DNA of 64,000 bases from a virus: IMG/VR virus record IMGVR_UViG_3300009545_000021, positions 1-64,000 of that record; one strand, 5' to 3'. A program made the position numbers and the translations under genes. Each line of letters begins with the position of its first letter. Positions within the stretch are counted from its first letter, which is position 1. A model generated the notes under the pieces. It was given only the letters and a program-made list of their open reading frames with translations, had not been told where the DNA came from and did no database searches. Positions 1 through 64,000 of the stretch are shown piece after piece.

Positions 1-2
1 GA

Positions 3-311
3 CCGCCGGCGGTCAAGCGCTCTGCCGGCATCACCTTGCCGGCGATCCGCGGCTCCTCGAAGGAGGAGCGGTTTTTGTCCGTGCCCCTGCTCTGGGGCCC
101 GGCCCGGGAAAACTGCAGTCTGATCGACCTGCGGCCCGATCAATGCCGGTGGCCCGTCGGCCGCAATCCCGACGCGACACCCTCCACCCTCTTCTGCGGG
201 AAGAAGCGCATGCGGGGCTTTCCCTATTGCGAGCAACACCACGCCAAGGCGGCTCCCGCGTCGCCGGCCACCCGAGGAAACCCTGATGTCGTCCCCCAAA
301 TTGCGCGATAA
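3..311 (+). CDS. GcrA-like zinc-finger regulator, 5' partial
   Basis: The reading frame is open to the left edge, so the N-terminus lies outside the window; the first in-window start is a TTG at 36. The visible part matches the C-terminal region of GcrA-family cell-cycle regulators: a CRWPVG segment, then a phenylalanine-cysteine-glycine (FCG) and a YCEQHH block that together look like a zinc-binding Cys/His set. GcrA in alphaproteobacteria activates sigma-70 promoters carrying CcrM-methylated GANTC sites. The usual N-terminal HTH is not visible here. The end overlaps the start of the next gene by 26 bases, so the two are probably co-translated. Family call is by motif only. Confidence 0.6.
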   Translation, partial: PPAVKRSAGITLPAIRGSSKEERFLSVPLLWGPARENCSLIDLRPDQCRWPVGRNPDATPSTLFCGKKRMRGFPYCEQHHAKAAPASPATRGNPDVVPQIAR

Positions 312-1209
312 CGTCTTGAAACACCTGCGAGAAGGCATGCCGATCGACGACGTCGCCACCAAGATGCAGGAAGATCCATTTACCGTGGAAGTGATCATGC
401 GCGCCGCGATCAAGCAGCGCGACCTGCCGCCGGATTTCAAGCCCGGCACGAGTTTGAAGACCTCGACGGCGCCGGCGCCCGCCCCGCCCTCATTTGCGCC
501 GCGGGCGACGACATTGGTGGCCCCGCCGCGCGCCGAACGCCCGCAGCCGCCGGCGCCGCCGCCAGTGCCGGCCGGCACCGGGCCGCAGCCGGTGATCAGC
601 GAGGGGCCGGAAAAGTCGTTCGCGCCAGTGCCTCCCAGCGAGCAGCTCACGGCGATGCGCGAGGGCATGACGCGGGCGCTAGAGGAAAAATCCCGGCAAA
701 ACAGTCAGTTGGAAACCGATCTTAAGACCGCGACCGGCGCCCTTGCGCAGGAACAGGGTCGGGTGCGGGAACTACAGGCGGAGCTTGCCAAGCTCAAGGC
801 GGAACTGGAGCGCCCCGACAATGAGCGCATCCTCGAATTGAAGCGCCGGGTGAACGAGCTGGTCGCCTCCTGCGAAAGCCTGACCACCGAAGCCCTCGAC
901 AGCGCCATTCGCTCGATCGACCTGGAGGCGGCATTGGAGACGCTGCGCGCCGAGCACGCCACCAACCGGGCCGAAACCGAAAAGCTGATGCTGCGCCTGG
1001 CCAAGGTCAGCGAGGAATTGGACGAGGCCAAGAACAAGCCTGTCGTCAAGACCAACGACCTGGTGGCCACCATTCTGGTGGCGGCCGGCGTCAACGTGAA
1101 ATGGGAGCGCATCGCCACAGAGACCGGACTACCTCTCGTCACCGTCCAGCGCATCATCGATACCTACAAGGCCGGCCGCGCCGCCTTGCCAGGGGCTAAA
1201 GGAGCGTAA
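286..1209 (+). CDS. HTH and coiled-coil phage protein
   Basis: 307 residues, function unknown. The first 45 residues read like a small HTH (LREGMPIDDVATKM). A Pro/Ala-rich linker runs from about 60 to 110, a long charged coiled coil from about 115 to 250, and a second HTH-like stretch (IATETGLPLVTVQRIIDTY) near 275-295. Two DNA-binding ends joined by a coiled coil suggest a DNA-organising or regulatory protein; this is inference. It overlaps the GcrA-like gene and is followed after two bases by another Zn/HTH protein, so the three look like one transcription unit. Confidence 0.7.
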   Translation: MSSPKLRDNVLKHLREGMPIDDVATKMQEDPFTVEVIMRAAIKQRDLPPDFKPGTSLKTSTAPAPAPPSFAPRATTLVAPPRAERPQPPAPPPVPAGTGPQPVISEGPEKSFAPVPPSEQLTAMREGMTRALEEKSRQNSQLETDLKTATGALAQEQGRVRELQAELAKLKAELERPDNERILELKRRVNELVASCESLTTEALDSAIRSIDLEAALETLRAEHATNRAETEKLMLRLAKVSEELDEAKNKPVVKTNDLVATILVAAGVNVKWERIATETGLPLVTVQRIIDTYKAGRAALPGAKGA

Positions 1210-1211
1210 GC

Positions 1212-1880
1212 ATGCAGCGTCAATTCACCCCGCATCGCAAGATCCTCGAAGACAAGCGTTCGATCTGGCTCTCGCGCATTCATTGCTCGGCGCCGGGCTG
1301 CCAGAATTTCAATGACATCGCGCCGGGCGGCGGGGGCGGCATCCTGCCCCCAAACATTCTCGACCAGATGTGGCGCCGGCGCGGCTGGACGGTGGGGGGC
1401 AGCAAGGACGACGACCTTTGTCCGGACTGCACCACCAAGAAATTGCGCCAGCGCGTCTTCCGCGAGCCGGAAGACAAGGTGATCGAGCTGCGCCCGCGCT
1501 TTCGGGCCGAACCGGTGGCGCCGGCCCTGAAGCTGCCGCCGCCTTTGACCGAAGGCCTGCGCCGCACGATCGTCGCCGAAATCGAGGCGCATTGGAGCGA
1601 TAGCGGCGAGGGCTATGCCGGCGATTGGACTGACCGTGACGTGGCGCGCGATCTCGACGTGCCGCTGGCCTATGTCAAAAACATCCGCGAAAAGGTGTTT
1701 GGCGCCTGCGGCGAAAACCAGAAGATCGCCAAGCTGCGCGAGCGGGTGAAGGCGGCGGTGAGCCGGGCCGACGAAATGGAGGGCATCTTGACGCGCGCCC
1801 TGGACGAGTTTTGCGAATTCAAGAGTTACGTCAGCGGCTTGGTCGCCGAACTGAAAGAAGTATCTGAAAAGGTCTCATGA
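1212..1880 (+). CDS. Zinc-ribbon and HTH early protein
   Basis: 222 residues, no family recognised. Cysteines near residues 21 and 26 (HCSAPGCQNF) and a CPDC motif near 74 could form a zinc ribbon. Around residues 130-160 there is an HTH-like segment (DRDVARDLDVPLAYVKNI), and the C-terminal 55 residues are coiled-coil. The order zinc, HTH, coiled coil echoes the preceding gene, so the two may be related regulators. It is followed three bases later by the methyltransferase gene. Confidence 0.65.
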   Translation: MQRQFTPHRKILEDKRSIWLSRIHCSAPGCQNFNDIAPGGGGGILPPNILDQMWRRRGWTVGGSKDDDLCPDCTTKKLRQRVFREPEDKVIELRPRFRAEPVAPALKLPPPLTEGLRRTIVAEIEAHWSDSGEGYAGDWTDRDVARDLDVPLAYVKNIREKVFGACGENQKIAKLRERVKAAVSRADEMEGILTRALDEFCEFKSYVSGLVAELKEVSEKVS

Positions 1881-1883
1881 GCC

Positions 1884-2492
1884 ATGGTCAGGTTGGCGCT
1901 CTCCTATGAAAGGCGAGCGAACGAGCTTTACGAAACTCCGGCGTGGGTGACGCTGGCGCTTTTGTCGAAAATGACGCTGTCTCGGCATCTGGTCGAGCCG
2001 GCCTGCGGCACCGGCAAGATCGCCGCGGTGCTGTTCCACGCCGGCCATGTCGTCTTCGGCAACGACATCGTCGACTATGGTTCGATGCACCAGAATCGCG
2101 AAAGCGATTTCCTGACCTGGCGCTCGATGCCGGAGGGTTTCGGCTCCGTCTGCGGCAACCCGCCTTATGGTCGGGGCGCGGCCAAGCTGGCGCAGCGCTT
2201 TATCGAGCATGCGCTGGGGCTGACGCGGATGCATAGCGGCCAGGTGGCGATGCTGCTGCCGGCCGATTACGACCACGCGGCGGGCCGGGCCGGGCTGTTC
2301 GGCCATCCGGCCTTTGCCGGCCAGGTCAAGCTGCAGCGGCGCATTCGCTGGATCGAAGGCTCGACGGGCTCGCCGAGCCAAAACCATTCCTGGTTCGTCT
2401 GGGATTGGCGCCATCGGGGATTGCCCTTCGTGCTCTATGCCGACGGGCGCGAACAGGGGTCGGGGGAATGGCCGGCATCGGACGCGGGCTGA
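1884..2492 (+). CDS. DNA N6-adenine methyltransferase-like protein
   Basis: 202 residues. EPACGTG at residues 38-44 is the AdoMet-binding motif I and NPPYG at 92-96 is catalytic motif IV of N6-adenine (or N4-cytosine) DNA methyltransferases. No target-recognition domain is evident, so it is a compact orphan enzyme with no restriction partner nearby. It could protect phage DNA from host restriction or alter methylation-sensitive promoters; a GcrA-like protein is encoded just upstream. Its end overlaps the start of the next gene. Confidence 0.8.
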   Translation: MVRLALSYERRANELYETPAWVTLALLSKMTLSRHLVEPACGTGKIAAVLFHAGHVVFGNDIVDYGSMHQNRESDFLTWRSMPEGFGSVCGNPPYGRGAAKLAQRFIEHALGLTRMHSGQVAMLLPADYDHAAGRAGLFGHPAFAGQVKLQRRIRWIEGSTGSPSQNHSWFVWDWRHRGLPFVLYADGREQGSGEWPASDAG

Positions 2493-2863
2493 TCTGGGTT
2501 TTGAGTTGGCCGCTGCGCCGGCTGCAGCGCCGGCGCCGGGCGCAGGAAATCCAGACGGTGGCGAGCGCACATTACCGCACGAATTTTGTCGACGACACCG
2601 GCAAGGACACCGGGCTTACCGGCTACCATCAGGTGTTCTTTCATGTCGACGGCAATGGCCTGCGCTTCACCACGGTGGATTCCACGCACCCCTATTCGGT
2701 GAACGTGCACCCCTATGTGCGCTTCTGGCGCAAGCGCTGGAGCATGTTCGGCCAATTGCCGGAGGATGCCGAACATTACGATCAGAACGGACCGCCGGTC
2801 CCGCCTCCGCCGGCGCCGAGAAGCAAGAAAAATTTTCGCATCATTCCGGGCGGTCGCTCCTGA
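2468..2863 (+). CDS. Small phage protein with N-terminal hydrophobic segment
   Basis: 131 residues from the ATG at 2468, chosen because it overlaps the methyltransferase end by 25 bases; a longer start at 2405 would lie wholly inside that gene. Residues 5-13 are hydrophobic (RGLIWVLSW), followed by an Arg-rich stretch, then a beta-rich middle with several aromatic residues and a Pro-rich stretch before a basic end. No family recognised. It sits between the methyltransferase and the helicase. Confidence 0.6.
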   Translation: MAGIGRGLIWVLSWPLRRLQRRRRAQEIQTVASAHYRTNFVDDTGKDTGLTGYHQVFFHVDGNGLRFTTVDSTHPYSVNVHPYVRFWRKRWSMFGQLPEDAEHYDQNGPPVPPPPAPRSKKNFRIIPGGRS

Positions 2864-2884
2864 CGCCCGGCCAGGACGTCGCCG

Positions 2885-4300
2885 ATGGCTTCTGCAAACA
2901 AACTCCATTCGATCGAAGCCGAGCAGGCCGTGCTCGGTTCGCTCCTGCTCAACAATGGGCTCTACGGCAAGCTCGGCCGGTTTCTGCGCGCCGAGCATTT
3001 TTTCGATCCGCTGCACGGGGCGATCTTCGCCGCCTCCGAAGCCCTGCTCAACGACAACCGCCCCGCCAATCCGATCACAGTGCTGCCGGCGATCGGGGAC
3101 CAGCCCTTGGGCGACTCGAGCACCAAGAGCTACCTGATCGCCCTGGTGAGCCGGCGCACCCTGTCACCGGATATCGAAAGCCTGGCGGAGCTGGTGCGCG
3201 ACTATGCCGTGTCGCGCCGGCTGGCAGCGATCGGCGGCCAGGTCGCCGGCGCCGGCGAGCAGCCGCGCAGCGCGAACGAGCGCGCCTTCGATGAAATCGA
3301 CATGGTGCGCGGCGACCTCGCCGGCGCGATCGACAAGCGCGAGGCGCTGGGGGCGCTGGCCGAGCGCTTTTTGGACAGTGTCGAGCGCCGGCGTGAGGGC
3401 AAGGAAGAGGTTTTGCGCTATTCGACCGGCTTGCCCGATCTCGACAAGGATCTGCAGGGGGGGCTCTATGCCGGCGAGCTGACGATCCTGGCGGGGCGCC
3501 CCGGCATGGGCAAGACGGCGCTCGCTTGTTCGCTGGCGCGGCGCATCGCCAAAACGGAAGGCGAGCGCTGCGGCGTGTATCTCCTCTCCTTCGAGGTGAA
3601 CGACGAGCAGGTGGCGGCGCGCATGTTGGCCGATCAGGTCTATCGCAAGACGGATGCGCTCGGCTTTGGAAAAATCCTGAAGGGGTCGGATCTCGACGCC
3701 GAAGAAATGTGGCGGCTGGAGGAGGGGCGCGTGCTCCTGGCCAAGCTGCCCTTGATGGTGGACACGACCTCGAACCTGTCGCTCGGCCAGGTCGTCCAGC
3801 GGGTCAAGGCGGAAAAGGAGCGCCTGGCGCGCCAGAACCGCCGGCTCGGGCCGGTGATCATCGACTACCTGAAATACATTCGGGCGAGCGCCCGCTACCG
3901 CGGCCAGCGTCATCTCGAGGTCGGCGAGATCACCGCCGGGCTGCGGCAGGCGGCCAAGGATCTGGAAGTGCCGATGGTGCTGCTGGTGCAGCTCAATCGG
4001 CAGGTCGAGCAGCAGGGGCGCGGCGATCGCCGGCCGAATTTGGGGGACCTGCGCGACTCGGGCGAAATCGAGCAGGATGCCGATGTCGTGATCTTCGCCT
4101 ACCGCGATCACTATTACGTGATCAACTCGCCGGAGTACCGCGCCGGCAATGCCGATGCGCTCATCAAAGCGAGCCAGGTCGAGCACGATTTCGAGGCGAT
4201 CATCGCCAAGAATCGCAAGGGACCGACGCGCACCGTCATGCTCTATTGCGATATCGCCTGTTCCCACATTTCGCAGAGCGCAAGGGGTCTCGTGCTGTGA
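2885..4300 (+). CDS. dnaB: Replicative DNA helicase, DnaB family
   Basis: 471 residues, the usual DnaB length. The N-terminal domain (from about 8, SIEAEQAVLGSLLL) is typical of DnaB. Walker A GRPGMGKT is at 204-211, a Walker B-like IIDYL near 318, and the RecA-fold C-terminal domain carries a glutamine-rich LVQLNR sensor and LRDSGEIEQDADVV. It unwinds DNA 5' to 3' at the phage fork as a hexamer and recruits primase. The stop codon overlaps the next gene's GTG by four bases. No separate loader is recognised; the DUF1376-type neighbour may take that part. Confidence 0.95.
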   Translation: MASANKLHSIEAEQAVLGSLLLNNGLYGKLGRFLRAEHFFDPLHGAIFAASEALLNDNRPANPITVLPAIGDQPLGDSSTKSYLIALVSRRTLSPDIESLAELVRDYAVSRRLAAIGGQVAGAGEQPRSANERAFDEIDMVRGDLAGAIDKREALGALAERFLDSVERRREGKEEVLRYSTGLPDLDKDLQGGLYAGELTILAGRPGMGKTALACSLARRIAKTEGERCGVYLLSFEVNDEQVAARMLADQVYRKTDALGFGKILKGSDLDAEEMWRLEEGRVLLAKLPLMVDTTSNLSLGQVVQRVKAEKERLARQNRRLGPVIIDYLKYIRASARYRGQRHLEVGEITAGLRQAAKDLEVPMVLLVQLNRQVEQQGRGDRRPNLGDLRDSGEIEQDADVVIFAYRDHYYVINSPEYRAGNADALIKASQVEHDFEAIIAKNRKGPTRTVMLYCDIACSHISQSARGLVL

Positions 4301-5163
4301 CAACCATTCCCTGGGTGCAGTGGTATGCGGCTGATTTTTTGAACGGGGTGGTTGAGTTGGAAGTGGAGGAAATCGGCGTCTATGCCGTGATCCTGTGCCT
4401 GATCTACGACAGCGGCGGCCCGATCAAGGACGAGCCGGGGCGCCTGGCGCGGCGCTGCCGCAAGCGCCTGCCGCAGCTGGAAGCGCTGCTCGATCGGCTG
4501 GTGGCGCTCGGCAAAATCGAACGCTCAAACGGCCTGATCTCGAACCGGCGCTGCGCCAATGAGCTGCAAAAGCGGCGGGAAAAGATCGACAAAGCCCGCG
4601 ATCACGCAAACGTGAGGTGGAAGAAAGAAACCAAAAATCTCAACGATAACAATGAAGAAAAAATGCCGGCGCAATCCGGACGCATGCTCGATGCAGATGC
4701 TTACCAGAGTCAGACTCAGAGTAAGAAGAAAGAAACTCCCCTTCGGGGAGTAAAGAAAGACGCACCGCTCCCGCGGCGCTCCCAGCTCCCCAAGGATTTC
4801 GAATTGACGGCGGAGCGCAAGGCCGTGGCGGCACGCTGGAACATTCCGTACCTGCTGGTGGCCGGCGAGTTCGAACGCTTCTGCTCGCATCACGGCAGCA
4901 AGGGCACGGTGTTCCTCGATTGGGACAAGGCCTGGGTGACCTGGTGCTCGAAGGTGATGAAGTTCGCGGAAACGGGCGGCCTGTTCGCTCCGCCCACGCC
5001 GCCGGCGAGCGCGCCGCAGGACAGCGAGGCGCTGTGGGCGAGCCAGCTCGCCGTGCACCAGCGCGGCGGCTGGCAGATCGGCTGGGGGCCGGAACCGGGC
5101 GAGCCCGACTGCCGCATCCCGCCAGCCTTCGTCGCCAAATGGAAGGCGCGCAAGGCGGCCTGA
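4297..5163 (+). CDS. DUF1376 (YdaU-like) phage replication protein
   Basis: 288 residues from the GTG at 4297, which overlaps the helicase stop as GTGA; the frame is open further upstream but that part lies inside dnaB. The N-terminus (WVQWYAADFL, then EIGVYAVILCLIYD and LARRC near 45) is the DUF1376 domain found in phage replication or helicase-loader-like proteins. A Lys/Asn-rich AT-rich linker follows (about 110-150). The C-terminal third has FLDWDKAWVTWCSK, usual at the end of this family. Position after dnaB supports a role in replication. Confidence 0.8.
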   Translation: MTTIPWVQWYAADFLNGVVELEVEEIGVYAVILCLIYDSGGPIKDEPGRLARRCRKRLPQLEALLDRLVALGKIERSNGLISNRRCANELQKRREKIDKARDHANVRWKKETKNLNDNNEEKMPAQSGRMLDADAYQSQTQSKKKETPLRGVKKDAPLPRRSQLPKDFELTAERKAVAARWNIPYLLVAGEFERFCSHHGSKGTVFLDWDKAWVTWCSKVMKFAETGGLFAPPTPPASAPQDSEALWASQLAVHQRGGWQIGWGPEPGEPDCRIPPAFVAKWKARKAA

Positions 5164-5307
5164 GCGCGGCGCTGGCTGGCCTTGGCGCCATGGGGCGCTA
5201 GGGTGGTAGCCGCAGCGCAAGACGGCCGTTCTAGGGCCGCCGCAGAAGGCGCTTGCGAGGCGTGGCGGCTTTCGCATAGTTGAAACCGGTTTGCGCCGGA
5301 ATGCCTG

Positions 5308-6234
5308 ATGATGAGTGGTTCCTCGAACCCGTTGCAGCTGTTGAAGCGCTCGCAACGGGATTTTGTCGTGCGTGTGCTCTGGCTCAAGGGCCTGACGATC
5401 CAAGATACGGCGCGAACGGTCGGGGCGACCGCCGGCCAGGTCCGCGGGGTGGTGACGCGCTCGCTGCGCACGCCGCGTTCGGAAATGTCGCTGGGCGAGC
5501 GACAAACGGCCCTCAACCGGCTGCGCGAGGGCCAACCGGACGGCCTGGCGCTGCCGGAGACGCTGTTTCGGGCGCGGCCTTGCGAAAGCCTGAGCGATTT
5601 TGCTCGCAAAGCCATCAAGGCCGGACAGGAACGGCGCGGCAAGTTCGAACAGGTCAAGGACGAGAATGGCCGGCCGGTCGATGTGATCCGCACCGTGTCG
5701 GATGGGCTGGAGGAGGCGCGGATCAAGGGCTGGCTCTACGAGGCCAAGACCGATGGCGGGGCGAGCGGAATCGCCGCCCTGCGCAGCCAGGCGGGCAGCA
5801 ATCTGATGCGGGATTTTGCCCTCGCCATGGTGTCACCGATCAAAGAGGCGAAATTCGAGCTGGGCGGCACGGGTGGCCGGCCGAAAAACGAAATTCGCGA
5901 TGCAGCGATCGACGCGGCCGAACGCCTCCTGGGGCTGGAGAACCGGGTGCATCAACCGTGCTGGCCGCTGCTCTGCGCCGTGTGCCGCGACGGCTTCCAT
6001 ATCGATGATTATGCCCGCTCGATCCGCAAGCCCGCCCGCCAGATCCGCCGGCTGTTTCGCCGGGCGCTCGACGACATCGCGGTGCGCTACAAGCTCTTGG
6101 ACGAGCGCGAATACCGCAAGCGCTGGGGTTATCGTCGCCGGCTGAAAGAGATCGCCCGCGAGCGGCAAGAACACTTCCAAAAAATTCGGAAGCGTCGCAT
6201 GCTCAAGGCCATTGCCATGGGGAGTGCGCCGTGA
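5308..6234 (+). CDS. HTH-containing phage protein
   Basis: 308 residues. An HTH is visible at about 28-52 (LKGLTIQDTARTVGATAGQV), and a second DNA-binding-like region lies near 230-265 (DDYARSIRKPARQIRRLFRRAL) before a very basic C-terminal tail. The central part is rich in charged residues. Positive regulators of late phage transcription look similar in layout, but I cannot assign it. It starts after a 144-base gap below the replication genes and its stop overlaps the next start. Confidence 0.7.
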   Translation: MMSGSSNPLQLLKRSQRDFVVRVLWLKGLTIQDTARTVGATAGQVRGVVTRSLRTPRSEMSLGERQTALNRLREGQPDGLALPETLFRARPCESLSDFARKAIKAGQERRGKFEQVKDENGRPVDVIRTVSDGLEEARIKGWLYEAKTDGGASGIAALRSQAGSNLMRDFALAMVSPIKEAKFELGGTGGRPKNEIRDAAIDAAERLLGLENRVHQPCWPLLCAVCRDGFHIDDYARSIRKPARQIRRLFRRALDDIAVRYKLLDEREYRKRWGYRRRLKEIARERQEHFQKIRKRRMLKAIAMGSAP

Positions 6235-6524
6235 TGTGCAGCTACTCGATGATCGCCGATCATTATCTCGACAAGTATCGATCGCAGTTCGGCCAGGTGG
6301 TAGGCGGCTCGATCTATTTCGATCCGAGCCTGTTTGTGCGCAAAGAGGATTTTTTGGCGCTGAAGGCCGATTTCGAGGACATGAAGCGCCTGCTGGCCAA
6401 GGCCAAGGCCTATGACATCAAGCATGACGAGCCCGATTGCGAGGTGGCGGAGAAGGTGGCGCTGCTGCGTCGCTTCGCCGTGCTGATCGGCGTCGATTTC
6501 GACGACGTGGTGCCGGCAAAATGA
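6231..6524 (+). CDS. Small conserved phage protein
   Basis: 97 residues, function unknown. It opens with MMCSYSMIADHYLDKY, has a charged helical stretch near 45-65 and an acidic C-terminus. Start overlaps the previous stop and its stop overlaps the HNH gene's ATG (ATGA), so all three are translationally coupled. Confidence 0.65.
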   Translation: MMCSYSMIADHYLDKYRSQFGQVVGGSIYFDPSLFVRKEDFLALKADFEDMKRLLAKAKAYDIKHDEPDCEVAEKVALLRRFAVLIGVDFDDVVPAK

Positions 6525-6895
6525 CCGTGCCTTTCACCAAAGCCTGGCGCCGGCGGGTGATGCTGACCGATATGGCGATCGAGCAGCATTGGGGCTGTTT
6601 CTATTGCCAGGTGCGCATGCTCTCGCCGGACGTGGTCCCGGACGGCCATCGCCTGCGCGCCACCTTCGACCATGTGAAAGCGGAGTCGCGCGGCGGCGGC
6701 TTTTGGCGCGGCAACCTGGTGGTGGCCTGCTGGGAATGCAACAACCGCAAGGGCTCTCTGGATCTCGACAGCGAGGAGGCGGTGACGTTTTATCGCTGGG
6801 TGGCGCAGAAGATGCGCCGGCGGTTGCATGGGGCATTGCCGGCCGCGCTGACGGATCTGGTGGCTTCACGCGATCGTGAGCCAGCTTTCGATTGA
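6521..6895 (+). CDS. HNH endonuclease
   Basis: 124 residues from the ATG at 6521 (ATGA overlap with the preceding gene; a longer in-frame start at 6437 is out of place). Zinc ligands CFYC (26-29) and CWEC (70-73), the catalytic DH at 50-51 and NNRKG at 74-78 make the classic HNH fold. HNH proteins beside phage packaging modules aid terminase cleavage; this one lies near replication genes and far from the terminase, so a homing, nicking or packaging role are all possible. Confidence 0.85.
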   Translation: MTVPFTKAWRRRVMLTDMAIEQHWGCFYCQVRMLSPDVVPDGHRLRATFDHVKAESRGGGFWRGNLVVACWECNNRKGSLDLDSEEAVTFYRWVAQKMRRRLHGALPAALTDLVASRDREPAFD

Positions 6896-6924
6896 CGGTT
6901 CCAGAAAATTCGGATCGACTGGGA

Positions 6925-7001
6925 TGGTCAGGGCTTGGATTGGTTCGGGCAGGGGCCTCTAATCCCCACGCTCGCGGGTTCGAATCCCGTCTGGCCCTCC
7001 A
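6925..7001 (+). tRNA. Degenerate tRNA-like gene (Arg-TCT-like)
   Basis: The 3' half is clearly tRNA: T stem/loop at 6974-6990 (GCGGG, TTCGAAT, CCCGT), acceptor strand 6991-6997 and an encoded CCA at 6999-7001 with U73. The 5' strand 6925-6931 pairs at six of seven positions, a 4-bp D stem with a GATTGGTT loop can form, and the anticodon loop reads CCTCTAA, giving TCT (Arg). Against a working tRNA: C at position 33, GG at positions 8-9, a mismatched first pair and an A-C pair at 27-43. Likely a decayed or unusual phage tRNA. Confidence 0.4.
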
Positions 7002-7090
7002 TCGATCGAGGTCGACCGCGTGACGTAGATTTCGCCTTTCCAGGCCCGGCGCATGGCTTCCTCGAGCCACCCCAAAAGCATGAGGAAGCC

Positions 7091-7540
7091 ATGACCGCTT
7101 TGCTGGAATTGAAGATCCGTACCCTGACGCTGGGGGCGGAAAGCCGCATCAACAAGGTGCAGTGCGAGCGCTTGCTGCGGCGGGCGCGCCGGCTCGAATC
7201 CAAACAGAAAACCTCGGTCGAGCAGCGCGCCGGCTATGCGCATGTGCGCCACCACCGAATAACCGTGGTGCGGCCGGCGGCGCGGATCTCGGGCCTGGCC
7301 TATGGCTTTCTCAAGGGCCGGCTCTATCGCGAAATCGAGAACAAGACGCACCAGCCGGTGCACCCCGACACGATGAAGGCGGTGTTGAAGCTGGTGGTGC
7401 GCTTCGGGGGCGAAGACATTCCCGAAGCGGCTTGGCAAGCCTGGTGGGAGGCGCAGGCTCAATGTACCGCGGTCGAGCCGGAACCGGGCTCGGGCGCCTT
7501 GAGCCCGGTGATCACCGAAGCAATCTTGTCGGTCTCGTAG
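7091..7540 (+). CDS. Basic phage protein of unknown function
   Basis: 149 residues from the ATG at 7091, chosen because the longer frame from 6935 would run through the tRNA-like element. The N-terminal half is helical and basic (INKVQCERLLRRARRLESK); a Trp-rich helix lies near 115-122 (WQAWWEAQ). No family recognised. Its last 82 bases overlap the 3' end of a gene on the other strand. Confidence 0.55.
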   Translation: MTALLELKIRTLTLGAESRINKVQCERLLRRARRLESKQKTSVEQRAGYAHVRHHRITVVRPAARISGLAYGFLKGRLYREIENKTHQPVHPDTMKAVLKLVVRFGGEDIPEAAWQAWWEAQAQCTAVEPEPGSGALSPVITEAILSVS

Positions 7541-7758
7541 CCGAGCAGCGCGCAGACGGTGCGCACGAAGACATCCTCGTAAAAGGGCAGGCCGAGGCAG
7601 ACGTGGCAGGCGGCAAGGATGGTGTTCGTGACCATGCTGGCCGGGGGCAGCTGGCCCCCGTGCTGCTTGTTGTAGGCATGGATGAGGCGCCCGACACGGA
7701 TGAGGACCGGTTCCATCAAGGCCCGGTCCTCGAAGGTGGTTTCGGTGATGGTGGTCAC
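7459..7758 (-). CDS. Small phage protein, end of the minus-strand operon
   Basis: 99 residues from a GTG at 7758 that overlaps the preceding stop as GTGA. Contains MVTNTILAACHVCLGLPFYE and a helical end. It resembles small phage proteins without known role. Its 3' end overlaps a plus-strand gene by 82 bases, with no terminator between the two converging units. Confidence 0.6.
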   Translation of the reverse strand: MTTITETTFEDRALMEPVLIRVGRLIHAYNKQHGGQLPPASMVTNTILAACHVCLGLPFYEDVFVRTVCALLGYETDKIASVITGLKAPEPGSGSTAVH

Positions 7759-7979
7759 GGCTTTGCTCCCCGCCCGAACAGCTTGGTGATAGCCCACGCA
7801 TGTCGCTCGGGAAAGCCGACGGGCGCCTCGCCGCTGACCGCCTTCAAGGCCTGGTCCATGGCGTAGCGATGTAAGGCGTGGGGCGGCGTGCTGCGGTCCT
7901 CGAACAGCAGCGAGTGATAGGCGGTGGTGTAGGCCTGCAGGGCGGCGTCGAGATGTTTGTGCGGCTCTTCGCTCATGCT
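7755..7979 (-). CDS. Small helical phage protein
   Basis: 74 residues, start ATG 7979 overlapping the preceding gene by seven bases. Helical and His-rich (HKHLDAALQAYTTAYHSLLF near 6-25). No family recognised. Coupled on both sides to its neighbours in the minus-strand operon. Confidence 0.6.
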   Translation of the reverse strand, partial: SMSEEPHKHLDAALQAYTTAYHSLLFEDRSTPPHALHRYAMDQALKAVSGEAPVGFPERHAWAITKLFGRGAKP

Positions 7980-8359
7980 GAAAGAATCTCCTTGGCGATG
8001 TCGGCAACAGGGGTGGTGTCGTCGAGCTGCAGGGCGCGCTGCAGCCTGTCGAGCTGGGGCAAGAGCGGAGCCATGAAGGTCTCGAGTTTGCCCGGCCAAT
8101 CGACCAGCATTTCGGGCAGGCAGATGCCGCCGAAGACCAGCACGACATAGCCTTGCGGCCGGTTGCGGTGGGCTGGATCGCTGAAATGCAGCGTGCGCTC
8201 GTTGATGGGGGAAAGATCGGCGAGCGTGGCGCGCTCGGTGGTGGGCCACCAGCGCTCGCCATCATGGATGTTGATGCGCCAGCCCTGCGCCTCGGCGCGC
8301 TCGATCAGATGCAGGGTGACGGCGCGTTCGGCGGCGCGCAGGCGTTCGGGGCTGATCAT
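7973..8359 (-). CDS. Phage protein of unknown function
   Basis: 128 residues from ATG 8359, which overlaps the preceding stop (ATGA). Beta-rich core with WRINIHDGERWWPTTE and GYVVLVFGGICLPE, then a helical acidic C-terminus. No catalytic motif seen. Confidence 0.65.
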   Translation of the reverse strand: MISPERLRAAERAVTLHLIERAEAQGWRINIHDGERWWPTTERATLADLSPINERTLHFSDPAHRNRPQGYVVLVFGGICLPEMLVDWPGKLETFMAPLLPQLDRLQRALQLDDTTPVADIAKEILSA

Positions 8360-8898
8360 GTCTTGCCTTCCGTCTGGCGCGCCAGGCGCTCCAGCTCGAT
8401 CCGGTTCTGGCGCGTGCGCCGGCGCTTCAACTCCTTCCATGCCAGCTCCTCCACCGTCTTCTTGCGCTTATAGGGCCGCTCGAAGCGCGGCGGGGAAGCG
8501 GGCGCAAAGGAATGGCCGGCGGCGAGCAGGCGTTCCTTGCCGGGATCGTAGCGCCGCGTCCCGGTTTTGTAGACCAGCAGCTCCAGCGCCCATGTCGGCA
8601 CGTTGCGGCTGGCCTTTTGCGTGGGCGTGCGCAGCCACGACAGAACCGTCGCCGGCGAGACGCCGAGCATGGCGGCGGTCTGCGCCTTGGTCAGGCCGAT
8701 ATTGTCCATGACGTCGCGAAAGATCGCCTGGCGCAGCAGGACGATTTCCGCCAGCATGTCCTTGCGTGGCTCGATCAAAAGCACTTCGTCGAATTTCGGG
8801 CCGCTTAGCAGGCGAGCCCGGTCTTCGGCGGAGCGATAATCGAAAGTGCGATTGGAAAATTCGTCGTCGTCGGATTCTTCGCGGGGTTTTTGCATCAT
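8356..8898 (-). CDS. HTH transcriptional regulator-like protein
   Basis: 180 residues from ATG 8898 (a second ATG follows at once). Residues about 65-100 form an HTH (LTKAQTAAMLGVSPATVLSWL), the arrangement of XRE/MerR-like DNA-binding domains; the N-terminus is acidic and the last 45 residues are strongly basic. It may be the operon's own regulator, since it is the only clear DNA-binding protein in the minus-strand block. Confidence 0.75.
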   Translation of the reverse strand: MMQKPREESDDDEFSNRTFDYRSAEDRARLLSGPKFDEVLLIEPRKDMLAEIVLLRQAIFRDVMDNIGLTKAQTAAMLGVSPATVLSWLRTPTQKASRNVPTWALELLVYKTGTRRYDPGKERLLAAGHSFAPASPPRFERPYKRKKTVEELAWKELKRRRTRQNRIELERLARQTEGKT

Positions 8899-8929
8899 GG
8901 CGATTTTCCCATTTGCATTGGCGGTTTTT

Positions 8930-9163
8930 TCAGGCCGGGCCGGGCTTTTCGGCGATCGGCACGAGGGAGGCGACGTCATAGACCGCCTGCGCGTTGGCGC
9001 TGGGGCGCCAGTCGAGCCGGGGGCTATGGTGCAGGGCGAGGAATCCAGCCTCGGTTTCGGAGTGGGCGGCGAGGCGCTCGGCCTCCTCCTCCGACAGGTC
9101 GAGTTCAAGCGCGGCCGTGTCGTAGGTGACACGGGCGCGGGCGAGCGTCAGGCGGTAGAGCAT
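8930..9163 (-). CDS. Small phage protein
   Basis: 77 residues, start ATG 9163, seven bases after the previous stop. The first half alternates hydrophobic residues (MLYRLTLARARVTYDTAAL), the middle is acidic and helical. The opening MLYRLTL resembles the starts of the gene at 9851 (MYRFALTF) and the gene at 12036 (MLYTLSF), so these may be distant paralogues. No function known. Confidence 0.6.
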   Translation of the reverse strand: MLYRLTLARARVTYDTAALELDLSEEEAERLAAHSETEAGFLALHHSPRLDWRPSANAQAVYDVASLVPIAEKPGPA

Positions 9164-9170
9164 GGGGCCC

Positions 9171-9575
9171 CTATTCGTCTTCGTGGCGCAGCTTGCGGAC
9201 GTGGCCGGCGAGGTCCGGCACGACCTGAAAGCCGGCGCCGCTCCTGTCCTGTTCCGTGCCGTTGTCGAAAAGGACAGTGTATTCAGGTGGTCCGCCTGTC
9301 AGGGTGACGACAATGCTGCGGCCGTGGTTCTCGCGGTTTTCAGCAAAGGCGATAGCCTCGGCCACATCGAAGACGGAAACGAAGGGGCCGGCGACAAAGC
9401 GAATGGGTGTTTCGACGGGCAAGCCGTGCCCGAAAAACGTGTAAGCGATTTGCAGCACGTCGCGCGGCTGGGTGATGGGCGCTTGCCCGAAGGCGGCAAA
9501 CGTGGCGCTGCTCCTGGCGGCACGGGCGGCGCGGCGCTCGGAACCGGGGAGGGGTACGGGTTTCTTTCGCGGCAT
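9171..9575 (-). CDS. Phage protein of unknown function
   Basis: 134 residues. Basic, Ala/Arg-rich N-terminus to about 25, then an alpha/beta body with IVVTLTGGPPEYTVLFDNG near 90. No family recognised; six bases separate it from the preceding gene. Confidence 0.65.
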   Translation of the reverse strand: MPRKKPVPLPGSERRAARAARSSATFAAFGQAPITQPRDVLQIAYTFFGHGLPVETPIRFVAGPFVSVFDVAEAIAFAENRENHGRSIVVTLTGGPPEYTVLFDNGTEQDRSGAGFQVVPDLAGHVRKLRHEDE

Positions 9576-9581
9576 GGGTCG

Positions 9582-9851
9582 TCAGGCTCCTTTGGCTTTG
9601 GCAATGGTGGTTTCGATGATCTCGCGGAACGAGTTTTTCAGGTCGCGGGCATTGCTGCCGCGCACCGTAACGGCTTCGATGGCAAGGACGCTGGCGAGGT
9701 GTTCCAAGGCGGCCAGCATCTGCGGCGCGGCGACGACAAGCGGCGCCAAAAGGCGCCGCTGCTCTTCGTTGCCCAACAGGCGGGCGACAAGGATTTTGCC
9801 CTCGTCGTCGCCGATGTACTTTCGGTTTGCCGTGAGGATGCGCCAGCCCAT
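9582..9851 (-). CDS. Small helical phage protein
   Basis: 89 residues from ATG 9851, which shares one base with the preceding TGA; a longer start at 9866 is possible. The central part is Ala/Leu-rich and helical (LLAPLVVAAPQMLAALEHL), reminiscent of short phage proteins with the same leucine-alanine pattern and unknown role. Confidence 0.6.
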   Translation of the reverse strand: MGWRILTANRKYIGDDEGKILVARLLGNEEQRRLLAPLVVAAPQMLAALEHLASVLAIEAVTVRGSNARDLKNSFREIIETTIAKAKGA

Positions 9852-10162
9852 CAGACGCCCTCGCAATGCAGCACGCGGGCGATGCGGCGACGGCTGGCCG
9901 GCGTGACGTTGGCGGGGATGTGCAGGGCAATGCTGCGCTGCTCATTGGTGCGCGGATCGAACCGGCCCTGGTCGCGCAGCTCGCGCGGGGCGTGCAGCTG
10001 ATCCATGTCGGCCTCGACGAAACGGCCGCCGCGCTCGTCGTCGAACAAGGCGACGGCCTCGCGGAAAGTCAGTTCACGGGCGAGGTAGCCGGCGGCGGTG
10101 TTGTCGTTGTGCGCGGCGCTCTCGGGGGTGACGATTTCGAAGGTGAGGGCAAAGCGATACAT
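9851..10162 (-). CDS. Phage protein behind leader element copy 1
   Basis: 103 residues, start ATG 10162 with AAGGACC a few bases upstream. Opens MYRFALTFEIVTPESA; no family recognised. It is one of three genes here whose start follows the conserved leader element by about 30 bases, so its expression is probably controlled through that RNA structure. Confidence 0.65.
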   Translation of the reverse strand: MYRFALTFEIVTPESAAHNDNTAAGYLARELTFREAVALFDDERGGRFVEADMDQLHAPRELRDQGRFDPRTNEQRSIALHIPANVTPASRRRIARVLHCEGV

Positions 10163-10190
10163 GACAGGGGGGTCCTTGTGGGTTGCACGA

Positions 10191-10252
10191 TGAAGCGGAT
10201 TGCAGCGCTTCGTGAGACGGCGCGCGCGGCGCCGTCCTGCGAAGGGCTCAAG
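10191..10252 (-). repeat. Structured leader element, copy 1
   Basis: On the transcribed strand this holds CCCTTCG, a strong hairpin (GACGGCGC paired with GCGCCGTC), CGAAGCG, a loop with GCAATC, then CGCTTC. CGAAG can pair back to CTTCG, or GAAGCG can pair forward to CGCTTC, but not both. The stop codon of the gene at 10248-10538 lies at its 5' edge and the next start is 29 bases beyond its 3' edge. Two relatives lie at 11549 and 12813. Confidence 0.75.
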
Positions 10253-10538
10253 CTGTTTCGAGAAAGTCGGTGATGGGGCCGTCCTCCTCGTCAAAGACGT
10301 TGACGATGCCTCGGCTATCGGGGTCGTCGGGGTAGAGCGGAATCCACACCGTATAGGCGATGCCTTGGGTGTTGCCGTAGTCCTCGATATCCTCGATGCG
10401 GCCACGGGCGCCGGCGGAGAATTCAAGCTCGTTGCCCTCGTCGTCATCGCCGAGGGTGGCAACTTTGGTGCGGACGGGCTCGCCCTTGTGGAAGGACAGG
10501 CGGCTGAGCTGGTGGGGCAACAGAAGAGGGCGGTTCAC
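10248..10538 (-). CDS. Small acidic phage protein
   Basis: 96 residues. Basic first 25 residues, then a markedly acidic body (LGDDDEGNELEF, then DDPDSRGIVNVFDEEDGP). Function unknown. The stop codon is embedded in leader element copy 1; the start overlaps the tiny upstream gene by four bases. Confidence 0.65.
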   Translation of the reverse strand: MNRPLLLPHQLSRLSFHKGEPVRTKVATLGDDDEGNELEFSAGARGRIEDIEDYGNTQGIAYTVWIPLYPDDPDSRGIVNVFDEEDGPITDFLETA

Positions 10539-10612
10539 GGCTTTTTCTCCTCAAAGAACAGCTTGTGCAGGAGCCAGCACAAGACGATGGCGGTTGCGAT
10601 GGATTCGAGCAT
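10535..10612 (-). CDS. Tiny membrane protein, 25 residues
   Basis: Start ATG 10612. Residues 4-17 (SIATAIVLCWLLHK) form a single membrane-spanning helix, followed by a charged FFEEKKP tail. It lies exactly between two genes, one base after one stop and overlapping the next start by four, which supports translation despite its size. Role unknown. Confidence 0.5.
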   Translation of the reverse strand: MLESIATAIVLCWLLHKLFFEEKKP

Positions 10613-10613
10613 G

Positions 10614-10850
10614 TCAGGCCCTCCGGCGCAGGGCGGTTTGCTTGGTAATGGCGCGGTCGAGCTGGTCGGCGAGCTGCTGGGCGCGGATGGCGGCGGTCTT
10701 GCAGGCCTGCACCTGGGCGAAGCTTTTGGCCTTCTGCGCGGCGGCGTTGGCATTGGCTGCCGCTTCGCGAAGGGTGTTGCGCATGAATTGCGCCTCGACG
10801 GCGTCCATGCTGGCGGCGATCTCGATCGGGCTGGATGCATAGATGTGCAT
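10614..10850 (-). CDS. Small helical Ala-rich protein
   Basis: 78 residues from ATG 10850. After MHIYASSPIEIAA the rest is one long Ala/Gln-rich helix, probably coiled coil (AAQKAKSFAQVQACKTAAI). One base separates it from the preceding stop. Unknown function. Confidence 0.6.
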   Translation of the reverse strand: MHIYASSPIEIAASMDAVEAQFMRNTLREAAANANAAAQKAKSFAQVQACKTAAIRAQQLADQLDRAITKQTALRRRA

Positions 10851-10851
10851 G

Positions 10852-11247
10852 TCAGGCCTCCGCGTCGGCAAAGCGCTCGGCCCGCTGGCGGGCGAGGCAG
10901 GCGCGGGTTTCGGCGGCGTCCGCCAACAGGAACGAGTGAGCGTTGCGCAAGCCGTAGAGGGCGTTTCGAAAGTTGGCGGCGCGGATCGACGACACGACAG
11001 ACGAATAGCGGGGCTCGTCCATCTCATGATGGTTGAGCCGCTGGCCGTTGGCCAAGGTCTCGTCGATGGCGCGGAGGGCCTGGGCGACGCGCTCGCGATA
11101 ATCGGCGAGGGCGCGATAGGCCTCCTGGGTGCGGTGCAGGGCGACGGCGTGGGCCTGCTTGGCCGTGAGGGTGGCGCCGCAGGCCATCGGGCTATCGAGC
11201 GCGGCGGCGGCCTCGGTGAGATAGGCGGGGATGAGGGCCATGTGCAT
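10852..11247 (-). CDS. Helical phage protein
   Basis: 131 residues from ATG 11247, sharing one base with the preceding TGA; an internal ATG two codons later is an alternative. Ala-rich helices throughout, with ALYGLRNAHSFLLADAAETR near 100-120. No family recognised. Confidence 0.6.
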   Translation of the reverse strand: MHMALIPAYLTEAAAALDSPMACGATLTAKQAHAVALHRTQEAYRALADYRERVAQALRAIDETLANGQRLNHHEMDEPRYSSVVSSIRAANFRNALYGLRNAHSFLLADAAETRACLARQRAERFADAEA

Positions 11248-11525
11248 CAGGCCTTCTGCGGCGTGGTGAAGGCCGGCGCTTCGGGGTGCTTGACCGAAAT
11301 GCAGACATAGACGTTGCCGTTTTCCTCGGGCATGCCGCCTGCGTACCAATCGCCGCCCCATCCGAATTTCAGGGCGAGGGCCTGAGCGGCGGCGGCGTGG
11401 TTCTGCTCGGTGTTCAAGCTGTAGCTGTAGCTGACCATGATGGAACCGGCGGCGGCCTTGGCCTTGATGCGTGAGCCGCGCGCGTTGGAGGGGCCGAAGT
11501 ATTTCGTAGTGATTGCCTGGAACAT
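11247..11525 (-). CDS. Phage protein behind leader element copy 2
   Basis: 92 residues from ATG 11525, preceded by GAGGAC. Contains ITTKYFGPSNARGSRIKAKA, a segment seen in many phage and plasmid small proteins of unknown role, then a beta-rich NVYVCISVKH end. Its start lies 24 bases beyond leader element copy 2. Possible plasmid or phage accessory factor. Confidence 0.7.
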   Translation of the reverse strand: MFQAITTKYFGPSNARGSRIKAKAAAGSIMVSYSYSLNTEQNHAAAAQALALKFGWGGDWYAGGMPEENGNVYVCISVKHPEAPAFTTPQKA

Positions 11526-11548
11526 GCTGTCCTCGTGGTGGTCGGGGT

Positions 11549-11613
11549 TGAAGCGGATTGCGGGCGCTTCGTGACGGGGCCGGCGTGCGGTCCCGCTGCG
11601 AAGGGTCTTCAAT
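11549..11613 (-). repeat. Structured leader element, copy 2
   Basis: Same order of parts as copy 1: CCCTTCG, hairpin (CGGGACC paired with GGCCCCG, one mismatch), CGAAGCG, GCAATC loop, CGCTTC. The hairpin sequence differs from copy 1 yet still pairs, which argues for selection on RNA structure. The upstream stop codon (11609-11611) again lies at its 5' edge. Confidence 0.75.
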
Positions 11614-12031
11614 CGAGATGCAGAAAGCCGTCATCGCCCTTGTAGGCGTCCGTCTGGCCCCATTGTTCGGCGGCCTTCGTCAAGGCGTCCTGCACGGCCT
11701 GGGGCAATTCGAGGCGGTCCCAATAGCCGACACCATGGCCGTTTCGGGTGCACCAAAAATCGCGGCCGGCCGACGTGTCGTCGTAGGCGCCCTCATAAGC
11801 GAGGGCGAGGCAGTCGCAATTTTCGACCTGGAAGCGGACACAGTCGCGCTTGATGGCTTCGAGCGTGTCGGGGTGAATGTCGCTGACGGTCATGCCGGCC
11901 AGCTCGTCGGCGGGGTCGCTGGTCTCGGTGAAGAAAAGCGCCTCGATGTAGCCGCGCGTAAAGGCGTCGAGATGATTGAAAGCTTCGACGGCCTCGATGC
12001 CGGGTCCGCCGGACAGGATAAATTCGGGCAT
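11609..12031 (-). CDS. Phage protein of unknown function
   Basis: 140 residues from ATG 12031 (a longer frame to 12295 overlaps the next gene). Acidic, with DAFTRGYIEALFFTET near 25-40, a CDCLALAYEGAYDDTSAG segment near 80 and a Trp-rich WGQTDAYKGDDGFLHLD end. The YIEALFFTE/DCxxF pattern recurs in phage small proteins; role unknown. Confidence 0.65.
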   Translation of the reverse strand: MPEFILSGGPGIEAVEAFNHLDAFTRGYIEALFFTETSDPADELAGMTVSDIHPDTLEAIKRDCVRFQVENCDCLALAYEGAYDDTSAGRDFWCTRNGHGVGYWDRLELPQAVQDALTKAAEQWGQTDAYKGDDGFLHLD

Positions 12032-12035
12032 GGGG

Positions 12036-12341
12036 TCAGGCCTTCGGGTTGTAGTAGTAGGGTTTTGCGTAAAGCGTGGTGAGGTACTTCCCGCGCTTGT
12101 CGCGAAGCTCCATTGAGGGCATGCCGCGCGCATCGTCCTTCGGAAACCAAAAGTCGCGATTGCGGTCGAAGGCGGGGCGCCAGTGAGGCGGCAAGGCTTC
12201 GCGGACGGCGGCGAGGTCGGGGCCGACAAGCTCGCTCGTTTCGGTGTTGAGATAGCCGGCGAGCTGGCGCGGGGTTGTACGAACGCTCGCGGCAAAGCCG
12301 GGGACGTGGCGTGAGAAAGAAAGCGTGTAAAGCATTGTCAC
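12036..12341 (-). CDS. Small phage protein
   Basis: 101 residues. Opens MTMLYTLSFSRHVPGFA; has a WFPKDDARGMPSMELRDK segment, perhaps beta-rich. Four bases separate it from the following gene. No family recognised. Confidence 0.6.
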   Translation of the reverse strand: MTMLYTLSFSRHVPGFAASVRTTPRQLAGYLNTETSELVGPDLAAVREALPPHWRPAFDRNRDFWFPKDDARGMPSMELRDKRGKYLTTLYAKPYYYNPKA

Positions 12342-12356
12342 GGCGGTGATTCCTAT

Positions 12357-12785
12357 TCAGGCGATTCCGATGATGTTGAGGAGTTCGTTATAGTCGTCCG
12401 CAGTGGGAACGCGTTCGGCGGTGTTCAACGCCTCGTTGTAAGCCTTCACCTCCTGTTTGATCGCGAGGTGATCCTTGATGGCTTCGCGCACCGCTTCGGC
12501 CTCGGCAGCGTCTTGTTCGGCGATGTCGTCGCGGGTGTCGTTGGCGCGCTCGCGAAACTGCCGGGCGATCCAGTCGGCGGAAATCTGCAAGGGGTGGCGC
12601 GGGTCGATGGGTCCGCCCTTGCAGATACTGTCCACGGCATGCTCGGAAACAAAGCAATCGGAAATGAGGGTTCGGCCGGCTTCGACGGCCTGTCCCTGGC
12701 GATGGAAGGTGAGATACTGGCCATCGACGCTGATGGTCAGGCCAGCGGCCTTGCTGCGGGTGAGGGCGGAAAGAATGGTGATCAT
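12357..12785 (-). CDS. Phage protein behind leader element copy 3
   Basis: 142 residues from ATG 12785, preceded by AGGACC. Beta-rich N-terminus (GLTISVDGQYLTFHRQG), then a long acidic helix (RDDIAEQDAAEAEAVREAIK). Start lies 28 bases beyond leader element copy 3. Unknown function. Confidence 0.65.
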   Translation of the reverse strand: MITILSALTRSKAAGLTISVDGQYLTFHRQGQAVEAGRTLISDCFVSEHAVDSICKGGPIDPRHPLQISADWIARQFRERANDTRDDIAEQDAAEAEAVREAIKDHLAIKQEVKAYNEALNTAERVPTADDYNELLNIIGIA

Positions 12786-12812
12786 GGGCGATGGTCCTGC
12801 GGGGTTTTTCGA

Positions 12813-12880
12813 ATGAAGCGCGATTGCGGTAGCGCTTCGGAAGGCGGCGAGGTGAGGCGCCGCTAACCGAAGGGCTCAAG
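12813..12880 (-). repeat. Structured leader element, copy 3
   Basis: Third copy, same plan: the stop codon of the upstream gene inside CTTGAGCCCTTCG, hairpin GCGGCG paired with CGCCGC, CGAAGCG, GCAATC, CGCTTC. It has one extra base between GCAATC and CGCTTC and a longer hairpin loop. The first 13 bases on the sense strand are identical to copy 1. Confidence 0.75.
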
Positions 12881-13160
12881 GGCGGTAGGGCTTTTCGAGC
12901 CACTTGCCCAAAGGCCATGTTTGGCCGCTGGTGAAGCAAGAGTCCTTGTCGCCGAAATGCCCGGCTTCGCCTGGGAAGCGGGTGTTTTCGTACCATTCCT
13001 GGTCGCTGCGAAATTGCGGAGCGTAGTAGCCTGGGCGGATCGGGTCGCCGCGATGAGCGCCGCTGTCGGGGGCTTCGTGAGCCCATGCGGGAACATGGTC
13101 CATGGTGTAGCGGTGCGGGTAGGCGCTCTGGGCTGTGGCGAAGGAAATTTTGCGGGTCAC
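12876..13160 (-). CDS. Small polar phage protein
   Basis: 94 residues if the GTG at 13160 is used; an ATG at 13103 would give 75. Rich in Pro, His, Trp and Tyr (DHVPAWAHEAPDSGAHRGD, then RPGYYAPQFRSDQEWYEN), with no hydrophobic segment. Looks like an extended structural or inhibitor-type small protein; no family recognised. Confidence 0.55.
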   Translation of the reverse strand: MTRKISFATAQSAYPHRYTMDHVPAWAHEAPDSGAHRGDPIRPGYYAPQFRSDQEWYENTRFPGEAGHFGDKDSCFTSGQTWPLGKWLEKPYRP

Positions 13161-13194
13161 GGTCGGGGCTTTCGGGTGTGAGGGCTGGGTGGGT

Positions 13195-14274
13195 TCAAGG
13201 GGCGGAGCGAGTAAGCGTCGCGGGAGCAATTCGAAGGAATGCAGCCACGTCTTCGCTCGCATCCTGCATGGCGATATTGCCGATATCTCCGGTGCGATGA
13301 GCCTTGCGAGCTGCATCAAGGTAGTTTGCGGCCTTATGGGGTGTCGGACCAGCCCGGAAGGCCTCGCGAGCTTCGTTGAAAGCATCGCGGTCGCCGGCTG
13401 CAACCGGGGCGTGTGGCGTTTCCACAGTCCAACGCGGAGTCGGATCGCGTTCCCACGAATAGCGCGTGATGTCGTCGAGCTGCGCCCATGACTTGCGCGG
13501 CGTCTTGTCGTCATACAGCGGGCGGGCGGCGCAATCGGTCTCGTAAGCGATTTGACCGGGGGTTTTCGGGGTTTCGGCCTGGGGCTTGCCGAGGGTGAGG
13601 GCACGAAAGAAACCCGAGTCGTTGAGCGCGGCGGGATGGTCTCTATTGAAGGCGAAAGCGGAGCGCATTGCCTGGGCGAGCGTGTCATAGCGCAGCGGCT
13701 TGCCGAGTGTTCCCGTGCAAGTTTCGAGGGTGCCGTTCTTCCAAACGAATTCGATGCCAAACGTTCCGGTTTCACTGGTGCTGAAAAGTGCCTCGGCGTC
13801 GCTTTGGGTTTGAGCCGCTTCGGGTTCGATGATGCCGGCGTCTTCGCGGATTTCCTGCTGAGCGTCGGTGTTCGCTAGGCCATTAGCGAGGCCCTGACGG
13901 ATGCGGCGCGACAGGATCTCGCGCGCCTTTTCGGGGTTGGCGTGCCAGCAACGGGCGATGAGTTCGCCCCGCAGATTGTAGGCCTTCCAAGCGGGGCCGT
14001 TCGCCTCATGAACGCTGCGACGCTGAATGCTCGCAACGGGCTTGGCGTTGAAATAGACGGTTTCGTGCTGGGTTGCCTGGGTGAGCTGGAAAGCGAGCTT
14101 GTCGAGCGAGGCTTCGTATTCGGCCATGACGCTTTCGACGTCGCGGCTGTTGAAGGTGCCAATCTCTACGCCATCAAGCCAGAGTGCCCATTTCCGCGAG
14201 CCTGCGCCGATGTGATGGGCAACGATGCGGCCCGAAGCGCTGGTTTTGACCGACTTCGCGAGGGTTTTCGACAT
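13195..14274 (-). CDS. First gene of the minus-strand operon, unknown function
   Basis: 359 residues, the largest gene of this block, with AGGAG seven bases before ATG 14274. N-terminal 60 residues look like a beta-rich small domain (KWALWLDGVEIGTFNSRDV); a helix follows (EKAREILSRRIRQGLANGLA); residues 140-180 repeat the beta pattern; the rest is polar. No catalytic motif seen. Its promoter must lie in 14275-14410. Confidence 0.75.
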   Translation of the reverse strand: MSKTLAKSVKTSASGRIVAHHIGAGSRKWALWLDGVEIGTFNSRDVESVMAEYEASLDKLAFQLTQATQHETVYFNAKPVASIQRRSVHEANGPAWKAYNLRGELIARCWHANPEKAREILSRRIRQGLANGLANTDAQQEIREDAGIIEPEAAQTQSDAEALFSTSETGTFGIEFVWKNGTLETCTGTLGKPLRYDTLAQAMRSAFAFNRDHPAALNDSGFFRALTLGKPQAETPKTPGQIAYETDCAARPLYDDKTPRKSWAQLDDITRYSWERDPTPRWTVETPHAPVAAGDRDAFNEAREAFRAGPTPHKAANYLDAARKAHRTGDIGNIAMQDASEDVAAFLRIAPATLTRSAP

Positions 14275-14410
14275 ATGCTAATCTCCTACAAGACAGAGGG
14301 TGGATAAGTGGCAGGGCCGATTGCGGCGGCGGGCGGTGACGAATCAACCGCCTGACCTATGGTGTATCATGATACGCGAAACGAGTAAAACCCTGATATC
14401 AATGGGTTAG
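14275..14410. promoter_or_regulatory. Divergent promoter region with palindromic operator
   Basis: This 136-base gap separates two divergent units. It contains a perfect 12-bp palindrome, GTATCATGATAC (14364-14375), and an 8-bp palindrome, TGATATCA (14394-14401), in an AT-rich patch. A repressor dimer bound here could control both units. I do not see a convincing -35/-10 pair with standard spacing. Confidence 0.5.
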
Positions 14411-14944
14411 GTGAAAATGAGCCAGAATCCGGTTGATGATCACGAAAAGTTGATCACGGAAATCGACGTGAGGGATGTGCGGGAGAGGCTGTTGCGGGGG
14501 GCGGTGCGCTCCCTCGCGACACAAGGCCGTTCTGGTCGTCCGCCTGCGTTCTGCCCGACCGACAAGGACCGAATGTACGTCGCCTCGATGGTCGCTGCTG
14601 GCGTTACTCGGGCTTCTATTGCCGATGTCATCGGGGTGAGTGTGCAGGTGCTGGCGAAAGCCTTTGCTGACGAGATTGCGACGGCCGAAGCTATTGCGAC
14701 AGAGCTGGTGAGCCGGAAAATGTTCGAACGCGCCCTGGGCGATGGGCCGAATGGCTATCAGGCGGGCGCCTTGTGGCTGTCGCGGCGCTCCGGATGGCGC
14801 GAAAGGCCGCAAAATGAGCCGAACGACGCGTCCGAGGCCCGTGAGCTGGACCTTTCGGGCCTGTCGCGGGATGAGCGCGCCATGCTGCGGGCGGCACTGG
14901 AAGCTAGGAAGATGAGGCGGGGCCATGACACGTTGGAGGGATGA
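14411..14944 (+). CDS. HTH protein, possible terminase small subunit
   Basis: 177 residues from GTG 14411 (ATG at 14417 is the alternative). Residues about 55-85 form an HTH (VAAGVTRASIADVIGVSVQVL) preceded by GRPPAFCPTDKDRMYV, and followed by ALWLSRRSGWRER near 120. This order is common in small terminase subunits and related phage HTH proteins. The large subunit is 6.5 kb downstream, so it could instead be a regulator. TGATCAC boxes lie in its first codons. Confidence 0.6.
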   Translation: MKMSQNPVDDHEKLITEIDVRDVRERLLRGAVRSLATQGRSGRPPAFCPTDKDRMYVASMVAAGVTRASIADVIGVSVQVLAKAFADEIATAEAIATELVSRKMFERALGDGPNGYQAGALWLSRRSGWRERPQNEPNDASEARELDLSGLSRDERAMLRAALEARKMRRGHDTLEG

Positions 14945-15386
14945 GGCGGCGAAGGCGGGTTGCGCGCGCTTCGGTGACGGCGAAGTGATTGATAACGTTG
15001 ATCACAATCGCGTGAGGAGGCCTGATCACAAGAAAGTGAACAAGCGCGGCGCGGTTGATCACGAAGCCGTGAGCGATGGGCCGTTCGGCGACGACCTGCC
15101 TGGAGCTATGAGCAATCCGGCTGACAGCCCTGCGCCGGGCGCGCGGCACCTTTCGGATGCAGACATAGCCGCCATGCACTTGCAGCATAGCGAGGAGCTG
15201 CGCGAGCTTCGCGCCGAGCTGGCCACGCTGCGCGCCATGCTGGAGGCTTTCGCCAACGACAATGAAGCGCCAGCCTGGGCCGAAGCCTCGGGCATTCATG
15301 CCGGCCTGCCGCGCACGCTGACGGGCGTGCCTTCGCCCCAGCTCAAGAGGCCGCGCGCATGGCGCAAGCCGGTCACGGGCCTGTGA
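14925..15386 (+). CDS. Phage protein with repeated DNA boxes in its 5' part
   Basis: 153 residues, start overlapping the previous gene by 20 bases. Residues 26-50 contain three DH-x-x-V units, the products of three TGATCAC-N6-GTGA boxes in the DNA, so this part may serve as a binding site more than as protein. The middle is a short coiled coil (HSEELRELRAELATLRAML). Unknown function. Confidence 0.55.
   Translation: MTRWRDEAAKAGCARFGDGEVIDNVDHNRVRRPDHKKVNKRGAVDHEAVSDGPFGDDLPGAMSNPADSPAPGARHLSDADIAAMHLQHSEELRELRAELATLRAMLEAFANDNEAPAWAEASGIHAGLPRTLTGVPSPQLKRPRAWRKPVTGL
15002..15072 (+). repeat. Three TCAC-N6-GTGA inverted-repeat boxes
   Basis: Boxes at 15002-15015, 15026-15039 and 15059-15072, each preceded by TGA so that TGATCAC is shared. 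Centres are 24 and 33 bases apart. Diverged boxes occur at 14440-14453 and 14454-14471 in the preceding gene. They look like sites for a dimeric DNA-binding protein: packaging (pac), origin iterons or operators. Confidence 0.5.
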
Positions 15387-15598
15387 AGTCTTTCGCCCCC
15401 AACACCACAACACCCCCAAGGGGAGCAGCCCCAAGCGGGGAGGGCGGCGCCCCGGTCACGGCGGCGTTACCTGCCAGCCCGGCCACGGGCGAAAAGACCT
15501 CGCCGCGCCAGCCTCGACCCCCCCCACCCCCCCTGCCGCGGCGGGGAACAGGAACCAGGGGGCCCCACCCGCACAACGCGGGTCCCATCCAATAGAAT

Positions 15599-15620
15599 TA
15601 ACATCTATCATCTGTGAAAT
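15599..15620 (+). promoter_or_regulatory. Repeated upstream box, copy 1
   Basis: AACATC, a short variable stretch, then ATCTGTGAAAT (15610-15620), three bases before the ATG at 15624. The same box precedes the ATG at 16450. The gap 15387-15623 otherwise holds no gene; it has C-rich runs and a hairpin (CCCGC ACAAC GCGGG, near 15567-15582). Confidence 0.45.
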
Positions 15621-15623
15621 TCA

Positions 15624-16415
15624 ATGCAGCATGTCGTAATGTACTCGGGTGGCCTTGGTTCTTTCGGCGCCGCGCATCGCGTGATCGAGGCGCACGGCAA
15701 GGAGGGCATAACGCTTCTCTTCACCGATACCTTGATCGAGGATGAGGATCTTTACCGCTTCCTCGACGACACCGAGCTGCATTTCGGCGTACCGGTGACG
15801 CGCATCAAAGATGGCCGCGACCCCTGGCGCGTCTTCAACGAGGTCCGGTTTCTCGGCAACACCCGGATCGATCCCTGCTCCCGCATCCTCAAGCGCGAGC
15901 TGGCCGATCGCTGGCTGGTGGAGAATTGCGATCCGTCCTCAACGACCGTGCACCTTGGAATCGATTGGACCGAACAGCATCGGTTCGATGACGGGAAGGG
16001 AGGGGGTGCCAGGCTGCGCTATCAGCGGAATGGCTGGCGCGCCGAAGCGCCGTTGTGTCAACCGCCCTATCTTTGGCGCTCCAGACTTTACGCGATGCTC
16101 GAGACCGTCGGTATCAAGCCGCCGCGGCTCTACGCGATGGGCTTCGTTCACAACAACTGCGGCGGCTTTTGCATCAAGGCAGGGCAGGGGCACTTTGCGC
16201 TGCTCCTCAAGACGATGCCGGAGCGTTATCGGTTGCACGAGGAAGAGGAGCTGGCCCTTGTCGAAAAACTCGGCGCGGAGGTGGCAATCCTGCGCGACCG
16301 GCGCGGCGGCAAAACCCGGCCGATGACGTTGCGCGACTTCCGGCTTAGGATCGAGGCGAAGCAAGCAATCGACGAAGACGAGATCGGCGGTTGCGGCTGT
16401 TTTGTTGATACCTAA
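15624..16415 (+). CDS. PP-loop (PAPS reductase-like) enzyme
   Basis: 263 residues. SGGLGS at 8-13 is the PP-loop that binds ATP in the PAPS reductase/N-type ATP-pyrophosphatase superfamily; DTLIEDEDLYRFL near 33-45 is the usual following segment. Late cysteines (NNCGGFCIKAGQGHF near 177-191 and GCGCF at the C-terminus) could bind a metal or FeS cluster. Such phage enzymes may modify nucleotides or sulfur in nucleic acids; no sulfate pathway is nearby. Substrate unknown. Confidence 0.8.
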   Translation: MQHVVMYSGGLGSFGAAHRVIEAHGKEGITLLFTDTLIEDEDLYRFLDDTELHFGVPVTRIKDGRDPWRVFNEVRFLGNTRIDPCSRILKRELADRWLVENCDPSSTTVHLGIDWTEQHRFDDGKGGGARLRYQRNGWRAEAPLCQPPYLWRSRLYAMLETVGIKPPRLYAMGFVHNNCGGFCIKAGQGHFALLLKTMPERYRLHEEEELALVEKLGAEVAILRDRRGGKTRPMTLRDFRLRIEAKQAIDEDEIGGCGCFVDT

Positions 16416-16416
16416 G

Positions 16417-16438
16417 AACATCCCGCAATCTGTGAAAT
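16417..16438 (+). promoter_or_regulatory. Repeated upstream box, copy 2
   Basis: AACATCCCGCA then ATCTGTGAAAT, 11 bases before the ATG at 16450. It matches copy 1 before 15624 over about 22 bases allowing a one-base gap. Presumably a shared promoter or regulator site for the two units. Confidence 0.45.
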
Positions 16439-16449
16439 AGGATCGCTCT

Positions 16450-16698
16450 ATGTCCGTCTTCACCCCTGAGGAAGTCGCTTCGCTTTGGCGCTACCAGTTC
16501 GGCCCCTGGGGATCGCCCTTCGATCACGATCCCGTGAACCCGCCGCGCATGCATCCCTTCACCTGCGGCAACCGTGACGGTCACCCTAAGATCGCCGGCG
16601 ACAAGGGCATCCTCGTTCCGACGACCCGCGGCTGGATCTGCCCTATTTGTGATTACACTCAGGATTGGGCGTATGACCTTATGAAGAGGTGGCCATGA
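16450..16698 (+). CDS. Small zinc-finger-like phage protein
   Basis: 82 residues. A cysteine after HPFTCGNRDGH (near 39) and a CPIC pair near 64-67 suggest one zinc site; the layout (HPFTC, long loop, WICPICDYTQDW) is common to small phage proteins of unknown role. The stop overlaps the next ATG (ATGA). Confidence 0.7.
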   Translation: MSVFTPEEVASLWRYQFGPWGSPFDHDPVNPPRMHPFTCGNRDGHPKIAGDKGILVPTTRGWICPICDYTQDWAYDLMKRWP

Positions 16699-17009
16699 CC
16701 TATCTCGAGGCCCTCAGGGCGATGGAGACCGGGCGCCTAGTTCGTCGTCAGGGCTGGCCGCCGCTGCAGACCTTGCGGCGTTCGCTGCGCCGGCGCGTTC
16801 GGACGGATGAGTTCGGCCAGCCGTTGCGCGACCCTGGCGGCAACGCGATCTGGGAATGGGCCCCATGTTTGGAGGAGCGGCTTATGGGGCGGGTTGTCTG
16901 GTCGGGCTGGGAACCGTTGCTCGAAGACATGCAGGGCGAGGATTGGCTGGTGGCGGCCGAGATCTGCGATCGCCCCTCGAAAAGGGAGAGGGTGAAGCAT
17001 GCCGTCTGA
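16695..17009 (+). CDS. DUF2829/Tad2-like protein, candidate anti-Thoeris
   Basis: 104 residues from ATG 16695. The opening (TYLEALRAMETGRLVRRQGW) and the end (LLEDMQGEDWLVA) match the two hallmarks of DUF2829: a short helix followed by R-x-GW and a closing D-M-x-x-EDW. Members of this family include Tad2, which binds and sequesters the Thoeris signal molecule. The middle is longer and more basic than in typical members, so signal binding is unproven. The position in an accessory gene block fits a counter-defence role. Confidence 0.6.
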   Translation: MTYLEALRAMETGRLVRRQGWPPLQTLRRSLRRRVRTDEFGQPLRDPGGNAIWEWAPCLEERLMGRVVWSGWEPLLEDMQGEDWLVAAEICDRPSKRERVKHAV

Positions 17010-17331
17010 GGCGATGGAAGGCGCGCGCGTCGCTGCCGAAATCAACCTGATCGTCAATCGCAAGCGCTTTGTGCACTACGCGCATTCGGGCGACCCGCGC
17101 CGGGATGACTGGGTCGAGGTGGTGTCGGGCTATGTCGAGGGCTCGACGGTGGTCAAGCGTTGGCCGACCTCGGCCGAGGCGCAGGCGGCGTGGGAGGCGG
17201 AGTATGTTCGGCTCTTCGCCGGCCATGGAGATTTTAACAGCGTCGAGTGGCGGGTGCAGCCGGAAGTCGATCACGACAACATCGGGTGGGCGATTTATTC
17301 GCGGCTGCGGCTGTTCGCGTCCGGCGAGTGA
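16999..17331 (+). CDS. Phage protein of unknown function
   Basis: 110 residues, start overlapping the previous end by 11 bases. Mixed alpha/beta, with aromatic-rich strands (RFVHYAHSGDPRRDDWVEVV). No family recognised. The 210 bases downstream hold no clear gene. Confidence 0.6.
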   Translation: MPSEAMEGARVAAEINLIVNRKRFVHYAHSGDPRRDDWVEVVSGYVEGSTVVKRWPTSAEAQAAWEAEYVRLFAGHGDFNSVEWRVQPEVDHDNIGWAIYSRLRLFASGE

Positions 17332-17541
17332 TCACGCTGATTTGATCCCCGTCGGCTTTCCGGGTTCAGTATGGTTTGGGTCCCATGGTTGTCGGGCGCG
17401 CCGGGTGGGAGCTGGGCGGCGCGAGGTTTGATCCTTCATTTGGCTAGGATCGAGCGCGCTATCTGACGATTATGAAGGCCCCGCGATCCTGCCCTCCAAT
17501 CAGCGGATTGCGGCCCGGCTCCACGATTTTGAGGAAAGATC

Positions 17542-17763
17542 ATGCAAGACACGCAAGAGTTCAGCGATCTGCGCGAACGGGTTCGTTCCGGCACCAGGCT
17601 GCGGCAAGCGGCGAACCAGTTTTTGGCGCAGCTGTCGCTCGACGGGGATTTCGATCATGAGGCCGAAGAGGGCAGCAGTTGCCCGGTCTGCGCGGCCATG
17701 TTCGTGCTCGAGCAGGCGATCGGCGGGGATTTCAGCCTGATGCCGGAAACGGAAGGGCCGTGA
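17542..17763 (+). CDS. Small phage protein with CxxC
   Basis: 73 residues, GAGGAAAG before ATG 17542. Helical, with a single CPVC motif near 47-50 that could bind zinc with a partner or in a dimer. Unknown role. Confidence 0.65.
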   Translation: MQDTQEFSDLRERVRSGTRLRQAANQFLAQLSLDGDFDHEAEEGSSCPVCAAMFVLEQAIGGDFSLMPETEGP

Positions 17764-17766
17764 CGA

Positions 17767-17988
17767 ATGACCGGTGACGACTGGTGCCCGATCGAGACAG
17801 CGCCGAAAGATGGCACCAAGATTTTGCTTGGACGCTTCGTCGAGGGCGATGACTACGACGGCATCATGAGCGTCGATCGGTATCGGCGACCGGAAGACAA
17901 TGCCGGGTGGGTCGGCTTTGGGCTTTTCAACATGCGCTGGTGGCCGCCGACGCATTGGATGCCGCTTCCCTCGAGGCCGCGGCGGTAG
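17767..17988 (+). CDS. DUF551-like phage protein
   Basis: 73 residues. WCPIETAPKDGTKILLG at 6-22 and THWMPLP near the end are the conserved ends of the short DUF551 family, common in phages and of unknown function. The spacing between the ends is normal. Three bases after the preceding stop. Confidence 0.75.
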   Translation: MTGDDWCPIETAPKDGTKILLGRFVEGDDYDGIMSVDRYRRPEDNAGWVGFGLFNMRWWPPTHWMPLPSRPRR

Positions 17989-18003
17989 GCCAATCTTCCC
18001 GCC

Positions 18004-18129
18004 TCAGGATCGGAAGGGCGCGAGCGCGCCATAGGTTTTTCTGCTCTCGGTATAGTGCGTCTCCCAGGTGCCGCCATTGCAGGCGACAGCGAGGAGGGCG
18101 GCGAAGTGCTCGACCGCTTCGGGCTTCAT
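18004..18129 (-). CDS. 41-residue protein, last of a minus-strand trio
   Basis: ATG 18129 overlaps the preceding stop as ATGA and the frame ends at TGA 18006-18004. Product begins MKPEAVEHFAALLAVACNGG. The size is below usual gene-calling limits, but tight coupling in a three-gene cassette supports it. Function unknown. Confidence 0.5.
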   Translation of the reverse strand: MKPEAVEHFAALLAVACNGGTWETHYTESRKTYGALAPFRS

Positions 18130-18635
18130 ACGGCGCCCTCGGTCACCTGCAGGAGCTGCAGCCGCAGCTTTTCAACCGCCAGCGTCTCGGCCGTGAGCTG
18201 CCAGTCCAGCATGTCGCGGTGCTTGGCGAGGATCTTCAATTTCAGCTCCTGGATGTGCTTCTCGCTGATGAGGATATAGTCCAGAAAGGCGTCGTCGGCT
18301 TCTTCGGCCTTGTCGCGCGCATTGGCGCGCCACAAGGCGTTCTCGGCTTCGGTTTTCTTCAAGTCCACCTCGAAGCGTTCGACCGCCTTTTGCAGCGCAT
18401 CCATCTTTTCGAGCAGATAGACCACCAGGTCGGCGCGATCGGGCCACACCAGGTCGTTGCCGGGATTGTCCGCCTGCCAGCGCTTGATGGCGCGCATGTC
18501 GGCTTTCCAGCTCAGGTCGAACGTCGCCTGCAATTGGTCGGCCCGTTCGACAGCGCAATTGTGATGACCGGCGTGCCGCCAGCAGCCGTCGAAATGGGTC
18601 TGGCCCGGGTTGTCGGGGTGGGGAAGATCGGTCAT
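18126..18635 (-). CDS. Coiled-coil phage protein
   Basis: 169 residues from ATG 18635 (ATGA with the preceding tiny gene). N-terminus carries a Cys/His cluster (CWRHAGHHNC near 18-27) that could bind metal; the remainder from about 70 is a long charged coiled coil. No family recognised. Confidence 0.65.
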   Translation of the reverse strand: MTDLPHPDNPGQTHFDGCWRHAGHHNCAVERADQLQATFDLSWKADMRAIKRWQADNPGNDLVWPDRADLVVYLLEKMDALQKAVERFEVDLKKTEAENALWRANARDKAEEADDAFLDYILISEKHIQELKLKILAKHRDMLDWQLTAETLAVEKLRLQLLQVTEGAV

Positions 18636-18718
18636 TTCAATACCCATACAAAGGCCCAAACGATGAAAGTGAGGGCGGTCCACTCGACGATTTTGACCAG
18701 CGCGTCCGGCCAAGACAT
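18632..18718 (-). CDS. 28-residue single-span membrane protein
   Basis: ATG 18718 has GGAG eight bases upstream. After MSWPDALVK the product is one hydrophobic helix (IVEWTALTFIVWAFVWV). The stop overlaps the next start. First gene of the minus-strand cassette, directly behind the operator-like dyad. A membrane-active peptide with a soluble partner is possible, but this is inference. Confidence 0.5.
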   Translation of the reverse strand: MSWPDALVKIVEWTALTFIVWAFVWVLK

Positions 18719-18730
18719 GCACGTTCTCCT

Positions 18731-18777
18731 GCAAATCCGAACATTTGATTTGCATCCTGAAAAATTGGAAATCAAAT
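18731..18777. promoter_or_regulatory. Overlapping inverted repeats between divergent genes
   Basis: ATTTGATTT (18743-18751) pairs with AAATCAAAT (18769-18777), a perfect 9-bp dyad. GCAAATC (18731-18737) pairs with GATTTGC (18747-18753). The gap is AT-rich in a GC-rich genome and lies between genes starting at 18718 (-) and 18803 (+). This is the layout of a shared operator with competing half-sites. Confidence 0.55.
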
Positions 18778-18802
18778 CTACGTTTTTATCGGGAGTGAGC
18801 CC

Positions 18803-19126
18803 ATGGCCGATGCCGTCGATCCGATTGTCAAAGACCTGGCCAAGGCCATCGGCGAAAAATTCGACCAGCAACTTTTCGACAAGATGAGCTTGCTCGACGA
18901 CCCGAAACAGGCAACGGCCTTGGCTTACATGGCGGCGCTGCACACATGCATCTTCGCGGCAAAAATAACCGCCATCGGTCTGATGCACGGGCCGGAACAC
19001 GCCGGCACGATCAAGGCGATGACGGAGGCGAACGAGACGGTGATCGACCTCATCACCCGGGGCATGCGCACGGGCATGGCCATCTTGGAGCGGACGCAGC
19101 GTGGGCGGACATCTGCGCCTGGCTGA
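18803..19126 (+). CDS. Helical phage protein
   Basis: 107 residues. Almost all helix, with AKITAIGLMHGPEHAGTI near 53-70. Unknown function. The bases after its stop (to about 19209) would encode a plausible peptide in another frame (ADICAWLKANGLEMHVTLKG), so a frameshift or a small extra gene is possible. Confidence 0.6.
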   Translation: MADAVDPIVKDLAKAIGEKFDQQLFDKMSLLDDPKQATALAYMAALHTCIFAAKITAIGLMHGPEHAGTIKAMTEANETVIDLITRGMRTGMAILERTQRGRTSAPG

Positions 19127-19420
19127 AGGCGAACGGGCTGGAGATGCACGTCACGCTCAAGGGCGAGGTCTGGTTCTGTACGGCTCGCACAAAAAGACCG
19201 CGACGTCCTTGACCGCGCAAAAGCGCGACGATAGGACTCATAAACAGAGCGCATCGGTTGCGAAGGCCCCTTAATCCTCCCACGGGAGGGGTCGAGCCCT
19301 GGGTGATCAGGGCTTTCGGGTGCGCTCATCCTCTTCCTGTAGCGAGCGCAGACATGCGCTATCGGGCGGGCAGGGAGGCCGAGAAGGGGGATGCCCCGTT
19401 ATCGAGCCTCCCGTAAGTTT
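19127..19420 (+). other. Non-coding stretch with serial hairpins
   Basis: No supported gene. Hairpins follow one another: CGCGC/GCGCG (19214-19227), CCTCCC/GGGAGG (about 19276-19289), AGCCCTG/CAGGGCT (about 19294-19313), AGCGCA/TGCGCT (about 19345-19360) and GGGAGGC/GCCTCCC (19373-19412). None has a clear U-tract. Together they look like structured RNA ahead of the Y RNA-like array. Confidence 0.45.
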
Positions 19421-19495
19421 AGCCGGGGCGAATGCTCGGCGGGTCTACATTCTGTCGAAATGAACGGACTCGCCAACCAACTCGTCGCCCCGGCT
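19421..19495 (+). ncRNA. Short Y RNA-like unit (unit A)
   Basis: A perfect 11-bp terminal stem: AGCCGGGGCGA (19421-19431) with TCGCCCCGGCT (19485-19495). The 5' strand runs into GGCGAATG, which fits the Ro60-binding motif GNCGAANG as I recall it, and CGAATGC followed by TACATT is shared with the two longer units. There is no T arm, so the tRNA-like module is missing; the 3' motif is a poor match. It ends seven bases before unit B. Confidence 0.5.
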
Positions 19496-19502
19496 TTCTC
19501 GA

Positions 19503-19638
19503 TCGACGTCGAGACGAATGCGGGTCGTGATTACATTGCTGGATCTTGGTTCGAATCCAAGTTGCTCCCTCGGGAGCGATGGCCGAATGGTAAGGCAAAC
19601 GAAAGACATCACGTCCTATTTTGTCGTCTCGACGTCGA
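19503..19638 (+). ncRNA. YrlA-like Y RNA with tRNA mimicry (unit B)
   Basis: The ends form a perfect 15-bp stem (19503-19517 with 19624-19638). GACGAATG on the 5' side and TTTTGTC on the 3' side fit the bacterial Ro60 motif pair GNCGAANG/CNUUGNC, with one deviation. Inside lie a T arm (19545-19561, TTCGAAT loop), an acceptor-like hairpin TTGCTCC-CTCG-GGAGCGA (19562-19579) and a D arm GCC/GGC with GG in the loop (19582-19596). T, acceptor, D order is the permuted tRNA mimicry of YrlA RNAs. Confidence 0.75.
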
Positions 19639-19644
19639 CCCGTT

Positions 19645-19786
19645 CGACGCTGCCGCGAATGCCTGTGTGACTACATTGTAAGCTTGAGGTCGTCGGTTCG
19701 ATTCCGATCGCTGGGCGCAAGCCCGGTGTAGCTCAGGGGTTAGAGCGCAAGAGGACGTCATGCATTCCCTTGTCGCGGCAGCGTCG
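19645..19786 (+). ncRNA. YrlA-like Y RNA with tRNA mimicry (unit C)
   Basis: Terminal stem of 14 perfect pairs (19645-19658 with 19773-19786). CGCGAATG and CCTTGTC are the Ro60-type motifs; the second is an exact CNUUGNC. T arm 19692-19708 (TTCGATT loop), acceptor-like hairpin 19709-19728 closed by a GCAA tetraloop, bases T8-A9, and a full D arm GCTC/GAGC (19731-19746). CAAG (19748-19751) pairs with CTTG (19683-19686) where an anticodon stem would be. It starts six bases after unit B. Confidence 0.8.
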
Positions 19787-19814
19787 TTTCCTCCTCACGC
19801 CCTTGTGATCGGAC

Positions 19815-19833
19815 ATTCCAGAATTTCTGGAAT
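19815..19833 (+). promoter_or_regulatory. 19-bp palindrome before the vWA gene
   Basis: ATTCCAGAA-T-TTCTGGAAT, nine perfect pairs about a single base, between the Y RNA array and the vWA gene. It could be an operator or a hairpin in the mRNA leader. It ends three bases before an ATG at 19837, which has no ribosome-binding site; the ATG at 19867 is the better start. Confidence 0.55.
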
Positions 19834-19866
19834 TAGATGACGGCCTCGCAACCGGGACCCCACCCC

Positions 19867-20631
19867 ATGCAGCACGATTTCATTCTGCTCGACCGTTCGC
19901 AATCCATGGATTCACACTGGAGCGAAGCCCTCGCCGCGGTCAACACCTACGTCGCCAAGCTCGCCGCCGACAAGGTCGATACCGGCGTCACGCTGGCGGT
20001 TTTCGATACCGTCGTCGGCCAGCCGAGCTTCGATATCCTGCGCGATCGCATCATCCCCTCGACCTGGCACCCGGTCGAAACGCGCGAGGCTTTTCCGCGT
20101 GGCATGACGCCGCTCTATGACAGCGTCGCCAAGATCGTCCACCTCGCCGAGCAGGGCAATTACAGCAAGGTCGCGATCATCATCATGACCGACGGCGAGG
20201 AGAATTCGAGCAAGGAGTACGACCGCAAGGGCGCGGCGGACCTGCTCGACAAATGCCGCGCCAAGGATTGGGCGGTGATCTTCCTCGGCGCCTCGTTTGA
20301 CAACCGTGTGCAGGCGGCCGGTCTCGGCGCGACGCGCAAGATGTCGGTGCCGATGTCCGCCGGCAATTACGTCTCCACCATCAACACCCTGTCGGCCAAG
20401 CGCGGGCTCTATGCCAGCGGTGCGGCGACGATGGACTCGATGGAGTTCAGCGACGCCGAGCTGGCCGAAGCTGTCACCCCGGCACCGGTCTGGGTGCCCG
20501 ATCCCAATTATGCGCAGCCGGCGGATTTCGATCCGACGCCGAGCGCCGGTTCGCCGCCCGACAGCGCGCAGCCGGGCTCTTCGAGCAGTGATGATTCCGC
20601 CGCTTCGGTCGACGTAGGGTCCTCGACATGA
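19867..20631 (+). CDS. von Willebrand A domain protein next to Y RNA-like genes
   Basis: 254 residues from ATG 19867 (an upstream ATG at 19837 adds ten). A complete MIDAS metal site is visible: DRSQS at 9-13, the Thr of RGMTPLYDS near 80 and the Asp of MTDGEENSS near 107. The vWA fold fills about residues 1-190; a Pro/Ser/Asp-rich disordered tail ends the protein. Ro60 proteins pair a TROVE/HEAT ring with a vWA domain; here only the vWA part exists. Placed 80 bases after the Y RNA-like array, it may act with those RNAs; this is inference. Its stop overlaps the next start. Confidence 0.8.
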   Translation: MQHDFILLDRSQSMDSHWSEALAAVNTYVAKLAADKVDTGVTLAVFDTVVGQPSFDILRDRIIPSTWHPVETREAFPRGMTPLYDSVAKIVHLAEQGNYSKVAIIIMTDGEENSSKEYDRKGAADLLDKCRAKDWAVIFLGASFDNRVQAAGLGATRKMSVPMSAGNYVSTINTLSAKRGLYASGAATMDSMEFSDAELAEAVTPAPVWVPDPNYAQPADFDPTPSAGSPPDSAQPGSSSSDDSAASVDVGSST

Positions 20632-20960
20632 TTTCGCGCCGCGGCTTCGTCACCGGCCTGGTCGGTCTCCTGGCCGCGCCGGCGATCGTCAAGTATGAAT
20701 GGATCATGCCGGTGAAATCGCCGGTGATCGGCAACGCAATCATCAATAAAATGCATCTTCTGACCAACCCGGCTCCGATCTTGGAGGGTTGGAAGTTTCT
20801 CGGTTGGCAACATGCCGTATACGACGCGGCAACCGGCCTCTACCGCATGGGTCCTTTGGAGCCGTGTGACCGCCCAACAGAACAAGGGTTCATGTTTTCC
20901 AAATGGGGACATGACCCGCCATGCGAGAACCCAAACGCGCCCGTCGCCGTCGCGACCTAG
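20628..20960 (+). CDS. Small protein with Tat-like N-terminus, copy 1
   Basis: 110 residues. Starts SRRGFVTGLVGLLAAPAIV, a twin-arginine-type signal, then KYEWIMPV. The first 29 residues are nearly the same as those of the gene at 21100, while the rest differs. Such proteins occur in phage structural regions with no known role. Real Tat export is uncertain because the stretch may be a structural motif. Confidence 0.65.
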   Translation: MISRRGFVTGLVGLLAAPAIVKYEWIMPVKSPVIGNAIINKMHLLTNPAPILEGWKFLGWQHAVYDAATGLYRMGPLEPCDRPTEQGFMFSKWGHDPPCENPNAPVAVAT

Positions 20961-21112
20961 AGCGCATGAAAGCCCGTTGCCGCCGCATCTATCCGCATGA
21001 CGTCAATGGCAAGCTCGCCAACAACCTGAAGCCTTGCTCTTGCTCTATGGGATGCGGCAATCGCCGCTCCTATGACGGCCCGAAACGCCAGGAGCTGCCA
21101 TGTCGGGACTGA
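20921..21112 (+). CDS. Small Cys-rich basic phage protein
   Basis: 63 residues, overlapping the previous gene by 40 bases and the next by 13. Arg-rich N-terminus, then NNLKPCSCSMGCGNRRSYDG and a RQEL end. CxCxxxC followed by GNRR is typical of a small zinc-knuckle protein found in many phages. Role unknown. Confidence 0.6.
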   Translation: MREPKRARRRRDLERMKARCRRIYPHDVNGKLANNLKPCSCSMGCGNRRSYDGPKRQELPCRD

Positions 21113-21432
21113 TCACCCGCCGCAACTTCGTCGCCGGCCTGGCGGTTGCGCTGGCTGCACCGGCCATCGTGAAATACGAGTGGATCATGCCGGTTCGCTC
21201 GCTCAAGCCGGCGGTGATCCCGCCGCCGCAGCCCGAGATTGTTTTGGGTTACTATGCATTTTCAGAGGTCAGCGTGCCGGATGCCCTCAAGCGGGGTTGG
21301 TGGCGCGTTCGGCGCCTTTACATGAAAGATGGCAACGTCGAGATCTACCGGGAATTCACGCCCTACGATCCTCGCCTTGGCGAGCCTTACCCCTACGTTC
21401 TGGATAAGTGGACGGAAACGCTCTCGACCTGA
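21100..21432 (+). CDS. Small protein with Tat-like N-terminus, copy 2
   Basis: 110 residues. TRRNFVAGLAVALAAPAIV then KYEWIMPV, a paralogue of the gene at 20628 in its first 30 residues. The C-terminal two thirds have an aromatic beta-rich pattern (RGWWRVRRLYMKDGNVEIYR). Overlaps the terminase start by 25 bases. Confidence 0.65.
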   Translation: MSGLITRRNFVAGLAVALAAPAIVKYEWIMPVRSLKPAVIPPPQPEIVLGYYAFSEVSVPDALKRGWWRVRRLYMKDGNVEIYREFTPYDPRLGEPYPYVLDKWTETLST

Positions 21433-23141
21433 CCCTGCGTCGGGCCCTCGCCAACGAACAGGCCGCTCTGCTCGAGCTGGACCGGATCGATTGCGAGGAG
21501 TCACTGTCGACCTTCGTGCGCGGAGGCTGGCGTTTTATCGATCCCGCGCCCCTGGTCTGGGGTTGGCACCTGGACGCCATTGCCGAGCACCTGCAGGGGG
21601 TGATGCTCGGTCATATCCGCAACCTTCTGATCAATGTGCCGCCGCGGTCCTCGAAATCCTCGATGATCTCGGTGGCCTTTCCGGCCTTCGTCTGGGCGCA
21701 ACGCGAGCGCGGCCCGCTCGCCGGCCCGCAGGTGCAATTCCTCTGCGCCTCCTACGCGCAGCCGCTCTCCAACACCCTGTCGATCAAGTGCCGCAGCCTG
21801 ATGCAGTCGCGCTGGTATCAGGAACGCTGGGGGGATCGGTTTCAGCTCGCCGGCGACCAGAACCGCGTCACCCGCTTCAACAACACCGAAAACGGCTACC
21901 GCATCGCCACTTCGGTTGATGGCGGCGCTACCGGCGAGGGCGGCAACGTCCTGATCATCGACGACGCGGTTTCGGCCAAGGAAGGCAATTCCGAGGCGCA
22001 CCGGCTCGCTGCGAACGAATGGTGGGACACCACCATGTCGACCCGCCTCAACAACCCGGAGGTCGACGCCCGCATCATCGTCGCACAGCGCCTGCACGAA
22101 GACGACCTGCCCGGCCACGTCCTCGACAAGGACGATGGCAACGAATGGACGCACCTCAATCTGCCGATGCGCTACGAAAGCGACCGGCATTGCGTCACCG
22201 TTTTGATGTGGGACGAGGAGGGCCAGCCGGCCAAGACCTGGCAAGATCCGCGCCTGGTCGAGGGCGAGCTGCTTTGCCCGGCCCGTTTCACCGATCGCGT
22301 CGTCTCCCGGCTCGAGCGCGATCTGGGTCCCTACAACGCCGCCGGCCAGCTGCAGCAGCGCCCCGAGCCCAAGGGCGGCGGCATCTTCAAATATGAGTGG
22401 TGGCAGCCTTTCGGCAATCCGACCGACCTCGCCGACCCGCTTTATCGCAAGTATCCCAAGTTCGATTACGTCGTCGCCTCGCTCGACACGGCCTATACCG
22501 AAAAACAGGAGAACGACTTTTCGGCCATGACGTTGTGGGGCGTCTGGTCTGGAAGGGCCCTCCCGATCTCGCCCGCCCGGGCCGATCGGGAGGGCAACCG
22601 CTACAACACCGGCGAAGAATCCCGCTGGCGTGATGCGATCGACGCGACTAAGATCATGCTAGTTTGGGCGTGGCAGGAGCGTTTGGACCTGCACAGCCTG
22701 GTCAAGAAGGCGGCGCAGACCTGCAAGGATTTCAAGGTCGACCGGCTGCTGATCGAGGCGAAGGCCTCCGGCATCTCGGTGGCGCAGGAAATCCGCCGGC
22801 TCTACCTCAACGAAAGCTGGGGCGTTCAGCTCATCAACCCGGGCAACCTCGACAAGGTGGCGCGGGCCTATTCGGTGCAGCATCTGTTTTCGGAAGGCAT
22901 GATTTGGGCGCCCTATCACGGCGACCAGCCGCGCAGCTGGGTCGAGCCGGTGATGCGGCAGATGGCCAGTTTCCCCAAAGCAACGCATGACGACTTGACC
23001 GATAGCGCCACGATGGCGCTGCGGCATTTGCGCGATGTCGGCTTTGCCGTGCGCTCTGCCGAAATCGAGGAGGAAATCGACCGTAGCCTGACCTATAGAG
23101 GCAAGCCGCCCGCGCCGCTTTATCCCGGCTGCGGCGCATGA
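21408..23141 (+). CDS. terL: Terminase large subunit
   Basis: 577 residues from GTG 21408. The ATPase half has a P-loop variant NVPPRSSKSS near 76-85, Walker B LIIDD near 182-186 and RxxxxDLPGHVL downstream. The nuclease half has Asp in SLDTAY (about 360), RLLIEAKASG (about 450) and HDDLTDSA (about 526), the acidic set of the RNase H-like domain. It cuts and pumps phage DNA into the capsid through the portal encoded at 24460. Start lies inside the previous gene, so they are coupled. Confidence 0.93.
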   Translation: MDGNALDLTLRRALANEQAALLELDRIDCEESLSTFVRGGWRFIDPAPLVWGWHLDAIAEHLQGVMLGHIRNLLINVPPRSSKSSMISVAFPAFVWAQRERGPLAGPQVQFLCASYAQPLSNTLSIKCRSLMQSRWYQERWGDRFQLAGDQNRVTRFNNTENGYRIATSVDGGATGEGGNVLIIDDAVSAKEGNSEAHRLAANEWWDTTMSTRLNNPEVDARIIVAQRLHEDDLPGHVLDKDDGNEWTHLNLPMRYESDRHCVTVLMWDEEGQPAKTWQDPRLVEGELLCPARFTDRVVSRLERDLGPYNAAGQLQQRPEPKGGGIFKYEWWQPFGNPTDLADPLYRKYPKFDYVVASLDTAYTEKQENDFSAMTLWGVWSGRALPISPARADREGNRYNTGEESRWRDAIDATKIMLVWAWQERLDLHSLVKKAAQTCKDFKVDRLLIEAKASGISVAQEIRRLYLNESWGVQLINPGNLDKVARAYSVQHLFSEGMIWAPYHGDQPRSWVEPVMRQMASFPKATHDDLTDSATMALRHLRDVGFAVRSAEIEEEIDRSLTYRGKPPAPLYPGCGA

Positions 23142-23590
23142 TGACGAGCCGATCCTATCGGGCTTGCGCGTCAAAACCCCGCTGGACACAGCTAGATCTT
23201 TTCGGCACCATCGCCGGCGCAACCACCATATGGATCGCCGCCATGGACCTCGAAGACCGTCGGGACCCTCCGACCGGACGCCAGATTCAAAAAGCTCGCC
23301 GCACGCTGAAGTGGAACGCCACGCGCCTGGCCGACGTCGCCGGCGTTTCGCACGGCATCATCGAAAACTGGGAAGCCGAATATCGCGTCAGCCGCCCCAT
23401 TCACCGGGAAATGGTGCGCGCCACGCTCGAAGCGGCCGGGTTCCGCTTTCTCGACGACAGTGAGAGCGAAAAAGACCGGGTCGTCTGGGCCAAGAACGGC
23501 GAGCCGGTCGAAGAGCCGCCGCTGCCCAAGAACATCGTCAAGATCAAGCAGAAGGCCGCCGAGCGAAAGGCAGCGTTAACGGCTTCTTAA
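23138..23590 (+). CDS. XRE-type HTH protein
   Basis: 150 residues from ATG 23138 (ATGA with terL); an ATG at 23243 gives 115 and removes a poorly conserved leader. HTH at about 47-72 (IQKARRTLKWNATRLADVAG then SHGIIENWE), a phage repressor/Cro-like fold. The tail is Lys-rich. A regulator between terminase and portal is unusual. Confidence 0.65.
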   Translation: MMTSRSYRACASKPRWTQLDLFGTIAGATTIWIAAMDLEDRRDPPTGRQIQKARRTLKWNATRLADVAGVSHGIIENWEAEYRVSRPIHREMVRATLEAAGFRFLDDSESEKDRVVWAKNGEPVEEPPLPKNIVKIKQKAAERKAALTAS

Positions 23591-23682
23591 GCTTGTTCCA
23601 CATTTCGTGGATTTTTCGGCCAAGGTGTGATTCACTGGCTCTGCAATACGCGAGGTCACCCCGCGTTCCCAAGGAGCCCCCG

Positions 23683-23877
23683 ATGATCATTAGCCCTGAC
23701 CAATCAAAACGTTATCGCCTGGCCTTGAACTGGACCGTCGAGCGTCTCGCCGACCTGACCGGCCTGAGCCGCTCGACCCTTTATGGCTGGGAAGCCGGCA
23801 AACGGCTCATCCGCCAGTCCAATCTGCGCATGATCCGCGCCACGTTCGACGGCGCCATGGAAGCCTTGAGGACGTAA
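23683..23877 (+). CDS. Small Cro/XRE-like HTH protein
   Basis: 64 residues from ATG 23683, chosen for the AAGGAG 8 bases upstream. RYRLALNWTVERLADLTG then SRSTLYGWEAG is a complete HTH. It resembles its neighbour at 23138 (both have ...LADxxGxSxxxxxxWE), so one probably arose by duplication. Binds DNA as a likely dimer; target unknown. Confidence 0.7.
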   Translation: MIISPDQSKRYRLALNWTVERLADLTGLSRSTLYGWEAGKRLIRQSNLRMIRATFDGAMEALRT

Positions 23878-23878
23878 C

Positions 23879-24259
23879 ATGCGCCTTTCCCACCGCCTGG
23901 TCGGTTGGGCTTATCGGCTGAGCGCCGCGCTGCACAAGCGCGGCCTCGTTGCCTGGTCCCTGACCTTCGCCGACGACAATGTCAGCCGCGCCGATCTCGA
24001 CAAGGCGGCCGACACGATTTTCGACCGTCTCGGTGAGGATGTCCGCACCGCGGCGCGCTGGCGCAAAGGTGAGGCCGAAATCCTCGGGGATCGCCTCTCC
24101 CGCCGCTACGATCTCGGCATGGCGCTGAACGAGGCCGCCAATCGCGCCTTGCAGGATCGCGCGCAGGCCAAGAAGCAAGAACAGCCGTTGACGGGCACGC
24201 AGTCGGCGGCGCTCGAATTCCAAAAGCGTTATCTGCAGGATCTGATCAACAAGTCTTGA
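23879..24259 (+). CDS. Helical phage protein upstream of portal
   Basis: 126 residues, all helix. An N-terminal hydrophobic stretch is weak; SAALEFQKRYLQDLINKS ends it. Small helical proteins here can be terminase or portal adapters, but I cannot assign it. The stop overlaps the next ATG. Confidence 0.6.
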   Translation: MRLSHRLVGWAYRLSAALHKRGLVAWSLTFADDNVSRADLDKAADTIFDRLGEDVRTAARWRKGEAEILGDRLSRRYDLGMALNEAANRALQDRAQAKKQEQPLTGTQSAALEFQKRYLQDLINKS

Positions 24260-24456
24260 TGCGGCATCCGCCTCATCCTTCCGGGCGTCCGCGCCCGCCG
24301 CGTCGTCTCGGTATTGTTTCCAGAGTGCAGGGCCAGCCGCAGGGATTTTTGAATCCGCGGCTCGAGGGTCCCTGGCACGACACGCGCGCTTTCGGCTTCA
24401 CCGATCCCCGCCGCGATTACCTCATCGCTGACGAGGAGCAGGACAAGCGCCGCTAA
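24259..24456 (+). CDS. Small phage protein
   Basis: 65 residues from ATG 24259 (TTG at 24256 is one codon longer). Pro/Arg-rich start, then GPWHDTRAFGFTDPRRDYL. No family recognised. Three bases before the portal gene. Confidence 0.5.
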   Translation: MRHPPHPSGRPRPPRRLGIVSRVQGQPQGFLNPRLEGPWHDTRAFGFTDPRRDYLIADEEQDKRR

Positions 24457-24459
24457 ATC

Positions 24460-26682
24460 ATGGCCGTCATTCCAAACATCCGCCTGGCGCCCCCGCCGGA
24501 CGATCGCCCTGCTTTGCCTGAAAGCCTGGATGTGCAGGTGATCGCCGACGGCGATAGCGGCATGCGCATCGATCCCAAGACCGGGGCGCTCGAAATCCCG
24601 ACGGCCGACGGCGGCGTCATCATCGATTTCAATCCGAATGCGGCTCGCGATGCCGCCGGCGCCAAAGACCACGATGCCAATCTCGCCGAGTACATCGACG
24701 AGATGGGCCTGGGCATGGTCGCCTCCGAGCTGATGACCGGCATTCAAAACGACGAACAGAGCCGGGCACAGTGGTTGGAGATGCGGGCGCTCGGCATTCG
24801 CCTGCTGGGCCTGTCGCTCAACACGCCGCAATCCGACGTCACCGCCTCGGCCGCCGGCACCGAAGGCATGTCGACGATCCAGCATCCCCTCATGCTCGAG
24901 GCGACGCTGCGCTTTCAGGCCAATGCCCGCGGCGAGCTTCTGCCCTCCGGCGGCCCGGTCAAGGGCACGTCGATGCTACAGGGTGACGGCCCGAACAAGG
25001 ACAACCTGGCCGAAGCGCTCGAGCGCGACTTCAACTATTGGCTGACCTGCATCGCCACCGAATATGTGCCCGATACCGATCGCACGCTGTTTCGGGTCGG
25101 CTATGGCGGCTGCGAGTTCAAGAAGGTCTTTCACGACCCGATCCGCCGGCGCCCGCGCATCGAAAGCGTCGATGCCAAAGACCTGGTGGTCTCGGACGCC
25201 TCGACCGACATGGCGAGCTGCGCCCGCATTACCCAGATCATTTCGATGCGGCGCTCGATCCTCAAGCGCATGCAGATCGTCGGCGCCTATCGCGACGTGC
25301 CGCTGTCGCATATGGGCTATCAGATGGCCGATCCCGTCAAGCGCGAGATCGCCGAAATGCAGGGCACCATGGCGGTGCCGCAGCGCCCGGAAGATCAGGA
25401 TTATACGATCTACGAGTGTTATTGCGAGCTGGACCTGCCCGGCTTCGAGGACAAGGAAAACGGCAAGGCGACCGGCCTGCCGCTGCCCTATAAGGTGACG
25501 ATCGAGAAGGATAGCCAGCAAATCCTGGAGATCCGGCGCAACTGGCGCGAAGACGACGAAATGAAGCTGCCGCGCCAGCGCTTCGTCAAATACCCCTTCG
25601 TGCCGGGCCTGGGCTTCTACGATATCGGCTTCGTCCACATTCTCGGCAACACCACCAACGCCATCACCGCGGCCTGGCGCGAAATGCTCGACGCCGGCAT
25701 GTTCGCCAATTTTCCGGGCTTCCTCTACGCCAAGATGGCCGGGCGCCAGCTCACCAACGAATTTCGGGTGCCCCCCGGCGGCGGCGTGCCGATCGAGACC
25801 ATGGGCCAGCCGATCAATCAGGCGGTGATGCCGCTGCCCTACAAGGACATTTCGCCGGCTTTCGCGCAGTTCACCGACCAGATCGCCCAAACCGGCCAGC
25901 GCGTCGGCGGCACGGCGGAAATTCAGGTCGGCGAGGGCAATACCGAGGCGCCGGTGGGCACGACGCTCGCCTTGATCGAGCAGGCGCAAAAGATCATGGA
26001 TGCGGTGCACAAGCGCCTGCATGCGGCGCAGTCGGAAGAATTCCAGCTCCTGAAGGAATGTTTTCGCGAGGACCCTGGCGCTTTCGTCCGGGCCCTGCGT
26101 GGAAAAGGCTCGCGCACCGATTGGAACGAGCAGCAGTTCCTGGACGCGCTCGAGGCCGTCGACATCGTGCCGCGCGCCGACCCCAACACGCCCTCGCACA
26201 TGCACCGCCTGATGAAGGTGATGGCGGTCAAGCAGCTGCAGGGCGCCAATCCGACGCTTTACGATCCGCGCGCCGTCGATGTCTGGGCCCTCAATCAGAT
26301 CGGCGTCGCCGATGCGCAGTCGCTGTTCGCCCCGCCCAACGCCAATGGGCCGCCGCCCGACCCAAAACTGATCGCCAAGACCATGGAGCTGCAGCTCAAG
26401 GCACAGCAGGCGCAGGCGGACAACGCCGCCGACATCGCCGATACCCAGCTCAAGGCCAAGACGGCGGTGCAGCAGAGCCAGGACAAGGCCCTGGATCGCC
26501 AGTCCAAGGAGAAGATCGCCGCCATGGATCTCGCCCGCGAGATGGTGGTGCACTCGACCCCGCCCGGCGTCATCGGCGACCAGGTTCACGCCGCCGACCA
26601 GGCCGGCATCATGCCCGGCCCCGCCGGTGCCAGCGCCGAGCCTACGCCTTCCACCCCAACGCCGTCCCCCGAGCTGTTCTGA
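24460..26682 (+). CDS. Portal protein
   Basis: 740 residues, the size of podophage portals. Order of features: acidic N-terminus; helical clip and stem region with YVPDTDRTLFRVGYGGCEFKK near 200; wing; LPRQRFVKYPFVPGLGFYDIGF near 370-390; TNAITAAWREMLDAGMFANFPG near 400-420; a Gln/Ala-rich C-terminal helix (about 640-700) of the barrel type. A dodecameric ring for DNA entry, and for binding of head-completion proteins. Placed after terL as usual. Confidence 0.85.
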   Translation: MAVIPNIRLAPPPDDRPALPESLDVQVIADGDSGMRIDPKTGALEIPTADGGVIIDFNPNAARDAAGAKDHDANLAEYIDEMGLGMVASELMTGIQNDEQSRAQWLEMRALGIRLLGLSLNTPQSDVTASAAGTEGMSTIQHPLMLEATLRFQANARGELLPSGGPVKGTSMLQGDGPNKDNLAEALERDFNYWLTCIATEYVPDTDRTLFRVGYGGCEFKKVFHDPIRRRPRIESVDAKDLVVSDASTDMASCARITQIISMRRSILKRMQIVGAYRDVPLSHMGYQMADPVKREIAEMQGTMAVPQRPEDQDYTIYECYCELDLPGFEDKENGKATGLPLPYKVTIEKDSQQILEIRRNWREDDEMKLPRQRFVKYPFVPGLGFYDIGFVHILGNTTNAITAAWREMLDAGMFANFPGFLYAKMAGRQLTNEFRVPPGGGVPIETMGQPINQAVMPLPYKDISPAFAQFTDQIAQTGQRVGGTAEIQVGEGNTEAPVGTTLALIEQAQKIMDAVHKRLHAAQSEEFQLLKECFREDPGAFVRALRGKGSRTDWNEQQFLDALEAVDIVPRADPNTPSHMHRLMKVMAVKQLQGANPTLYDPRAVDVWALNQIGVADAQSLFAPPNANGPPPDPKLIAKTMELQLKAQQAQADNAADIADTQLKAKTAVQQSQDKALDRQSKEKIAAMDLAREMVVHSTPPGVIGDQVHAADQAGIMPGPAGASAEPTPSTPTPSPELF

Positions 26683-26694
26683 AAGGGCGCCGAG

Positions 26695-27414
26695 ATGAGC
26701 ATGAAGAAAGAGGCCAAGGCCTCGCACGCTTCCAAGCGCGCCGCCATGGGCCTGACCACGGCCTTTCCGATCAAGAAGACGGCCGGCCCCTCCGATGCGC
26801 CGCTGAGCAATGACGAGCAGTCTTGGCAGCTGCCGGCGGCCGGGCGCAAGCATGGCGGGCGCATCGGCATTCCCGGCGGCGGCGCCAAGCACCGCCTCGA
26901 TCGCAAGGGGCCCGGGAAGGCAGTCGGCGCGCCGGGCTTCGCCATGCAGAGCGCTGCACCGGCGATGGATTCCGGCGCGCCGTCGCCCGATCTCGAGATG
27001 AAGAAGGGAGGTGCGGTCAAGCGCGCCGATGGTGGGCGTGTTGGCTACGCCGATGGCGGCCCGGTCAAGCAGAAGAAGGGCGCGACCACAGTCAATGTCG
27101 TGATCGCGCAGGCGCCCTCCGGCGGCGCCGGCGGCGCGCCCATGCCGCCGATCACCCCGCCGATGGGCCCACCCCCTGGGCCTCCGCCGGGACCGCCTCC
27201 GGGTCCCCCGCCCGGCGGCATGGGGGGAGGGGCCCCGACCATCATCAACGCCCCGCCTGGCGCGGGCGGTGGACCGCCGCCGCCGATGCGCAAGGATGGC
27301 GGCCGGGTCGACAAGTCGCTGGCCATGGATGACGGCGCCGGCGGCGGCCTCGGCCGGCTCGAGAAGGTCAAGAAGTACGGCGCCAATGCCGGCAAGACCC
27401 CGCCGGGGCCTTGA
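26695..27414 (+). CDS. Basic Gly/Pro-rich structural protein
   Basis: 239 residues. Two blocks of Lys-Gly-Gly repeats (HGGRIGIPGGG near 61-71; KKGGAVKRADGGRVGYADGG near 102-121), a Pro-Gly run near 155-180, and an R-rich end. Low-complexity proteins with GGRVG blocks recur in this phage (32376, 44015) and in other phages beside portal and scaffold genes. Function not known; perhaps capsid-lining or DNA-binding. Confidence 0.6.
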   Translation: MSMKKEAKASHASKRAAMGLTTAFPIKKTAGPSDAPLSNDEQSWQLPAAGRKHGGRIGIPGGGAKHRLDRKGPGKAVGAPGFAMQSAAPAMDSGAPSPDLEMKKGGAVKRADGGRVGYADGGPVKQKKGATTVNVVIAQAPSGGAGGAPMPPITPPMGPPPGPPPGPPPGPPPGGMGGGAPTIINAPPGAGGGPPPPMRKDGGRVDKSLAMDDGAGGGLGRLEKVKKYGANAGKTPPGP

Positions 27415-27417
27415 ACC

Positions 27418-27636
27418 ATGTACGTCATCGCGCGATCGGACATTGAGGACATCAAGAGGGCCTTGCGCAAGGCCGTCTGGAAGGATGCCAATGGCCTGAT
27501 CATCGATCAGAGCAAGCACGAGACCTATTACGAAAAGGCGGCTGAGGTCGCCCTTTCGATCCTGTCCCCGCATGCTTTCCATGAGATCCGGCCGAGCGAT
27601 ACGGTGCCGATCAACCTGTTCGACATCCGTAAGTGA
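27418..27636 (+). CDS. Small phage protein
   Basis: 72 residues, three bases after the previous stop. Alpha/beta (MYVIARSDIEDIKRALRKAV) with no known motif. Its stop overlaps the next GTG. Confidence 0.6.
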   Translation: MYVIARSDIEDIKRALRKAVWKDANGLIIDQSKHETYYEKAAEVALSILSPHAFHEIRPSDTVPINLFDIRK

Positions 27637-27857
27637 ATTCGCTCGATATCGATTTTGCGCGTCGCCTCGACGCGCTGCTGCGCGAAGAGATTGAGACCCG
27701 CACCAACAACATCGCCGCCGGCCATGCGCAGGACTACGCGAAGTATCGCGAGATGGTCGGCGGCCTGTTCGCCCTGCAAGCCCTGCGAGAAATCGTCCAT
27801 CGCGTGCACGACGAACTGATGCACGGCCCAACCCCCACACAAAGGCAAATGTCATGA
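27633..27857 (+). CDS. Small helical phage protein
   Basis: 74 residues from GTG 27633 (GTGA overlap). Helical, His/Arg-rich (GGLFALQALREIVHRVHDEL). Unknown function. Its stop overlaps the GroES-like start by four bases. Confidence 0.6.
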   Translation: MNSLDIDFARRLDALLREEIETRTNNIAAGHAQDYAKYREMVGGLFALQALREIVHRVHDELMHGPTPTQRQMS

Positions 27858-28261
27858 CGGTGAGCGCCCTTCCGCGCGCCCCCGGGCTGCTGCAGCAGTC
27901 CAGCGAAGAGGATATTCGCAAGCAGATCGGCGACCTGAGCCGCTTCACGGTGATGCACAATCAGGTGCTGGTCGCCATTTTCATCCGCCCGGAAAAGACC
28001 GCTGCCGGCATCTACCTGCCGAACCAGACTCTGAAAGAGGATGTCTGGCAGGGCAAGGTTGGCCTGGTCCTGAAAAAGGGCCCGCTCGCCTTCGTTTCCG
28101 ACAATCGCACCGATTTCGGCGGCCTCGACGTCGAGCCGGGCGATTGGGCTGTGTTTCGCGTCTCCGATGGCCTGCAACTCAACGTCAACGGGGTGGTCTG
28201 CCGCCTCGTCGAGGACGTGCACATCAAGGCCGTCACCCCCGATCCCCTCCTGATCTACTGA
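27854..28261 (+). CDS. GroES-like co-chaperonin
   Basis: 135 residues. From about 30 the fold is Cpn10: MHNQVLVAIFIRPEKTAAGIYLP, then KVGLVLKKGP and a long loop, then DVEPGDWAVFRVSDGLQL. An extra N-terminal stretch of 30 residues and an insertion replace the standard mobile loop. Phage co-chaperonins (T4 gp31) replace host GroES for capsid folding. It sits between portal and coat, which fits that role. Confidence 0.75.
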   Translation: MTVSALPRAPGLLQQSSEEDIRKQIGDLSRFTVMHNQVLVAIFIRPEKTAAGIYLPNQTLKEDVWQGKVGLVLKKGPLAFVSDNRTDFGGLDVEPGDWAVFRVSDGLQLNVNGVVCRLVEDVHIKAVTPDPLLIY

Positions 28262-28269
28262 GCACGGCG

Positions 28270-29223
28270 ATGGCCATCGACAAAAACGACGACGATCTCA
28301 TCCTCGACATCCCGGAGTCGGATGTCGCCGGCAAAGCTGAGCCGGCAAAGTCTTCCGAAGACGAGGGCGTTGCCGCCCTCAAGGCCCGGGTCGAGGAAGC
28401 CAAGAAGGCGCGCGAGGCCGATCGCCTGGCGCGCGAGGAATCCGAGCGCCGCGCCGCCTCCGCCAGCGAGGAAGCCAATCGCCTGCGCCGCGACATGGCC
28501 TCGGTGCGGGCCGAAGCCTCGTCCGATCGCCTGAATATGGTGGTCGCGGCCATCGACAGCGTGCAGCGCGAGGCGGAAATGGCCACGGCCGCCTTCGAAG
28601 CCGCCGCCACCACCGGTGATTACAAGGCTTTGGCCAAGGCGCAGCGCGAAATCTCGCGTGCCGAGGCCCGTCTCATGCAGCTTGAGGCCTCGAAAGATGC
28701 GGTTTCGGCCGAAATCAGCGCCGCCAAGGGCCGCGCCGAGCAGCCGCAGCGCGCCGAGAGCAACAATTCGGACCCGGCCGACCGCTATATCGCCAGTTTG
28801 ACGCCGCGCAGCGCCGTTTGGATGGCACAGCACCGCGATTTGCTCGCCAGCAATGGTGCGCCGAAGCAAGAATTGATCGCAGCGCACAATCTCGCCCTCG
28901 CCAAGGGCCATCAGGCCGATTCCGACGGCTATTTCAGCTATATCGAGCGCAAATTGACCGAATTTCGCAATGAAGACGCTGAAACCGGCACCGCTGAGCC
29001 CGACAACGGCAATATCGTCGTCGATCTCGCCCCCAAGCGCAGCGCCGCCCCCTCCGCCCCGGTCAGCCGCAGCGCGCCGGGCGACCGCAACAACGGCACC
29101 CGCGTCACTTTGAACCGCGAACAGCTCGAAGCGGCCGAAATCGCCGGCATGACGCCGTCCGAATACGCCGAATCGCTGCGCAGCCCCGAAACCAAGGCGC
29201 GTTTGGCGCGCTATATCCGCTGA
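28270..29223 (+). CDS. Scaffold-like protein
   Basis: 317 residues from ATG 28270 (the frame runs further upstream inside the co-chaperonin gene). Acidic N-terminus, then a coiled coil from about 40 to 190, then a polar region and a short C-terminal segment with LEAAEIAGMTPSEYAESL that could bind the coat. Length, coiled coil and place before the coat gene fit a scaffold protein. No protease is visible nearby. Confidence 0.7.
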   Translation: MAIDKNDDDLILDIPESDVAGKAEPAKSSEDEGVAALKARVEEAKKAREADRLAREESERRAASASEEANRLRRDMASVRAEASSDRLNMVVAAIDSVQREAEMATAAFEAAATTGDYKALAKAQREISRAEARLMQLEASKDAVSAEISAAKGRAEQPQRAESNNSDPADRYIASLTPRSAVWMAQHRDLLASNGAPKQELIAAHNLALAKGHQADSDGYFSYIERKLTEFRNEDAETGTAEPDNGNIVVDLAPKRSAAPSAPVSRSAPGDRNNGTRVTLNREQLEAAEIAGMTPSEYAESLRSPETKARLARYIR

Positions 29224-29234
29224 AGGAGGCCGAA

Positions 29235-29777
29235 ATGGCCGAACGCACCCCCAAATACCGCTATACCGAGGAAGAGGCCGCCCTGGCCGAAGGTTTGACG
29301 CCGCCGGCCCCGCCGGCCGCCGCCCGTTCGGCGCTGCGCAGTGAATCGACGCATGGCCGGGTGCGCAAGCGCAAGGGTGGCTCGACCCTCAACCGTTTCC
29401 ATGTCGATGCCTGGAAGATTCCGCCCGGCTGGTCCTATGAATGGAAGCGCCACACCCTCGCGGGACAGCAGGACCCGGCCTATGCGGTCGAAATGGCCGA
29501 GCAGGGCTGGGAAGCCGTGCCGGTCGATCGTCACCCCGAATTCATGCCGTCCGGTTGGACCGGCCCGATTTTGCGGGACGGCATGCTGCTCATGGAGCGG
29601 CCGATCGAGCTGACGCGCGAGGCTCAGGAAGAGGACATGGCCAATGCCCGCATGACGGTGCGCATCAACGAAGCGCGCCTCAACGGCACCCCGGCCGGCT
29701 CCTTCGATCGCACCAAGGCGAGCGTTCGCCACGAGCACACCGACGGCCTGGCGGAAAGTTTCGAGATTCCGGGCTAA
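29235..29777 (+). CDS. Structural protein in the capsid cluster
   Basis: 180 residues with strong SD (AAGGAGG). Contains WKIPPGWSYEWKRHTLAGQQ and GWEAVPVDRHPEFMP, a pattern seen next to phage coat genes. Function unknown; minor capsid or decoration protein likely. Confidence 0.6.
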   Translation: MAERTPKYRYTEEEAALAEGLTPPAPPAAARSALRSESTHGRVRKRKGGSTLNRFHVDAWKIPPGWSYEWKRHTLAGQQDPAYAVEMAEQGWEAVPVDRHPEFMPSGWTGPILRDGMLLMERPIELTREAQEEDMANARMTVRINEARLNGTPAGSFDRTKASVRHEHTDGLAESFEIPG

Positions 29778-29904
29778 CGGGTCTTGCGAAAGCGCCAGAT
29801 CCGAGTCAATCGTAACGGCATCTGCGCTTCCTCGGGTCGAGGGAGCATCACCCGATCACGGCACGGCGGGACGCTGGCTGGATCATCCCATTGGATGACC
29901 AGTC

Positions 29905-30504
29905 ATGGCCAACACCAATGCCCCGTTTGGGTTCGTGCCGACCAGCAACATGTCTGGTGCGGCGCCCAATTACGGGCAGGTCACCCGCCTCGCGCAATAC
30001 AACGCCGCGGCCATCTACACGGGTGACGTCGTCGCTTCGCAGGCCGACGGCACCATCGCCATCGCTTCCCCCGGCACCACGCAGATCTTCGGCATCTTTG
30101 TCGGCTGCGAATACCTGTCGGTGTCGCAGGGCAAGCTGATCTGGAACAATTATTGGCCGGGCAGCGACGTCGCCTCGGGCAATTACGTCACCTGCTACTG
30201 CATCAACGATCCCGCGGCCCTGTTCACGGCGCAGGCCGGCGGCTCGACCTCGACGGGCATCGTGCTCGCCGACATCGGCAACAACGTCAATTTCGCGGTC
30301 GGCACCCCGACGGCGGCCAATGGCCGTTCCGGCGCCTATGTCGACGTGACGACGCTGTCGCCGTCCACCACCACGCGCCCCTTCCGCATCATCTCGCTGA
30401 TCACCGCGCCGCCCGGCGCGAACGGCACCGATGCGACCTCCGCCTACAACCAGATCGTCGTCGGCTTCAACTTCGCCGATAGCCGCTCCACCACCGGCAC
30501 GTAA
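29905..30504 (+). CDS. Probable head decoration protein
   Basis: 199 residues, directly before the coat gene. Starts ANTNAPFGFVP and is beta-rich (IASPGTTQIFGIFVGCEYL, then IVLADIGNNVNFAVG), typical of small trimeric or monomeric cement proteins. A TCATCC-CATT-GGATGA hairpin (29882-29897) lies just before its ATG and may set its high expression or restrict it. Confidence 0.6.
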   Translation: MANTNAPFGFVPTSNMSGAAPNYGQVTRLAQYNAAAIYTGDVVASQADGTIAIASPGTTQIFGIFVGCEYLSVSQGKLIWNNYWPGSDVASGNYVTCYCINDPAALFTAQAGGSTSTGIVLADIGNNVNFAVGTPTAANGRSGAYVDVTTLSPSTTTRPFRIISLITAPPGANGTDATSAYNQIVVGFNFADSRSTTGT

Positions 30505-30516
30505 GGGAGAGATCCG

Positions 30517-31431
30517 ATGCCTGTTAATCTCTCCCAAATCCGCGACCTTCTGGTTCCCGGCCTGCGCGGCGTCATCGGCAAGTACGCCCAGATTCCGATG
30601 CGCTGGGACAAGATGTACGAAAAGGCCAACTCGAAGATGGCCTTGGAGCGCACCGCTGAGATGCGCTTCCTGTCGCTGGCCCGCCTGAAGACCGAAGGGG
30701 GCCAGACCTCTTTCGACAATCAGGCCGGCGAGCGCTACGTCTACAACCAGAGCCACAATGAAATTGCGCTCGGTTACGCGATGACCCGCAAGGCCATCGA
30801 TGACAACCTGTACAAGACGCAGTTTCAGCCCTCGAACCTCGGCCTCAACGAATCCTTCGCGCAGACGAAGGAAATCTATGCGGCCAATCAGTTCAACACC
30901 GCCACCACCTACAATTCGGCGGTGGGCGGCGACGGCAAGGCTTTGTGCGCCACCGATCACCCGATCGACGGCGGCACCTATGCCAACACCCCGAGCGTGC
31001 AGGTCGACCTGAACGAGTCCTCGCTGCTCTCGGCGATGATCTCGATCCGCACCGGCTTCTACGATCAGGCGGGGCTGCGCGTCTTTGCGCAGGGCCGCAA
31101 GCTCCTGATCCCGCCGCAGCTCGAGCCCGTCGCCATCCGGTTGACCAAGACCGAACTGCGCCCGGGCACGGCCGACAACGATGTGAACGCGATCCTGTCG
31201 ACCGCCGGCGGCCTGCCGGAAGGTTACATGGTGAACGAATATTTCACCTCGCAGTATGCCTGGTTCCTCCTGACCAATATCAAGGGCCTCGTTTACATGG
31301 AACGAGTGCCCTATGAGATGGATATGGAGGTCGACTTTACTACGGATAACCTCCTGGTGAAGGGCTACGAGCGGTATTCGTTCGGCTACTACAACCCGCG
31401 CGCCATCTGGGGCTCGTTCCCGACCAGCTGA
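30517..31431 (+). CDS. Major capsid protein
   Basis: 304 residues. N-terminal YEKANSKMALERTAEM and a central NQAGERYVYNQSHNEIALGY resemble the Mu gpT-like HK97-fold coats (RTKALQDAFNAYALGA... families). HPIDGGTYANTPSV and the beta-rich end fit the P and A domains. GGAGA-type SD before ATG. It follows the scaffold and decoration genes, as expected. Confidence 0.85.
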   Translation: MPVNLSQIRDLLVPGLRGVIGKYAQIPMRWDKMYEKANSKMALERTAEMRFLSLARLKTEGGQTSFDNQAGERYVYNQSHNEIALGYAMTRKAIDDNLYKTQFQPSNLGLNESFAQTKEIYAANQFNTATTYNSAVGGDGKALCATDHPIDGGTYANTPSVQVDLNESSLLSAMISIRTGFYDQAGLRVFAQGRKLLIPPQLEPVAIRLTKTELRPGTADNDVNAILSTAGGLPEGYMVNEYFTSQYAWFLLTNIKGLVYMERVPYEMDMEVDFTTDNLLVKGYERYSFGYYNPRAIWGSFPTS

Positions 31432-31442
31432 GGGGTAGCCCC

Positions 31443-32363
31443 ATGACCACGACCGCATTTTCCGGTCCCGTCGTCGTCTTCGGATCGACGGCGGGCCCGC
31501 TCGAGTACAATCCCCAGCGTGGTCCGTCGATGTTCGACGAAGGCACGCTGGTGATGGACCCGCGCGATGCGCTGCGCTACATCCCCGGCCAGCGCGGCGA
31601 CCAGCCGAACTATGGCTGGTCGATGATGGGCATGATCCCGGTCATCTCCGATGTGCCGCCGACGCTGACCGCGACGGCGATTGCCGCCTCGCAGACGCCC
31701 GTCGCCGGGACCGCCTTGACGCTGGTTTCGGTCTCCGGTGCCGGCATTGTTGCCGGTGCCTCGCTGGTGCGCACCGATACCGGCGCCACCGTCACCGGCC
31801 TCTTGGCGATCGAGGTGGCGGTGACGCCGGTGACCTTCGGCTCCGGCGGCTCGGGCAACGGCGGCCCGGTCAATGCCTGGGACCCGACGACGATGCTCTC
31901 GCGCGCCGTGCGCATCGTTTCGGCCGGTGACGACAGCAACGCCACCTTCGTGGTGCGCGGCTATGACATCTACAAGTATCCTGTCACCGAAACCATCACC
32001 GGCGCCAACGGCACCGCCACCGGCAAGAAGGCGTTCAAGTACATCGCCTCGATCACGCCGGCCGGCACCCTGTCCGGCTCGGCCGTCACCGTCGGCACCA
32101 CCGACGTCATCGGCCTGCCGCTCTATGCCGGCTCGGTCGGCGAAGTGTTCTGCTACTGGAATTCGCTCGTCACCCTGCCGACCTTCGTCGCCGGCGTGAC
32201 CACCTCGCCGGCGACGGCGACGACCGGCGATGTCCGCGGCACGATCACCTTGCCCACCGCCTCGGATGCGACCAAGCGCCTGGCGCTCTTCCAGTCGCCG
32301 AACCCCGCCAACTTCAAGACGACGGCCCTGCAGGTCGGCGTCACGCAATACGCCGACTTCTGA
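31443..32363 (+). CDS. Beta-rich structural protein
   Basis: 306 residues. Rich in Thr, Ala and Val with Ig-like strands (TALTLVSVSGAGIVAGASLV and AGTLSGSAVTVGTTDVIGL). Probably a head fibre, decoration or tail protein. 11 bases after the coat gene. Confidence 0.65.
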   Translation: MTTTAFSGPVVVFGSTAGPLEYNPQRGPSMFDEGTLVMDPRDALRYIPGQRGDQPNYGWSMMGMIPVISDVPPTLTATAIAASQTPVAGTALTLVSVSGAGIVAGASLVRTDTGATVTGLLAIEVAVTPVTFGSGGSGNGGPVNAWDPTTMLSRAVRIVSAGDDSNATFVVRGYDIYKYPVTETITGANGTATGKKAFKYIASITPAGTLSGSAVTVGTTDVIGLPLYAGSVGEVFCYWNSLVTLPTFVAGVTTSPATATTGDVRGTITLPTASDATKRLALFQSPNPANFKTTALQVGVTQYADF

Positions 32364-32375
32364 GGAGAGTGAGCC

Positions 32376-32696
32376 ATGAAGGGTCACAAGAAGCACCGTG
32401 CCTATGGCGGCGTCGTCGACAAGGACGAGCCGGCCAAGGACGCCTATGCGGGCGGTGAATCCAACGTCCGCAAGGAAGCGAACGAGAAGGCGGCCGGTGG
32501 CCGCGTCGGCCGCAAGTTCGGCGGCAAGATCGACAGTGGCAAGGATCTCGGCAAGATCGAGGGCAAGGCCGCCAAGATGCATCTCGGCCGCCCTGGTCGC
32601 AAATCCGGCGGGCGCGTCGGCGCCGATTCCTCGCCGCTGTCTTCGGCCGCCAAGACCTCGAATGCGCCGGGACATGATGCCTCGGAGTGTGGTTAG
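32376..32696 (+). CDS. Basic Gly/Lys-rich structural protein
   Basis: 106 residues, pI clearly basic. GGRVGRKFGGKIDSGKD and GRKSGGRVGADSS are repeated GGRVG blocks shared with the gene at 26695. Perhaps a DNA-binding internal capsid protein. No fold predicted. Confidence 0.6.
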   Translation: MKGHKKHRAYGGVVDKDEPAKDAYAGGESNVRKEANEKAAGGRVGRKFGGKIDSGKDLGKIEGKAAKMHLGRPGRKSGGRVGADSSPLSSAAKTSNAPGHDASECG

Positions 32697-32911
32697 GCCC
32701 TGCCTATAGCCGCGGGGGACGTCTGACCACAGCGCAGCGCAACGACATGCCCGCCAAGGAGTTCGCTCTTCCTGGCGGGCGTTATCCTATCAACGACCCG
32801 AGCCACGCCCGCAACGCCCTGGCGCGCGTCAGCGGCAATGGTTCGCCGGCCGAAAAGGCCAAGGTCCGGGCGGCGGTGCACCGCAAATATCCCGATATCG
32901 GCAAGGACTGA
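32687..32911 (+). CDS. Small DUF6582-like protein
   Basis: 74 residues from GTG 32687; ATG 32747 would cut it to 54. EFALPGGRYPINDPSHARNA and KAKVRAAVHRKYPDI are the two conserved parts of a short family common in phages and prophages. The function of the family is not known. Overlaps the previous gene by ten bases. Confidence 0.65.
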   Translation: MWLGPAYSRGGRLTTAQRNDMPAKEFALPGGRYPINDPSHARNALARVSGNGSPAEKAKVRAAVHRKYPDIGKD

Positions 32912-32915
32912 CGCC

Positions 32916-33230
32916 ATGGGCGCCACCGTGACCGGTCAAATCGCGGACCTTCGACGTGAAGTCCGCGAAATCCTCCACCTTCTCAAAGCCACGAGGTTTT
33001 CGATCATGTCCGCTCTTTCCGACCTCCAAGCCGCCGTTGCGCAGGAAACCACGGTTTCGCAGTCGGCGATCACCCTGTTGCAGGGCCTCAAGGCCCAGCT
33101 CGATGCCCTGATCGCCGCCGGCAATGACGATCCGGCTCTGGCCGCCCTGACGGCGCAGCTGTCGACCGACACGAGCGCGCTCGCCGCGGCCGTCAGCGCC
33201 AACACGCCGGCCAGCCCGCCGACGCCCTGA
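32916..33230 (+). CDS. Coiled-coil Ala-rich phage protein
   Basis: 104 residues from ATG 32916; an internal ATG at 33006 yields 74 residues starting MSALSDLQAAV. The C-terminal part is a low-complexity helix ending in Ala/Pro. Such short proteins sit between head and tail genes in other phages without known role. Confidence 0.55.
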   Translation: MGATVTGQIADLRREVREILHLLKATRFSIMSALSDLQAAVAQETTVSQSAITLLQGLKAQLDALIAAGNDDPALAALTAQLSTDTSALAAAVSANTPASPPTP

Positions 33231-33262
33231 AATCGGCTGCATCGTTCTGAAAACGACTGACC

Positions 33263-33282
33263 TGGGGCGCTTCGGCGCCCCA
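33263..33282 (+). terminator. UUCG hairpin, likely terminator or attenuator
   Basis: TGGGGCGC-TTCG-GCGCCCCA, eight pairs with a very stable UUCG tetraloop, then ATTTCATT, an imperfect U-rich tail. It lies in the 73-base gap that ends the head cluster, so it may cap head mRNA or reduce read-through into tail genes. Confidence 0.6.
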
Positions 33283-33303
33283 TTTCATTAACCGAGGCAC
33301 CTC

Positions 33304-33954
33304 ATGGGTCTTCCGATCACCGTCACCAAGACCCTGGCGGCTGCCTCGGTCAACAATATCGCCCTGTCGCAAACTCCGTCCGGCGCCGGCAATCTGACGC
33401 TCAACGGCTCGACCGTCACTGGCGGCGTCGCCACGCTCGACACGGCGCGGCGCGTGCTCTTCACCTTCGCCGCCAATGAGGCGGCCCGCACTTTCGTGGT
33501 CTATGGCACCAACGAATACGGCAACGCCCAGCAGGAAAACGTCACCGGCACCGCTTCCACCGCGGTGACGCTGAAGGACTACAAGACCGTCACCCGGATT
33601 TCGGTTGATGCGGCCACGGCCGGCGCCCTGACGGTCGGCACCAACGGCGTTGGGGCCAGCGCCTGGCTCTCGGTCAGCCGCAGCATGACGCCCTCCAACA
33701 TTTCGGCCAGCGTCGTCGTCACCGGCACGGTCAACTACACCGTGCAATACACCTACGACCCCGATCCGTTCGGCTTTACGCCCAATCCGAGCGGCCCCGT
33801 CGCCACCACCTTCAACCATCCCCTCCTCACGGCCCAGACCGCCACCGCCGAAGGCACCTTCACCTATCCGGTGACGGCGATCCGGCTGGTGGTGAATTCG
33901 GGCACGGGCAGCGCCGCCCTGACGCTGCTGCAGGCCGGCATTGCGGGACCCTGA
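33304..33954 (+). CDS. Beta-rich virion protein
   Basis: 216 residues, Thr/Ala/Val-rich with repeating strands (TLNGSTVTGGVATLD, then RTFVVYGTNEYGNAQQENV). Looks like a tail or head ornament. First gene after the UUCG hairpin. Confidence 0.65.
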   Translation: MGLPITVTKTLAAASVNNIALSQTPSGAGNLTLNGSTVTGGVATLDTARRVLFTFAANEAARTFVVYGTNEYGNAQQENVTGTASTAVTLKDYKTVTRISVDAATAGALTVGTNGVGASAWLSVSRSMTPSNISASVVVTGTVNYTVQYTYDPDPFGFTPNPSGPVATTFNHPLLTAQTATAEGTFTYPVTAIRLVVNSGTGSAALTLLQAGIAGP

Positions 33955-33955
33955 G

Positions 33956-34870
33956 ATGCGCAACCTTCTGATCTGGCTCGCCTGCGCCGCCGTTTTGCTG
34001 CTCGTCTGCAGCGAGGCGAGTGCGCAGCAATCGACGCTCGTCACCATCCTCAACGGCGCGAGCGTGGTCTCGAGCGGCAATCCGCTGCCGGTCTCGGGCT
34101 CGGTCACCTCGACCTCGACCACCAACGCGCCCGTCGCGCCGGCGACCGCGACCGCGACCAATTCGGCGCTGATCGGCTGCGAATTCGTCTCGGCCGGCGT
34201 CACCTTCACCGATGGCCAGCAGGGTTCGGTCAGCTGCGATTCCAAAGGCAATCTGCAGGTCGGCGGCAATGTTGCCTCCGGCTCCACGGATTCGGGCAAT
34301 CCGGTCAAGATCGGCGGGCGCTACAACCTGACCCTGCCGACCTTCACCGACGGCCAGCGCGGTGATTTCCAGATCAGCGCCCGCGGCGCCGCCATCGTGC
34401 AGTTTCAGCAGCCGGGCTCGAGCTTTTCGACCAGCGCCGTGACCAACACCACGATCGGCGACGGCCTGACCAACACCGTCAACACCTATCTGTTCGCCTC
34501 CTACCCACTCGCCTATAACGGCGCGACCTGGGACAAGAGCTTTACCTGCACCAGCACGGCCTCGGTCAGCGTCACCGCCGGCAACACCACGCAGATCGTG
34601 GCGCTGTCGGGCTCGACCAATATCCGCGTCTGCTCCTTCGCCATCACGATGTCGGCGGCGGGCACCGCGCAGTTCGTTGCCGGCACGGGCAGCAATTGCG
34701 GTAGTGGCACCGCCAATATCACCGCGGCGATGTCGCTCGCGACGGCGACGCCGCTGGCGATGGCCGCCGGCCCGGGCGTCTCGGTGTTCCGCGCCGGCGC
34801 CTCGAATGCCCTGTGTGTGGCGGCCGTGACCGGCAACGTCACCGGCTTCGTGACCTACGCGCAGTTCTGA
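33956..34870 (+). CDS. Exported or virion beta-rich protein with signal-like N-terminus
   Basis: 304 residues from ATG 33956. N-terminus MRNLLIWLACAAVLLLV then CSEASAQQ looks like a cleavable signal peptide (A-x-A before QQ); rare in virion genes. The remainder is Ser/Thr/Gly-rich beta structure like host-surface or tail-fibre proteins. It may be a lysogeny-expressed surface protein, or the signal may be incidental. Confidence 0.65.
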   Translation: MRNLLIWLACAAVLLLVCSEASAQQSTLVTILNGASVVSSGNPLPVSGSVTSTSTTNAPVAPATATATNSALIGCEFVSAGVTFTDGQQGSVSCDSKGNLQVGGNVASGSTDSGNPVKIGGRYNLTLPTFTDGQRGDFQISARGAAIVQFQQPGSSFSTSAVTNTTIGDGLTNTVNTYLFASYPLAYNGATWDKSFTCTSTASVSVTAGNTTQIVALSGSTNIRVCSFAITMSAAGTAQFVAGTGSNCGSGTANITAAMSLATATPLAMAAGPGVSVFRAGASNALCVAAVTGNVTGFVTYAQF

Positions 34871-36901
34871 ATGAGCGCCCTCACGACCCCCGGCACGGCC
34901 CATCTCGTCTCGGGGCCGATGACGAGCCGCATGGCCGCCATCGGCCTGGCGCGGCCGGGCCTGGCGGGCGGCTCGACCTGGTCGAGCGCCAAGCAGCTGG
35001 GGTTTCGCTCAAATCCACCCTCGACCGAACTGGCGCCGGCCGAAACCTGGCTCGGAGCACCGGTCAATTCCCTGCTCGCCTTCACCTATGCCGGCCAGAC
35101 GGTCATGGCCGATATGGCGGGTTATGCGCAGACGCAGGCCGCCGCCTATGCCGGATTCGGGCGCTGGATCAACTGGGCCATCGGCCTCAACGTCGCCGGC
35201 GTGCCGCTGGCGGATGTGGCGAGCGGGGTCTATGATTCCGTCTTCTTCGCCATCGCGCAGGCGATCGCCTCCTACGCGGTGCAGCCGATCATTCCGGCGC
35301 GCCTGGGCTGGGAGTTCAATCTTTATCCGGCCGGGACCTATTATCCCTGGTCGGCGAACGGCGTTGAGGCCGCCTACATCGCCGCCTTTCGCCGCGTCGC
35401 CCTGATCTTCCGCGCCGTTTCCACGCGCTTTCGCATCGGCTGGGTGCCGAATTGCACCTTCGGCAATCCGACGGTCTACAACCCGGCCCTGGCCTGGCCT
35501 GGCGGCGACGTCGTCGACTATATCGGCATGGATACCTATTTGATCTATGCGCTCGACGTGGTGCCCGATGCCGGGGCCACGCTCGATGCCAAGATCTATG
35601 ACGCGGTCAACTTCAAGTTCACCTCGACCTATGGCCTGAACTGGCTTTACGGCTATGCCGCCACGCAGGGCAAGCCGCTGGCGCTCGACGAATGGGGCGT
35701 CAATCTCGACTACGCCGAATATTTCGTCGCCAAGTTCGCGGCCTATATCCGGGCGCAGCGCGTGCTGTTCCATGGCTATTGGGACCAGAACAACCCCGGC
35801 CAGCCCAACTATCAGGACAAGCTCTCCGGCAACGCCTATCCGGCGACGGGGCTGCAGTTTCAGGTCGAGTTCGGGCCGATCACGATCTATACGCCGAGCG
35901 CCGTCAACGCGGCGCAGGATGGTGACACCTATATCGCCCTGACCGCTTCCAAGCCGGTAACCTGGTCGATTGCCGCGGCGCCCGCCGGCTATTCCCTGGT
36001 CGGCAATGCCCTCCTGGTCAGCGCCAGCGCCGCCAGTCATACGGTGGCGATCACCGCGACGGACGAGCGCGGCCTGACCGCAACTCTGTCGCTGGCGGTG
36101 ACCATGGTGGCGAGCCTCGCCGCCTGGACGCCGGCGGCGATCAGCGCCCAACTCGATCTGTGGCTCGACGTTGCCGATGCCGCCACTATCACCAGCGCCG
36201 GCGGCACCTGTTCGCAGATCACCGACAAGAGCGGCAACAGCCATACGGGCACGCAGGCGACGGGGGCCAATCAGCCGGCCTATTCGACCACGGCGCGCAA
36301 CAACCTGCCCGGTCTGACCTTTGACGGCTCGAATGACTGGATGGGCCTGGCCAGCGCCTCGACCCTGGTGGCGGCCGGCGCCAAGCGCGCTGCCTTCATC
36401 GCCTTCTTTTCGAACGCCGCCGACAGCTCGGGCTTCAAATATACCTGGGGCCTGGCCGACAACGCCTCGACCACCATCGCCCGCACCGGCACCGGCTCGG
36501 GCACGCTGCGGGTCTTCGCCAACACCGGCCAAAACACCGCGGTCAGTGTCGCCGGCACCGACGTCGTCGCCTCGGCCCTGTGGGATTCCACCGCCACACC
36601 GGGCCAGCTGCAGCTGATCAACACCACGGTCAACGGCACGGCCGTGCCGTCGATGTCGCTGACCTCGGCATCGGTATCGCTGACGCGGGCGACGATTGGA
36701 GCGCGCCCCGCCGGGGCCAGCGGCGCCGCCGATTTCTGCGACCACATCCTCAAAGAGCTGATCCTGCTCAAGAACAGCGCCAACACCTATCTGGTGGCGC
36801 TCGTCGTCGGTTATCTCGCCTGGAAATGGGGCGCCAGCAGCGTTGCAGCGCTGCCGTCGGATTTCCCGTTCAAACAGGCCGCGCCGAAATTGGTCAGCTG
36901 A
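34871..36901 (+). CDS. Tail spike with GH26-like and LamG-like domains
   Basis: 676 residues. Residues about 90-320 resemble GH26-type glycosidases: FRIGWVPNC near 190, VVDYIGMDTYL near 215, the nucleophile-type LALDEWGVN near 270-278 and YWDQN near 305. An Ig-like stretch follows (about 345-415), then a ConA/LamG-like jelly roll (LDLWLDVADAATITSAGG to the end). It would bind and cut a host polysaccharide. Confidence 0.65.
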   Translation: MSALTTPGTAHLVSGPMTSRMAAIGLARPGLAGGSTWSSAKQLGFRSNPPSTELAPAETWLGAPVNSLLAFTYAGQTVMADMAGYAQTQAAAYAGFGRWINWAIGLNVAGVPLADVASGVYDSVFFAIAQAIASYAVQPIIPARLGWEFNLYPAGTYYPWSANGVEAAYIAAFRRVALIFRAVSTRFRIGWVPNCTFGNPTVYNPALAWPGGDVVDYIGMDTYLIYALDVVPDAGATLDAKIYDAVNFKFTSTYGLNWLYGYAATQGKPLALDEWGVNLDYAEYFVAKFAAYIRAQRVLFHGYWDQNNPGQPNYQDKLSGNAYPATGLQFQVEFGPITIYTPSAVNAAQDGDTYIALTASKPVTWSIAAAPAGYSLVGNALLVSASAASHTVAITATDERGLTATLSLAVTMVASLAAWTPAAISAQLDLWLDVADAATITSAGGTCSQITDKSGNSHTGTQATGANQPAYSTTARNNLPGLTFDGSNDWMGLASASTLVAAGAKRAAFIAFFSNAADSSGFKYTWGLADNASTTIARTGTGSGTLRVFANTGQNTAVSVAGTDVVASALWDSTATPGQLQLINTTVNGTAVPSMSLTSASVSLTRATIGARPAGASGAADFCDHILKELILLKNSANTYLVALVVGYLAWKWGASSVAALPSDFPFKQAAPKLVS

Positions 36902-36919
36902 GCGCTTGAAGGAAAGACG

Positions 36920-37231
36920 ATGTCGACACAGACCTTGACCGGGCCGGGCGCCGGCACCCCGGTGCTGATCACCGGCAAGACCCTGTCGCCGGTGCTGCCC
37001 GGCTTCCTCTGCCTGGTTTCGGGCACGCTGACCTATAATGTCGAGGCGACCGGCAACGCCGTCGGCACCGACCCCACGACCTGGTCCTGGACGCCTTTGT
37101 CCAACTTCACCGGCCTGACCGCCTCGACCGACGGGGCTCTTCTCGCCATGGCGACGCATCTGCGCCCGAACGTCACCGCCTTCACCTCGGGCAGCCTGGT
37201 GTTTCAGGTCATTCAGCCGAGCGCCAAATAG
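36920..37231 (+). CDS. Small beta-rich virion protein
   Basis: 103 residues, AAGGAAAG SD. Thr/Leu/Val-rich, with TLTGPGAGTPVLITGKTLSP. Possibly a trimeric spike or head decoration. Its stop overlaps the next GTG by one base. Confidence 0.6.
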   Translation: MSTQTLTGPGAGTPVLITGKTLSPVLPGFLCLVSGTLTYNVEATGNAVGTDPTTWSWTPLSNFTGLTASTDGALLAMATHLRPNVTAFTSGSLVFQVIQPSAK

Positions 37232-37926
37232 TGGCCGTCTCCACCACCTATGCCTTCGCGCCGTCTTCGGGCGAAGTCCTGCTCTATGCCCTGTCGATGT
37301 GCGGCATTCGCCCGACGGCGATCACGCAAGAGCACATGTTCAACGGCCGCATGGCGGCGAATTTCCTGCTGGCGAGCTGGGCCAACAAGCAGGTCAACCT
37401 GTGGAACGTCGACCTGATCGAGGTGGCGCTGGTGCAGGGCACCGCGACCTACAATGTCGATCCGACCTGCGTGATGATCCTGGACGCCTATATCCGCACC
37501 GGCGACGGCACCGATGCGGTGGAGGACCGCGTCATCTTCCCGATCTCGCGCACCGAATATGCCTCCTATCCCAACAAGTCGATTCAAGCGCCGCCGACGG
37601 TGTTCTGGTTCGATCGCCTGCTCTCGCCCACCATCACGCTCTGGCAAGTGCCGGACGGCAACGGACCCTATCTGCTGCGCTACTACCGGGTGACGCAGAT
37701 CGCCGATGCGACGCTGAACAACGCGACGCAGCCGGCCATTCCCTATCTGTGGCTCGACGCCTTCGCCACCGGCATTGCCGCGCGCCTGGCGACGATCTAC
37801 GCCCCCGATCGGGCCATGGGCTTCGCCACCCTGGCGGAGCAGACCTGGAACATCGCCGCCGGCCAGAATGTCGAGAACGTCAATCTCTACATTCAGCCGG
37901 GCCTGGGCGGCTATTACGTGCGCTGA
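37231..37926 (+). CDS. P22 gp4-like head completion / DNA stabilisation protein
   Basis: 231 residues from GTG 37231. Helical N-terminal half (VLLYALSMCGIRPTAITQEHM, then MAANFLLASWANKQVNLWNVD) is the signature seen in P22 gp4-type tail accessory factors, which attach to the portal ring after packaging. Supports a short-tailed particle. Confidence 0.7.
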   Translation: MAVSTTYAFAPSSGEVLLYALSMCGIRPTAITQEHMFNGRMAANFLLASWANKQVNLWNVDLIEVALVQGTATYNVDPTCVMILDAYIRTGDGTDAVEDRVIFPISRTEYASYPNKSIQAPPTVFWFDRLLSPTITLWQVPDGNGPYLLRYYRVTQIADATLNNATQPAIPYLWLDAFATGIAARLATIYAPDRAMGFATLAEQTWNIAAGQNVENVNLYIQPGLGGYYVR

Positions 37927-37929
37927 GCC

Positions 37930-38295
37930 ATGGCCTGGCGCTTTCATGGTCGGGCCCGGGTCGATGCCCGCAACCCGCGCGCCTTCGGCGTCTGTGAGGG
38001 TTGTAATTTTTGGTACAACCTCGTCGACCTGAAATGGCAGTACCAGTGGGCGGGTTCGCAGATCCAGAACCTGCGCCAGCTCAAATGCCGCACCTGCCTC
38101 GACGTGCCGCAACAGCAGCTGCGCTCGATCATCCTGCCGGCCGATCCGCAGCCGGTGTTCAACGCCCGGCCGCAGAATTTCGACCTGGCCGAAACCGACT
38201 ACCGCGTCACCCAAGACGATGACCGCCGCATCACGCAGGACGATTCTCCGCGCGTGACCATGGAAACCGGCGATGACCTGGTGATCCCCGACTGA
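37930..38295 (+). CDS. Zinc-ribbon structural protein
   Basis: 121 residues. CEGCNFWYN near 20-28 and CRTCLD near 54-59 form a four-Cys zinc site. QQQLRSIILPADPQPVFNARP is a motif recurring after gp4-like genes in podophages. The rest is acidic with repeated R-x-TQDD units. Head-tail role likely. Confidence 0.65.
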   Translation: MAWRFHGRARVDARNPRAFGVCEGCNFWYNLVDLKWQYQWAGSQIQNLRQLKCRTCLDVPQQQLRSIILPADPQPVFNARPQNFDLAETDYRVTQDDDRRITQDDSPRVTMETGDDLVIPD

Positions 38296-40706
38296 TGGCG
38301 AACGTTCAAATCCCCGACCTGCCGGCGGCCATTGGCCTGGACGGTAGCGAAGAATTGGAGATGGTGCAGGGCGGCACCTCCAAGCGCGCCACGTCGCTGC
38401 AGATCGCCGCCCTCGCCGGCGGCGTTTCGGTGACGGAACCGGCCAATACCGTCTATGCCGGGCCGACCTCGGGCGCGCCGGCGCTCCCGGCCTTCCGCGC
38501 CTTGGTGACGGCCGACTTCCCGGTCACCGGCGTCACCGCCGGCACCTATGGCGACGCCACGCACATTCCCGCGGTGACTGTGGATGCGACGGGGCGGGTG
38601 ACGGCGGCGAGCAACATCGTCGCCACGGGCACGGTGTCCTCCGTCGGCCTGTCGATGCCGAGCGAATTCTCGGTGGCCAATTCGCCGGTCACCACCTCAG
38701 GCACCCTGACGGTGACCTGGAATGCGCCGGTGACGGCGGCCCATGGCGGCACCGGGCAATCGTCCTACACCATCGGCGACCTGCTCTATGCGTCCGGCGC
38801 CACGGCGCTGTCGAAACTCGCCGATGTCGCCACTGGCAATGCGCTGCTCGCCGGCGGTGTCGGCGCCGCCCCCCTGTGGGGGAAGGTTGACGTCACCACC
38901 ACCATCACCGGCATTCTGCCGGTGGCCAATGGTGGCACCGGGCTCGCTTCGGGCACCTCGGGCGGCGTCCTCGCCTACACCGCTTCGGGTACGCTCGCCT
39001 CTTCCGGCGCTCTGACAGCCAATGCCCTCGTGCTTGGGGGCGGCGCCGGTGCCGTGCCGACAGTGCTCGGCTCACTCGGCACCACCACGACGGTGTTGCA
39101 CGGCAACGCCGCGGGCGCACCGACCTTCGGCGCGGTGTCCCTGACGGCGGATATCACCGGCACGCTCGGCGCCGGCAATGGCGGCACCGGCAATGCCAGT
39201 TATGCTGTCGGCGACATCCTCTATGCCTCGGGCGCGACGACCCTCTCGAAACTGGCCGACGTTGCGACCGGCAACGCGCTGATTTCGGGCGGCGTCACCA
39301 CGGCGCCCTCCTGGGGCAAGATCGGCCTGACCACGCACGTCTCGGGCACGTTGCCGATCGCCAATGGCGGCACGAATGCCACCACGCAGATCGGCGCTTG
39401 GGATTCGATTACGGCCGTCGGAACCACCATTCCGTCAGCCTCGACGATCAACCTGACCACGGCGACCGGGCCGATGGTCGATATTTCCGGCACGACGACG
39501 ATCACCGGTGTGACGCTGGCGCAGGGCGCGACACGCACGGCGCGCGCCACCGGAGCATTCTACATTCAAACCAGCGCCAGCCTTGTCGTAAACGGCGATT
39601 CGGCTGGGTATGGTTGGCAATGCTCGGTAAATGACATCCTTTATTTCGAGGGGTTCGCTGGCTCGGTTGTTGCTGTCTGGGTTGTCGCGATGGGCGGTCC
39701 CGGCGGTTACAACCAACGTACAGCGTCCACGACAGCTCAAACCCGCAACGCCATCATCAACGGTGACATGTCGGTGGCGCAGCGCGGCACCTCGTTCAGC
39801 ACGCCGGCGAGCAACGCCTACACGCTCGATCGCTGGTTCGTCTTTTATGATGGCACGATCGGCACGTTCACGATTTCGCAAAACACTTGGGGAGCGGGCC
39901 TGCCGTCGTCGCGTGAGCGGACCTACTATCTGCAATGGAATCAAACGGCTGCCGGATCAGGCTCAACCGCTCGGCTTTTGGTCACGCGCCTTCCGAACGT
40001 GCGGACATTGGCGGGGCAGTCGGTCACGGTATCGTTTTATGGGCAAGCGGATTCCACCCGGACCGTCGGTATCCAATTCACGCAATTCTTTGGCACGGGC
40101 GGCTCGCCGTCGGCCTCCGTGACGACGGCGCTGACAAGCCAGAGCGTAACGTCGGGCGCTCTTCGATATTTCGCAACGGCCACGCTGCCGAGCTTGTCGG
40201 GGAAAACGCTTGGCAGCAACGGCGACGATTATCTGCAACTCGCCTTCTCGATGCCGCTCAACGTGACCTTTGCTCTCAACATTTGGGATGTGCAGCTCGA
40301 ATTGGGCGTGAACCCGAGCGAATTTGCGCGTCAGTCCTTTCAAGATCAGGTGCAGGCATGCCTGCCGTACTACGAGAAGTCCTTCACCTATGCCACGGCG
40401 CCGGCGCAAAATGTCGGCACCAATACCGGCGAGTGGCGCTATGTGGCGGCGATTGCGGCTGCCGGCACCGAACGAGCGCCGACGACCACCTTTAAGGCGC
40501 AGAAGCTGAAGACGCCGACGATCACGATCTACAACCCGGCGGCGGCGAATGCCCAAGTGCGCGATATTCAGGCCGCGGCTGATTGCTCGGCAACGACGTC
40601 GGGCAACATCAACAACAATGGCTTCGTGCTGTTCTGCACCGGCAACGCCTCGACCGCGGTCGGCAATTCGCTCGGCTTTCACTGGACGGCGGAGGCGGAA
40701 CTTTGA
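38295..40706 (+). CDS. Tail fibre protein
   Basis: 803 residues. N-terminal IPDLPAAIGLDGSEELEMVQG is the usual particle-anchoring segment; residues 130-390 hold repeats of ANGGTG-type fibre shaft (GGTGxxS and LxKLADVATGNALxxGGV at about 170 and 310). C-terminal 300 residues are a different beta domain, perhaps carbohydrate-binding (NAIINGDMSVAQRGTSF). The two 25-residue repeats show internal duplication. Confidence 0.8.
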   Translation: MANVQIPDLPAAIGLDGSEELEMVQGGTSKRATSLQIAALAGGVSVTEPANTVYAGPTSGAPALPAFRALVTADFPVTGVTAGTYGDATHIPAVTVDATGRVTAASNIVATGTVSSVGLSMPSEFSVANSPVTTSGTLTVTWNAPVTAAHGGTGQSSYTIGDLLYASGATALSKLADVATGNALLAGGVGAAPLWGKVDVTTTITGILPVANGGTGLASGTSGGVLAYTASGTLASSGALTANALVLGGGAGAVPTVLGSLGTTTTVLHGNAAGAPTFGAVSLTADITGTLGAGNGGTGNASYAVGDILYASGATTLSKLADVATGNALISGGVTTAPSWGKIGLTTHVSGTLPIANGGTNATTQIGAWDSITAVGTTIPSASTINLTTATGPMVDISGTTTITGVTLAQGATRTARATGAFYIQTSASLVVNGDSAGYGWQCSVNDILYFEGFAGSVVAVWVVAMGGPGGYNQRTASTTAQTRNAIINGDMSVAQRGTSFSTPASNAYTLDRWFVFYDGTIGTFTISQNTWGAGLPSSRERTYYLQWNQTAAGSGSTARLLVTRLPNVRTLAGQSVTVSFYGQADSTRTVGIQFTQFFGTGGSPSASVTTALTSQSVTSGALRYFATATLPSLSGKTLGSNGDDYLQLAFSMPLNVTFALNIWDVQLELGVNPSEFARQSFQDQVQACLPYYEKSFTYATAPAQNVGTNTGEWRYVAAIAAAGTERAPTTTFKAQKLKTPTITIYNPAAANAQVRDIQAAADCSATTSGNINNNGFVLFCTGNASTAVGNSLGFHWTAEAEL

Positions 40707-41071
40707 AATACGCCAACGCCGAAAAGACCGTCATCGATATGGAGGATGGCCGCTTTATCCCGGTCGATCCGACCAACCGGGATTATGCGGCTATGGTCGC
40801 GAGCAACGTCGCGATCGGCGCCTATGTGCCGCCGGCGCTGTCGCCGATCCTGTCGCCACTGCAGTTCATCAGCCGGTTCACCGATGCCGAGCAACTGGCC
40901 CTGGCGCAGGCGGCGATGATGCAGGCCCCGATCAAACTCTGGTACGACAAATTGCTCGCGGCCGAATTCATCGACCTGACCGATGTGCGTGTCACCTCCG
41001 GCGTCGATGCCATGGTCAGCGCCGGGCTCGTGACCAGCGATCGGGCCGCGGCGGTGCTGAAGGTCGGGTGA
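40703..41071 (+). CDS. Phage protein downstream of tail fibre
   Basis: 122 residues from TTG 40703, the only start that gives a TTGA overlap with the fibre gene. Helical C-terminus (FTDAEQLALAQAAMMQAPI). Possibly a fibre chaperone; similar small proteins follow fibre genes. Function inferred from position. Confidence 0.55.
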   Translation: MKYANAEKTVIDMEDGRFIPVDPTNRDYAAMVASNVAIGAYVPPALSPILSPLQFISRFTDAEQLALAQAAMMQAPIKLWYDKLLAAEFIDLTDVRVTSGVDAMVSAGLVTSDRAAAVLKVG

Positions 41072-41078
41072 GGGCGCC

Positions 41079-41756
41079 GTGGATTACTCGACCTATGTCG
41101 CCACGATGCAAAACCTGATGGTGGTGCAGACGGGGGATGCGAATTTTACGCAGATCCTGCCGACCATCATCACCTCGGCCGAAGAGCGGATCTGGCGCGA
41201 CCTCGACCTGATCTCGACCATCGTCACCGACACCAGCGCCTCGACCGCCGTCGGCAGCAACACCGTGGCGATCAACGCCAATTTCGTCGTGGTGCAGAAC
41301 GTCAACATCTCCGGTTCGGGCCTGGCGCGCACGCCGCTGACGCCGGTCAACCGGGCCTTTATCGACACGGTCTATGGCAATGCGGCGATGACCGCGGCGC
41401 CGGTCTATTTCGCCATGCTGACGCAAAGCACCCTGATCGTCGGCCCGATCCCGGATGCGCCCTATACGGTGGAAGTGATCGGCACGCAGCGCCCGGCCAC
41501 GATGTCCTCGACCAATCCCAACACCTTCATCGGCGACAACCTGCCGGATCTCTTCATCGCCGCTTCGATGATCTTCGCCTCGGGCTACCAGCAGAATTTC
41601 GGCAGCCAGGCCGACGATCCGCGCATGGCCGCCTCCTGGGATACGCAATATCAGGAACTGCTCAAGGCGGCGGGTGTGGAAGAGCTGCGCAAGAAATTCC
41701 AGAGCCAGGCCTGGTCGCCGCTCTTCCCGACTCCGGCGGCGCCGCCGCGCGGCTGA
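41079..41756 (+). CDS. Phage adaptor / tail tubular-like protein
   Basis: 225 residues from GTG 41079. YVATMQNLMVVQTGDANF then ILPTIITSAEERIWRDLDL is the opening of phage adaptor proteins that sit below the portal; NLPDLFIAASMIFASGYQ near 155-170 is also typical. Structural link between head and tail. Confidence 0.7.
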   Translation: MDYSTYVATMQNLMVVQTGDANFTQILPTIITSAEERIWRDLDLISTIVTDTSASTAVGSNTVAINANFVVVQNVNISGSGLARTPLTPVNRAFIDTVYGNAAMTAAPVYFAMLTQSTLIVGPIPDAPYTVEVIGTQRPATMSSTNPNTFIGDNLPDLFIAASMIFASGYQQNFGSQADDPRMAASWDTQYQELLKAAGVEELRKKFQSQAWSPLFPTPAAPPRG

Positions 41757-41776
41757 TGCTCTCAAGAGCAGCTTAA

Positions 41777-43801
41777 ATGCCTTTTGGTGCTCTCAAACTC
41801 ATGCCCGGCGTCAACGCCGAGCAGACGCCGACCTTGCTGCAGGCGGGGATTTCGCAAAGCCAGCTGATCCGCCACCGCGCCAACCTGCCGGAAAAGCTCG
41901 GCGGCTGGTCGAAATTCTATCCGAACGCCGTCTCGAGCCCGATCCGCGACCTGCACGCCTGGGAAGGCATCAACAACGACACGCATTTGTCGGTGGGGGC
42001 GGAATCTTCGCTCCTGGTGATCAGCTCGGGCGTGGCGCAGGACATCACGCCGCGGCAGGTCTCCACCGATCCGACGGTGGATTTTTCGACGATCAACGCC
42101 TCGAACGTCGTCACCATCATCGATGCCGGCATCACGCCGACCACCTATGACACGCTGTTCCTGTCGACCCCGGTGGCAATCGGCGGCCTGGTCCTGTCGG
42201 GCTCTTATGCCATCGCCACAGTCACCGGCGCGCACAGCTACACCATTCTGGCCGCCGCCAATGCCAATGCCACGGTGAACCATGGCGGCGCAGTGCCGCA
42301 GTTCACCACGGTATCAGGTTCGGCCACCGTCACCGTTACCCTGGCGGCGCACGGCTATATCGTGGGAGAATCCTTCAACGTCGCGGTCTCGACCACGGTC
42401 GGCGGCGTCACCATCGCCGGCAACTACGTCATTCAGACGGTGCCGACGGCCAACACTTTTACCATCAACGTCTCGGCCGCGGCGACCTCCTCGACCTCCG
42501 GTTTCGAGAACGGCGGCAACGCCCATTTCATCTACTTCACCGCGCTCGGGCCGCCGCCGGAAAGCGCCGGCTACGGTGTCGGCGGCTATGGCCTGGGCGG
42601 CTATGGCACGGGCCAGTCGCAAACCGGCACGCCGGGCACGCCGATCACCGCCACCGATTGGACGACGGACAATTGGGGCGAAATCCTGCTCGCCTGCCCG
42701 CAAGGGGGCGCGGTCTATTCCTGGTCGCCGGATTCGGGCTTCACCACCGGCGTGCAGGTCTTCGGCACGCCGATCATCAACGGCGGCATCTTTATCGCCA
42801 TGCCGGCGCAGATCCTGGTGTGCTGGGGTTCGTCCACCGGCGGCGTGCAGGACCCGCTGCTCATCCGCTGGTCGGATGCCGGCGACTTCACCGACTTCGT
42901 GCCGCTCTCGACCAATCAGGCCGGCTCGTTCCGGGTGCCGACGGGCTCAAAAATCGTCGGCGGCCTGCAGGCGCCGCAGCAAGCCCTGATCTGGACCGAT
43001 GTCGATATCTGGGCCATGCAATATATCGAGCCGCCGCTGGTCTTCGGCTTCAACAAGATCGCCACCGGCTGCGGCGCCCTGTCCTCGCACGCGATGGCAG
43101 CGCTCGGCTCGGCCGTCTACTGGATGGGCCTCGACCAGTTCTATGTGCTGACCGGCAACGGCGTGGCGGGGCTGCCCTGCGATGTCTGGGATGTGGTCTT
43201 TCAAAACCTCGACACCGACAACCTGCACAAGATCCGCGCCGCGCCCTCGTCCGGCTTTGACGAAATGGCCTGGTACTATCCGAGCCTGTCTGGCACCGGC
43301 GAGATCGACAGCTACGTCAAGGTCAATATCGGCGGCTCCTCGCTGCAGTGGGACTATGGCAGCCTGGCGCGCTCGGCCTGGATCGATCAATCGGTGCTGG
43401 GCCAGCCGATCGGCGCCTCGCCGCAAGGGCTGATCTACCAGCACGAGATTTCGCCGGATGCCGACGGCACGGCGATGAATCCCTCGTTCCAGACCGGCTA
43501 TTTCGTGCTGTCGGAAGCGGAAGACTATTCGTTCGTCGACCTGATCGTGCCGGATTTCAAATATGGCTACGCCGGCGGCGCGCAGACCGCCGTGCTGCTG
43601 GTGACGATCTATGCGGTGGATTTTCCGGGCGACACGCCGAGGAGCTACGGCCCGTTCACGCTGAGCGTGGCGCAGCGATTCGTCTCCGGTGTGCGGGTGC
43701 GCGGGCGCCAGATCGCCTTCAAGTTCGAAAGCCAGGATCTGGGGACGTGGTGGCGCTACGGCGACGTGCGCTTTCGCTTCGCCCCGATGGGAAGGCGCTG
43801 A
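41777..43801 (+). CDS. Tail hub / P22 gp10-like protein
   Basis: 674 residues. Begins LKLMPGVNAEQTPTLLQAG, similar to P22 gp10-type packaged DNA stabilisation proteins and other tail hub subunits. Contains RHRANLPEKLGGWSKFYP near 28-45, beta-rich repeats in the middle (about 100-240), GVGGYGLGGYGTGQ near 260-275, and a C-terminal strand-rich part. It probably forms the hub that bears spikes. Confidence 0.7.
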   Translation: MPFGALKLMPGVNAEQTPTLLQAGISQSQLIRHRANLPEKLGGWSKFYPNAVSSPIRDLHAWEGINNDTHLSVGAESSLLVISSGVAQDITPRQVSTDPTVDFSTINASNVVTIIDAGITPTTYDTLFLSTPVAIGGLVLSGSYAIATVTGAHSYTILAAANANATVNHGGAVPQFTTVSGSATVTVTLAAHGYIVGESFNVAVSTTVGGVTIAGNYVIQTVPTANTFTINVSAAATSSTSGFENGGNAHFIYFTALGPPPESAGYGVGGYGLGGYGTGQSQTGTPGTPITATDWTTDNWGEILLACPQGGAVYSWSPDSGFTTGVQVFGTPIINGGIFIAMPAQILVCWGSSTGGVQDPLLIRWSDAGDFTDFVPLSTNQAGSFRVPTGSKIVGGLQAPQQALIWTDVDIWAMQYIEPPLVFGFNKIATGCGALSSHAMAALGSAVYWMGLDQFYVLTGNGVAGLPCDVWDVVFQNLDTDNLHKIRAAPSSGFDEMAWYYPSLSGTGEIDSYVKVNIGGSSLQWDYGSLARSAWIDQSVLGQPIGASPQGLIYQHEISPDADGTAMNPSFQTGYFVLSEAEDYSFVDLIVPDFKYGYAGGAQTAVLLVTIYAVDFPGDTPRSYGPFTLSVAQRFVSGVRVRGRQIAFKFESQDLGTWWRYGDVRFRFAPMGRR

Positions 43802-44022
43802 TGGCCGACAACAATTCCAATGCCAACCTGATCACCACGCTGCTCAACGGCGTGCGCTATCTCGGCCAGATCGCCACGACGCTCTCGACCACTTTTCCCC
43901 AGACCGGGGGAACCTCAAGCAGCGCCACCGCCGGCGCCGCGACACTGCCGGCCAATCCGGTCGGATTCATCACCGTGACGCTGCCCGACGGCACCGCCGC
44001 CAAGATCCCGTATTATGCCTGA
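43801..44022 (+). CDS. Small virion protein
   Basis: 73 residues from ATG 43801, sharing one base with the previous stop. ANLITTLLNGVRYLGQI and a TLPDGTAAKIPYYA end are common in short proteins after tail hub genes in podophages. Unknown role. Confidence 0.6.
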   Translation: MADNNSNANLITTLLNGVRYLGQIATTLSTTFPQTGGTSSSATAGAATLPANPVGFITVTLPDGTAAKIPYYA

Positions 44023-44488
44023 TCCGCTGACCGCCCAATATCGCGAGCACGCGATCGCCACCGCCATGCGCTCGGGCATGCGCAAGCCGCATGTCGGGCC
44101 GCTACTCTCGGCCGTGGCCGGGCGCACCGACCATCTGCCGATCGACGTCATGGCCGGCTCCTATGTGCTGCCGGCCGACGTGGTCTCGGGCCTGGGCGAG
44201 GGCAACACCATTTCCGGCATGCAGGTGATCCACCACATGTTCGGCTCCAACCAAACGCCCTATGGCGGGCGCATGCAGTTCGCCAAGGGCGGCGCCGCCG
44301 AGCAGCCGGGCGAGAACGTGCCGATCGTCGCGGCGGGCGGGGAAGTGGTGCTCTCGCCCGATCAGGTGCGCCAGATCGGCGGCGGGGATCTCGACCGCGG
44401 TCACGCCATTCTCGACGCCTTCGTCAAGCACACGCGGCGCAAGACCATCAAGACGCTGAAGAAACTCCCGGGACCGGCCAAGAAATGA
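44015..44488 (+). CDS. Phage protein with GGRM-type block
   Basis: 157 residues; starts eight bases before the previous stop. DHLPIDVMAGSYVLPADVV and PYGGRMQFAKGGAAEQPG, then PIVAAGGEVVLSPDQVRQIG, are common in small phage proteins next to ejection genes. C-terminus is Lys-rich. Its stop overlaps the acetyltransferase start. Confidence 0.65.
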   Translation: MPDPLTAQYREHAIATAMRSGMRKPHVGPLLSAVAGRTDHLPIDVMAGSYVLPADVVSGLGEGNTISGMQVIHHMFGSNQTPYGGRMQFAKGGAAEQPGENVPIVAAGGEVVLSPDQVRQIGGGDLDRGHAILDAFVKHTRRKTIKTLKKLPGPAKK

Positions 44489-44967
44489 GCGAATACGCCG
44501 TTCGTGTCGCCACGCCTCAGGATCGGGCGAGCGTGGTCGACCTCATCCATCTGCTGCACGACGAAAACGGCCTGTTTTCGCTCTCCGACCGCAAGGTCGA
44601 ACAGCAGCTCGATCGCTATTACAAGGGCGGCACCGCCATTCTCGGCGTCATCGGCCCGATCGGCGCGGTGGAGGGCTCGATCTTCCTCTCGATCGAAGAG
44701 CCCTATTATTCGGAAGACCTGCAGCTGACCGAACTGTGGAACATGGTGCACCCGGCACATCGCACCAAGGATCATGTCGGCAAGCTGTTGGACTTTGCCA
44801 AGCGCTGCTCGGACGAAACCCAGCTGACGCTGATGATCGGCATCATCTCCAACAAGCGCACGGCGGCAAAGCTGCGCATTTACGGCAAGAAATTGGAACC
44901 GGCCGGCGGATTCTTCGTGTGGAATCCGCAGTTCGCCGGCGGCCATTGGCTGAGCGCCGCGGAATAG
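44485..44967 (+). CDS. GNAT-family acetyltransferase-like protein
   Basis: 160 residues. The GNAT fold is visible: N-terminal VRVATPQDRASVVDLIHLL, central strand TELWNMVHPAHRTKDHVGKLLDFA (the acetyl-CoA loop is usually R/QxxGxG/A; here HRTKDHVG) and LMIGIISN. Phage members of this type lie beside internal virion protein genes. Substrate unknown. Confidence 0.75.
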   Translation: MSEYAVRVATPQDRASVVDLIHLLHDENGLFSLSDRKVEQQLDRYYKGGTAILGVIGPIGAVEGSIFLSIEEPYYSEDLQLTELWNMVHPAHRTKDHVGKLLDFAKRCSDETQLTLMIGIISNKRTAAKLRIYGKKLEPAGGFFVWNPQFAGGHWLSAAE

Positions 44968-44971
44968 GGCC

Positions 44972-47900
44972 ATGGGCGGAAAATCCACCTCCTCGACCAC
45001 CACGACACAGCTGCCGCCGGAGCTGCGGCAGGCCTATAAGGATCTGGTCGGCCAGGCGCAGGGTATTTACAACAATACCTCGTACACGCCCTATTCCGGC
45101 GGCTCGTCCAACTCGCTGATCGATGCGGCCAATTCGACGCTGACCAATTCGGCGACGGCCGGCGACCCCTATTTCGGCGCCGCCACCGGTGCGCTCTCCA
45201 ACGCCCTGAATCCGGCTTACAACTCCGTCGGCAATTACATGAACCCCTACACGTCGGGGGTCGTGAATGCGACGATGGCGAACATGAACGAACAGAACCA
45301 GCAGCAGCAGCAGCAGGTTCTGGGCAACGCCATTGCCAAGGGCGCCATGGGCGGGGACCGTGTCGGCGTGGCGCAGTCGGAACTGGCGCGCCAACAGAAC
45401 CTGGCCAATCAGCAGACGATTTCCGGCCTGTGGAACCAGAATTATTCGCAGGCCCTGCAGGCGGCGCAGGGCCAGCAGGCACTCGGCCTGCAGGCGGCCA
45501 ACACCTATTCGGGCCTGGGCACCGCGGCCTCGACGGCGGCCGTGCAGTCGGGTCTGGCGGCGCTGCAGGGCGGCGAGAACCAGTACAACCGCGACTATGC
45601 GCAGTATCAGGCCGAGCAATCCTACCCCTTCCAGAAGGCGAGCTGGCTCGGTTCGATCGTCGAGGGCCTGGGCTCCTCGGCCGGCGGCAGTTCAACGACA
45701 ACCTCGCAAGGGGGCAATGGTCTCTCCAGTATTTTTGGCGGCGCGTTGGGGCTTGGGGCACTCCTCCTTCGCTCCGATGAACGCTCCAAGGAGGATATCG
45801 AACCGATCGGCAAGGCCTTTGATGGCCAGACCCTCTATCGCTTTCGCTACAAGGGCGAGCCGCAAACCCATGTCGGTTTCCTGGCGCAGGAAGTCGAGCA
45901 GCGCCATCCCGAGGCGGTCGGTGAATCCGGCGGCGTGAAGGGCGTGGATTATCGCGCCGCCACCGAGGATGCCGCCGATCGCGGCAAGTTCGCGCCCGGA
46001 GGGGTCGTCCCTTATGGGGGCACACCCGGCACTACGCCGGCGACCGGCGCCGATGCCAGCTATATCCCGGCCCCGTCACCGGTGGGCGGCGGCAGCGCCC
46101 TGCCCAAGGGCGGCAGTAGCGGCGCGAGCCAGCAGCAAGATCCGCTGCAGGGCGTGATGAGTGGCGTCAAGGGCGTCAACGACATGGCCAAGACCGGCCG
46201 GGAACTGGGCCTGCCGCAAAAGATCGCCTCGCTGACCGGCGCCGATGCCAGCGCCACCTTGCCGCAGGAAGCGACCATGGCGGCGCAGGGCCTCGGCACT
46301 GCCGCCGCACCGGCGGCCGGTGCGGCGGGGGGCACTGGCGGCCTGATGTCGGCGTTGATGGGGCTGTTCTCCAAGGGTGGCGTGGTCGGGCGCAAGGGCT
46401 ATGACGATGGCGGCGATGTCTGGCCCTCGTTTGACGATGCCGACATGCTGCGCAATGACGGCTTGAGCGCACCGACGCCGCCGCCGGTGCAAGGACCGCC
46501 GATTCCCCCCGCCGCGCCGGCGAAGCCTTTCGCGGCGAGCCGTCTGCCGGATACGCAGGATTATCGCCCCGAAGACAGCCCGAGCTATTCGACGCCGCGC
46601 AGCGACCCGGGCGTGGTGCCTTCGCCGCCGGAGCGCCCGGCCGGCGGCGTGCTCGGCATCAAGCCGACGCCCCCGCCCAAGGACAACGAAAAGGGCTATC
46701 GCCCCGAGGATTCGCCCAAGGCGGCGAGCGGGGCACCGACCGCGGATGCGCCCTATGCCAATGACCCGCTGATGAACCTGGCGGCGCGGCAGGCCGGCCT
46801 GGTGACGCCGCAGGCGCAGGCCGAGCCGATCGCCCCCGAAACGGCGGCGGACGATTATGGCGTGATCCGCAATGCCGGGCTCGCCAATCCGGCGATGGCG
46901 GCACCCAAGCCGCAGATCCCGCTGGCGCCGGAAGGCTCGGGCGATGAACTGATGAACATTGCGGCGGCGCAGGCGGCCGAGGTGCCCAAGCCCGGCGTTG
47001 CGCCGCAAGCGGACGCGCCGGCGATGGCCGGCCTGGTGCCGCTGCCGCCGCCGCGCCCCAAGGGCCAGATCCTCGGCGGTCAGGGCGGCGTTGCCCCCGA
47101 CCAGACCGGTTCGGTGCCGCCGCCGAGCAACGACAACGCCCCGGCCGCCCCGGCTCTGCCGGCGCCGATCAGCGTCGCCCCGGCGCCCAAGGTGCACGGC
47201 ATGACGGCCAAGCAGGCCAATGCCGACAATCCGGACGCCCCGGTCGGCCGCCTGAGTGCCGGCCAGCAGGCGCGGGTGGCGCAGGGCCAGCCGATCTATG
47301 TGCCGCGGCTTTCGGGTGCCTCGGTCGCCGGTGCGCAAAACTGGCTGCAGAGCCTGAGCAATGCGGGCCTGGATCACATGCATGCGGCGATGATGGCCGG
47401 CAATATCCAGACCGAATCCTCCTTCCGCCCCGATGCCTGGAATCACGCCGAGAACGCCCATGGCGCCATGCAGTGGGAAGGGGACCGCTGGGATGGTCCG
47501 AACGGCCTGCAGGCCTTCGCCGCCCGCTCCGGACGCGATTGGCGCGATCCGCAGGTGCAGGCCAATTTCATGCGCTGGGAAGGCGAGAATATCCCGCGCC
47601 TGAAGGGGCCGTGGCAGCAGTTCCTGGCGGCGCAGACGCCGCAGCAGGCGCAGGAGGCCTTGGCCCATTTCATCGGCTACAAGCGCGACGACCGGCACGG
47701 CAACGACAATGCGCGCCTGGCCAACGGCATGGCGATCCTGGGCGGTTCGCCGACCGCGGTGGCGCAGACCGGCAATGCGACCGGCAACGATACCACCGGC
47801 TCCATCCCGCAAACCGGTGGAGTCGTTGCTCAAAACGCCGCCGCGCCGACCGGCAATGAAGGCGGCATTCTGCAGGGCCTCAAGAATGCCCTCGGCATTC

Positions 47901-49315
47901 CTCAGGGCCTGTCGGATGAGGCCAGCATTGGCCTTCTACAGGCCGGTCTCGGCATTATGGGGGGCACCTCGCGCAACCCGTTTGTCAATATCGGCCAGGG
48001 CGGCCAGAAGGGCGTCGAGGCATATTTGCAGGGCCGCAACATGCGGCGCGAGGAGGCGCTGGCGCAAAGCGATATCGGGTACAAGAAAGGTCAGCTCGGT
48101 CTCGAGGGCCAGCGCGTCGACCTGGAAGGCAAGCGCCTGGCGCAGGATGCCGACCTTAAGCGGCAGGAGCTGGCGCAGCAGAGCGCCTATCAGGCCAGCG
48201 AGATCGCCAAGAATCAGGCCGAGGTTTCGGCCGGCCGCTACAATGTTACGCAAGGCCCGAACGGCTTCATTGTGCAGGACCGCTACAACCCGCTGAACAC
48301 CCGGTTCATGAACATGGACGAGCTGCAGGCGGCGCAGGCCTCGGGCGAGATTCCGTCGGGACCGCCGGCGATTGGTACGCCGCCCCCGGCCGTCGCCGGT
48401 GCGATTGCCCCGCCCAAGCCGGGCGGCGTGCTGACGCCGCAGGCTGCCCCGGAAATGCCGGCCGGCCCTGCGCCTTCGGGCCTGGTGGCCCCGCCGGCCG
48501 GCCCCGCCCCGGCGCCTTCTGGGCCGGTGCCGCCGGCCGCGGCGGTCGAGCCGAGTTACAACATGGCGCCCGCCAAGGGCAATCTCGAGGGGCTCGAGCC
48601 GGAAGTGCGGTCGGCGCCGTTCTCGATGATGCAGTTCGGCCAGGAAGGGCCAAAGGTTCTCGGCCAGATCTACCAAAAGAAGGTCGAGGGCGCCGGCGAC
48701 GTCGCTGCCGCGGCGCAGAGCACCAACTTGGCGCTCGACCAGATGCAGGAATATCTTTCGCAGATCCCGGCCAACAGCTGGGTGGCGCCCGGTACGGCGC
48801 ATGCGACTCGAGTCGAGTGGGCGAGGGCGCTCAACACCACGCTCAACAAGCTCGGATTCCAGTCACAGATCCCGCCGGAAGAAGTGGCGGCCGGCGAGGC
48901 CCTGATCAAGGCGCAGACGGGCCTCGGCTTCGAGCTGGCCAAGACGCTGGGTTCGCGCGAGGCCGGCTTTATCGTGCAGCAAGCGGTCAATTCGGTGCCT
49001 GGCGGCGCGCTGTCGCCGGAAGGCTCGAAAAAGCTGATCGCGGCGATGAAGGCGGCCAATCAGCGCAAGATCGACTATGCCGACTATATCCAGAAATATG
49101 GCGCGCGCAGCGCCGGCGACCTGACCGGCGCCGATGCGACCTTCAACAAGTTCGCGCCGCCTGAACTCTATGCCCTGATGGCCAATACGCCGGCGCAGCA
49201 GCTGATTCCGGCGGTGCAGATGCTGCGGCGCAATCCCGGCACCTGGCGCGAATTCGAAAGCCATGTCGGGCAGGGCACGGCCAAATATGTTCTGGGACTG
49301 GCAGGCCAGCAGTGA
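44972..49315 (+). CDS. Ejection protein with S74-like and tail lysozyme domains
   Basis: 1447 residues. N-terminal 250 residues are Gln/Ala-rich helix (NMNEQNQQQQQQVLGNAI). Residues about 266-330 (SDERSKEDIEPI, LYRFRYKGEP, GFLAQEVEQRHPEAV) match an S74/intramolecular chaperone domain. A Pro/Ala-rich linker spans 330-760. About 789-916 is a phage tail lysozyme (MMAGNIQTESSFRPDAWN with catalytic-type Glu), then HYDRHGN-like stretches. The end is helical and Gln-rich. It is likely ejected and digests peptidoglycan on entry. Confidence 0.8.
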   Translation: MGGKSTSSTTTTQLPPELRQAYKDLVGQAQGIYNNTSYTPYSGGSSNSLIDAANSTLTNSATAGDPYFGAATGALSNALNPAYNSVGNYMNPYTSGVVNATMANMNEQNQQQQQQVLGNAIAKGAMGGDRVGVAQSELARQQNLANQQTISGLWNQNYSQALQAAQGQQALGLQAANTYSGLGTAASTAAVQSGLAALQGGENQYNRDYAQYQAEQSYPFQKASWLGSIVEGLGSSAGGSSTTTSQGGNGLSSIFGGALGLGALLLRSDERSKEDIEPIGKAFDGQTLYRFRYKGEPQTHVGFLAQEVEQRHPEAVGESGGVKGVDYRAATEDAADRGKFAPGGVVPYGGTPGTTPATGADASYIPAPSPVGGGSALPKGGSSGASQQQDPLQGVMSGVKGVNDMAKTGRELGLPQKIASLTGADASATLPQEATMAAQGLGTAAAPAAGAAGGTGGLMSALMGLFSKGGVVGRKGYDDGGDVWPSFDDADMLRNDGLSAPTPPPVQGPPIPPAAPAKPFAASRLPDTQDYRPEDSPSYSTPRSDPGVVPSPPERPAGGVLGIKPTPPPKDNEKGYRPEDSPKAASGAPTADAPYANDPLMNLAARQAGLVTPQAQAEPIAPETAADDYGVIRNAGLANPAMAAPKPQIPLAPEGSGDELMNIAAAQAAEVPKPGVAPQADAPAMAGLVPLPPPRPKGQILGGQGGVAPDQTGSVPPPSNDNAPAAPALPAPISVAPAPKVHGMTAKQANADNPDAPVGRLSAGQQARVAQGQPIYVPRLSGASVAGAQNWLQSLSNAGLDHMHAAMMAGNIQTESSFRPDAWNHAENAHGAMQWEGDRWDGPNGLQAFAARSGRDWRDPQVQANFMRWEGENIPRLKGPWQQFLAAQTPQQAQEALAHFIGYKRDDRHGNDNARLANGMAILGGSPTAVAQTGNATGNDTTGSIPQTGGVVAQNAAAPTGNEGGILQGLKNALGIPQGLSDEASIGLLQAGLGIMGGTSRNPFVNIGQGGQKGVEAYLQGRNMRREEALAQSDIGYKKGQLGLEGQRVDLEGKRLAQDADLKRQELAQQSAYQASEIAKNQAEVSAGRYNVTQGPNGFIVQDRYNPLNTRFMNMDELQAAQASGEIPSGPPAIGTPPPAVAGAIAPPKPGGVLTPQAAPEMPAGPAPSGLVAPPAGPAPAPSGPVPPAAAVEPSYNMAPAKGNLEGLEPEVRSAPFSMMQFGQEGPKVLGQIYQKKVEGAGDVAAAAQSTNLALDQMQEYLSQIPANSWVAPGTAHATRVEWARALNTTLNKLGFQSQIPPEEVAAGEALIKAQTGLGFELAKTLGSREAGFIVQQAVNSVPGGALSPEGSKKLIAAMKAANQRKIDYADYIQKYGARSAGDLTGADATFNKFAPPELYALMANTPAQQLIPAVQMLRRNPGTWREFESHVGQGTAKYVLGLAGQQ

Positions 49316-52300
49316 CCGATCCCTATGCCTCGATCTTCGGGCCCGCGAGCCCGCAGACGACGCCGATGGCGCCGCCGCTGACGCCGAAGGACACGCCGGC
49401 GCCGCCCTCGACCACGGCTGACCCCTACGCCTCGATCTTTACGAGCGCGCCGGCACCGGCGCAGCCCGCAAGTCCGACAGGGTTGCCGCCGAGCCCGACG
49501 GGCGGGGGTACGCCGGCGCCGAGCGGCGAGGAGAGCCTGGCGACGCCGGGCGGTGTCCTCAAGCATGCGGCGTTCGGGCCGATCCGCAGCCTCAGCGATA
49601 CGCCGGCCGGCATGGCGAACCTGGTCGAGACCGGGCTTTGGGAAAAGCTGCATCCGTTCAGCAACCCGGATACCGGCGAGAGCTATTTCAAGCAGCTCGG
49701 CCGCGATCTCGGCATGGTCTCCACGCCCGCGCCGGAGGGGCAGGGCTACCAGCCGGTGTCGGGGCCGCTGCTGCAGAAAGCGCAGAGCGCCGTCGGCCTG
49801 AACGCCAACGACTATCTGCCGCGCCCGGCCAACGGCCCGGAGCGGGTGGCGGAGGGCATCACCAGCGCCGCCGCCTCGCTGGTGCTGCCGGAGGCGCTGG
49901 TCTCCCGCGCCGGCATTCTCGGGCCCGGCGCCAAGGCGGCGCTCGAGCCGGTTTTGGGTTCGGGCACGACGCAGAGCATGCTCGCCAATGCCCGCCTGGG
50001 CGCGGCGGCCGGGGCGGGCAGCAGCCTGGCGCAAGAGGTGGTGCCGGACAAATACAAGCCGCTCGCCGGTCTGGTCGGCACTGGCCTCGGCCTCGGCGCC
50101 GCGGCGGTGCCCGGCATTCTGGGCAAGGCGGCCGGCGTCGCCGTGCCGCCGGTGACCACGGCTGGCAAGCGCATCGCCGTCGGCCGCGATCTGATCAAGG
50201 CGGCCGACAATCCGCAGGCGATCATCGGCGATACCGGTCCGGTGACCGACAAGCGCATCCTGCCGGAGTCGCCGCAGAGCCTGGGCGAAGCCTATAGCGA
50301 TCCGGGCCTGCAGGGCCTGCAGGGCCGCATTGCCGGGCCGACGACGAAGGAAGGCGCGGACCTGGCGGAACAGCAGCAGCGCGCCCGCGTCGAGGCCCTG
50401 ACCGGGGCCGGGCGGGGCGATGCCACCAGCCTGCCGCAGCTGTTTCGCGATCAGGCGGCGAAGATCGAACAGGACACGCAGGCCGCGCTACAGCGCCAAG
50501 CGCAGGCGGCCGATCAGGCCAAGGCAGCGGTCGGAATCGGTGGCCTGAAGGAGGCCAAGGTCGGCGCGGCCGGTCGCTCGGTGCTGGAGGACATGGATAC
50601 GGCCGAAAAGGCCCGCATGAAAGGCCTCTACGATGCCGCCGAGGCCAATGGTCCCGTCAACGTCCTGACCTCGGGCGTGCAGGAGGCCAAGGCCAAGGCC
50701 TATGATTCGCTCAACCCGACGGCGCAAAAGACGCTCGATCCGATCGAGAAGACCATCACGGCGCATATCGATACGCTGGGGCCGCAGATTCCACTGTCGG
50801 AACTGGGTAGCCTGAAGAGCTGGATTTCGGCCGAAATGCGCAAAATGGACAATACGGCGATGCCGTACCAGCGCATGGGCGAGTTGCGAAAGGGCGTCGA
50901 TTCGTCTATTGATGATACTCTCGCCAAAGTCGATGATTTGGAACGAACTGCCGTTGCCAACGGCACTTTGGCTCCCGATGATACGACGGCTGCCAGGATC
51001 AAGAAAGTTGTCGACGAATACAACCGCCCCGCATCTGAAACTGATACAGGACGCAATGAGCCGGCAAGAGCCGTGGCAGCGGCCGGGCCTGCTCCAAGCC
51101 CTGTGGAAGGAAGCGCGGGCGCAAAGCGACTTTCAAATGGCGCAGGCGATCAGGGCCTACGAGAATTTGGCACGCCGCCAGCCCCTGCCGCCGCACAAAC
51201 CGGGCCGGTAGGCGCCGGGCGCCTGCATTATCCCGGCGGCGCCGTCGATGTGCGCTATGAGTTGGCCGACCTCGCCGACCTGAAGACTTCGCACGATGCC
51301 GATTTCCGGGCCAATCCGGACTATCCGGCCGAGCTGCAGCCGCGCGATCGTTCGGGCTATGCGGCGCAGGATCAGGTCAATCAGATGGCGAACGGCCTGC
51401 AGCCCGAACGGCTCGGCCGCTCCAGCGAAATCAATGCCGGCGCGCCGCTGGTCGGGCCCGACAATGTCGTGGAAAGCGGCAATGGCCGCACCCTGGCGCT
51501 GGCGCAGCGCTATGCCAAGGGCAACAATGAAGCCTATCGGCAGTGGCTGCAGGCGCAGGGCTATGACGTTTCCGGCTATCAGCGCCCGGTGCTGATCGCC
51601 CGGCGCACCACGGCGCTGTCGCCGAAGGCGCGCGAATACATGACCGGCTCGGCCGCCCTCAATCAGGGGCTCGGCCGCAGCGGCGTCGAGAAGGCGGCGA
51701 GCGATGCCAAGCTGCTCGGCGACGACGTGCTGCAGCGGGCGCGCGGCGGGGATCTTCTCTCGGAAGAGAATGGCGACTTCGTCCGCGCCTTCATGGCCAA
51801 GCTGCCGGCGAACGAGCGCGCCGACCTGGTGGACGCCAAGGGCGCGTTGACAAAGCCCGGGCGCGACCGCATCAATGCTGCGCTGACCATGAAGGCTTTC
51901 GGCGACCGCTCGGTGATCGAGCAGGCTTTCGCCACGCCCGACCCGACGGTGCGCTCCATCGCCAACGGCATGGTCAAGGCGGCGCCGATCTGGGCCAAGA
52001 TGCGCGAGGCCGCCAAGGCCGGCGGCATCGCCGCCGACCACGACATCACCGACGCGCTCCTGACCGACCTGCATGCGGTGATGCAGGCCCGCGCCAAGGG
52101 CTTTTCGGCGCAGTCGATCCTGGATCAGGCCTCGCTCTTGGGCGAAGATGCCGCGGCGCACGACCTGTTGTTTTCGCAAACCAAGGCCGGCACCCGGCTG
52201 GCCGGCGAGCAGAAGATCGCCGACAACCTGCAGCGTTATGCCGAAAACGCCCTGAAGAACACCGCCGGCGATCGGCTCTTCGGTGAGGCACTGCCGGCCA

Positions 52301-53574
52301 AGGACGTCCTGAAAGCGACGGTCGACAAACTCGGTAAGGAAGGCGAGGAAGCGGCGCCGAGTTTCGCCACTGGCGCCGGTGAGACGGCCGGGCCGGAACT
52401 GGCCAGCCGCCAGCAGCTCGAGGGCCTGCGCAAGGCGGATGCCGAATACAAGGCCTTCATGGAGCGCAAGCGCCCGGTCAAGGGCCTGCTGCAGCGCGCC
52501 CCCTACAAGACGTCGCCCTACAAGATCACGGACGACAGCCTGCCCGATCATCTGTGGAAGAGCGGCGCCAGTGGCGCGAATGCGATCAACGATTATGTCG
52601 CCTTCACCGGCAAGAGCAAGACCGGCCTCGACGCGCTCGAATCGGCCGCGGCGCTGTCGCTGCAGCGCAAACTCGGCCAGGACGGGCGGCTGAGCCCGGC
52701 CAAATATGACCGCTGGCGCGCCGACCATGATTCGGCGATCCAAGCCATGGAACAGGCGCGGCCGGGTTTTCTGGCCCGGTTCGATTCCTATGCCGGCGCC
52801 GAACGGGCGATGGAAGAGGCGGTGACGACGCGCCGGGCCCTGGCGGATGGTTTCGCCAAGTCGGAAGCCGGCAAGATCATGCATCTGACCGCCGGCGCCG
52901 ATGTCGCCAAAAAGCTCGGCCAGATCCTGGAGGGCCAGGGGGGCGTGGGCAAGCTGCAGGAACTGATGCGGGCCACGCACGGCAACGCCGATGCGATCGA
53001 AGGCCTGCGGCAGGGCGTGCTCGATCACATCTTCAACCGCCAGACCGGCACCAAAAGCCTTTCGGACAGCGAGCTGGCGCTGAAGGAAAAGGAATTCCGC
53101 GACTATGTGCGCAAGCATCAGGCCGGGCTGCAGGCGGTGCTGGCGCCCGATCAGCTGGCGCGGGTCAATGCCGTGGCGGAAGATATGGCGCGCTCGGCCC
53201 GCACGCGGGAGCTGGGCAAGGTGGAGGAGCCGGGGGCGCAGCCGGCCGGCGGCACGCTGAAGCGGGCCTTTCAGAACTATGCCCAAAAGGATCTGACCTC
53301 AAAAATGTTCGCCGGGCTCGGCTGGCTGATCGGCGGCGTGCCGGCGGCGGGTGTGGGCTATTCGATCGGCGAGCTGCGCAAGGCCGGCTTTGCCAGCGTC
53401 GAGCAGCTCAAGCGCGAAGCGATCCTCAATCCCGAGATGGGCCGCACCTTCATGCAGATGGCGCACGCCAAGGACGCCGGCATGACGGGCCTGGGCCTGA
53501 GGACGAAATTGCTGCGGGCGGCACTCGCCGGCAGCCATGTGCAAAATCAGGGCCCGGCGCAACCCGCCGGTTGA
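49312..53574 (+). CDS. Large ejection protein with DdrB-ParB-like domain
   Basis: 1420 residues from GTG 49312 (GTGA overlap). Two DPYASIF repeats in the first 45 residues and a Pro-rich linker; helices to 600. Residues about 640-806 match a DdrB/ParB-like domain (AELQPRDRSGYAAQDQVNQM and GPDNVVESGNGRTLALAQRY). Long helical C-terminus with a glycine-rich FAGLGWLIGGVPAAGVGYSIG near 1330, able to insert in membrane. Probably ejected with the DNA. The section 50880-51060 has AT-rich codons and an alternate-frame ORF. Confidence 0.75.
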   Translation: MTDPYASIFGPASPQTTPMAPPLTPKDTPAPPSTTADPYASIFTSAPAPAQPASPTGLPPSPTGGGTPAPSGEESLATPGGVLKHAAFGPIRSLSDTPAGMANLVETGLWEKLHPFSNPDTGESYFKQLGRDLGMVSTPAPEGQGYQPVSGPLLQKAQSAVGLNANDYLPRPANGPERVAEGITSAAASLVLPEALVSRAGILGPGAKAALEPVLGSGTTQSMLANARLGAAAGAGSSLAQEVVPDKYKPLAGLVGTGLGLGAAAVPGILGKAAGVAVPPVTTAGKRIAVGRDLIKAADNPQAIIGDTGPVTDKRILPESPQSLGEAYSDPGLQGLQGRIAGPTTKEGADLAEQQQRARVEALTGAGRGDATSLPQLFRDQAAKIEQDTQAALQRQAQAADQAKAAVGIGGLKEAKVGAAGRSVLEDMDTAEKARMKGLYDAAEANGPVNVLTSGVQEAKAKAYDSLNPTAQKTLDPIEKTITAHIDTLGPQIPLSELGSLKSWISAEMRKMDNTAMPYQRMGELRKGVDSSIDDTLAKVDDLERTAVANGTLAPDDTTAARIKKVVDEYNRPASETDTGRNEPARAVAAAGPAPSPVEGSAGAKRLSNGAGDQGLREFGTPPAPAAAQTGPVGAGRLHYPGGAVDVRYELADLADLKTSHDADFRANPDYPAELQPRDRSGYAAQDQVNQMANGLQPERLGRSSEINAGAPLVGPDNVVESGNGRTLALAQRYAKGNNEAYRQWLQAQGYDVSGYQRPVLIARRTTALSPKAREYMTGSAALNQGLGRSGVEKAASDAKLLGDDVLQRARGGDLLSEENGDFVRAFMAKLPANERADLVDAKGALTKPGRDRINAALTMKAFGDRSVIEQAFATPDPTVRSIANGMVKAAPIWAKMREAAKAGGIAADHDITDALLTDLHAVMQARAKGFSAQSILDQASLLGEDAAAHDLLFSQTKAGTRLAGEQKIADNLQRYAENALKNTAGDRLFGEALPAKDVLKATVDKLGKEGEEAAPSFATGAGETAGPELASRQQLEGLRKADAEYKAFMERKRPVKGLLQRAPYKTSPYKITDDSLPDHLWKSGASGANAINDYVAFTGKSKTGLDALESAAALSLQRKLGQDGRLSPAKYDRWRADHDSAIQAMEQARPGFLARFDSYAGAERAMEEAVTTRRALADGFAKSEAGKIMHLTAGADVAKKLGQILEGQGGVGKLQELMRATHGNADAIEGLRQGVLDHIFNRQTGTKSLSDSELALKEKEFRDYVRKHQAGLQAVLAPDQLARVNAVAEDMARSARTRELGKVEEPGAQPAGGTLKRAFQNYAQKDLTSKMFAGLGWLIGGVPAAGVGYSIGELRKAGFASVEQLKREAILNPEMGRTFMQMAHAKDAGMTGLGLRTKLLRAALAGSHVQNQGPAQPAG

Positions 53575-53655
53575 CCCGAAGGGGGCTTCTCAGTACCATA
53601 ATGACACTCTCCTTCGCGTAGTGGCAGGGCGGGTGGCCTAGTGGTAGATTGCGGG

Positions 53656-53679
53656 ACGGCTGGCGCTTGCGCTGGCCGT
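53656..53679 (+). terminator. Strong hairpin between ejection and fibre genes
   Basis: ACGGCTGGCGC pairs with GCGCTGGCCGT (11 pairs, two G-U, two-base loop), followed by TTTCGCGTTT. The gap 53575-53720 holds no gene; it begins with a tRNA-like GGTGGCCTAGTGGTAGA but lacks a T arm. A weak terminator or processing hairpin fits. Confidence 0.45.
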
Positions 53680-53720
53680 TTCGCGTTTGAGGACCCCCCG
53701 TTCTTCGATCGGGCGGGGCG

Positions 53721-55232
53721 ATGGCGTCAACCTTCACCACCAACAAGCATCTCGAGCTGCAGGGCACCGGCGACAATTCCGGCACCTGGGGTTCCGAGCT
53801 GAACACGGCCGTCTTCACCCTGGTCGACCAGTGCCTGGGCTCGACCACCTCGATTGCGCTCGCGGCCTCGCCGGTGACGCTGTCGACGGCGCAGACGCAA
53901 AACCTCGCCATTTCCTTTACCGGCGTCCTGACCGCCAACGTCACCGTGACGATTCCGGCCGTCGGCGGCTTTTTCATCTTCCTCAACTCGACCACCGGCA
54001 ATTTCACCGTCACCATCGCTTCGGCGGGCGGCGGTACTTCGCAGATCCTGCCGCGCAGCTATGCCGCCTATTTTCTGACGGACGGCACCAACGTCTACAA
54101 TGTGCGCCAGCCGCTCGGCATTTTCGTCGATGTCGCGGCGGCGGCCAGCGTCGATATCGGCACGGTGCCGAACGGCCTGGTCAACGTCACCGGCTCGGGC
54201 GCCACCATCACCAATTTCGGGTCGACGGCGCGCACGGTGCAGACGCTGTTCTATGTCAAGTTCAACGGCGTCAACACCATCACCAATTCGGCCTCGATCG
54301 TCTGCCCTGGCAGCGCCGACATCACCACGGCGACCAATGACGTCTATCTGGTCTGGTTTGCGGGCGCTGGCGTCTATCGCATCATCGGCGCCTTTCTCGC
54401 CTCCGGCCAGGCGCTGGTCACGCCGTCCTCGACCTTCGTGTCTGTGCCGCAGACGATCCTGTCTGGCCCGAAGGATTCGAGCGGCAATCCCTCGTTTTTC
54501 CCGACCTCGTCGGCCTCGCTCTCGCTGCTGTCGCAAGGGCTGACCACCACACCGTTGGTGGTGACCTGCTCGGGCGGCTACGGCGCCAACGGCCTGGTCA
54601 ACTATATCGCCTCGATCTCGACGAATCAGACCTGGACGGCGACGGCGAGCACGACGACCTATTTCGGCTGGAACCTGCAGACCTCGGCCGTGGTCAACAC
54701 GACGCTGCGCCCGCTCTATCAGCGCGGCGGCTCGATCTCGACGACCTCGGGTCAGTACACTTACGACATCACCGCCGGGCAGATGTATCTGGGCACCGGT
54801 GCCGGCACCTCGACGGTGCGCGTCGTCTTCCTCGGCCAGGGCGTGGCGAGCGGTTCGGCCATCACCTCGGTGGTGATGTACGGCTACCTCAATTCGTTCG
54901 GCACGAGCGTCAGCGGCTCGGCCCTGTCGCTCTTTGCGCAGGGCTATGGGCTCTGGGGCTCGTCGCCGACGATCACCGCGGGCAACAATCTGGCCAGCGT
55001 TTCCTATGATTCAGTAACGGCCGGCATGGTTTTCACGTTCACGATCGCCTGCGTGAATGCCAATTACCATGTCGATGTCGTCTCGGAAGGCAACCCGGCG
55101 GTCGGCAACACCGGCGTCACCCTCTACAACAAGACGACGACCGGATTCAGTGTCAAGGGCGCCAATTCCTCCGGCCAGCTCTCGCCGCGCGCGGGCGATT
55201 CCTGGTCGATGATGGTCTATCAGCGCCTCTAA
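53721..55232 (+). CDS. Tail fibre / baseplate-type protein
   Basis: 503 residues. Opens ASTFTTNKHLELQGTGDNSG then TWGSELNTAVFTLVDQ, the usual N-terminus of phage tail fibres. Beta-rich middle. From about 320 a second domain with FGWNLQTSAVVNTTLRPLYQ. It is the second fibre besides 38295, and lies just before the lysis genes. Confidence 0.75.
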   Translation: MASTFTTNKHLELQGTGDNSGTWGSELNTAVFTLVDQCLGSTTSIALAASPVTLSTAQTQNLAISFTGVLTANVTVTIPAVGGFFIFLNSTTGNFTVTIASAGGGTSQILPRSYAAYFLTDGTNVYNVRQPLGIFVDVAAAASVDIGTVPNGLVNVTGSGATITNFGSTARTVQTLFYVKFNGVNTITNSASIVCPGSADITTATNDVYLVWFAGAGVYRIIGAFLASGQALVTPSSTFVSVPQTILSGPKDSSGNPSFFPTSSASLSLLSQGLTTTPLVVTCSGGYGANGLVNYIASISTNQTWTATASTTTYFGWNLQTSAVVNTTLRPLYQRGGSISTTSGQYTYDITAGQMYLGTGAGTSTVRVVFLGQGVASGSAITSVVMYGYLNSFGTSVSGSALSLFAQGYGLWGSSPTITAGNNLASVSYDSVTAGMVFTFTIACVNANYHVDVVSEGNPAVGNTGVTLYNKTTTGFSVKGANSSGQLSPRAGDSWSMMVYQRL

Positions 55233-55247
55233 CCGAAAGCTTTCGTC

Positions 55248-55700
55248 ATGCAAACCACTGCGCGGGGCCGGGCCCTGATCACGCAGCGCGAGGGCGCGCG
55301 TCTGAAGGCCTATCGCGACGCCGTCGGCATCTGGACGATCGGCGTCGGCCACACCGCTGCGGCGGGAGCGCCGGTGCCGGTGGCCGGCATGACGATCACG
55401 CCGAGCCAGTCCGATCAGATCCTGTCGCACGACCTCGCCAAGTTCGAAGCGGCGGTGTCGGGCGCCGTGCATGTGCCGCTGGCCGATCACGAGTTCGACG
55501 CCCTGGTCTCGCTCGCCTTCAACATCGGCGATGAGGCCTTCGCCCGTTCGACCCTGGTGCGCAAACTTAATGCCGGCGATCGGGCCGGCGCCGCCGAAGC
55601 CTTCCTGATGTGGGCCAATGCCGGCGGCAAGCCGATCCTGCTCGGCCGTCGCAAGGCTGAGCGCAAGCAATTCCTCAACCCCTACGGAGCGAGCCCATGA
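55248..55700 (+). CDS. Endolysin, glycoside hydrolase family 24
   Basis: 150 residues. The catalytic triad region reads EGARLKAYRDAVGIWTIGVGHT (E near 11, D near 20, T near 29), as in T4-type lysozymes; FDALVSLAFNIG near 82-94 and the C-terminal RRKAERKQFL are typical. Cleaves peptidoglycan from inside at lysis. No signal-arrest-release helix, so it needs a holin. Confidence 0.9.
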   Translation: MQTTARGRALITQREGARLKAYRDAVGIWTIGVGHTAAAGAPVPVAGMTITPSQSDQILSHDLAKFEAAVSGAVHVPLADHEFDALVSLAFNIGDEAFARSTLVRKLNAGDRAGAAEAFLMWANAGGKPILLGRRKAERKQFLNPYGASP

Positions 55701-55900
55701 CGACGACGGTCCATATCGTCCTGCCGAAACAGAACCACAGGCGCGTGAAGGTGATCACACAAGATTCGGTCGTCACCGTGCCGGGCGAGCGCGAGTGGGG
55801 CGCTGAAGACGAGCGGCCCGCCGACATCGTCGAAAAGGGCGAAGTGCTCTCGCTCTACGTCACCGACACCCGCCGCATCATCATCGAAGAAATCGACTGA
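55697..55900 (+). CDS. Small beta-rich protein in lysis cluster
   Basis: 67 residues; start overlaps the endolysin stop. KVITQDSVVTVPGEREWGAE and SLYVTDTRRIIIEEID are conserved in phage proteins near lysis genes. Role unknown. Confidence 0.6.
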   Translation: MTTTVHIVLPKQNHRRVKVITQDSVVTVPGEREWGAEDERPADIVEKGEVLSLYVTDTRRIIIEEID

Positions 55901-55908
55901 GGCCTCCC

Positions 55909-56088
55909 ATGATTACGACCTTTGACAAGGCGATCGCCGCCTTCCTCGGCGCGCTGCTCTCTATCCTTGTGCTGTTGCACGTGCCGGTGCCGACCTTCCT
56001 GGAGGACCCGACGTTGCAGGCGACGATCGGCGCGCTGATCGCCGGCATCCTGACCTACTTCGTGCCGAACAAGCCGGCCTCTTCGTGA
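55909..56088 (+). CDS. Holin-like membrane protein
   Basis: 59 residues. Two hydrophobic helices (about 9-26 AAFLGALLSILVLLHVPVP, and 36-50 ATIGALIAGILTYFVP) with N- and C-terminal polar ends. Size, two spans and place beside the endolysin fit a class II or small holin. Its stop overlaps the next GTG. Confidence 0.65.
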   Translation: MITTFDKAIAAFLGALLSILVLLHVPVPTFLEDPTLQATIGALIAGILTYFVPNKPASS

Positions 56089-56312
56089 CCTGGCTGCAGG
56101 CCTTCCTGGCCTTGCTGGAGCTGGTCAATACGCTCGCGAGCCTGGCGCGCGAGCAAAAGCTTGCTGACGAGGGGAGGGCCGATGCTTTTGCCCGTATCAC
56201 CAAAGCCGCCTTGGCCGATATCGCCGCCGGCAATGCTGCTCGCGCTGCTGCTCGCGCTCGCGATTCTGCTCCTGGCGGGTTGCAGCAACCTGACGGGTGG
56301 CAGCGAGACTGA
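56085..56312 (+). CDS. Putative inner-membrane spanin-like protein
   Basis: 75 residues from GTG 56085 (GTGA). Hydrophobic start (WLQAFLALLELVNTLASLA) and a charged, helical remainder (EQKLADEGRADAFARITKAA). Size and overlap with a lipoprotein gene in another frame resemble Rz/Rz1 pairs. The hydrophobic helix is short and weak, so the role is tentative. Confidence 0.5.
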   Translation: MTWLQAFLALLELVNTLASLAREQKLADEGRADAFARITKAALADIAAGNAARAAARARDSAPGGLQQPDGWQRD

Positions 56313-56454
56313 TTGGCAGAAACTGTCGAAGGTGGCGGCCTGTGGCGTCTTCGGGCCGATCACCTATTCCAAGCAAGACACTGACGCAACACGCCGCCAG
56401 ATCCGCGAACATGATGCCGCTGGAGCGGCCGTCTGCGGATGGAAACCGAAATAA
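56182..56454 (+). CDS. Putative outer-membrane lipoprotein (Rz1-like)
   Basis: 90 residues from ATG 56182, preceded by GAGGGGAGG. A hydrophobic stretch ends in the lipobox LLAGC (near 34), followed by SNLTGGS and a polar end with a second pair of Cys. About half of it lies within the preceding gene in another frame, as usual for Rz1. It would span the periplasm with an inner spanin. Confidence 0.55.
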   Translation: MLLPVSPKPPWPISPPAMLLALLLALAILLLAGCSNLTGGSETDWQKLSKVAACGVFGPITYSKQDTDATRRQIREHDAAGAAVCGWKPK

Positions 56455-56807
56455 TGCCTGCCGGCGAATTGCTGATGCCCGTTGATGATGCCCGCGTCCT
56501 CAAAGAGGCGGAGATCCTGGTTCTGCGTTCGATTCAGGACGCCATTAAGCGCATCGATTCCAACGGGGAGAAAATGAATGACCGCCTCCAGGAAATAGGA
56601 GAGCGCATGATCCGCGTCGAGATGCAGGACACCCGCGCCGATGTGGCGGCGCTGACGGAACGGGTGCGCAGCATGGAAGATCGCCTTGCGATCCAGCAAG
56701 GAGCCGTCGGCATTGTCGGCTGGGCCATCGCCAACTGGTACGGCATCGCCATGTTCGCCTTCACGATTTATGTGCTGATGCGCCAAGGTGGCCTGAAGTT
56801 TCCCTGA
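56439..56807 (+). CDS. Coiled-coil protein with C-terminal membrane span
   Basis: 122 residues. Coiled coil from about 20 to 85, then one membrane helix (VGWAIANWYGIAMFAFTIYVL) and a short basic end. This layout matches phage proteins of the lysis module (holin/antiholin or spanin-like). Last gene of the rightward unit; a terminator follows. Confidence 0.6.
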   Translation: METEIMPAGELLMPVDDARVLKEAEILVLRSIQDAIKRIDSNGEKMNDRLQEIGERMIRVEMQDTRADVAALTERVRSMEDRLAIQQGAVGIVGWAIANWYGIAMFAFTIYVLMRQGGLKFP

Positions 56808-56840
56808 AATCCCTGCGGCCCCGTCCTGTCGCCTGTGGGC

Positions 56841-57074
56841 CTACCGCCGCTTCCGTAATGGAGGCGGCGGCTTTTTTGCGTGCGGACGGTTCCAAGGGAG
56901 CGCTGTGGCGAAGCAGCCGAAAACGCTGGTGGAGCGACGATCGGCGGTCTCGATATCGACATAGGGGCTGAAGCGATCGGTTTTGCGGCGCCAGCGGGCT
57001 TCGGCCCAGATCACCTTTCGGATCGCGGGGGGAGGGCGAAAGACGGTGTACCAATGACCGTTCGACCGGAGCAT
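56841..57074 (-). CDS. Small phage protein at end of minus unit
   Basis: 77 residues from ATG 57074, three bases after the preceding stop. RSNGHWYTVFRPPPAIRKVI then a basic tail encoded across the terminator. The tail is low-complexity, so the true product may be less defined. Unknown function. Confidence 0.45.
   Translation of the reverse strand: MLRSNGHWYTVFRPPPAIRKVIWAEARWRRKTDRFSPYVDIETADRRSTSVFGCFATALPWNRPHAKKPPPPLRKRR
56844..56877 (+). terminator. Rho-independent terminator
   Basis: CCGCCGCTTCC (56844-56854) pairs with GGAGGCGGCGG (56860-56870), 11 pairs with loop GTAAT, followed by C and six T. Ends the late (+) transcript, which converges with the minus-strand genes. Confidence 0.85.
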
Positions 57075-57077
57075 TGG

Positions 57078-57605
57078 TCAGCTCGGCTCGCCGTGGTCAT
57101 GCGGACCGAACAGCGCCTCGATCTTCTCGAGACAATAGGGGTGCAGGCCGCCGTGGTTCTCGGAATCCTCCAAGCCCGCGCCGACGCCATAGCCGGAAAA
57201 GCCGGTCCAGACGTTGCCGTCCGGCTGCGTCAGGCGGATGAACTGGAAATGGTTGTCGGCGACGATGTAGTGCGCCTCGATCTTGTGGCCGTCGACTTCC
57301 ATGACGATCGGCGGCCGATTGTTTTCAGCGTGGGTATAGGCATCGAAGGAGGGCGGCGACAGCTCTTCGGCAAAGCCGCGATACAGGCTCGTATAGGATT
57401 GCTTGTACAGACAGACGAAAATCGGGCCGTCGCCGAGCACGACATGGAAGCCGCGAATGGCGGAGGGGTCCGGATTCGCCGAGGTCCAGCCCGGCCAGGC
57501 GCCCGGCGTCGAGCGCAGGCCTGCAGGGGTAAACTCGACGTCGCTGCGCTCCTCGACGCGCAGGCCGTTTCGGTAGGCGTAGCCGCCATAATCGCTATAG
57601 GCCAT
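57078..57605 (-). CDS. Phage protein of unknown function
   Basis: 175 residues. Tyr/Gly-rich opening (AYSDYGGYAYRNGLRVEER), beta-rich body with GFHVVLGDGPIFVCLYKQ, and PYCLEKIEALFGPHDHG at the end. No family recognised; 12 bases after the upstream gene. Confidence 0.65.
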   Translation of the reverse strand: MAYSDYGGYAYRNGLRVEERSDVEFTPAGLRSTPGAWPGWTSANPDPSAIRGFHVVLGDGPIFVCLYKQSYTSLYRGFAEELSPPSFDAYTHAENNRPPIVMEVDGHKIEAHYIVADNHFQFIRLTQPDGNVWTGFSGYGVGAGLEDSENHGGLHPYCLEKIEALFGPHDHGEPS

Positions 57606-57617
57606 TGTCGTCTCCGT

Positions 57618-57938
57618 TCATTGGCGCAGGTGGTTGGTCGGCTGGCCTTCCCGGGTAGCCTGTGCCGCCAAGATTTCTCGTTCGAGGCGCGCTATCATTT
57701 CTGCCATCTCGGTCTCGGCCTTCCGGATTTGCCGTCGCATCCTGCGATCGAAAAGCCAGCCGCGCACGAGAAGAAAAAGCAAGAGGGCGACGGTGGTGGC
57801 GTTGAGGATGTAGTTGAAACCGACCATCCATGTCGGCTGGACGCCGAGGGCCCATAGAACGGTTGCGCCGGCGACGGCCAGGATGGCTTGGCCGGTGAGT
57901 GTCAAGGCGATCTCGACGGTGAGAGCTTGGACATTCAT
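57618..57938 (-). CDS. Two-span membrane protein
   Basis: 106 residues from ATG 57938 (ATGA with the preceding gene). Membrane helices at about 9-30 (IALTLTGQAILAVAGATVLW) and 38-56 (YILNATTVALLLFLLVRGW), then a charged coiled coil. Superinfection exclusion or holin-like roles are possible; none is shown. Confidence 0.65.
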   Translation of the reverse strand: MNVQALTVEIALTLTGQAILAVAGATVLWALGVQPTWMVGFNYILNATTVALLLFLLVRGWLFDRRMRRQIRKAETEMAEMIARLEREILAAQATREGQPTNHLRQ

Positions 57939-58225
57939 GAGGCGATCCACTCTTCGCCGGTCTCGAGATTGCGTCGCCGGCCGGTTTTGGGGTGCCGGTG
58001 CCAGCCCTCGGGATCGCCGCTGCCATTCCATTGGATCAGGGCGATGAGGGCGCCTTCGAGAGACTGGTAGCAATAGCGCTCGGCATAGCCGACAAAGTCG
58101 ATGTCGACGTGCATCGTCCAATGAAACATCAGCCGGTGGATGCCGCATAAGCGCCCGTCGGGCAGATTGCGCATGGTGACATATTCCTGGCGGATGGCTT
58201 GCGGCAATTCGTTGGGTGTGATCAT
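57935..58225 (-). CDS. Small phage protein
   Basis: 96 residues. MRNLPDGRLCGIHRLMFHW followed by an aromatic stretch and a Trp/Gly-rich end (GSGDPEGWHRHPKTGRRRNL). No family recognised. Overlaps the next start. Confidence 0.6.
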   Translation of the reverse strand: MITPNELPQAIRQEYVTMRNLPDGRLCGIHRLMFHWTMHVDIDFVGYAERYCYQSLEGALIALIQWNGSGDPEGWHRHPKTGRRRNLETGEEWIAS

Positions 58226-58230
58226 GGGCC

Positions 58231-58641
58231 TTACCGCAGCTGGCTGGCGTCGCCGACGCCATAGACGCGCTCCAGACGCCTGATCTCCTCGACGATCAGC
58301 GCATGCAGACGCGGGCAGCGCTTGGGCATTTCAGCCAGGCCCGTGCCGATGCCGTCACGCGGGATGACGATCAGCCGGCCATCGGCAGCCGCCAGCTGCA
58401 CGCGGTCGAGCGCCCACAGGATCTCTTCGCGGGCATCGTCCTGGTCGTCCCGGAAAAAGTCGCCGTCGAACAGGGTCGGCGCCCATTTGGTGGGAACGCC
58501 GATGGCATTGGGCTCGCCGCGCATCGCCCGGGCCTGTCCGCCGAGGCCGCGCTTGGCGACGTTGTCGCCGAAGACGAAGCGGGCCTCGGGATTGTCGCGA
58601 CACATCTGCCGGGTGATCTCGTAGGCGTAGATGATCGGCAT
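58231..58641 (-). CDS. Conserved phage protein (macro-like, unknown role)
   Basis: 136 residues from ATG 58641. RFVFGDNVAKRGLGGQARAM near 20-40, then GEPNAIGVPTKWAPTLFDG and RLIVIPRDGIGTGLAEMP near 95-110. This set is shared by a common phage protein family of unknown function; the Gly-rich loops suggest nucleotide or ADP-ribose binding, but this is inference. Confidence 0.65.
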   Translation of the reverse strand: MPIIYAYEITRQMCRDNPEARFVFGDNVAKRGLGGQARAMRGEPNAIGVPTKWAPTLFDGDFFRDDQDDAREEILWALDRVQLAAADGRLIVIPRDGIGTGLAEMPKRCPRLHALIVEEIRRLERVYGVGDASQLR

Positions 58642-58648
58642 GGCGGCC

Positions 58649-58975
58649 TCAGTGCACGGTGGTGGACGAGGGGGATTGCATCTGCTGGTTGGCCTGGATG
58701 ACGGCATTGATCATTTCCACCACCATCGGGCGCGGCATGGCGAGATAGGCTTCGAGGTCGGCCTGGCGCACCACCATGAGCACGATCGGAAAGCAGCCGG
58801 GATCGGCGATCGGCACATCGACCTCGTAGCGGCCGGGCTGCTCGATCGAAAGATGCGAGGGTTTGATGCTCTTGGAATAGGTCACGAAGGTGTGCTCGGG
58901 CGGACAGGTGATCGCGATCGTCTCGCCGGGACGCCAGAAGATCACAGCCTCGTTAAGAACGGTCTGAAGGGCCAT
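58649..58975 (-). CDS. Phage protein of unknown function
   Basis: 108 residues. Beta-rich N-terminal two thirds (FWRPGETIAITCPPEHTFV), then a helix with VVEMINAVIQANQQMQ. Start overlaps the upstream gene by 23 bases. Confidence 0.6.
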   Translation of the reverse strand: MALQTVLNEAVIFWRPGETIAITCPPEHTFVTYSKSIKPSHLSIEQPGRYEVDVPIADPGCFPIVLMVVRQADLEAYLAMPRPMVVEMINAVIQANQQMQSPSSTTVH

Positions 58976-59180
58976 CCGGCTTCTCCTCGATCAAACGCTG
59001 CAGGTCGATCCACGACCTGGCCCCCAAAGGCCGCCAGTTGAAGCAGGGTTGGCCGAGCCAGCCATGCATGATGCAGACGCATGGCTGCACGACGCAGTGT
59101 CCATAATTGTCCAGGAAATATGGATCTGGCAAATCCCATTTTTCGGGCGGGAAAGGCACGTATTCATAATCCGTTTCCAT
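58953..59180 (-). CDS. Small Cys/His phage protein
   Basis: 75 residues from ATG 59180. HCVVQPCVCIMHGWLGQPC near 28-46 carries four Cys and two His, a possible zinc or redox site. The gene lies between the left arm of attP and the early block. The frame runs further upstream, but across attP. Confidence 0.55.
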   Translation of the reverse strand: METDYEYVPFPPEKWDLPDPYFLDNYGHCVVQPCVCIMHGWLGQPCFNWRPLGARSWIDLQRLIEEKPDGPSDRS

Positions 59181-59213
59181 GAGGCCTCGGGCGTGAACGA
59201 CTCGCGAACGAGT

Positions 59214-59470
59214 CCTGGGACTTTTCCTGGGACTTTCGGGTCCGCAGCTGTCCCTTGTTGGCCTTTGTTCTCCCTTGGTTGCCTCCCGTGAGGGAGGTGG
59301 AGAACATTCGTTATGACATTGATTTTTGAGGGGAAATTGTGGTCGGAGCGCCGAGATTTGAACTCGGGACCCCAAGTCCCCCAGACTTGTGCGCCAGATC
59401 CTATTTCTCCTTTACTGACATAGGTTTAAGGTCCATCTCGACCTGGTTCTGGGACTTTTTCTGGGACTTT
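59214..59470. other. Phage attachment site (attP) with arm repeats
   Basis: A 55-base tRNA-Pro fragment (59340-59394) as core, flanked by two pairs of tandem CTGGGACTTT boxes with 12-base period: 59215-59224 and 59227-59236 on one side, 59449-59458 and 59461-59470 on the other. The right pair lies in the last codons of the integrase (S-Q-K-K-S-Q). Layout matches arm-type and core-type integrase sites. A 6-bp hairpin CCTCCC-GTGA-GGGAGG is at 59283-59298. The stretch 59181-59339 has no gene. Confidence 0.7.
59340..59394 (-). pseudogene. 3' fragment of tRNA-Pro(GGG), att core
   Basis: Read on the minus strand: end of D arm (GCGC), anticodon stem CAAGT/ACTTG with loop CTGGGGG (anticodon GGG), T arm CCGAG-TTCAAAT-CTCGG, acceptor strand CGCTCCG, A73 and CCA. 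The 5' acceptor strand and most of the D arm are replaced by unrelated DNA, so no full tRNA is present. Marks the host integration gene as tRNA-Pro. Confidence 0.8.
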
Positions 59471-60615
59471 CTCGGCTGCGCGTCTGCGGCATCAAGGGTG
59501 TCGCGCACGTCGTTCATGTCGAGATGGGCATAGGTTTGCGCCGTGATGGCGATGGTGGCGTGCCCCAAAAGTTTCTGCGTCGCCTTGAGGTTCCCGGTCT
59601 TCTGGATCAGGCGCGAGGCCCGCGTGTGACGCATATCGTGGAAGCGGACGGCCAAGCCCAAACCCTTCTTGTCCTGGACGACGCGGCGCCATTTCGTCTT
59701 GAGGCCCTGATAGGTCACAGGGTAGCGCGTGCCGCGCAGGCGCAGGATCTTGGTCTTGTTCTCACGGCAGGTGCGCTCGCACACATAGGTGAAAACCCAT
59801 TCGTCGTCGGCCTTCGGACAGGCAGACAGGATCGCGGCGATGGCGTTGGAAATCGGGATGGTGTGGGGGCGGCCACCCTTCTGGGTGACGGTGATGGTGC
59901 GGCTATCCCAATCGATCTGATCCCAGCGCAGCAGGCACTCGGCCAGGCGCAGGCCGGCGGCCAGGGCGAAGCGGAAGACATCGCGAAAGCCTTCGGGCAA
60001 CTCTTCGGCGATGCGGTCCTCGTCGGATAGTTTCAGGACGCGCATGACGGCGCCCTTGCGCGTCGGCAGGAGGTGGGTCGTCCATTTCGGCTCGAAGGGA
60101 AGGGCCTGCTTCCACACTTCCTTGGCGCGGCGAAAGATCGGCTGCAGCAGCTTGATCGTGGTCATGTTGACGGTGCGCGGTGCCACGAGCTGTTCGGCCG
60201 CGCCGGCCTTGGTCTTCTTGCGGCCCCAGCGCGTCTCGCCGCGGCGGCTGGCAACCCAAAGAGCAATGTCGTTGTCGGTGATGCTGTCGAGCCGGCGGTT
60301 GGCCCCAAAATAGTCGCGGGCGCGATTGAGGTGGGTGTGCAGCTGGCTCGCCATGGCTTGGCCGATCGCCACCTCGGCCCAATAGCGATCGCAGGCCTGG
60401 CCGATGGTCATCGGGGCCAGGCCCTTGCCTACGGCCTTAGCGGCACGACTTTGCCGGGCCCATTCCTCGGCTTCGGCGAGGATCGGCTGGACGGCGGCCC
60501 GGGCTTTGGCTTCGGTGGTGGCGGTCGTTGATCCAGAGAACCGACGGCCGCCGCGCTCGAAATCGTAGACGTAGGTCTTGGACCCCTTTGGTTTGTAGAC
60601 GAGTTTGCTGCCCAA
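59401..60615 (-). CDS. int: Tyrosine recombinase integrase
   Basis: 404 residues from TTG 60615, which has AGGAG at ten bases upstream; the open frame to 61002 covers the excisionase. N-terminal strands KLVYKPKGSKTYVYDFE, a core-binding domain (about 60-200) and a catalytic domain with Arg in GLRLAE, Lys in TQKGGRPHTIP, HDMRHTRAS, LGHATI and Tyr in TYAHLD. It catalyses integration at tRNA-Pro. Its C-terminal codons overlap attP arm sites. Confidence 0.93.
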   Translation of the reverse strand: MGSKLVYKPKGSKTYVYDFERGGRRFSGSTTATTEAKARAAVQPILAEAEEWARQSRAAKAVGKGLAPMTIGQACDRYWAEVAIGQAMASQLHTHLNRARDYFGANRRLDSITDNDIALWVASRRGETRWGRKKTKAGAAEQLVAPRTVNMTTIKLLQPIFRRAKEVWKQALPFEPKWTTHLLPTRKGAVMRVLKLSDEDRIAEELPEGFRDVFRFALAAGLRLAECLLRWDQIDWDSRTITVTQKGGRPHTIPISNAIAAILSACPKADDEWVFTYVCERTCRENKTKILRLRGTRYPVTYQGLKTKWRRVVQDKKGLGLAVRFHDMRHTRASRLIQKTGNLKATQKLLGHATIAITAQTYAHLDMNDVRDTLDAADAQPRKSQKKSQNQVEMDLKPMSVKEK

Positions 60616-60803
60616 GGGGCGGTGCTCCTGTTGCGTTCGATAAAGGCGGAGAGGTCGGCTTCCTGAAAGAGGATCTTCTTGCGAACCTTGCCGTTGCCGG
60701 CGCGAATGAAGGTGATTTCGTTGTCGTCGATATGCCGGCGCAGGGTTTTGGCGCTGATCTTCAAGAGACCGGCGGCCTCGTGCAGGGTGAGCAGGGCTTC
60801 CAT
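60429..60803 (-). CDS. xis: Excisionase-like HTH protein
   Basis: 124 residues. First 62 residues are an excisionase/HTH_17 type fold (LLTLHEAAGLLKISAKTLRR, then KILFQEADLSAFIER). The remaining half, in the overlap with int, is low-complexity Pro/Ser/Arg; it may be translated or dispensable. Overlaps the integrase start by 187 bases in a different frame. Controls the direction of recombination. Confidence 0.8.
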   Translation of the reverse strand: MEALLTLHEAAGLLKISAKTLRRHIDDNEITFIRAGNGKVRKKILFQEADLSAFIERNRSTAPWAANSSTNQRGPRPTSTISSAAAVGSLDQRPPPPKPKPGPPSSRSSPKPRNGPGKVVPLRP

Positions 60804-61039
60804 CAGGGCACCTCATCGCCGACGGACAGGCTCTCGAGATCGGTCCCGACCAGCCGCAGTTGCATGAAGTTGAAAATATGCACGATGCCGTCGTCGTTTT
60901 CGACCACGGCGCGCCACTGGCCGCTGCGCTTTTGAAAGACGGCGACCAAGTTGCCCCGAAAATAATAGTCGCCACCGACCTTTTCGACCCGGCAACCGAC
61001 ATAGCTGGTGAAGGGGAGGGACATGAAGCCGTCGCTCAT
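60803..61039 (-). CDS. Small beta-rich phage protein
   Basis: 78 residues from ATG 61039. GCRVEKVGGDYYFRGNLVAV then IFNFMQLRLVG; probably a small barrel. Its stop abuts the xis start. Unknown function. Confidence 0.6.
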   Translation of the reverse strand: MSDGFMSLPFTSYVGCRVEKVGGDYYFRGNLVAVFQKRSGQWRAVVENDDGIVHIFNFMQLRLVGTDLESLSVGDEVP

Positions 61040-61455
61040 TTTTCATTCTTCCGGCGCTTGGGGAACGGTCGGGACGGCCAGGGCCGTTTCGGCTTTTCGG
61101 GTGGGGGCGCCTCGCCGGTGGTTCTGGCGAGGAGCGTGGCGCGAAAGGCGGCCTGGTCGGCGGCCAGGCGCTTGGCCTTGGCGATCGCGGCGATGTCGCT
61201 GCCGGCGGAGGTCGCCGGCGTGCCCCAGGTCTTGATCTCGTGCTCCTCGACCAAGAGCGGCTGGATATAGCGCGGGTCGTTCGGGTCCGGCGTCATGACG
61301 CCATCGTCGTTGACGGCCCTCGTACCGAGCGGGGGCATGTGATCCCAGTGGATCTGGCCGCGGCGGATCTGCTCCAGCGTAAAGCCGAGGGCGAGCAGGC
61401 AAGCGTCGAGCCGCACGCCGACGGGAACATATTTGCGATGCTTGGCCGTGGTCAA
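61036..61455 (-). CDS. Phage protein of unknown function
   Basis: 139 residues from TTG 61455 (TTGA overlap with the preceding gene). IRRGQIHWDHMPPLGTRAVN then IQPLLVEEHEIKTWG, resembling nuclease-like HNH remnants in phage proteins (HWDH, H-x-x-K), and a basic tail. Not proven; no zinc ligands. Confidence 0.55.
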   Translation of the reverse strand: MTTAKHRKYVPVGVRLDACLLALGFTLEQIRRGQIHWDHMPPLGTRAVNDDGVMTPDPNDPRYIQPLLVEEHEIKTWGTPATSAGSDIAAIAKAKRLAADQAAFRATLLARTTGEAPPPEKPKRPWPSRPFPKRRKNEK

Positions 61456-61733
61456 TCGATGACCTCCGGTTTGCCGCCAAGGCCGCAATAGCCGCGCATC
61501 GGCTGGCGCTCGCGCGTGTACCAGCCGCCAGCGGCCTCGCCGTTGTTGCCGCTGCAATTGAAGATCCAGCGCTCCTCGGCGGCCGGCGGCGGCTGACCGT
61601 TGGACAGGAAAAGTTCTTCCTGCTCGACGAACCAGCGCCAAGCCATGCAGCCGGAGCCGCGGCAACCCATCTCTCCGCCCGAAAAGCTCGCCGGGCAGCA
61701 GAAATCATGGGCATCCTGCTCTTTGTAGATCAC
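61452..61733 (-). CDS. Cys-rich small phage protein
   Basis: 93 residues from GTG 61733 (GTGA overlap). CCPASFSGGEMGCRGSGCMA near 14-33, then FNCSGNNGEAAGGWYTRERQ. The Cys set may bind metal or an FeS cluster. No family recognised. Confidence 0.6.
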   Translation of the reverse strand: MIYKEQDAHDFCCPASFSGGEMGCRGSGCMAWRWFVEQEELFLSNGQPPPAAEERWIFNCSGNNGEAAGGWYTRERQPMRGYCGLGGKPEVID

Positions 61734-62185
61734 GCCGCAGCCTCCTCGATCGCATCGGTCAGGTTGACGCCGGAAACCCTTTCGACTTCCCGGCGCCAAT
61801 GCCCGGTGGGAATACCGGGCAGCATTTCGCGCAGCACGATTTCCCGACAGAACTCGACATGGTCGAGCCATTCGGGCGGCGTCCAGTCCTTGGTCGAGGA
61901 GGATTCGAAGTGCAGGACTTCGCCCTCCTGGCCGATCTTGGCGGCCTTGATGCGAAAAGCGCGCATCATGAAGATCGAATGCACGGCATCGCCGTTGGGC
62001 AGGCCCATGCCCTTGGCCAGATAGTGGCAGAGATTGCGGTAGAAGCGCCGCAACTTGTCGGCATCCTTCATGGCCAGGATGACGAGCATGGGCTTGTTTT
62101 CGGCGAAGCGAGCAAGCGCCAGCCTGTCGTATTCGGCGGCAGGCACCAGCGTCACGCCAATACGGCAGGCGGCGATCTCGATCAT
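61730..62185 (-). CDS. Phage early protein
   Basis: 151 residues from ATG 62185. MLVILAMKDADKLRRFYRNL and an EVLHFESSSTKDWTPPEWLD stretch recall DUF1367-type phage proteins with helical fold, which act near replication/recombination genes. The call is weak. Confidence 0.6.
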   Translation of the reverse strand: MIEIAACRIGVTLVPAAEYDRLALARFAENKPMLVILAMKDADKLRRFYRNLCHYLAKGMGLPNGDAVHSIFMMRAFRIKAAKIGQEGEVLHFESSSTKDWTPPEWLDHVEFCREIVLREMLPGIPTGHWRREVERVSGVNLTDAIEEAAA

Positions 62186-62195
62186 GCGGGATTCC

Positions 62196-62612
62196 TCAGG
62201 GAAGGGCGCCGACCGGAGCGGCAAAGAGGGTGAAGGGAGTGTTGAGAACGCTTGGTTCGCGCGGCCATTTCACCGCGCCGGTTTCGGCGAGGCTGCGCAT
62301 TGCCTGCGCCCCTTCGGCGGGCGTGGCGTGCGGCGGCCAGATGCTGAACAGCTCGTAGGTCTGATCATCGTCCAAGCCGAGCCACGCCTGCGCCGTCTGG
62401 CGCACGGGGATACCGGCCAAATCGCTGGCGCGTGTCAGCTTTGCGGCGATATGAACGGTCCACGCCGCAAGGCAACCGGCGCGCTCAGCATTGCGTCCGC
62501 CGTAATCGGTGAAATGTTGCTCGGGATGGTAGGCGCCCATATTGAAGCCGAGTCCTTCGATGGAACCGGCCTCGACGACGTCGGCAACGTGCAAAAGACG
62601 ATCGTGGAACAT
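62196..62612 (-). CDS. Phage early protein
   Basis: 138 residues from ATG 62612. FHDRLLHVADVVEAGSIEGL; a Trp/Gln-rich middle and WPPHATPAEGAQAMRSLAET. No family recognised. Eight bases after the RecT-like gene. Confidence 0.6.
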   Translation of the reverse strand: MFHDRLLHVADVVEAGSIEGLGFNMGAYHPEQHFTDYGGRNAERAGCLAAWTVHIAAKLTRASDLAGIPVRQTAQAWLGLDDDQTYELFSIWPPHATPAEGAQAMRSLAETGAVKWPREPSVLNTPFTLFAAPVGALP

Positions 62613-62620
62613 CGCATTAC

Positions 62621-63964
62621 TCACTGCTGGAGGGTTTTGTGCCTGGCCTGATAGCCCGCCAGCCAGGCCTGGCGGAGAGGGGTGTTTTCGATAAGGTCTT
62701 CCGGCGGATCGGCCATCTTGCCGGCGGCGGCGGCGAGCGAGCCGCGCTTGCGGGCCCGGGACAGCTCTTCGTCGTCGACCGACGCATCGGCCTGGACCTG
62801 CGGGCGACCGGGCGGGGGCGCGGGCGGTGCCGGCGGGGTGGCCGGTTCCGGCGTGTCGGCCAGGGTGCGCTCGATCGCCCGGGCCTTCATGGCGATCAGG
62901 GTGCGGGTCTCGGCGGCCGACAGCACGCGCGGCGGCTGCTGGCGCTTGGCCCAACGCTCCTCGATCTCCATCGGTGACTTGCAGGCGGCCAGCGCCTTGT
63001 CGGCGGCGATCAAATAGCGGGCGAAGTCGAAATCGCTCTCGCCGACGACTTCGCGCACCGGGGCCTCAGCCGGGGCCGGCTTGGGCGCAGGCGGTGGGGG
63101 CGGGGTGGGCGGCGCCGGCTCCGAGGGTGGCGGTGGGGGTTCGGGTGCCGGCGGAGGAGGAGGCGGCGCAGGGGGCGTTTGCGGCGCTTCCTGGGGCATA
63201 TCTTCGGGCGGTACGTCCTCGCTCTCCGGCTCGGGCGCCGGCTCGTTCTGATTGGCGGGGACCGGGATCTCGCGCGGCGCGCCGACCTGCACCGAACCGC
63301 CATCGGTCTCGACCACGGCATCGATGATGACCTCGTCGGCCGGCGGCCTGTTGTGGCCGATCGGCGGCGGAGGCGGCTGCAGCGAGATGCCGTCCTGCAT
63401 CGGCACGTCCTGCTGCTCTTCGATAATGGCCAGGCCCTTGAGCACATCGGGGAAAGCATCGCGCAAGGCGAAGGCGCGGGCGCGCATCTGCAGCATGCGC
63501 TTGGCATAGCCCTGCCAGGGGCCGGGCTTGGCCCACAGCTGGGCGCGCTTGGCCTCGGCTACCGAAAACTCGCCCTTCTTCGGCTTCTTGCCCTTGCGGT
63601 GAACGAGGCAAACCGCCTTCCATGAATCGGTGAACTCGACGCCCTCCATGAATTCCTCATGGTCGTCGAGCAGGCCGGAGCGCTCGCACAGGCCGAGGGC
63701 GGCATCGCCCCAAACCGAGGGGCGGCCGTTGATCATGGCAATCGACTGCAGCGCCATCATCGGCGGCAAGCCGACTTCCATGCCGTGCAGGATGGCGGCG
63801 ACGGCCGTCTCTGCGCTCTTGAACGGCGTCCAGCCGGCGGCGACGGCGAGCTGTGCCAGGCGCCAGGCCTCGTCGATCGTGGTCGGCACGATCGCCTTGA
63901 CGGTGGCGCCGGCGACGATCGGGCCCTTGTTCGGGCGCGCGTCTTCGATCTGCAGTGCGGACAT
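62621..63964 (-). CDS. RecT-family recombinase-like protein
   Basis: 447 residues. Residues about 30-190 match phage RecT-family annealing proteins: LAVAAGWTPFKSAETAVAAI, HGMEVGLPPMMALQSIAMIN, GRPSVWGDAALGLCERSGLL and YAKRMLQMRARAFALRDAFP. A long Pro-rich linker (about 200-310) and a C-terminal helical part follow. Anneals single strands in recombination. Preceded by AGGAGC. No exonuclease is visible nearby; one may lie beyond the edge. Confidence 0.8.
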   Translation of the reverse strand: MSALQIEDARPNKGPIVAGATVKAIVPTTIDEAWRLAQLAVAAGWTPFKSAETAVAAILHGMEVGLPPMMALQSIAMINGRPSVWGDAALGLCERSGLLDDHEEFMEGVEFTDSWKAVCLVHRKGKKPKKGEFSVAEAKRAQLWAKPGPWQGYAKRMLQMRARAFALRDAFPDVLKGLAIIEEQQDVPMQDGISLQPPPPPIGHNRPPADEVIIDAVVETDGGSVQVGAPREIPVPANQNEPAPEPESEDVPPEDMPQEAPQTPPAPPPPPPAPEPPPPPSEPAPPTPPPPPAPKPAPAEAPVREVVGESDFDFARYLIAADKALAACKSPMEIEERWAKRQQPPRVLSAAETRTLIAMKARAIERTLADTPEPATPPAPPAPPPGRPQVQADASVDDEELSRARKRGSLAAAAGKMADPPEDLIENTPLRQAWLAGYQARHKTLQQ

Positions 63965-63973
63965 GGAAGCTCC

Positions 63974-64000
63974 TTAGGCCGCGCGTTGTTCGGTGATGAT
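63974..64000 (-). CDS. C-terminal end of an upstream gene
   Basis: Only the last eight codons (IITEQRAA) and TAA are present; the gene continues beyond the window. It would be the first or next gene of the early unit, upstream of the RecT-like protein. Too short to identify. Confidence 0.5.
   Translation of the reverse strand: MITEQRAA

Follow-up and report, generated by a model that had tools for sequence, protein, structure and literature searches.

Y RNAs are small RNAs, in part tRNA mimics, whose genes usually lie next to that of Ro60, the protein that binds them. What can a phage gain from an array of Y RNAs when its genome offers no Ro60 for them to bind, so that they would need either the protein of the host or some other mode of action? 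This question is raised by a locus in the first 64,000 nucleotides of IMG/VR record IMGVR_UViG_3300009545_000021 (hereafter the window, meaning the whole stretch of DNA that was analysed), in which three Y RNA-like units stand in tandem ahead of a block of virion genes. A survey in 2014 reportedly sought Y RNAs near Ro60, and orphan arrays would therefore have escaped it.

By sequence inspection, the three units lie back to back at 19421-19786 with spacers of 7 and 6 bases. The features of the locus are as follows:

19421 to 19495, + strand: unit A, a YrlB-like Y RNA of about 75 nt without a tRNA mimic (RF02565, fold and perfect stem); basal stem 19421-19431/19485-19495 (11 bp), inner stem 19438-19445/19467-19474
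19503 to 19638, + strand: unit B, a YrlA-like Y RNA of 136 nt (RF02553 and fold); basal stem 19503-19517/19624-19638 (15 bp), inner stem 19526-19531/19608-19613
19545 to 19596, + strand: permuted tRNA-like module of unit B (YrlA alignment, positions by reading the sequence); T arm 19545-19561, acceptor-like hairpin 19562-19579, D arm about 19582-19596
19645 to 19786, + strand: unit C, a YrlA-like Y RNA of 142 nt (RF02553 and fold); basal stem 19645-19658/19773-19786 (14 bp), inner stem 19664-19671/19757-19764
19692 to 19746, + strand: permuted tRNA-like module of unit C (YrlA alignment, positions by reading the sequence); T arm 19692-19708, acceptor-like hairpin 19709-19728, D arm 19731-19746
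19837 to 20631, + strand: stand-alone VWA-domain protein of 264 aa (PF00092; phrog_7371, E 8.5e-27)
21408 to 23141, + strand: terminase large subunit (phrog_38, E 2.8e-82), given for context only

The basal stems are the longest perfect Watson-Crick stems of their units, and no other perfect inverted repeat with a gap of 40-130 bases in the whole window is as long as those of units B and C. Each unit also contains a second, inner compensated stem that had been overlooked earlier (GGCGGGUC/GACUCGCC in A, CGUGAU/AUCACG in B and UGUGUGAC/GUCAUGCA in C). All three occurrences of the pattern CGAATGC-N7..12-YTACATT in the 69,948-bp source record fall in the array. When the first and last letters are allowed as stem bases, the Ro60-binding motif pair GNCGAANG/CNUUGNC is found within the basal stems of B (GACGAATG/TTTTGTC) and C (GCGAATG/CCTTGTC); its 5' side is intact in all three units and its 3' side in B and C. 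The stems and 5' motif of unit A are present, with CTCGTC instead of CTTGTC on the 3' strand, a detail that had likewise been overlooked, and departures in the 3' motif are also seen in a few other phage units (TTCGTCG, CTCGTCG, CTAGTCG). None of 200 dinucleotide shuffles folds as well as A, B or C (z -4.7, -4.6 and -4.0, respectively), and the fold of the entire array has a z of -5.1. Remeasurement of the stem lengths and gaps reproduced the values in the preliminary description, whose shared motifs (CGAATGC and TACATT internal to the 5' stem of every unit, TTTTGTC in B, CCTTGTC in C) are all present, and the permuted order of T arm, closed acceptor-like hairpin and D arm that it had read in B and C agrees with their alignment over positions 1-114 of the YrlA model.

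Other structured DNA flanks the array. Just upstream, a strongly folded element (19247-19327, z -3.0) consists of an outer stem, GAGCGCATC/GGTGCGCTC, enclosing two inner hairpins, and has neither an Rfam match above chance nor the Y RNA motif pair. Downstream, the palindrome ATTCCAGA-ATT-TCTGGAAT (19815-19835), possibly an operator or a weak terminator, separates unit C from the VWA gene. No recognisable sigma-70 promoter was found in the array region.

Whether the units belong to known Y RNA families was assessed with covariance models, a significant hit to which the preliminary description had named as support. The E-values are significant and the matches are full length: unit A aligns with YrlB (RF02565) at 32.5 bits (E 1.3e-4, model 1-78 of 78), and units B and C align with YrlA (RF02553) at 38.5 bits (E 8.2e-7) and 50.2 bits (E 3.4e-10), both over model positions 1-114 of 114. 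All three scores nevertheless fall below the curated gathering scores (97 for YrlB, 69 for YrlA), and a scan at these thresholds returned no match in the array, the units appearing only in E-value mode. The YrlA cut-off is strict for phage members, as just one of the 33 other Y-RNA virus records that we collected passes it. Ordinary genomes also give weak RF02553 matches, which probably come from tRNAs, and the E-value by itself is thus insufficient for identity.

We therefore turn to covariation, which is the decisive evidence for Y RNA identity. Public virus and bacterial contigs were scanned with DNA patterns blind to the basal stem, the 3' end was anchored on the YTTGTC motif, and pairing of the flanks was then measured. 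Of 7 flank positions, 4.95 are paired in the 22 virus units, compared with 2.82 when the partners are shuffled (z 8.3), and the corresponding values for 56 bacterial units are 4.64 and 3.06 (z 10.4), so that the basal stems covary. In both sets the pairing is confined to one register; the two registers lie one base apart since the starts of the two DNA patterns differ by one base. In an alignment of 16 units, picked partly by their stems, 95% of the positions in the basal, inner and T stems are paired (37-52% in slid registers), with compensatory changes in 16 of the 21 pairs.

These results leave very little room for the view that the units are hairpins formed by chance, the remnant of an attachment site or tRNA genes in decay, which we consider extremely improbable. 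The motifs of their T and D arms do resemble those of tRNA, and ordinary genomes yield weak RF02553 matches, but ARAGORN finds no tRNA here, the arms are permuted and closed, the basal stems covary, shuffled sequences fold less well, and the integrase gene lies about 40 kb from the array; covariation together with the full-length model matches refutes this reading. Judged by comparison with their relatives, A, B and C are shown to be genuine Y RNAs of the bacterial type, A being YrlB-like and B and C YrlA-like, and the early assignment to YrlA-type Y RNAs with a short relative is backed by models, covariation and relatives alike.

The likeness to the cellular families is close. YrlA of Salmonella, Deinococcus and others shares with units B and C the basal stem with a CGAAUG bulge and its UUGUC partner, the inner stem, the permuted succession of T arm, acceptor-like hairpin and D arm, and the length (136-142 nt); B and C differ in scoring below the cut-off and in being phage-borne, in a genome without a Ro60 gene anywhere. 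Like unit A, YrlB is short, lacks a tRNA mimic and stands in tandem ahead of YrlA-type units, but unit A scores far below the YrlB cut-off, carries the altered 3' motif and lies in a locus without rsr or rtcBA. The Salmonella operon is rsr-yrlBA-rtcBA (PMC7790460).

The genome that carries the array was considered over its full length. The source record is probably complete, as it has an exact 123-bp direct repeat at its termini, the usual though indirect sign of a complete assembly. The record is that of a temperate phage, with genes for a DnaB helicase, an SU10-like portal, terminase, virion and DNA-ejection proteins, an integrase and RecT. The long forward genes carry phage functions, and the array heads the packaging and virion gene block (VWA-terminase-portal). 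ARAGORN found no tRNA in the window or in the remainder of the record, and the array itself has neither a cloverleaf with an anticodon arm nor an open acceptor stem. It resembles phage tRNA arrays in that small structured RNA genes with T-arm and D-arm motifs are clustered near the terminase, but it contains no canonical tRNA, and its tRNA-like units have a permuted order and a basal stem that closes them. Compared with the DNA of named phages, the array matched only tRNAs of Gordonia phage Sixama.

No Ro60 was found in the record with Pfam PF05731 or, across all 69,948 bp, with a phage-built Ro60 profile (A1), and an unfiltered local search for a hidden divergent Ro60 with two profiles gave nothing below E 3. 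The phage-built profile detects bacterial Ro60 at E-values down to 1e-246. Throughout the record, then, the Y RNA genes have no Ro60 (rsr) gene beside them. The 80 loci of terminase relatives contain neither the array nor any other Y RNA, so that it does not rank among the core features long retained by a known phage group; for the same reason there is no orthologous array on which covariation within the lineage could be followed.

This absence of Ro60 is unusual among the relatives. Of 42 loci around bacterial YrlA, each no longer than 8 kb, 35 gave a Ro60 with the phage Ro60 profile, and at least four of the seven loci without it have the Y RNA at the locus edge. Ro60 is likewise present in 23 of the 33 other Y-RNA virus records (21 by Pfam TROVE/Ro60 and two by the phage profile), usually, from a reading of the coordinates, a few kb from a Y RNA. 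The ten remaining records are mostly fragments or lack a long end repeat, which makes the present record the best-supported orphan array; around their Y RNAs nothing is shared with the array locus except a VWA gene, in one record. Phages with both Ro60 and Y RNAs (G008/L173, L209 and Forza) resemble the present phage in often carrying several units and, in some cases, in having a VWA gene and a terminase nearby, but they have a Ro60 gene of their own, in most cases only a few kb away, and the Y RNAs of many are part of tRNA arrays.

Several of these relatives deserve description in their own right. A YrlA that had not been annotated occurs in Gordonia phage Forza (MK814760; L466, 3846-3945; 52.1 bits, E 7e-9), in a tRNA and tmRNA array flanked by a Ro60 gene and a VWA gene. 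The virus contig L161 combines Y-RNA-like units with tRNAs, a tmRNA and a VWA gene within about 5 kb (1743-5936), and Ro60 was not found in the 28-kb record. The virus L463 (IMGVR_UViG_3300049456_000112) has four tandem Y-RNA-like units with altered motifs at about 1788-2272 (5' GATGCTG..GTTACTTC, 3' CACTTGCT, the latter also present in the Forza YrlA region), and a divergent Ro60-like ORF of 453 aa directly downstream (2282-3640), which together look like a co-diverged Ro60-Y RNA pair. Its last unit (2128-2272) contains, within the Y-RNA-like stem, a tRNA core in the ordinary order of D, anticodon and T arms without an acceptor stem (RF00005, 46.8 bits, model 7-64 of 71), possibly a non-permuted tRNA mimic.

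Given that most Y-RNA viruses have Ro60 and the present phage does not, and that unit A is off the 3' consensus, the array might be the relic of a former Ro60-Y RNA module in which Ro60 was lost and the RNAs are now functionless. We think this improbable: the three basal stems are perfect and the inner stems and arms intact, although a relic would soon decay. As no Ro60 is encoded by the phage, use of the host protein is the most economical reading, and by analogy with the cellular systems we lean, by a little, towards the view that the phage contributes the Y RNAs and the host the Ro60 through which they work. The regular company of Ro60 and Y RNAs in bacterial loci and virus records and the retained Ro60-binding motif argue for this model, and the scores under the Rfam cut-offs, the 3' motif of unit A, the want of a recognisable sigma-70 promoter, the indirect nature of the evidence for completeness and the absence of the array from terminase relatives argue against it.

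In the RYPER complex of Deinococcus, PNPase is held to Ro60 by a Y RNA, which directs it to structured RNA (PMC8394870, review). In the phage, the array would be transcribed together with the VWA-terminase-portal block during infection or induction, and the units would be separated by cutting at the short gaps. The conserved basal stem and bulge would bind host Ro60 (Rsr), a step that we infer, and the tRNA-like module of B and C may recruit or gate an effector, PNPase in the Deinococcus case. In this way the phage could shift the choice between decay and survival of structured RNAs in the infected cell, contributing guide RNAs and borrowing the protein. Deinococcus is, to our knowledge, the one case in which the functions of bacterial Y RNAs have been worked out in detail.

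The RNAs could instead serve as decoys that titrate host Ro60, or enzymes acting on tRNA-like RNA, as a form of counter-defence. The three copies in a phage without its own Ro60 would suit such a role, and the tRNA-like domain of YrlA has been proposed as a competitive inhibitor of a tRNA nuclease in Salmonella (PMC7790460). However, a module without an anticodon arm would be a poor decoy for anticodon nucleases, no defence function of host Ro60 is established here, and the retention of two kinds of unit goes beyond the needs of a simple sponge, so that we hold this explanation to be unlikely, though it deserves more credit than decay of a former module.

The VWA gene begins about 50-80 bases past unit C on the same strand, homology favouring the ATG at 19867 as its start, and is possibly a functional neighbour of the array. 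An alignment of 33 relatives shows conserved MIDAS residues in a family without an assigned function. The AlphaFold model (pLDDT 85.8) returns generic VWA domains in a fold search, and for this reason no function is assigned; a PDB sequence search gave no match. The closest relative of the gene (56%) is in L463. Could this protein be the phage's own RNA partner, replacing or modifying Ro60 function? Besides its position, relatives of the gene occur at the tRNA arrays of Streptomyces phage Tomas, Gordonia phage Forza (with YrlA in the array) and Myxococcus phage Mx1, each with Ro60 in the region. Of 46 VWA records, 12 also contain Ro60, compared with 1 of the 36 records taken as background, and VWA genes lie closer to Y RNA or Ro60 than under random placement (P 0.003), an association that was tested after the fact and weakens to P 0.054 once related records are merged and weak hits dropped. 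Moreover, neither Y RNA nor Ro60 was found near most VWA relatives, and the protein consists of the VWA fold only, whereas the Y RNA site of Ro60 lies elsewhere, Y RNA being bound by the HEAT-repeat ring and not by the VWA domain. We accordingly give this proposal a small chance, slightly below that of a functionless relic.

Tandem phage Y RNAs with a short relative had at first seemed new. That view has to be given up, since phage YrlA and YrlB-YrlA tandems are already known and our own collection holds 33 further Y-RNA virus records, among them the five-unit array with short units of L209 and three YrlA beside tRNAs in L173. Phage YrlA has been described (PMC7765460), YrlA has been predicted in a Mycolicibacterium prophage (PMC8190616), and a TROVE protein is known in jumbo phages (PMC7824862), as is an RO60-like protein in mycobacteriophages (PMC12363180). 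What is unusual, and was overlooked earlier, is that an apparently complete genome has no Ro60 and no tRNA, and that a VWA gene adjoins the array. Novelty, if any, lies in the arrangement, in which a phage genome that is probably complete holds an array of Y RNAs and yet is devoid of Ro60 and tRNAs, although an earlier mention of orphan arrays is conceivable.

A phage with three well-formed Y RNAs and no Ro60 offers a simple test of whether Y RNAs act in trans on host Ro60. A bolder extension, which we put forward tentatively and as somewhat doubtful, is that there is a class of temperate phages whose Ro60-less Y RNA arrays redirect or disable the host Ro60-PNPase complex in trans, possibly with the VWA protein. 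If true, this would represent the takeover of a cellular RNA-decay complex by RNA only, and an array without Ro60 bears directly on why viruses carry Y RNAs.
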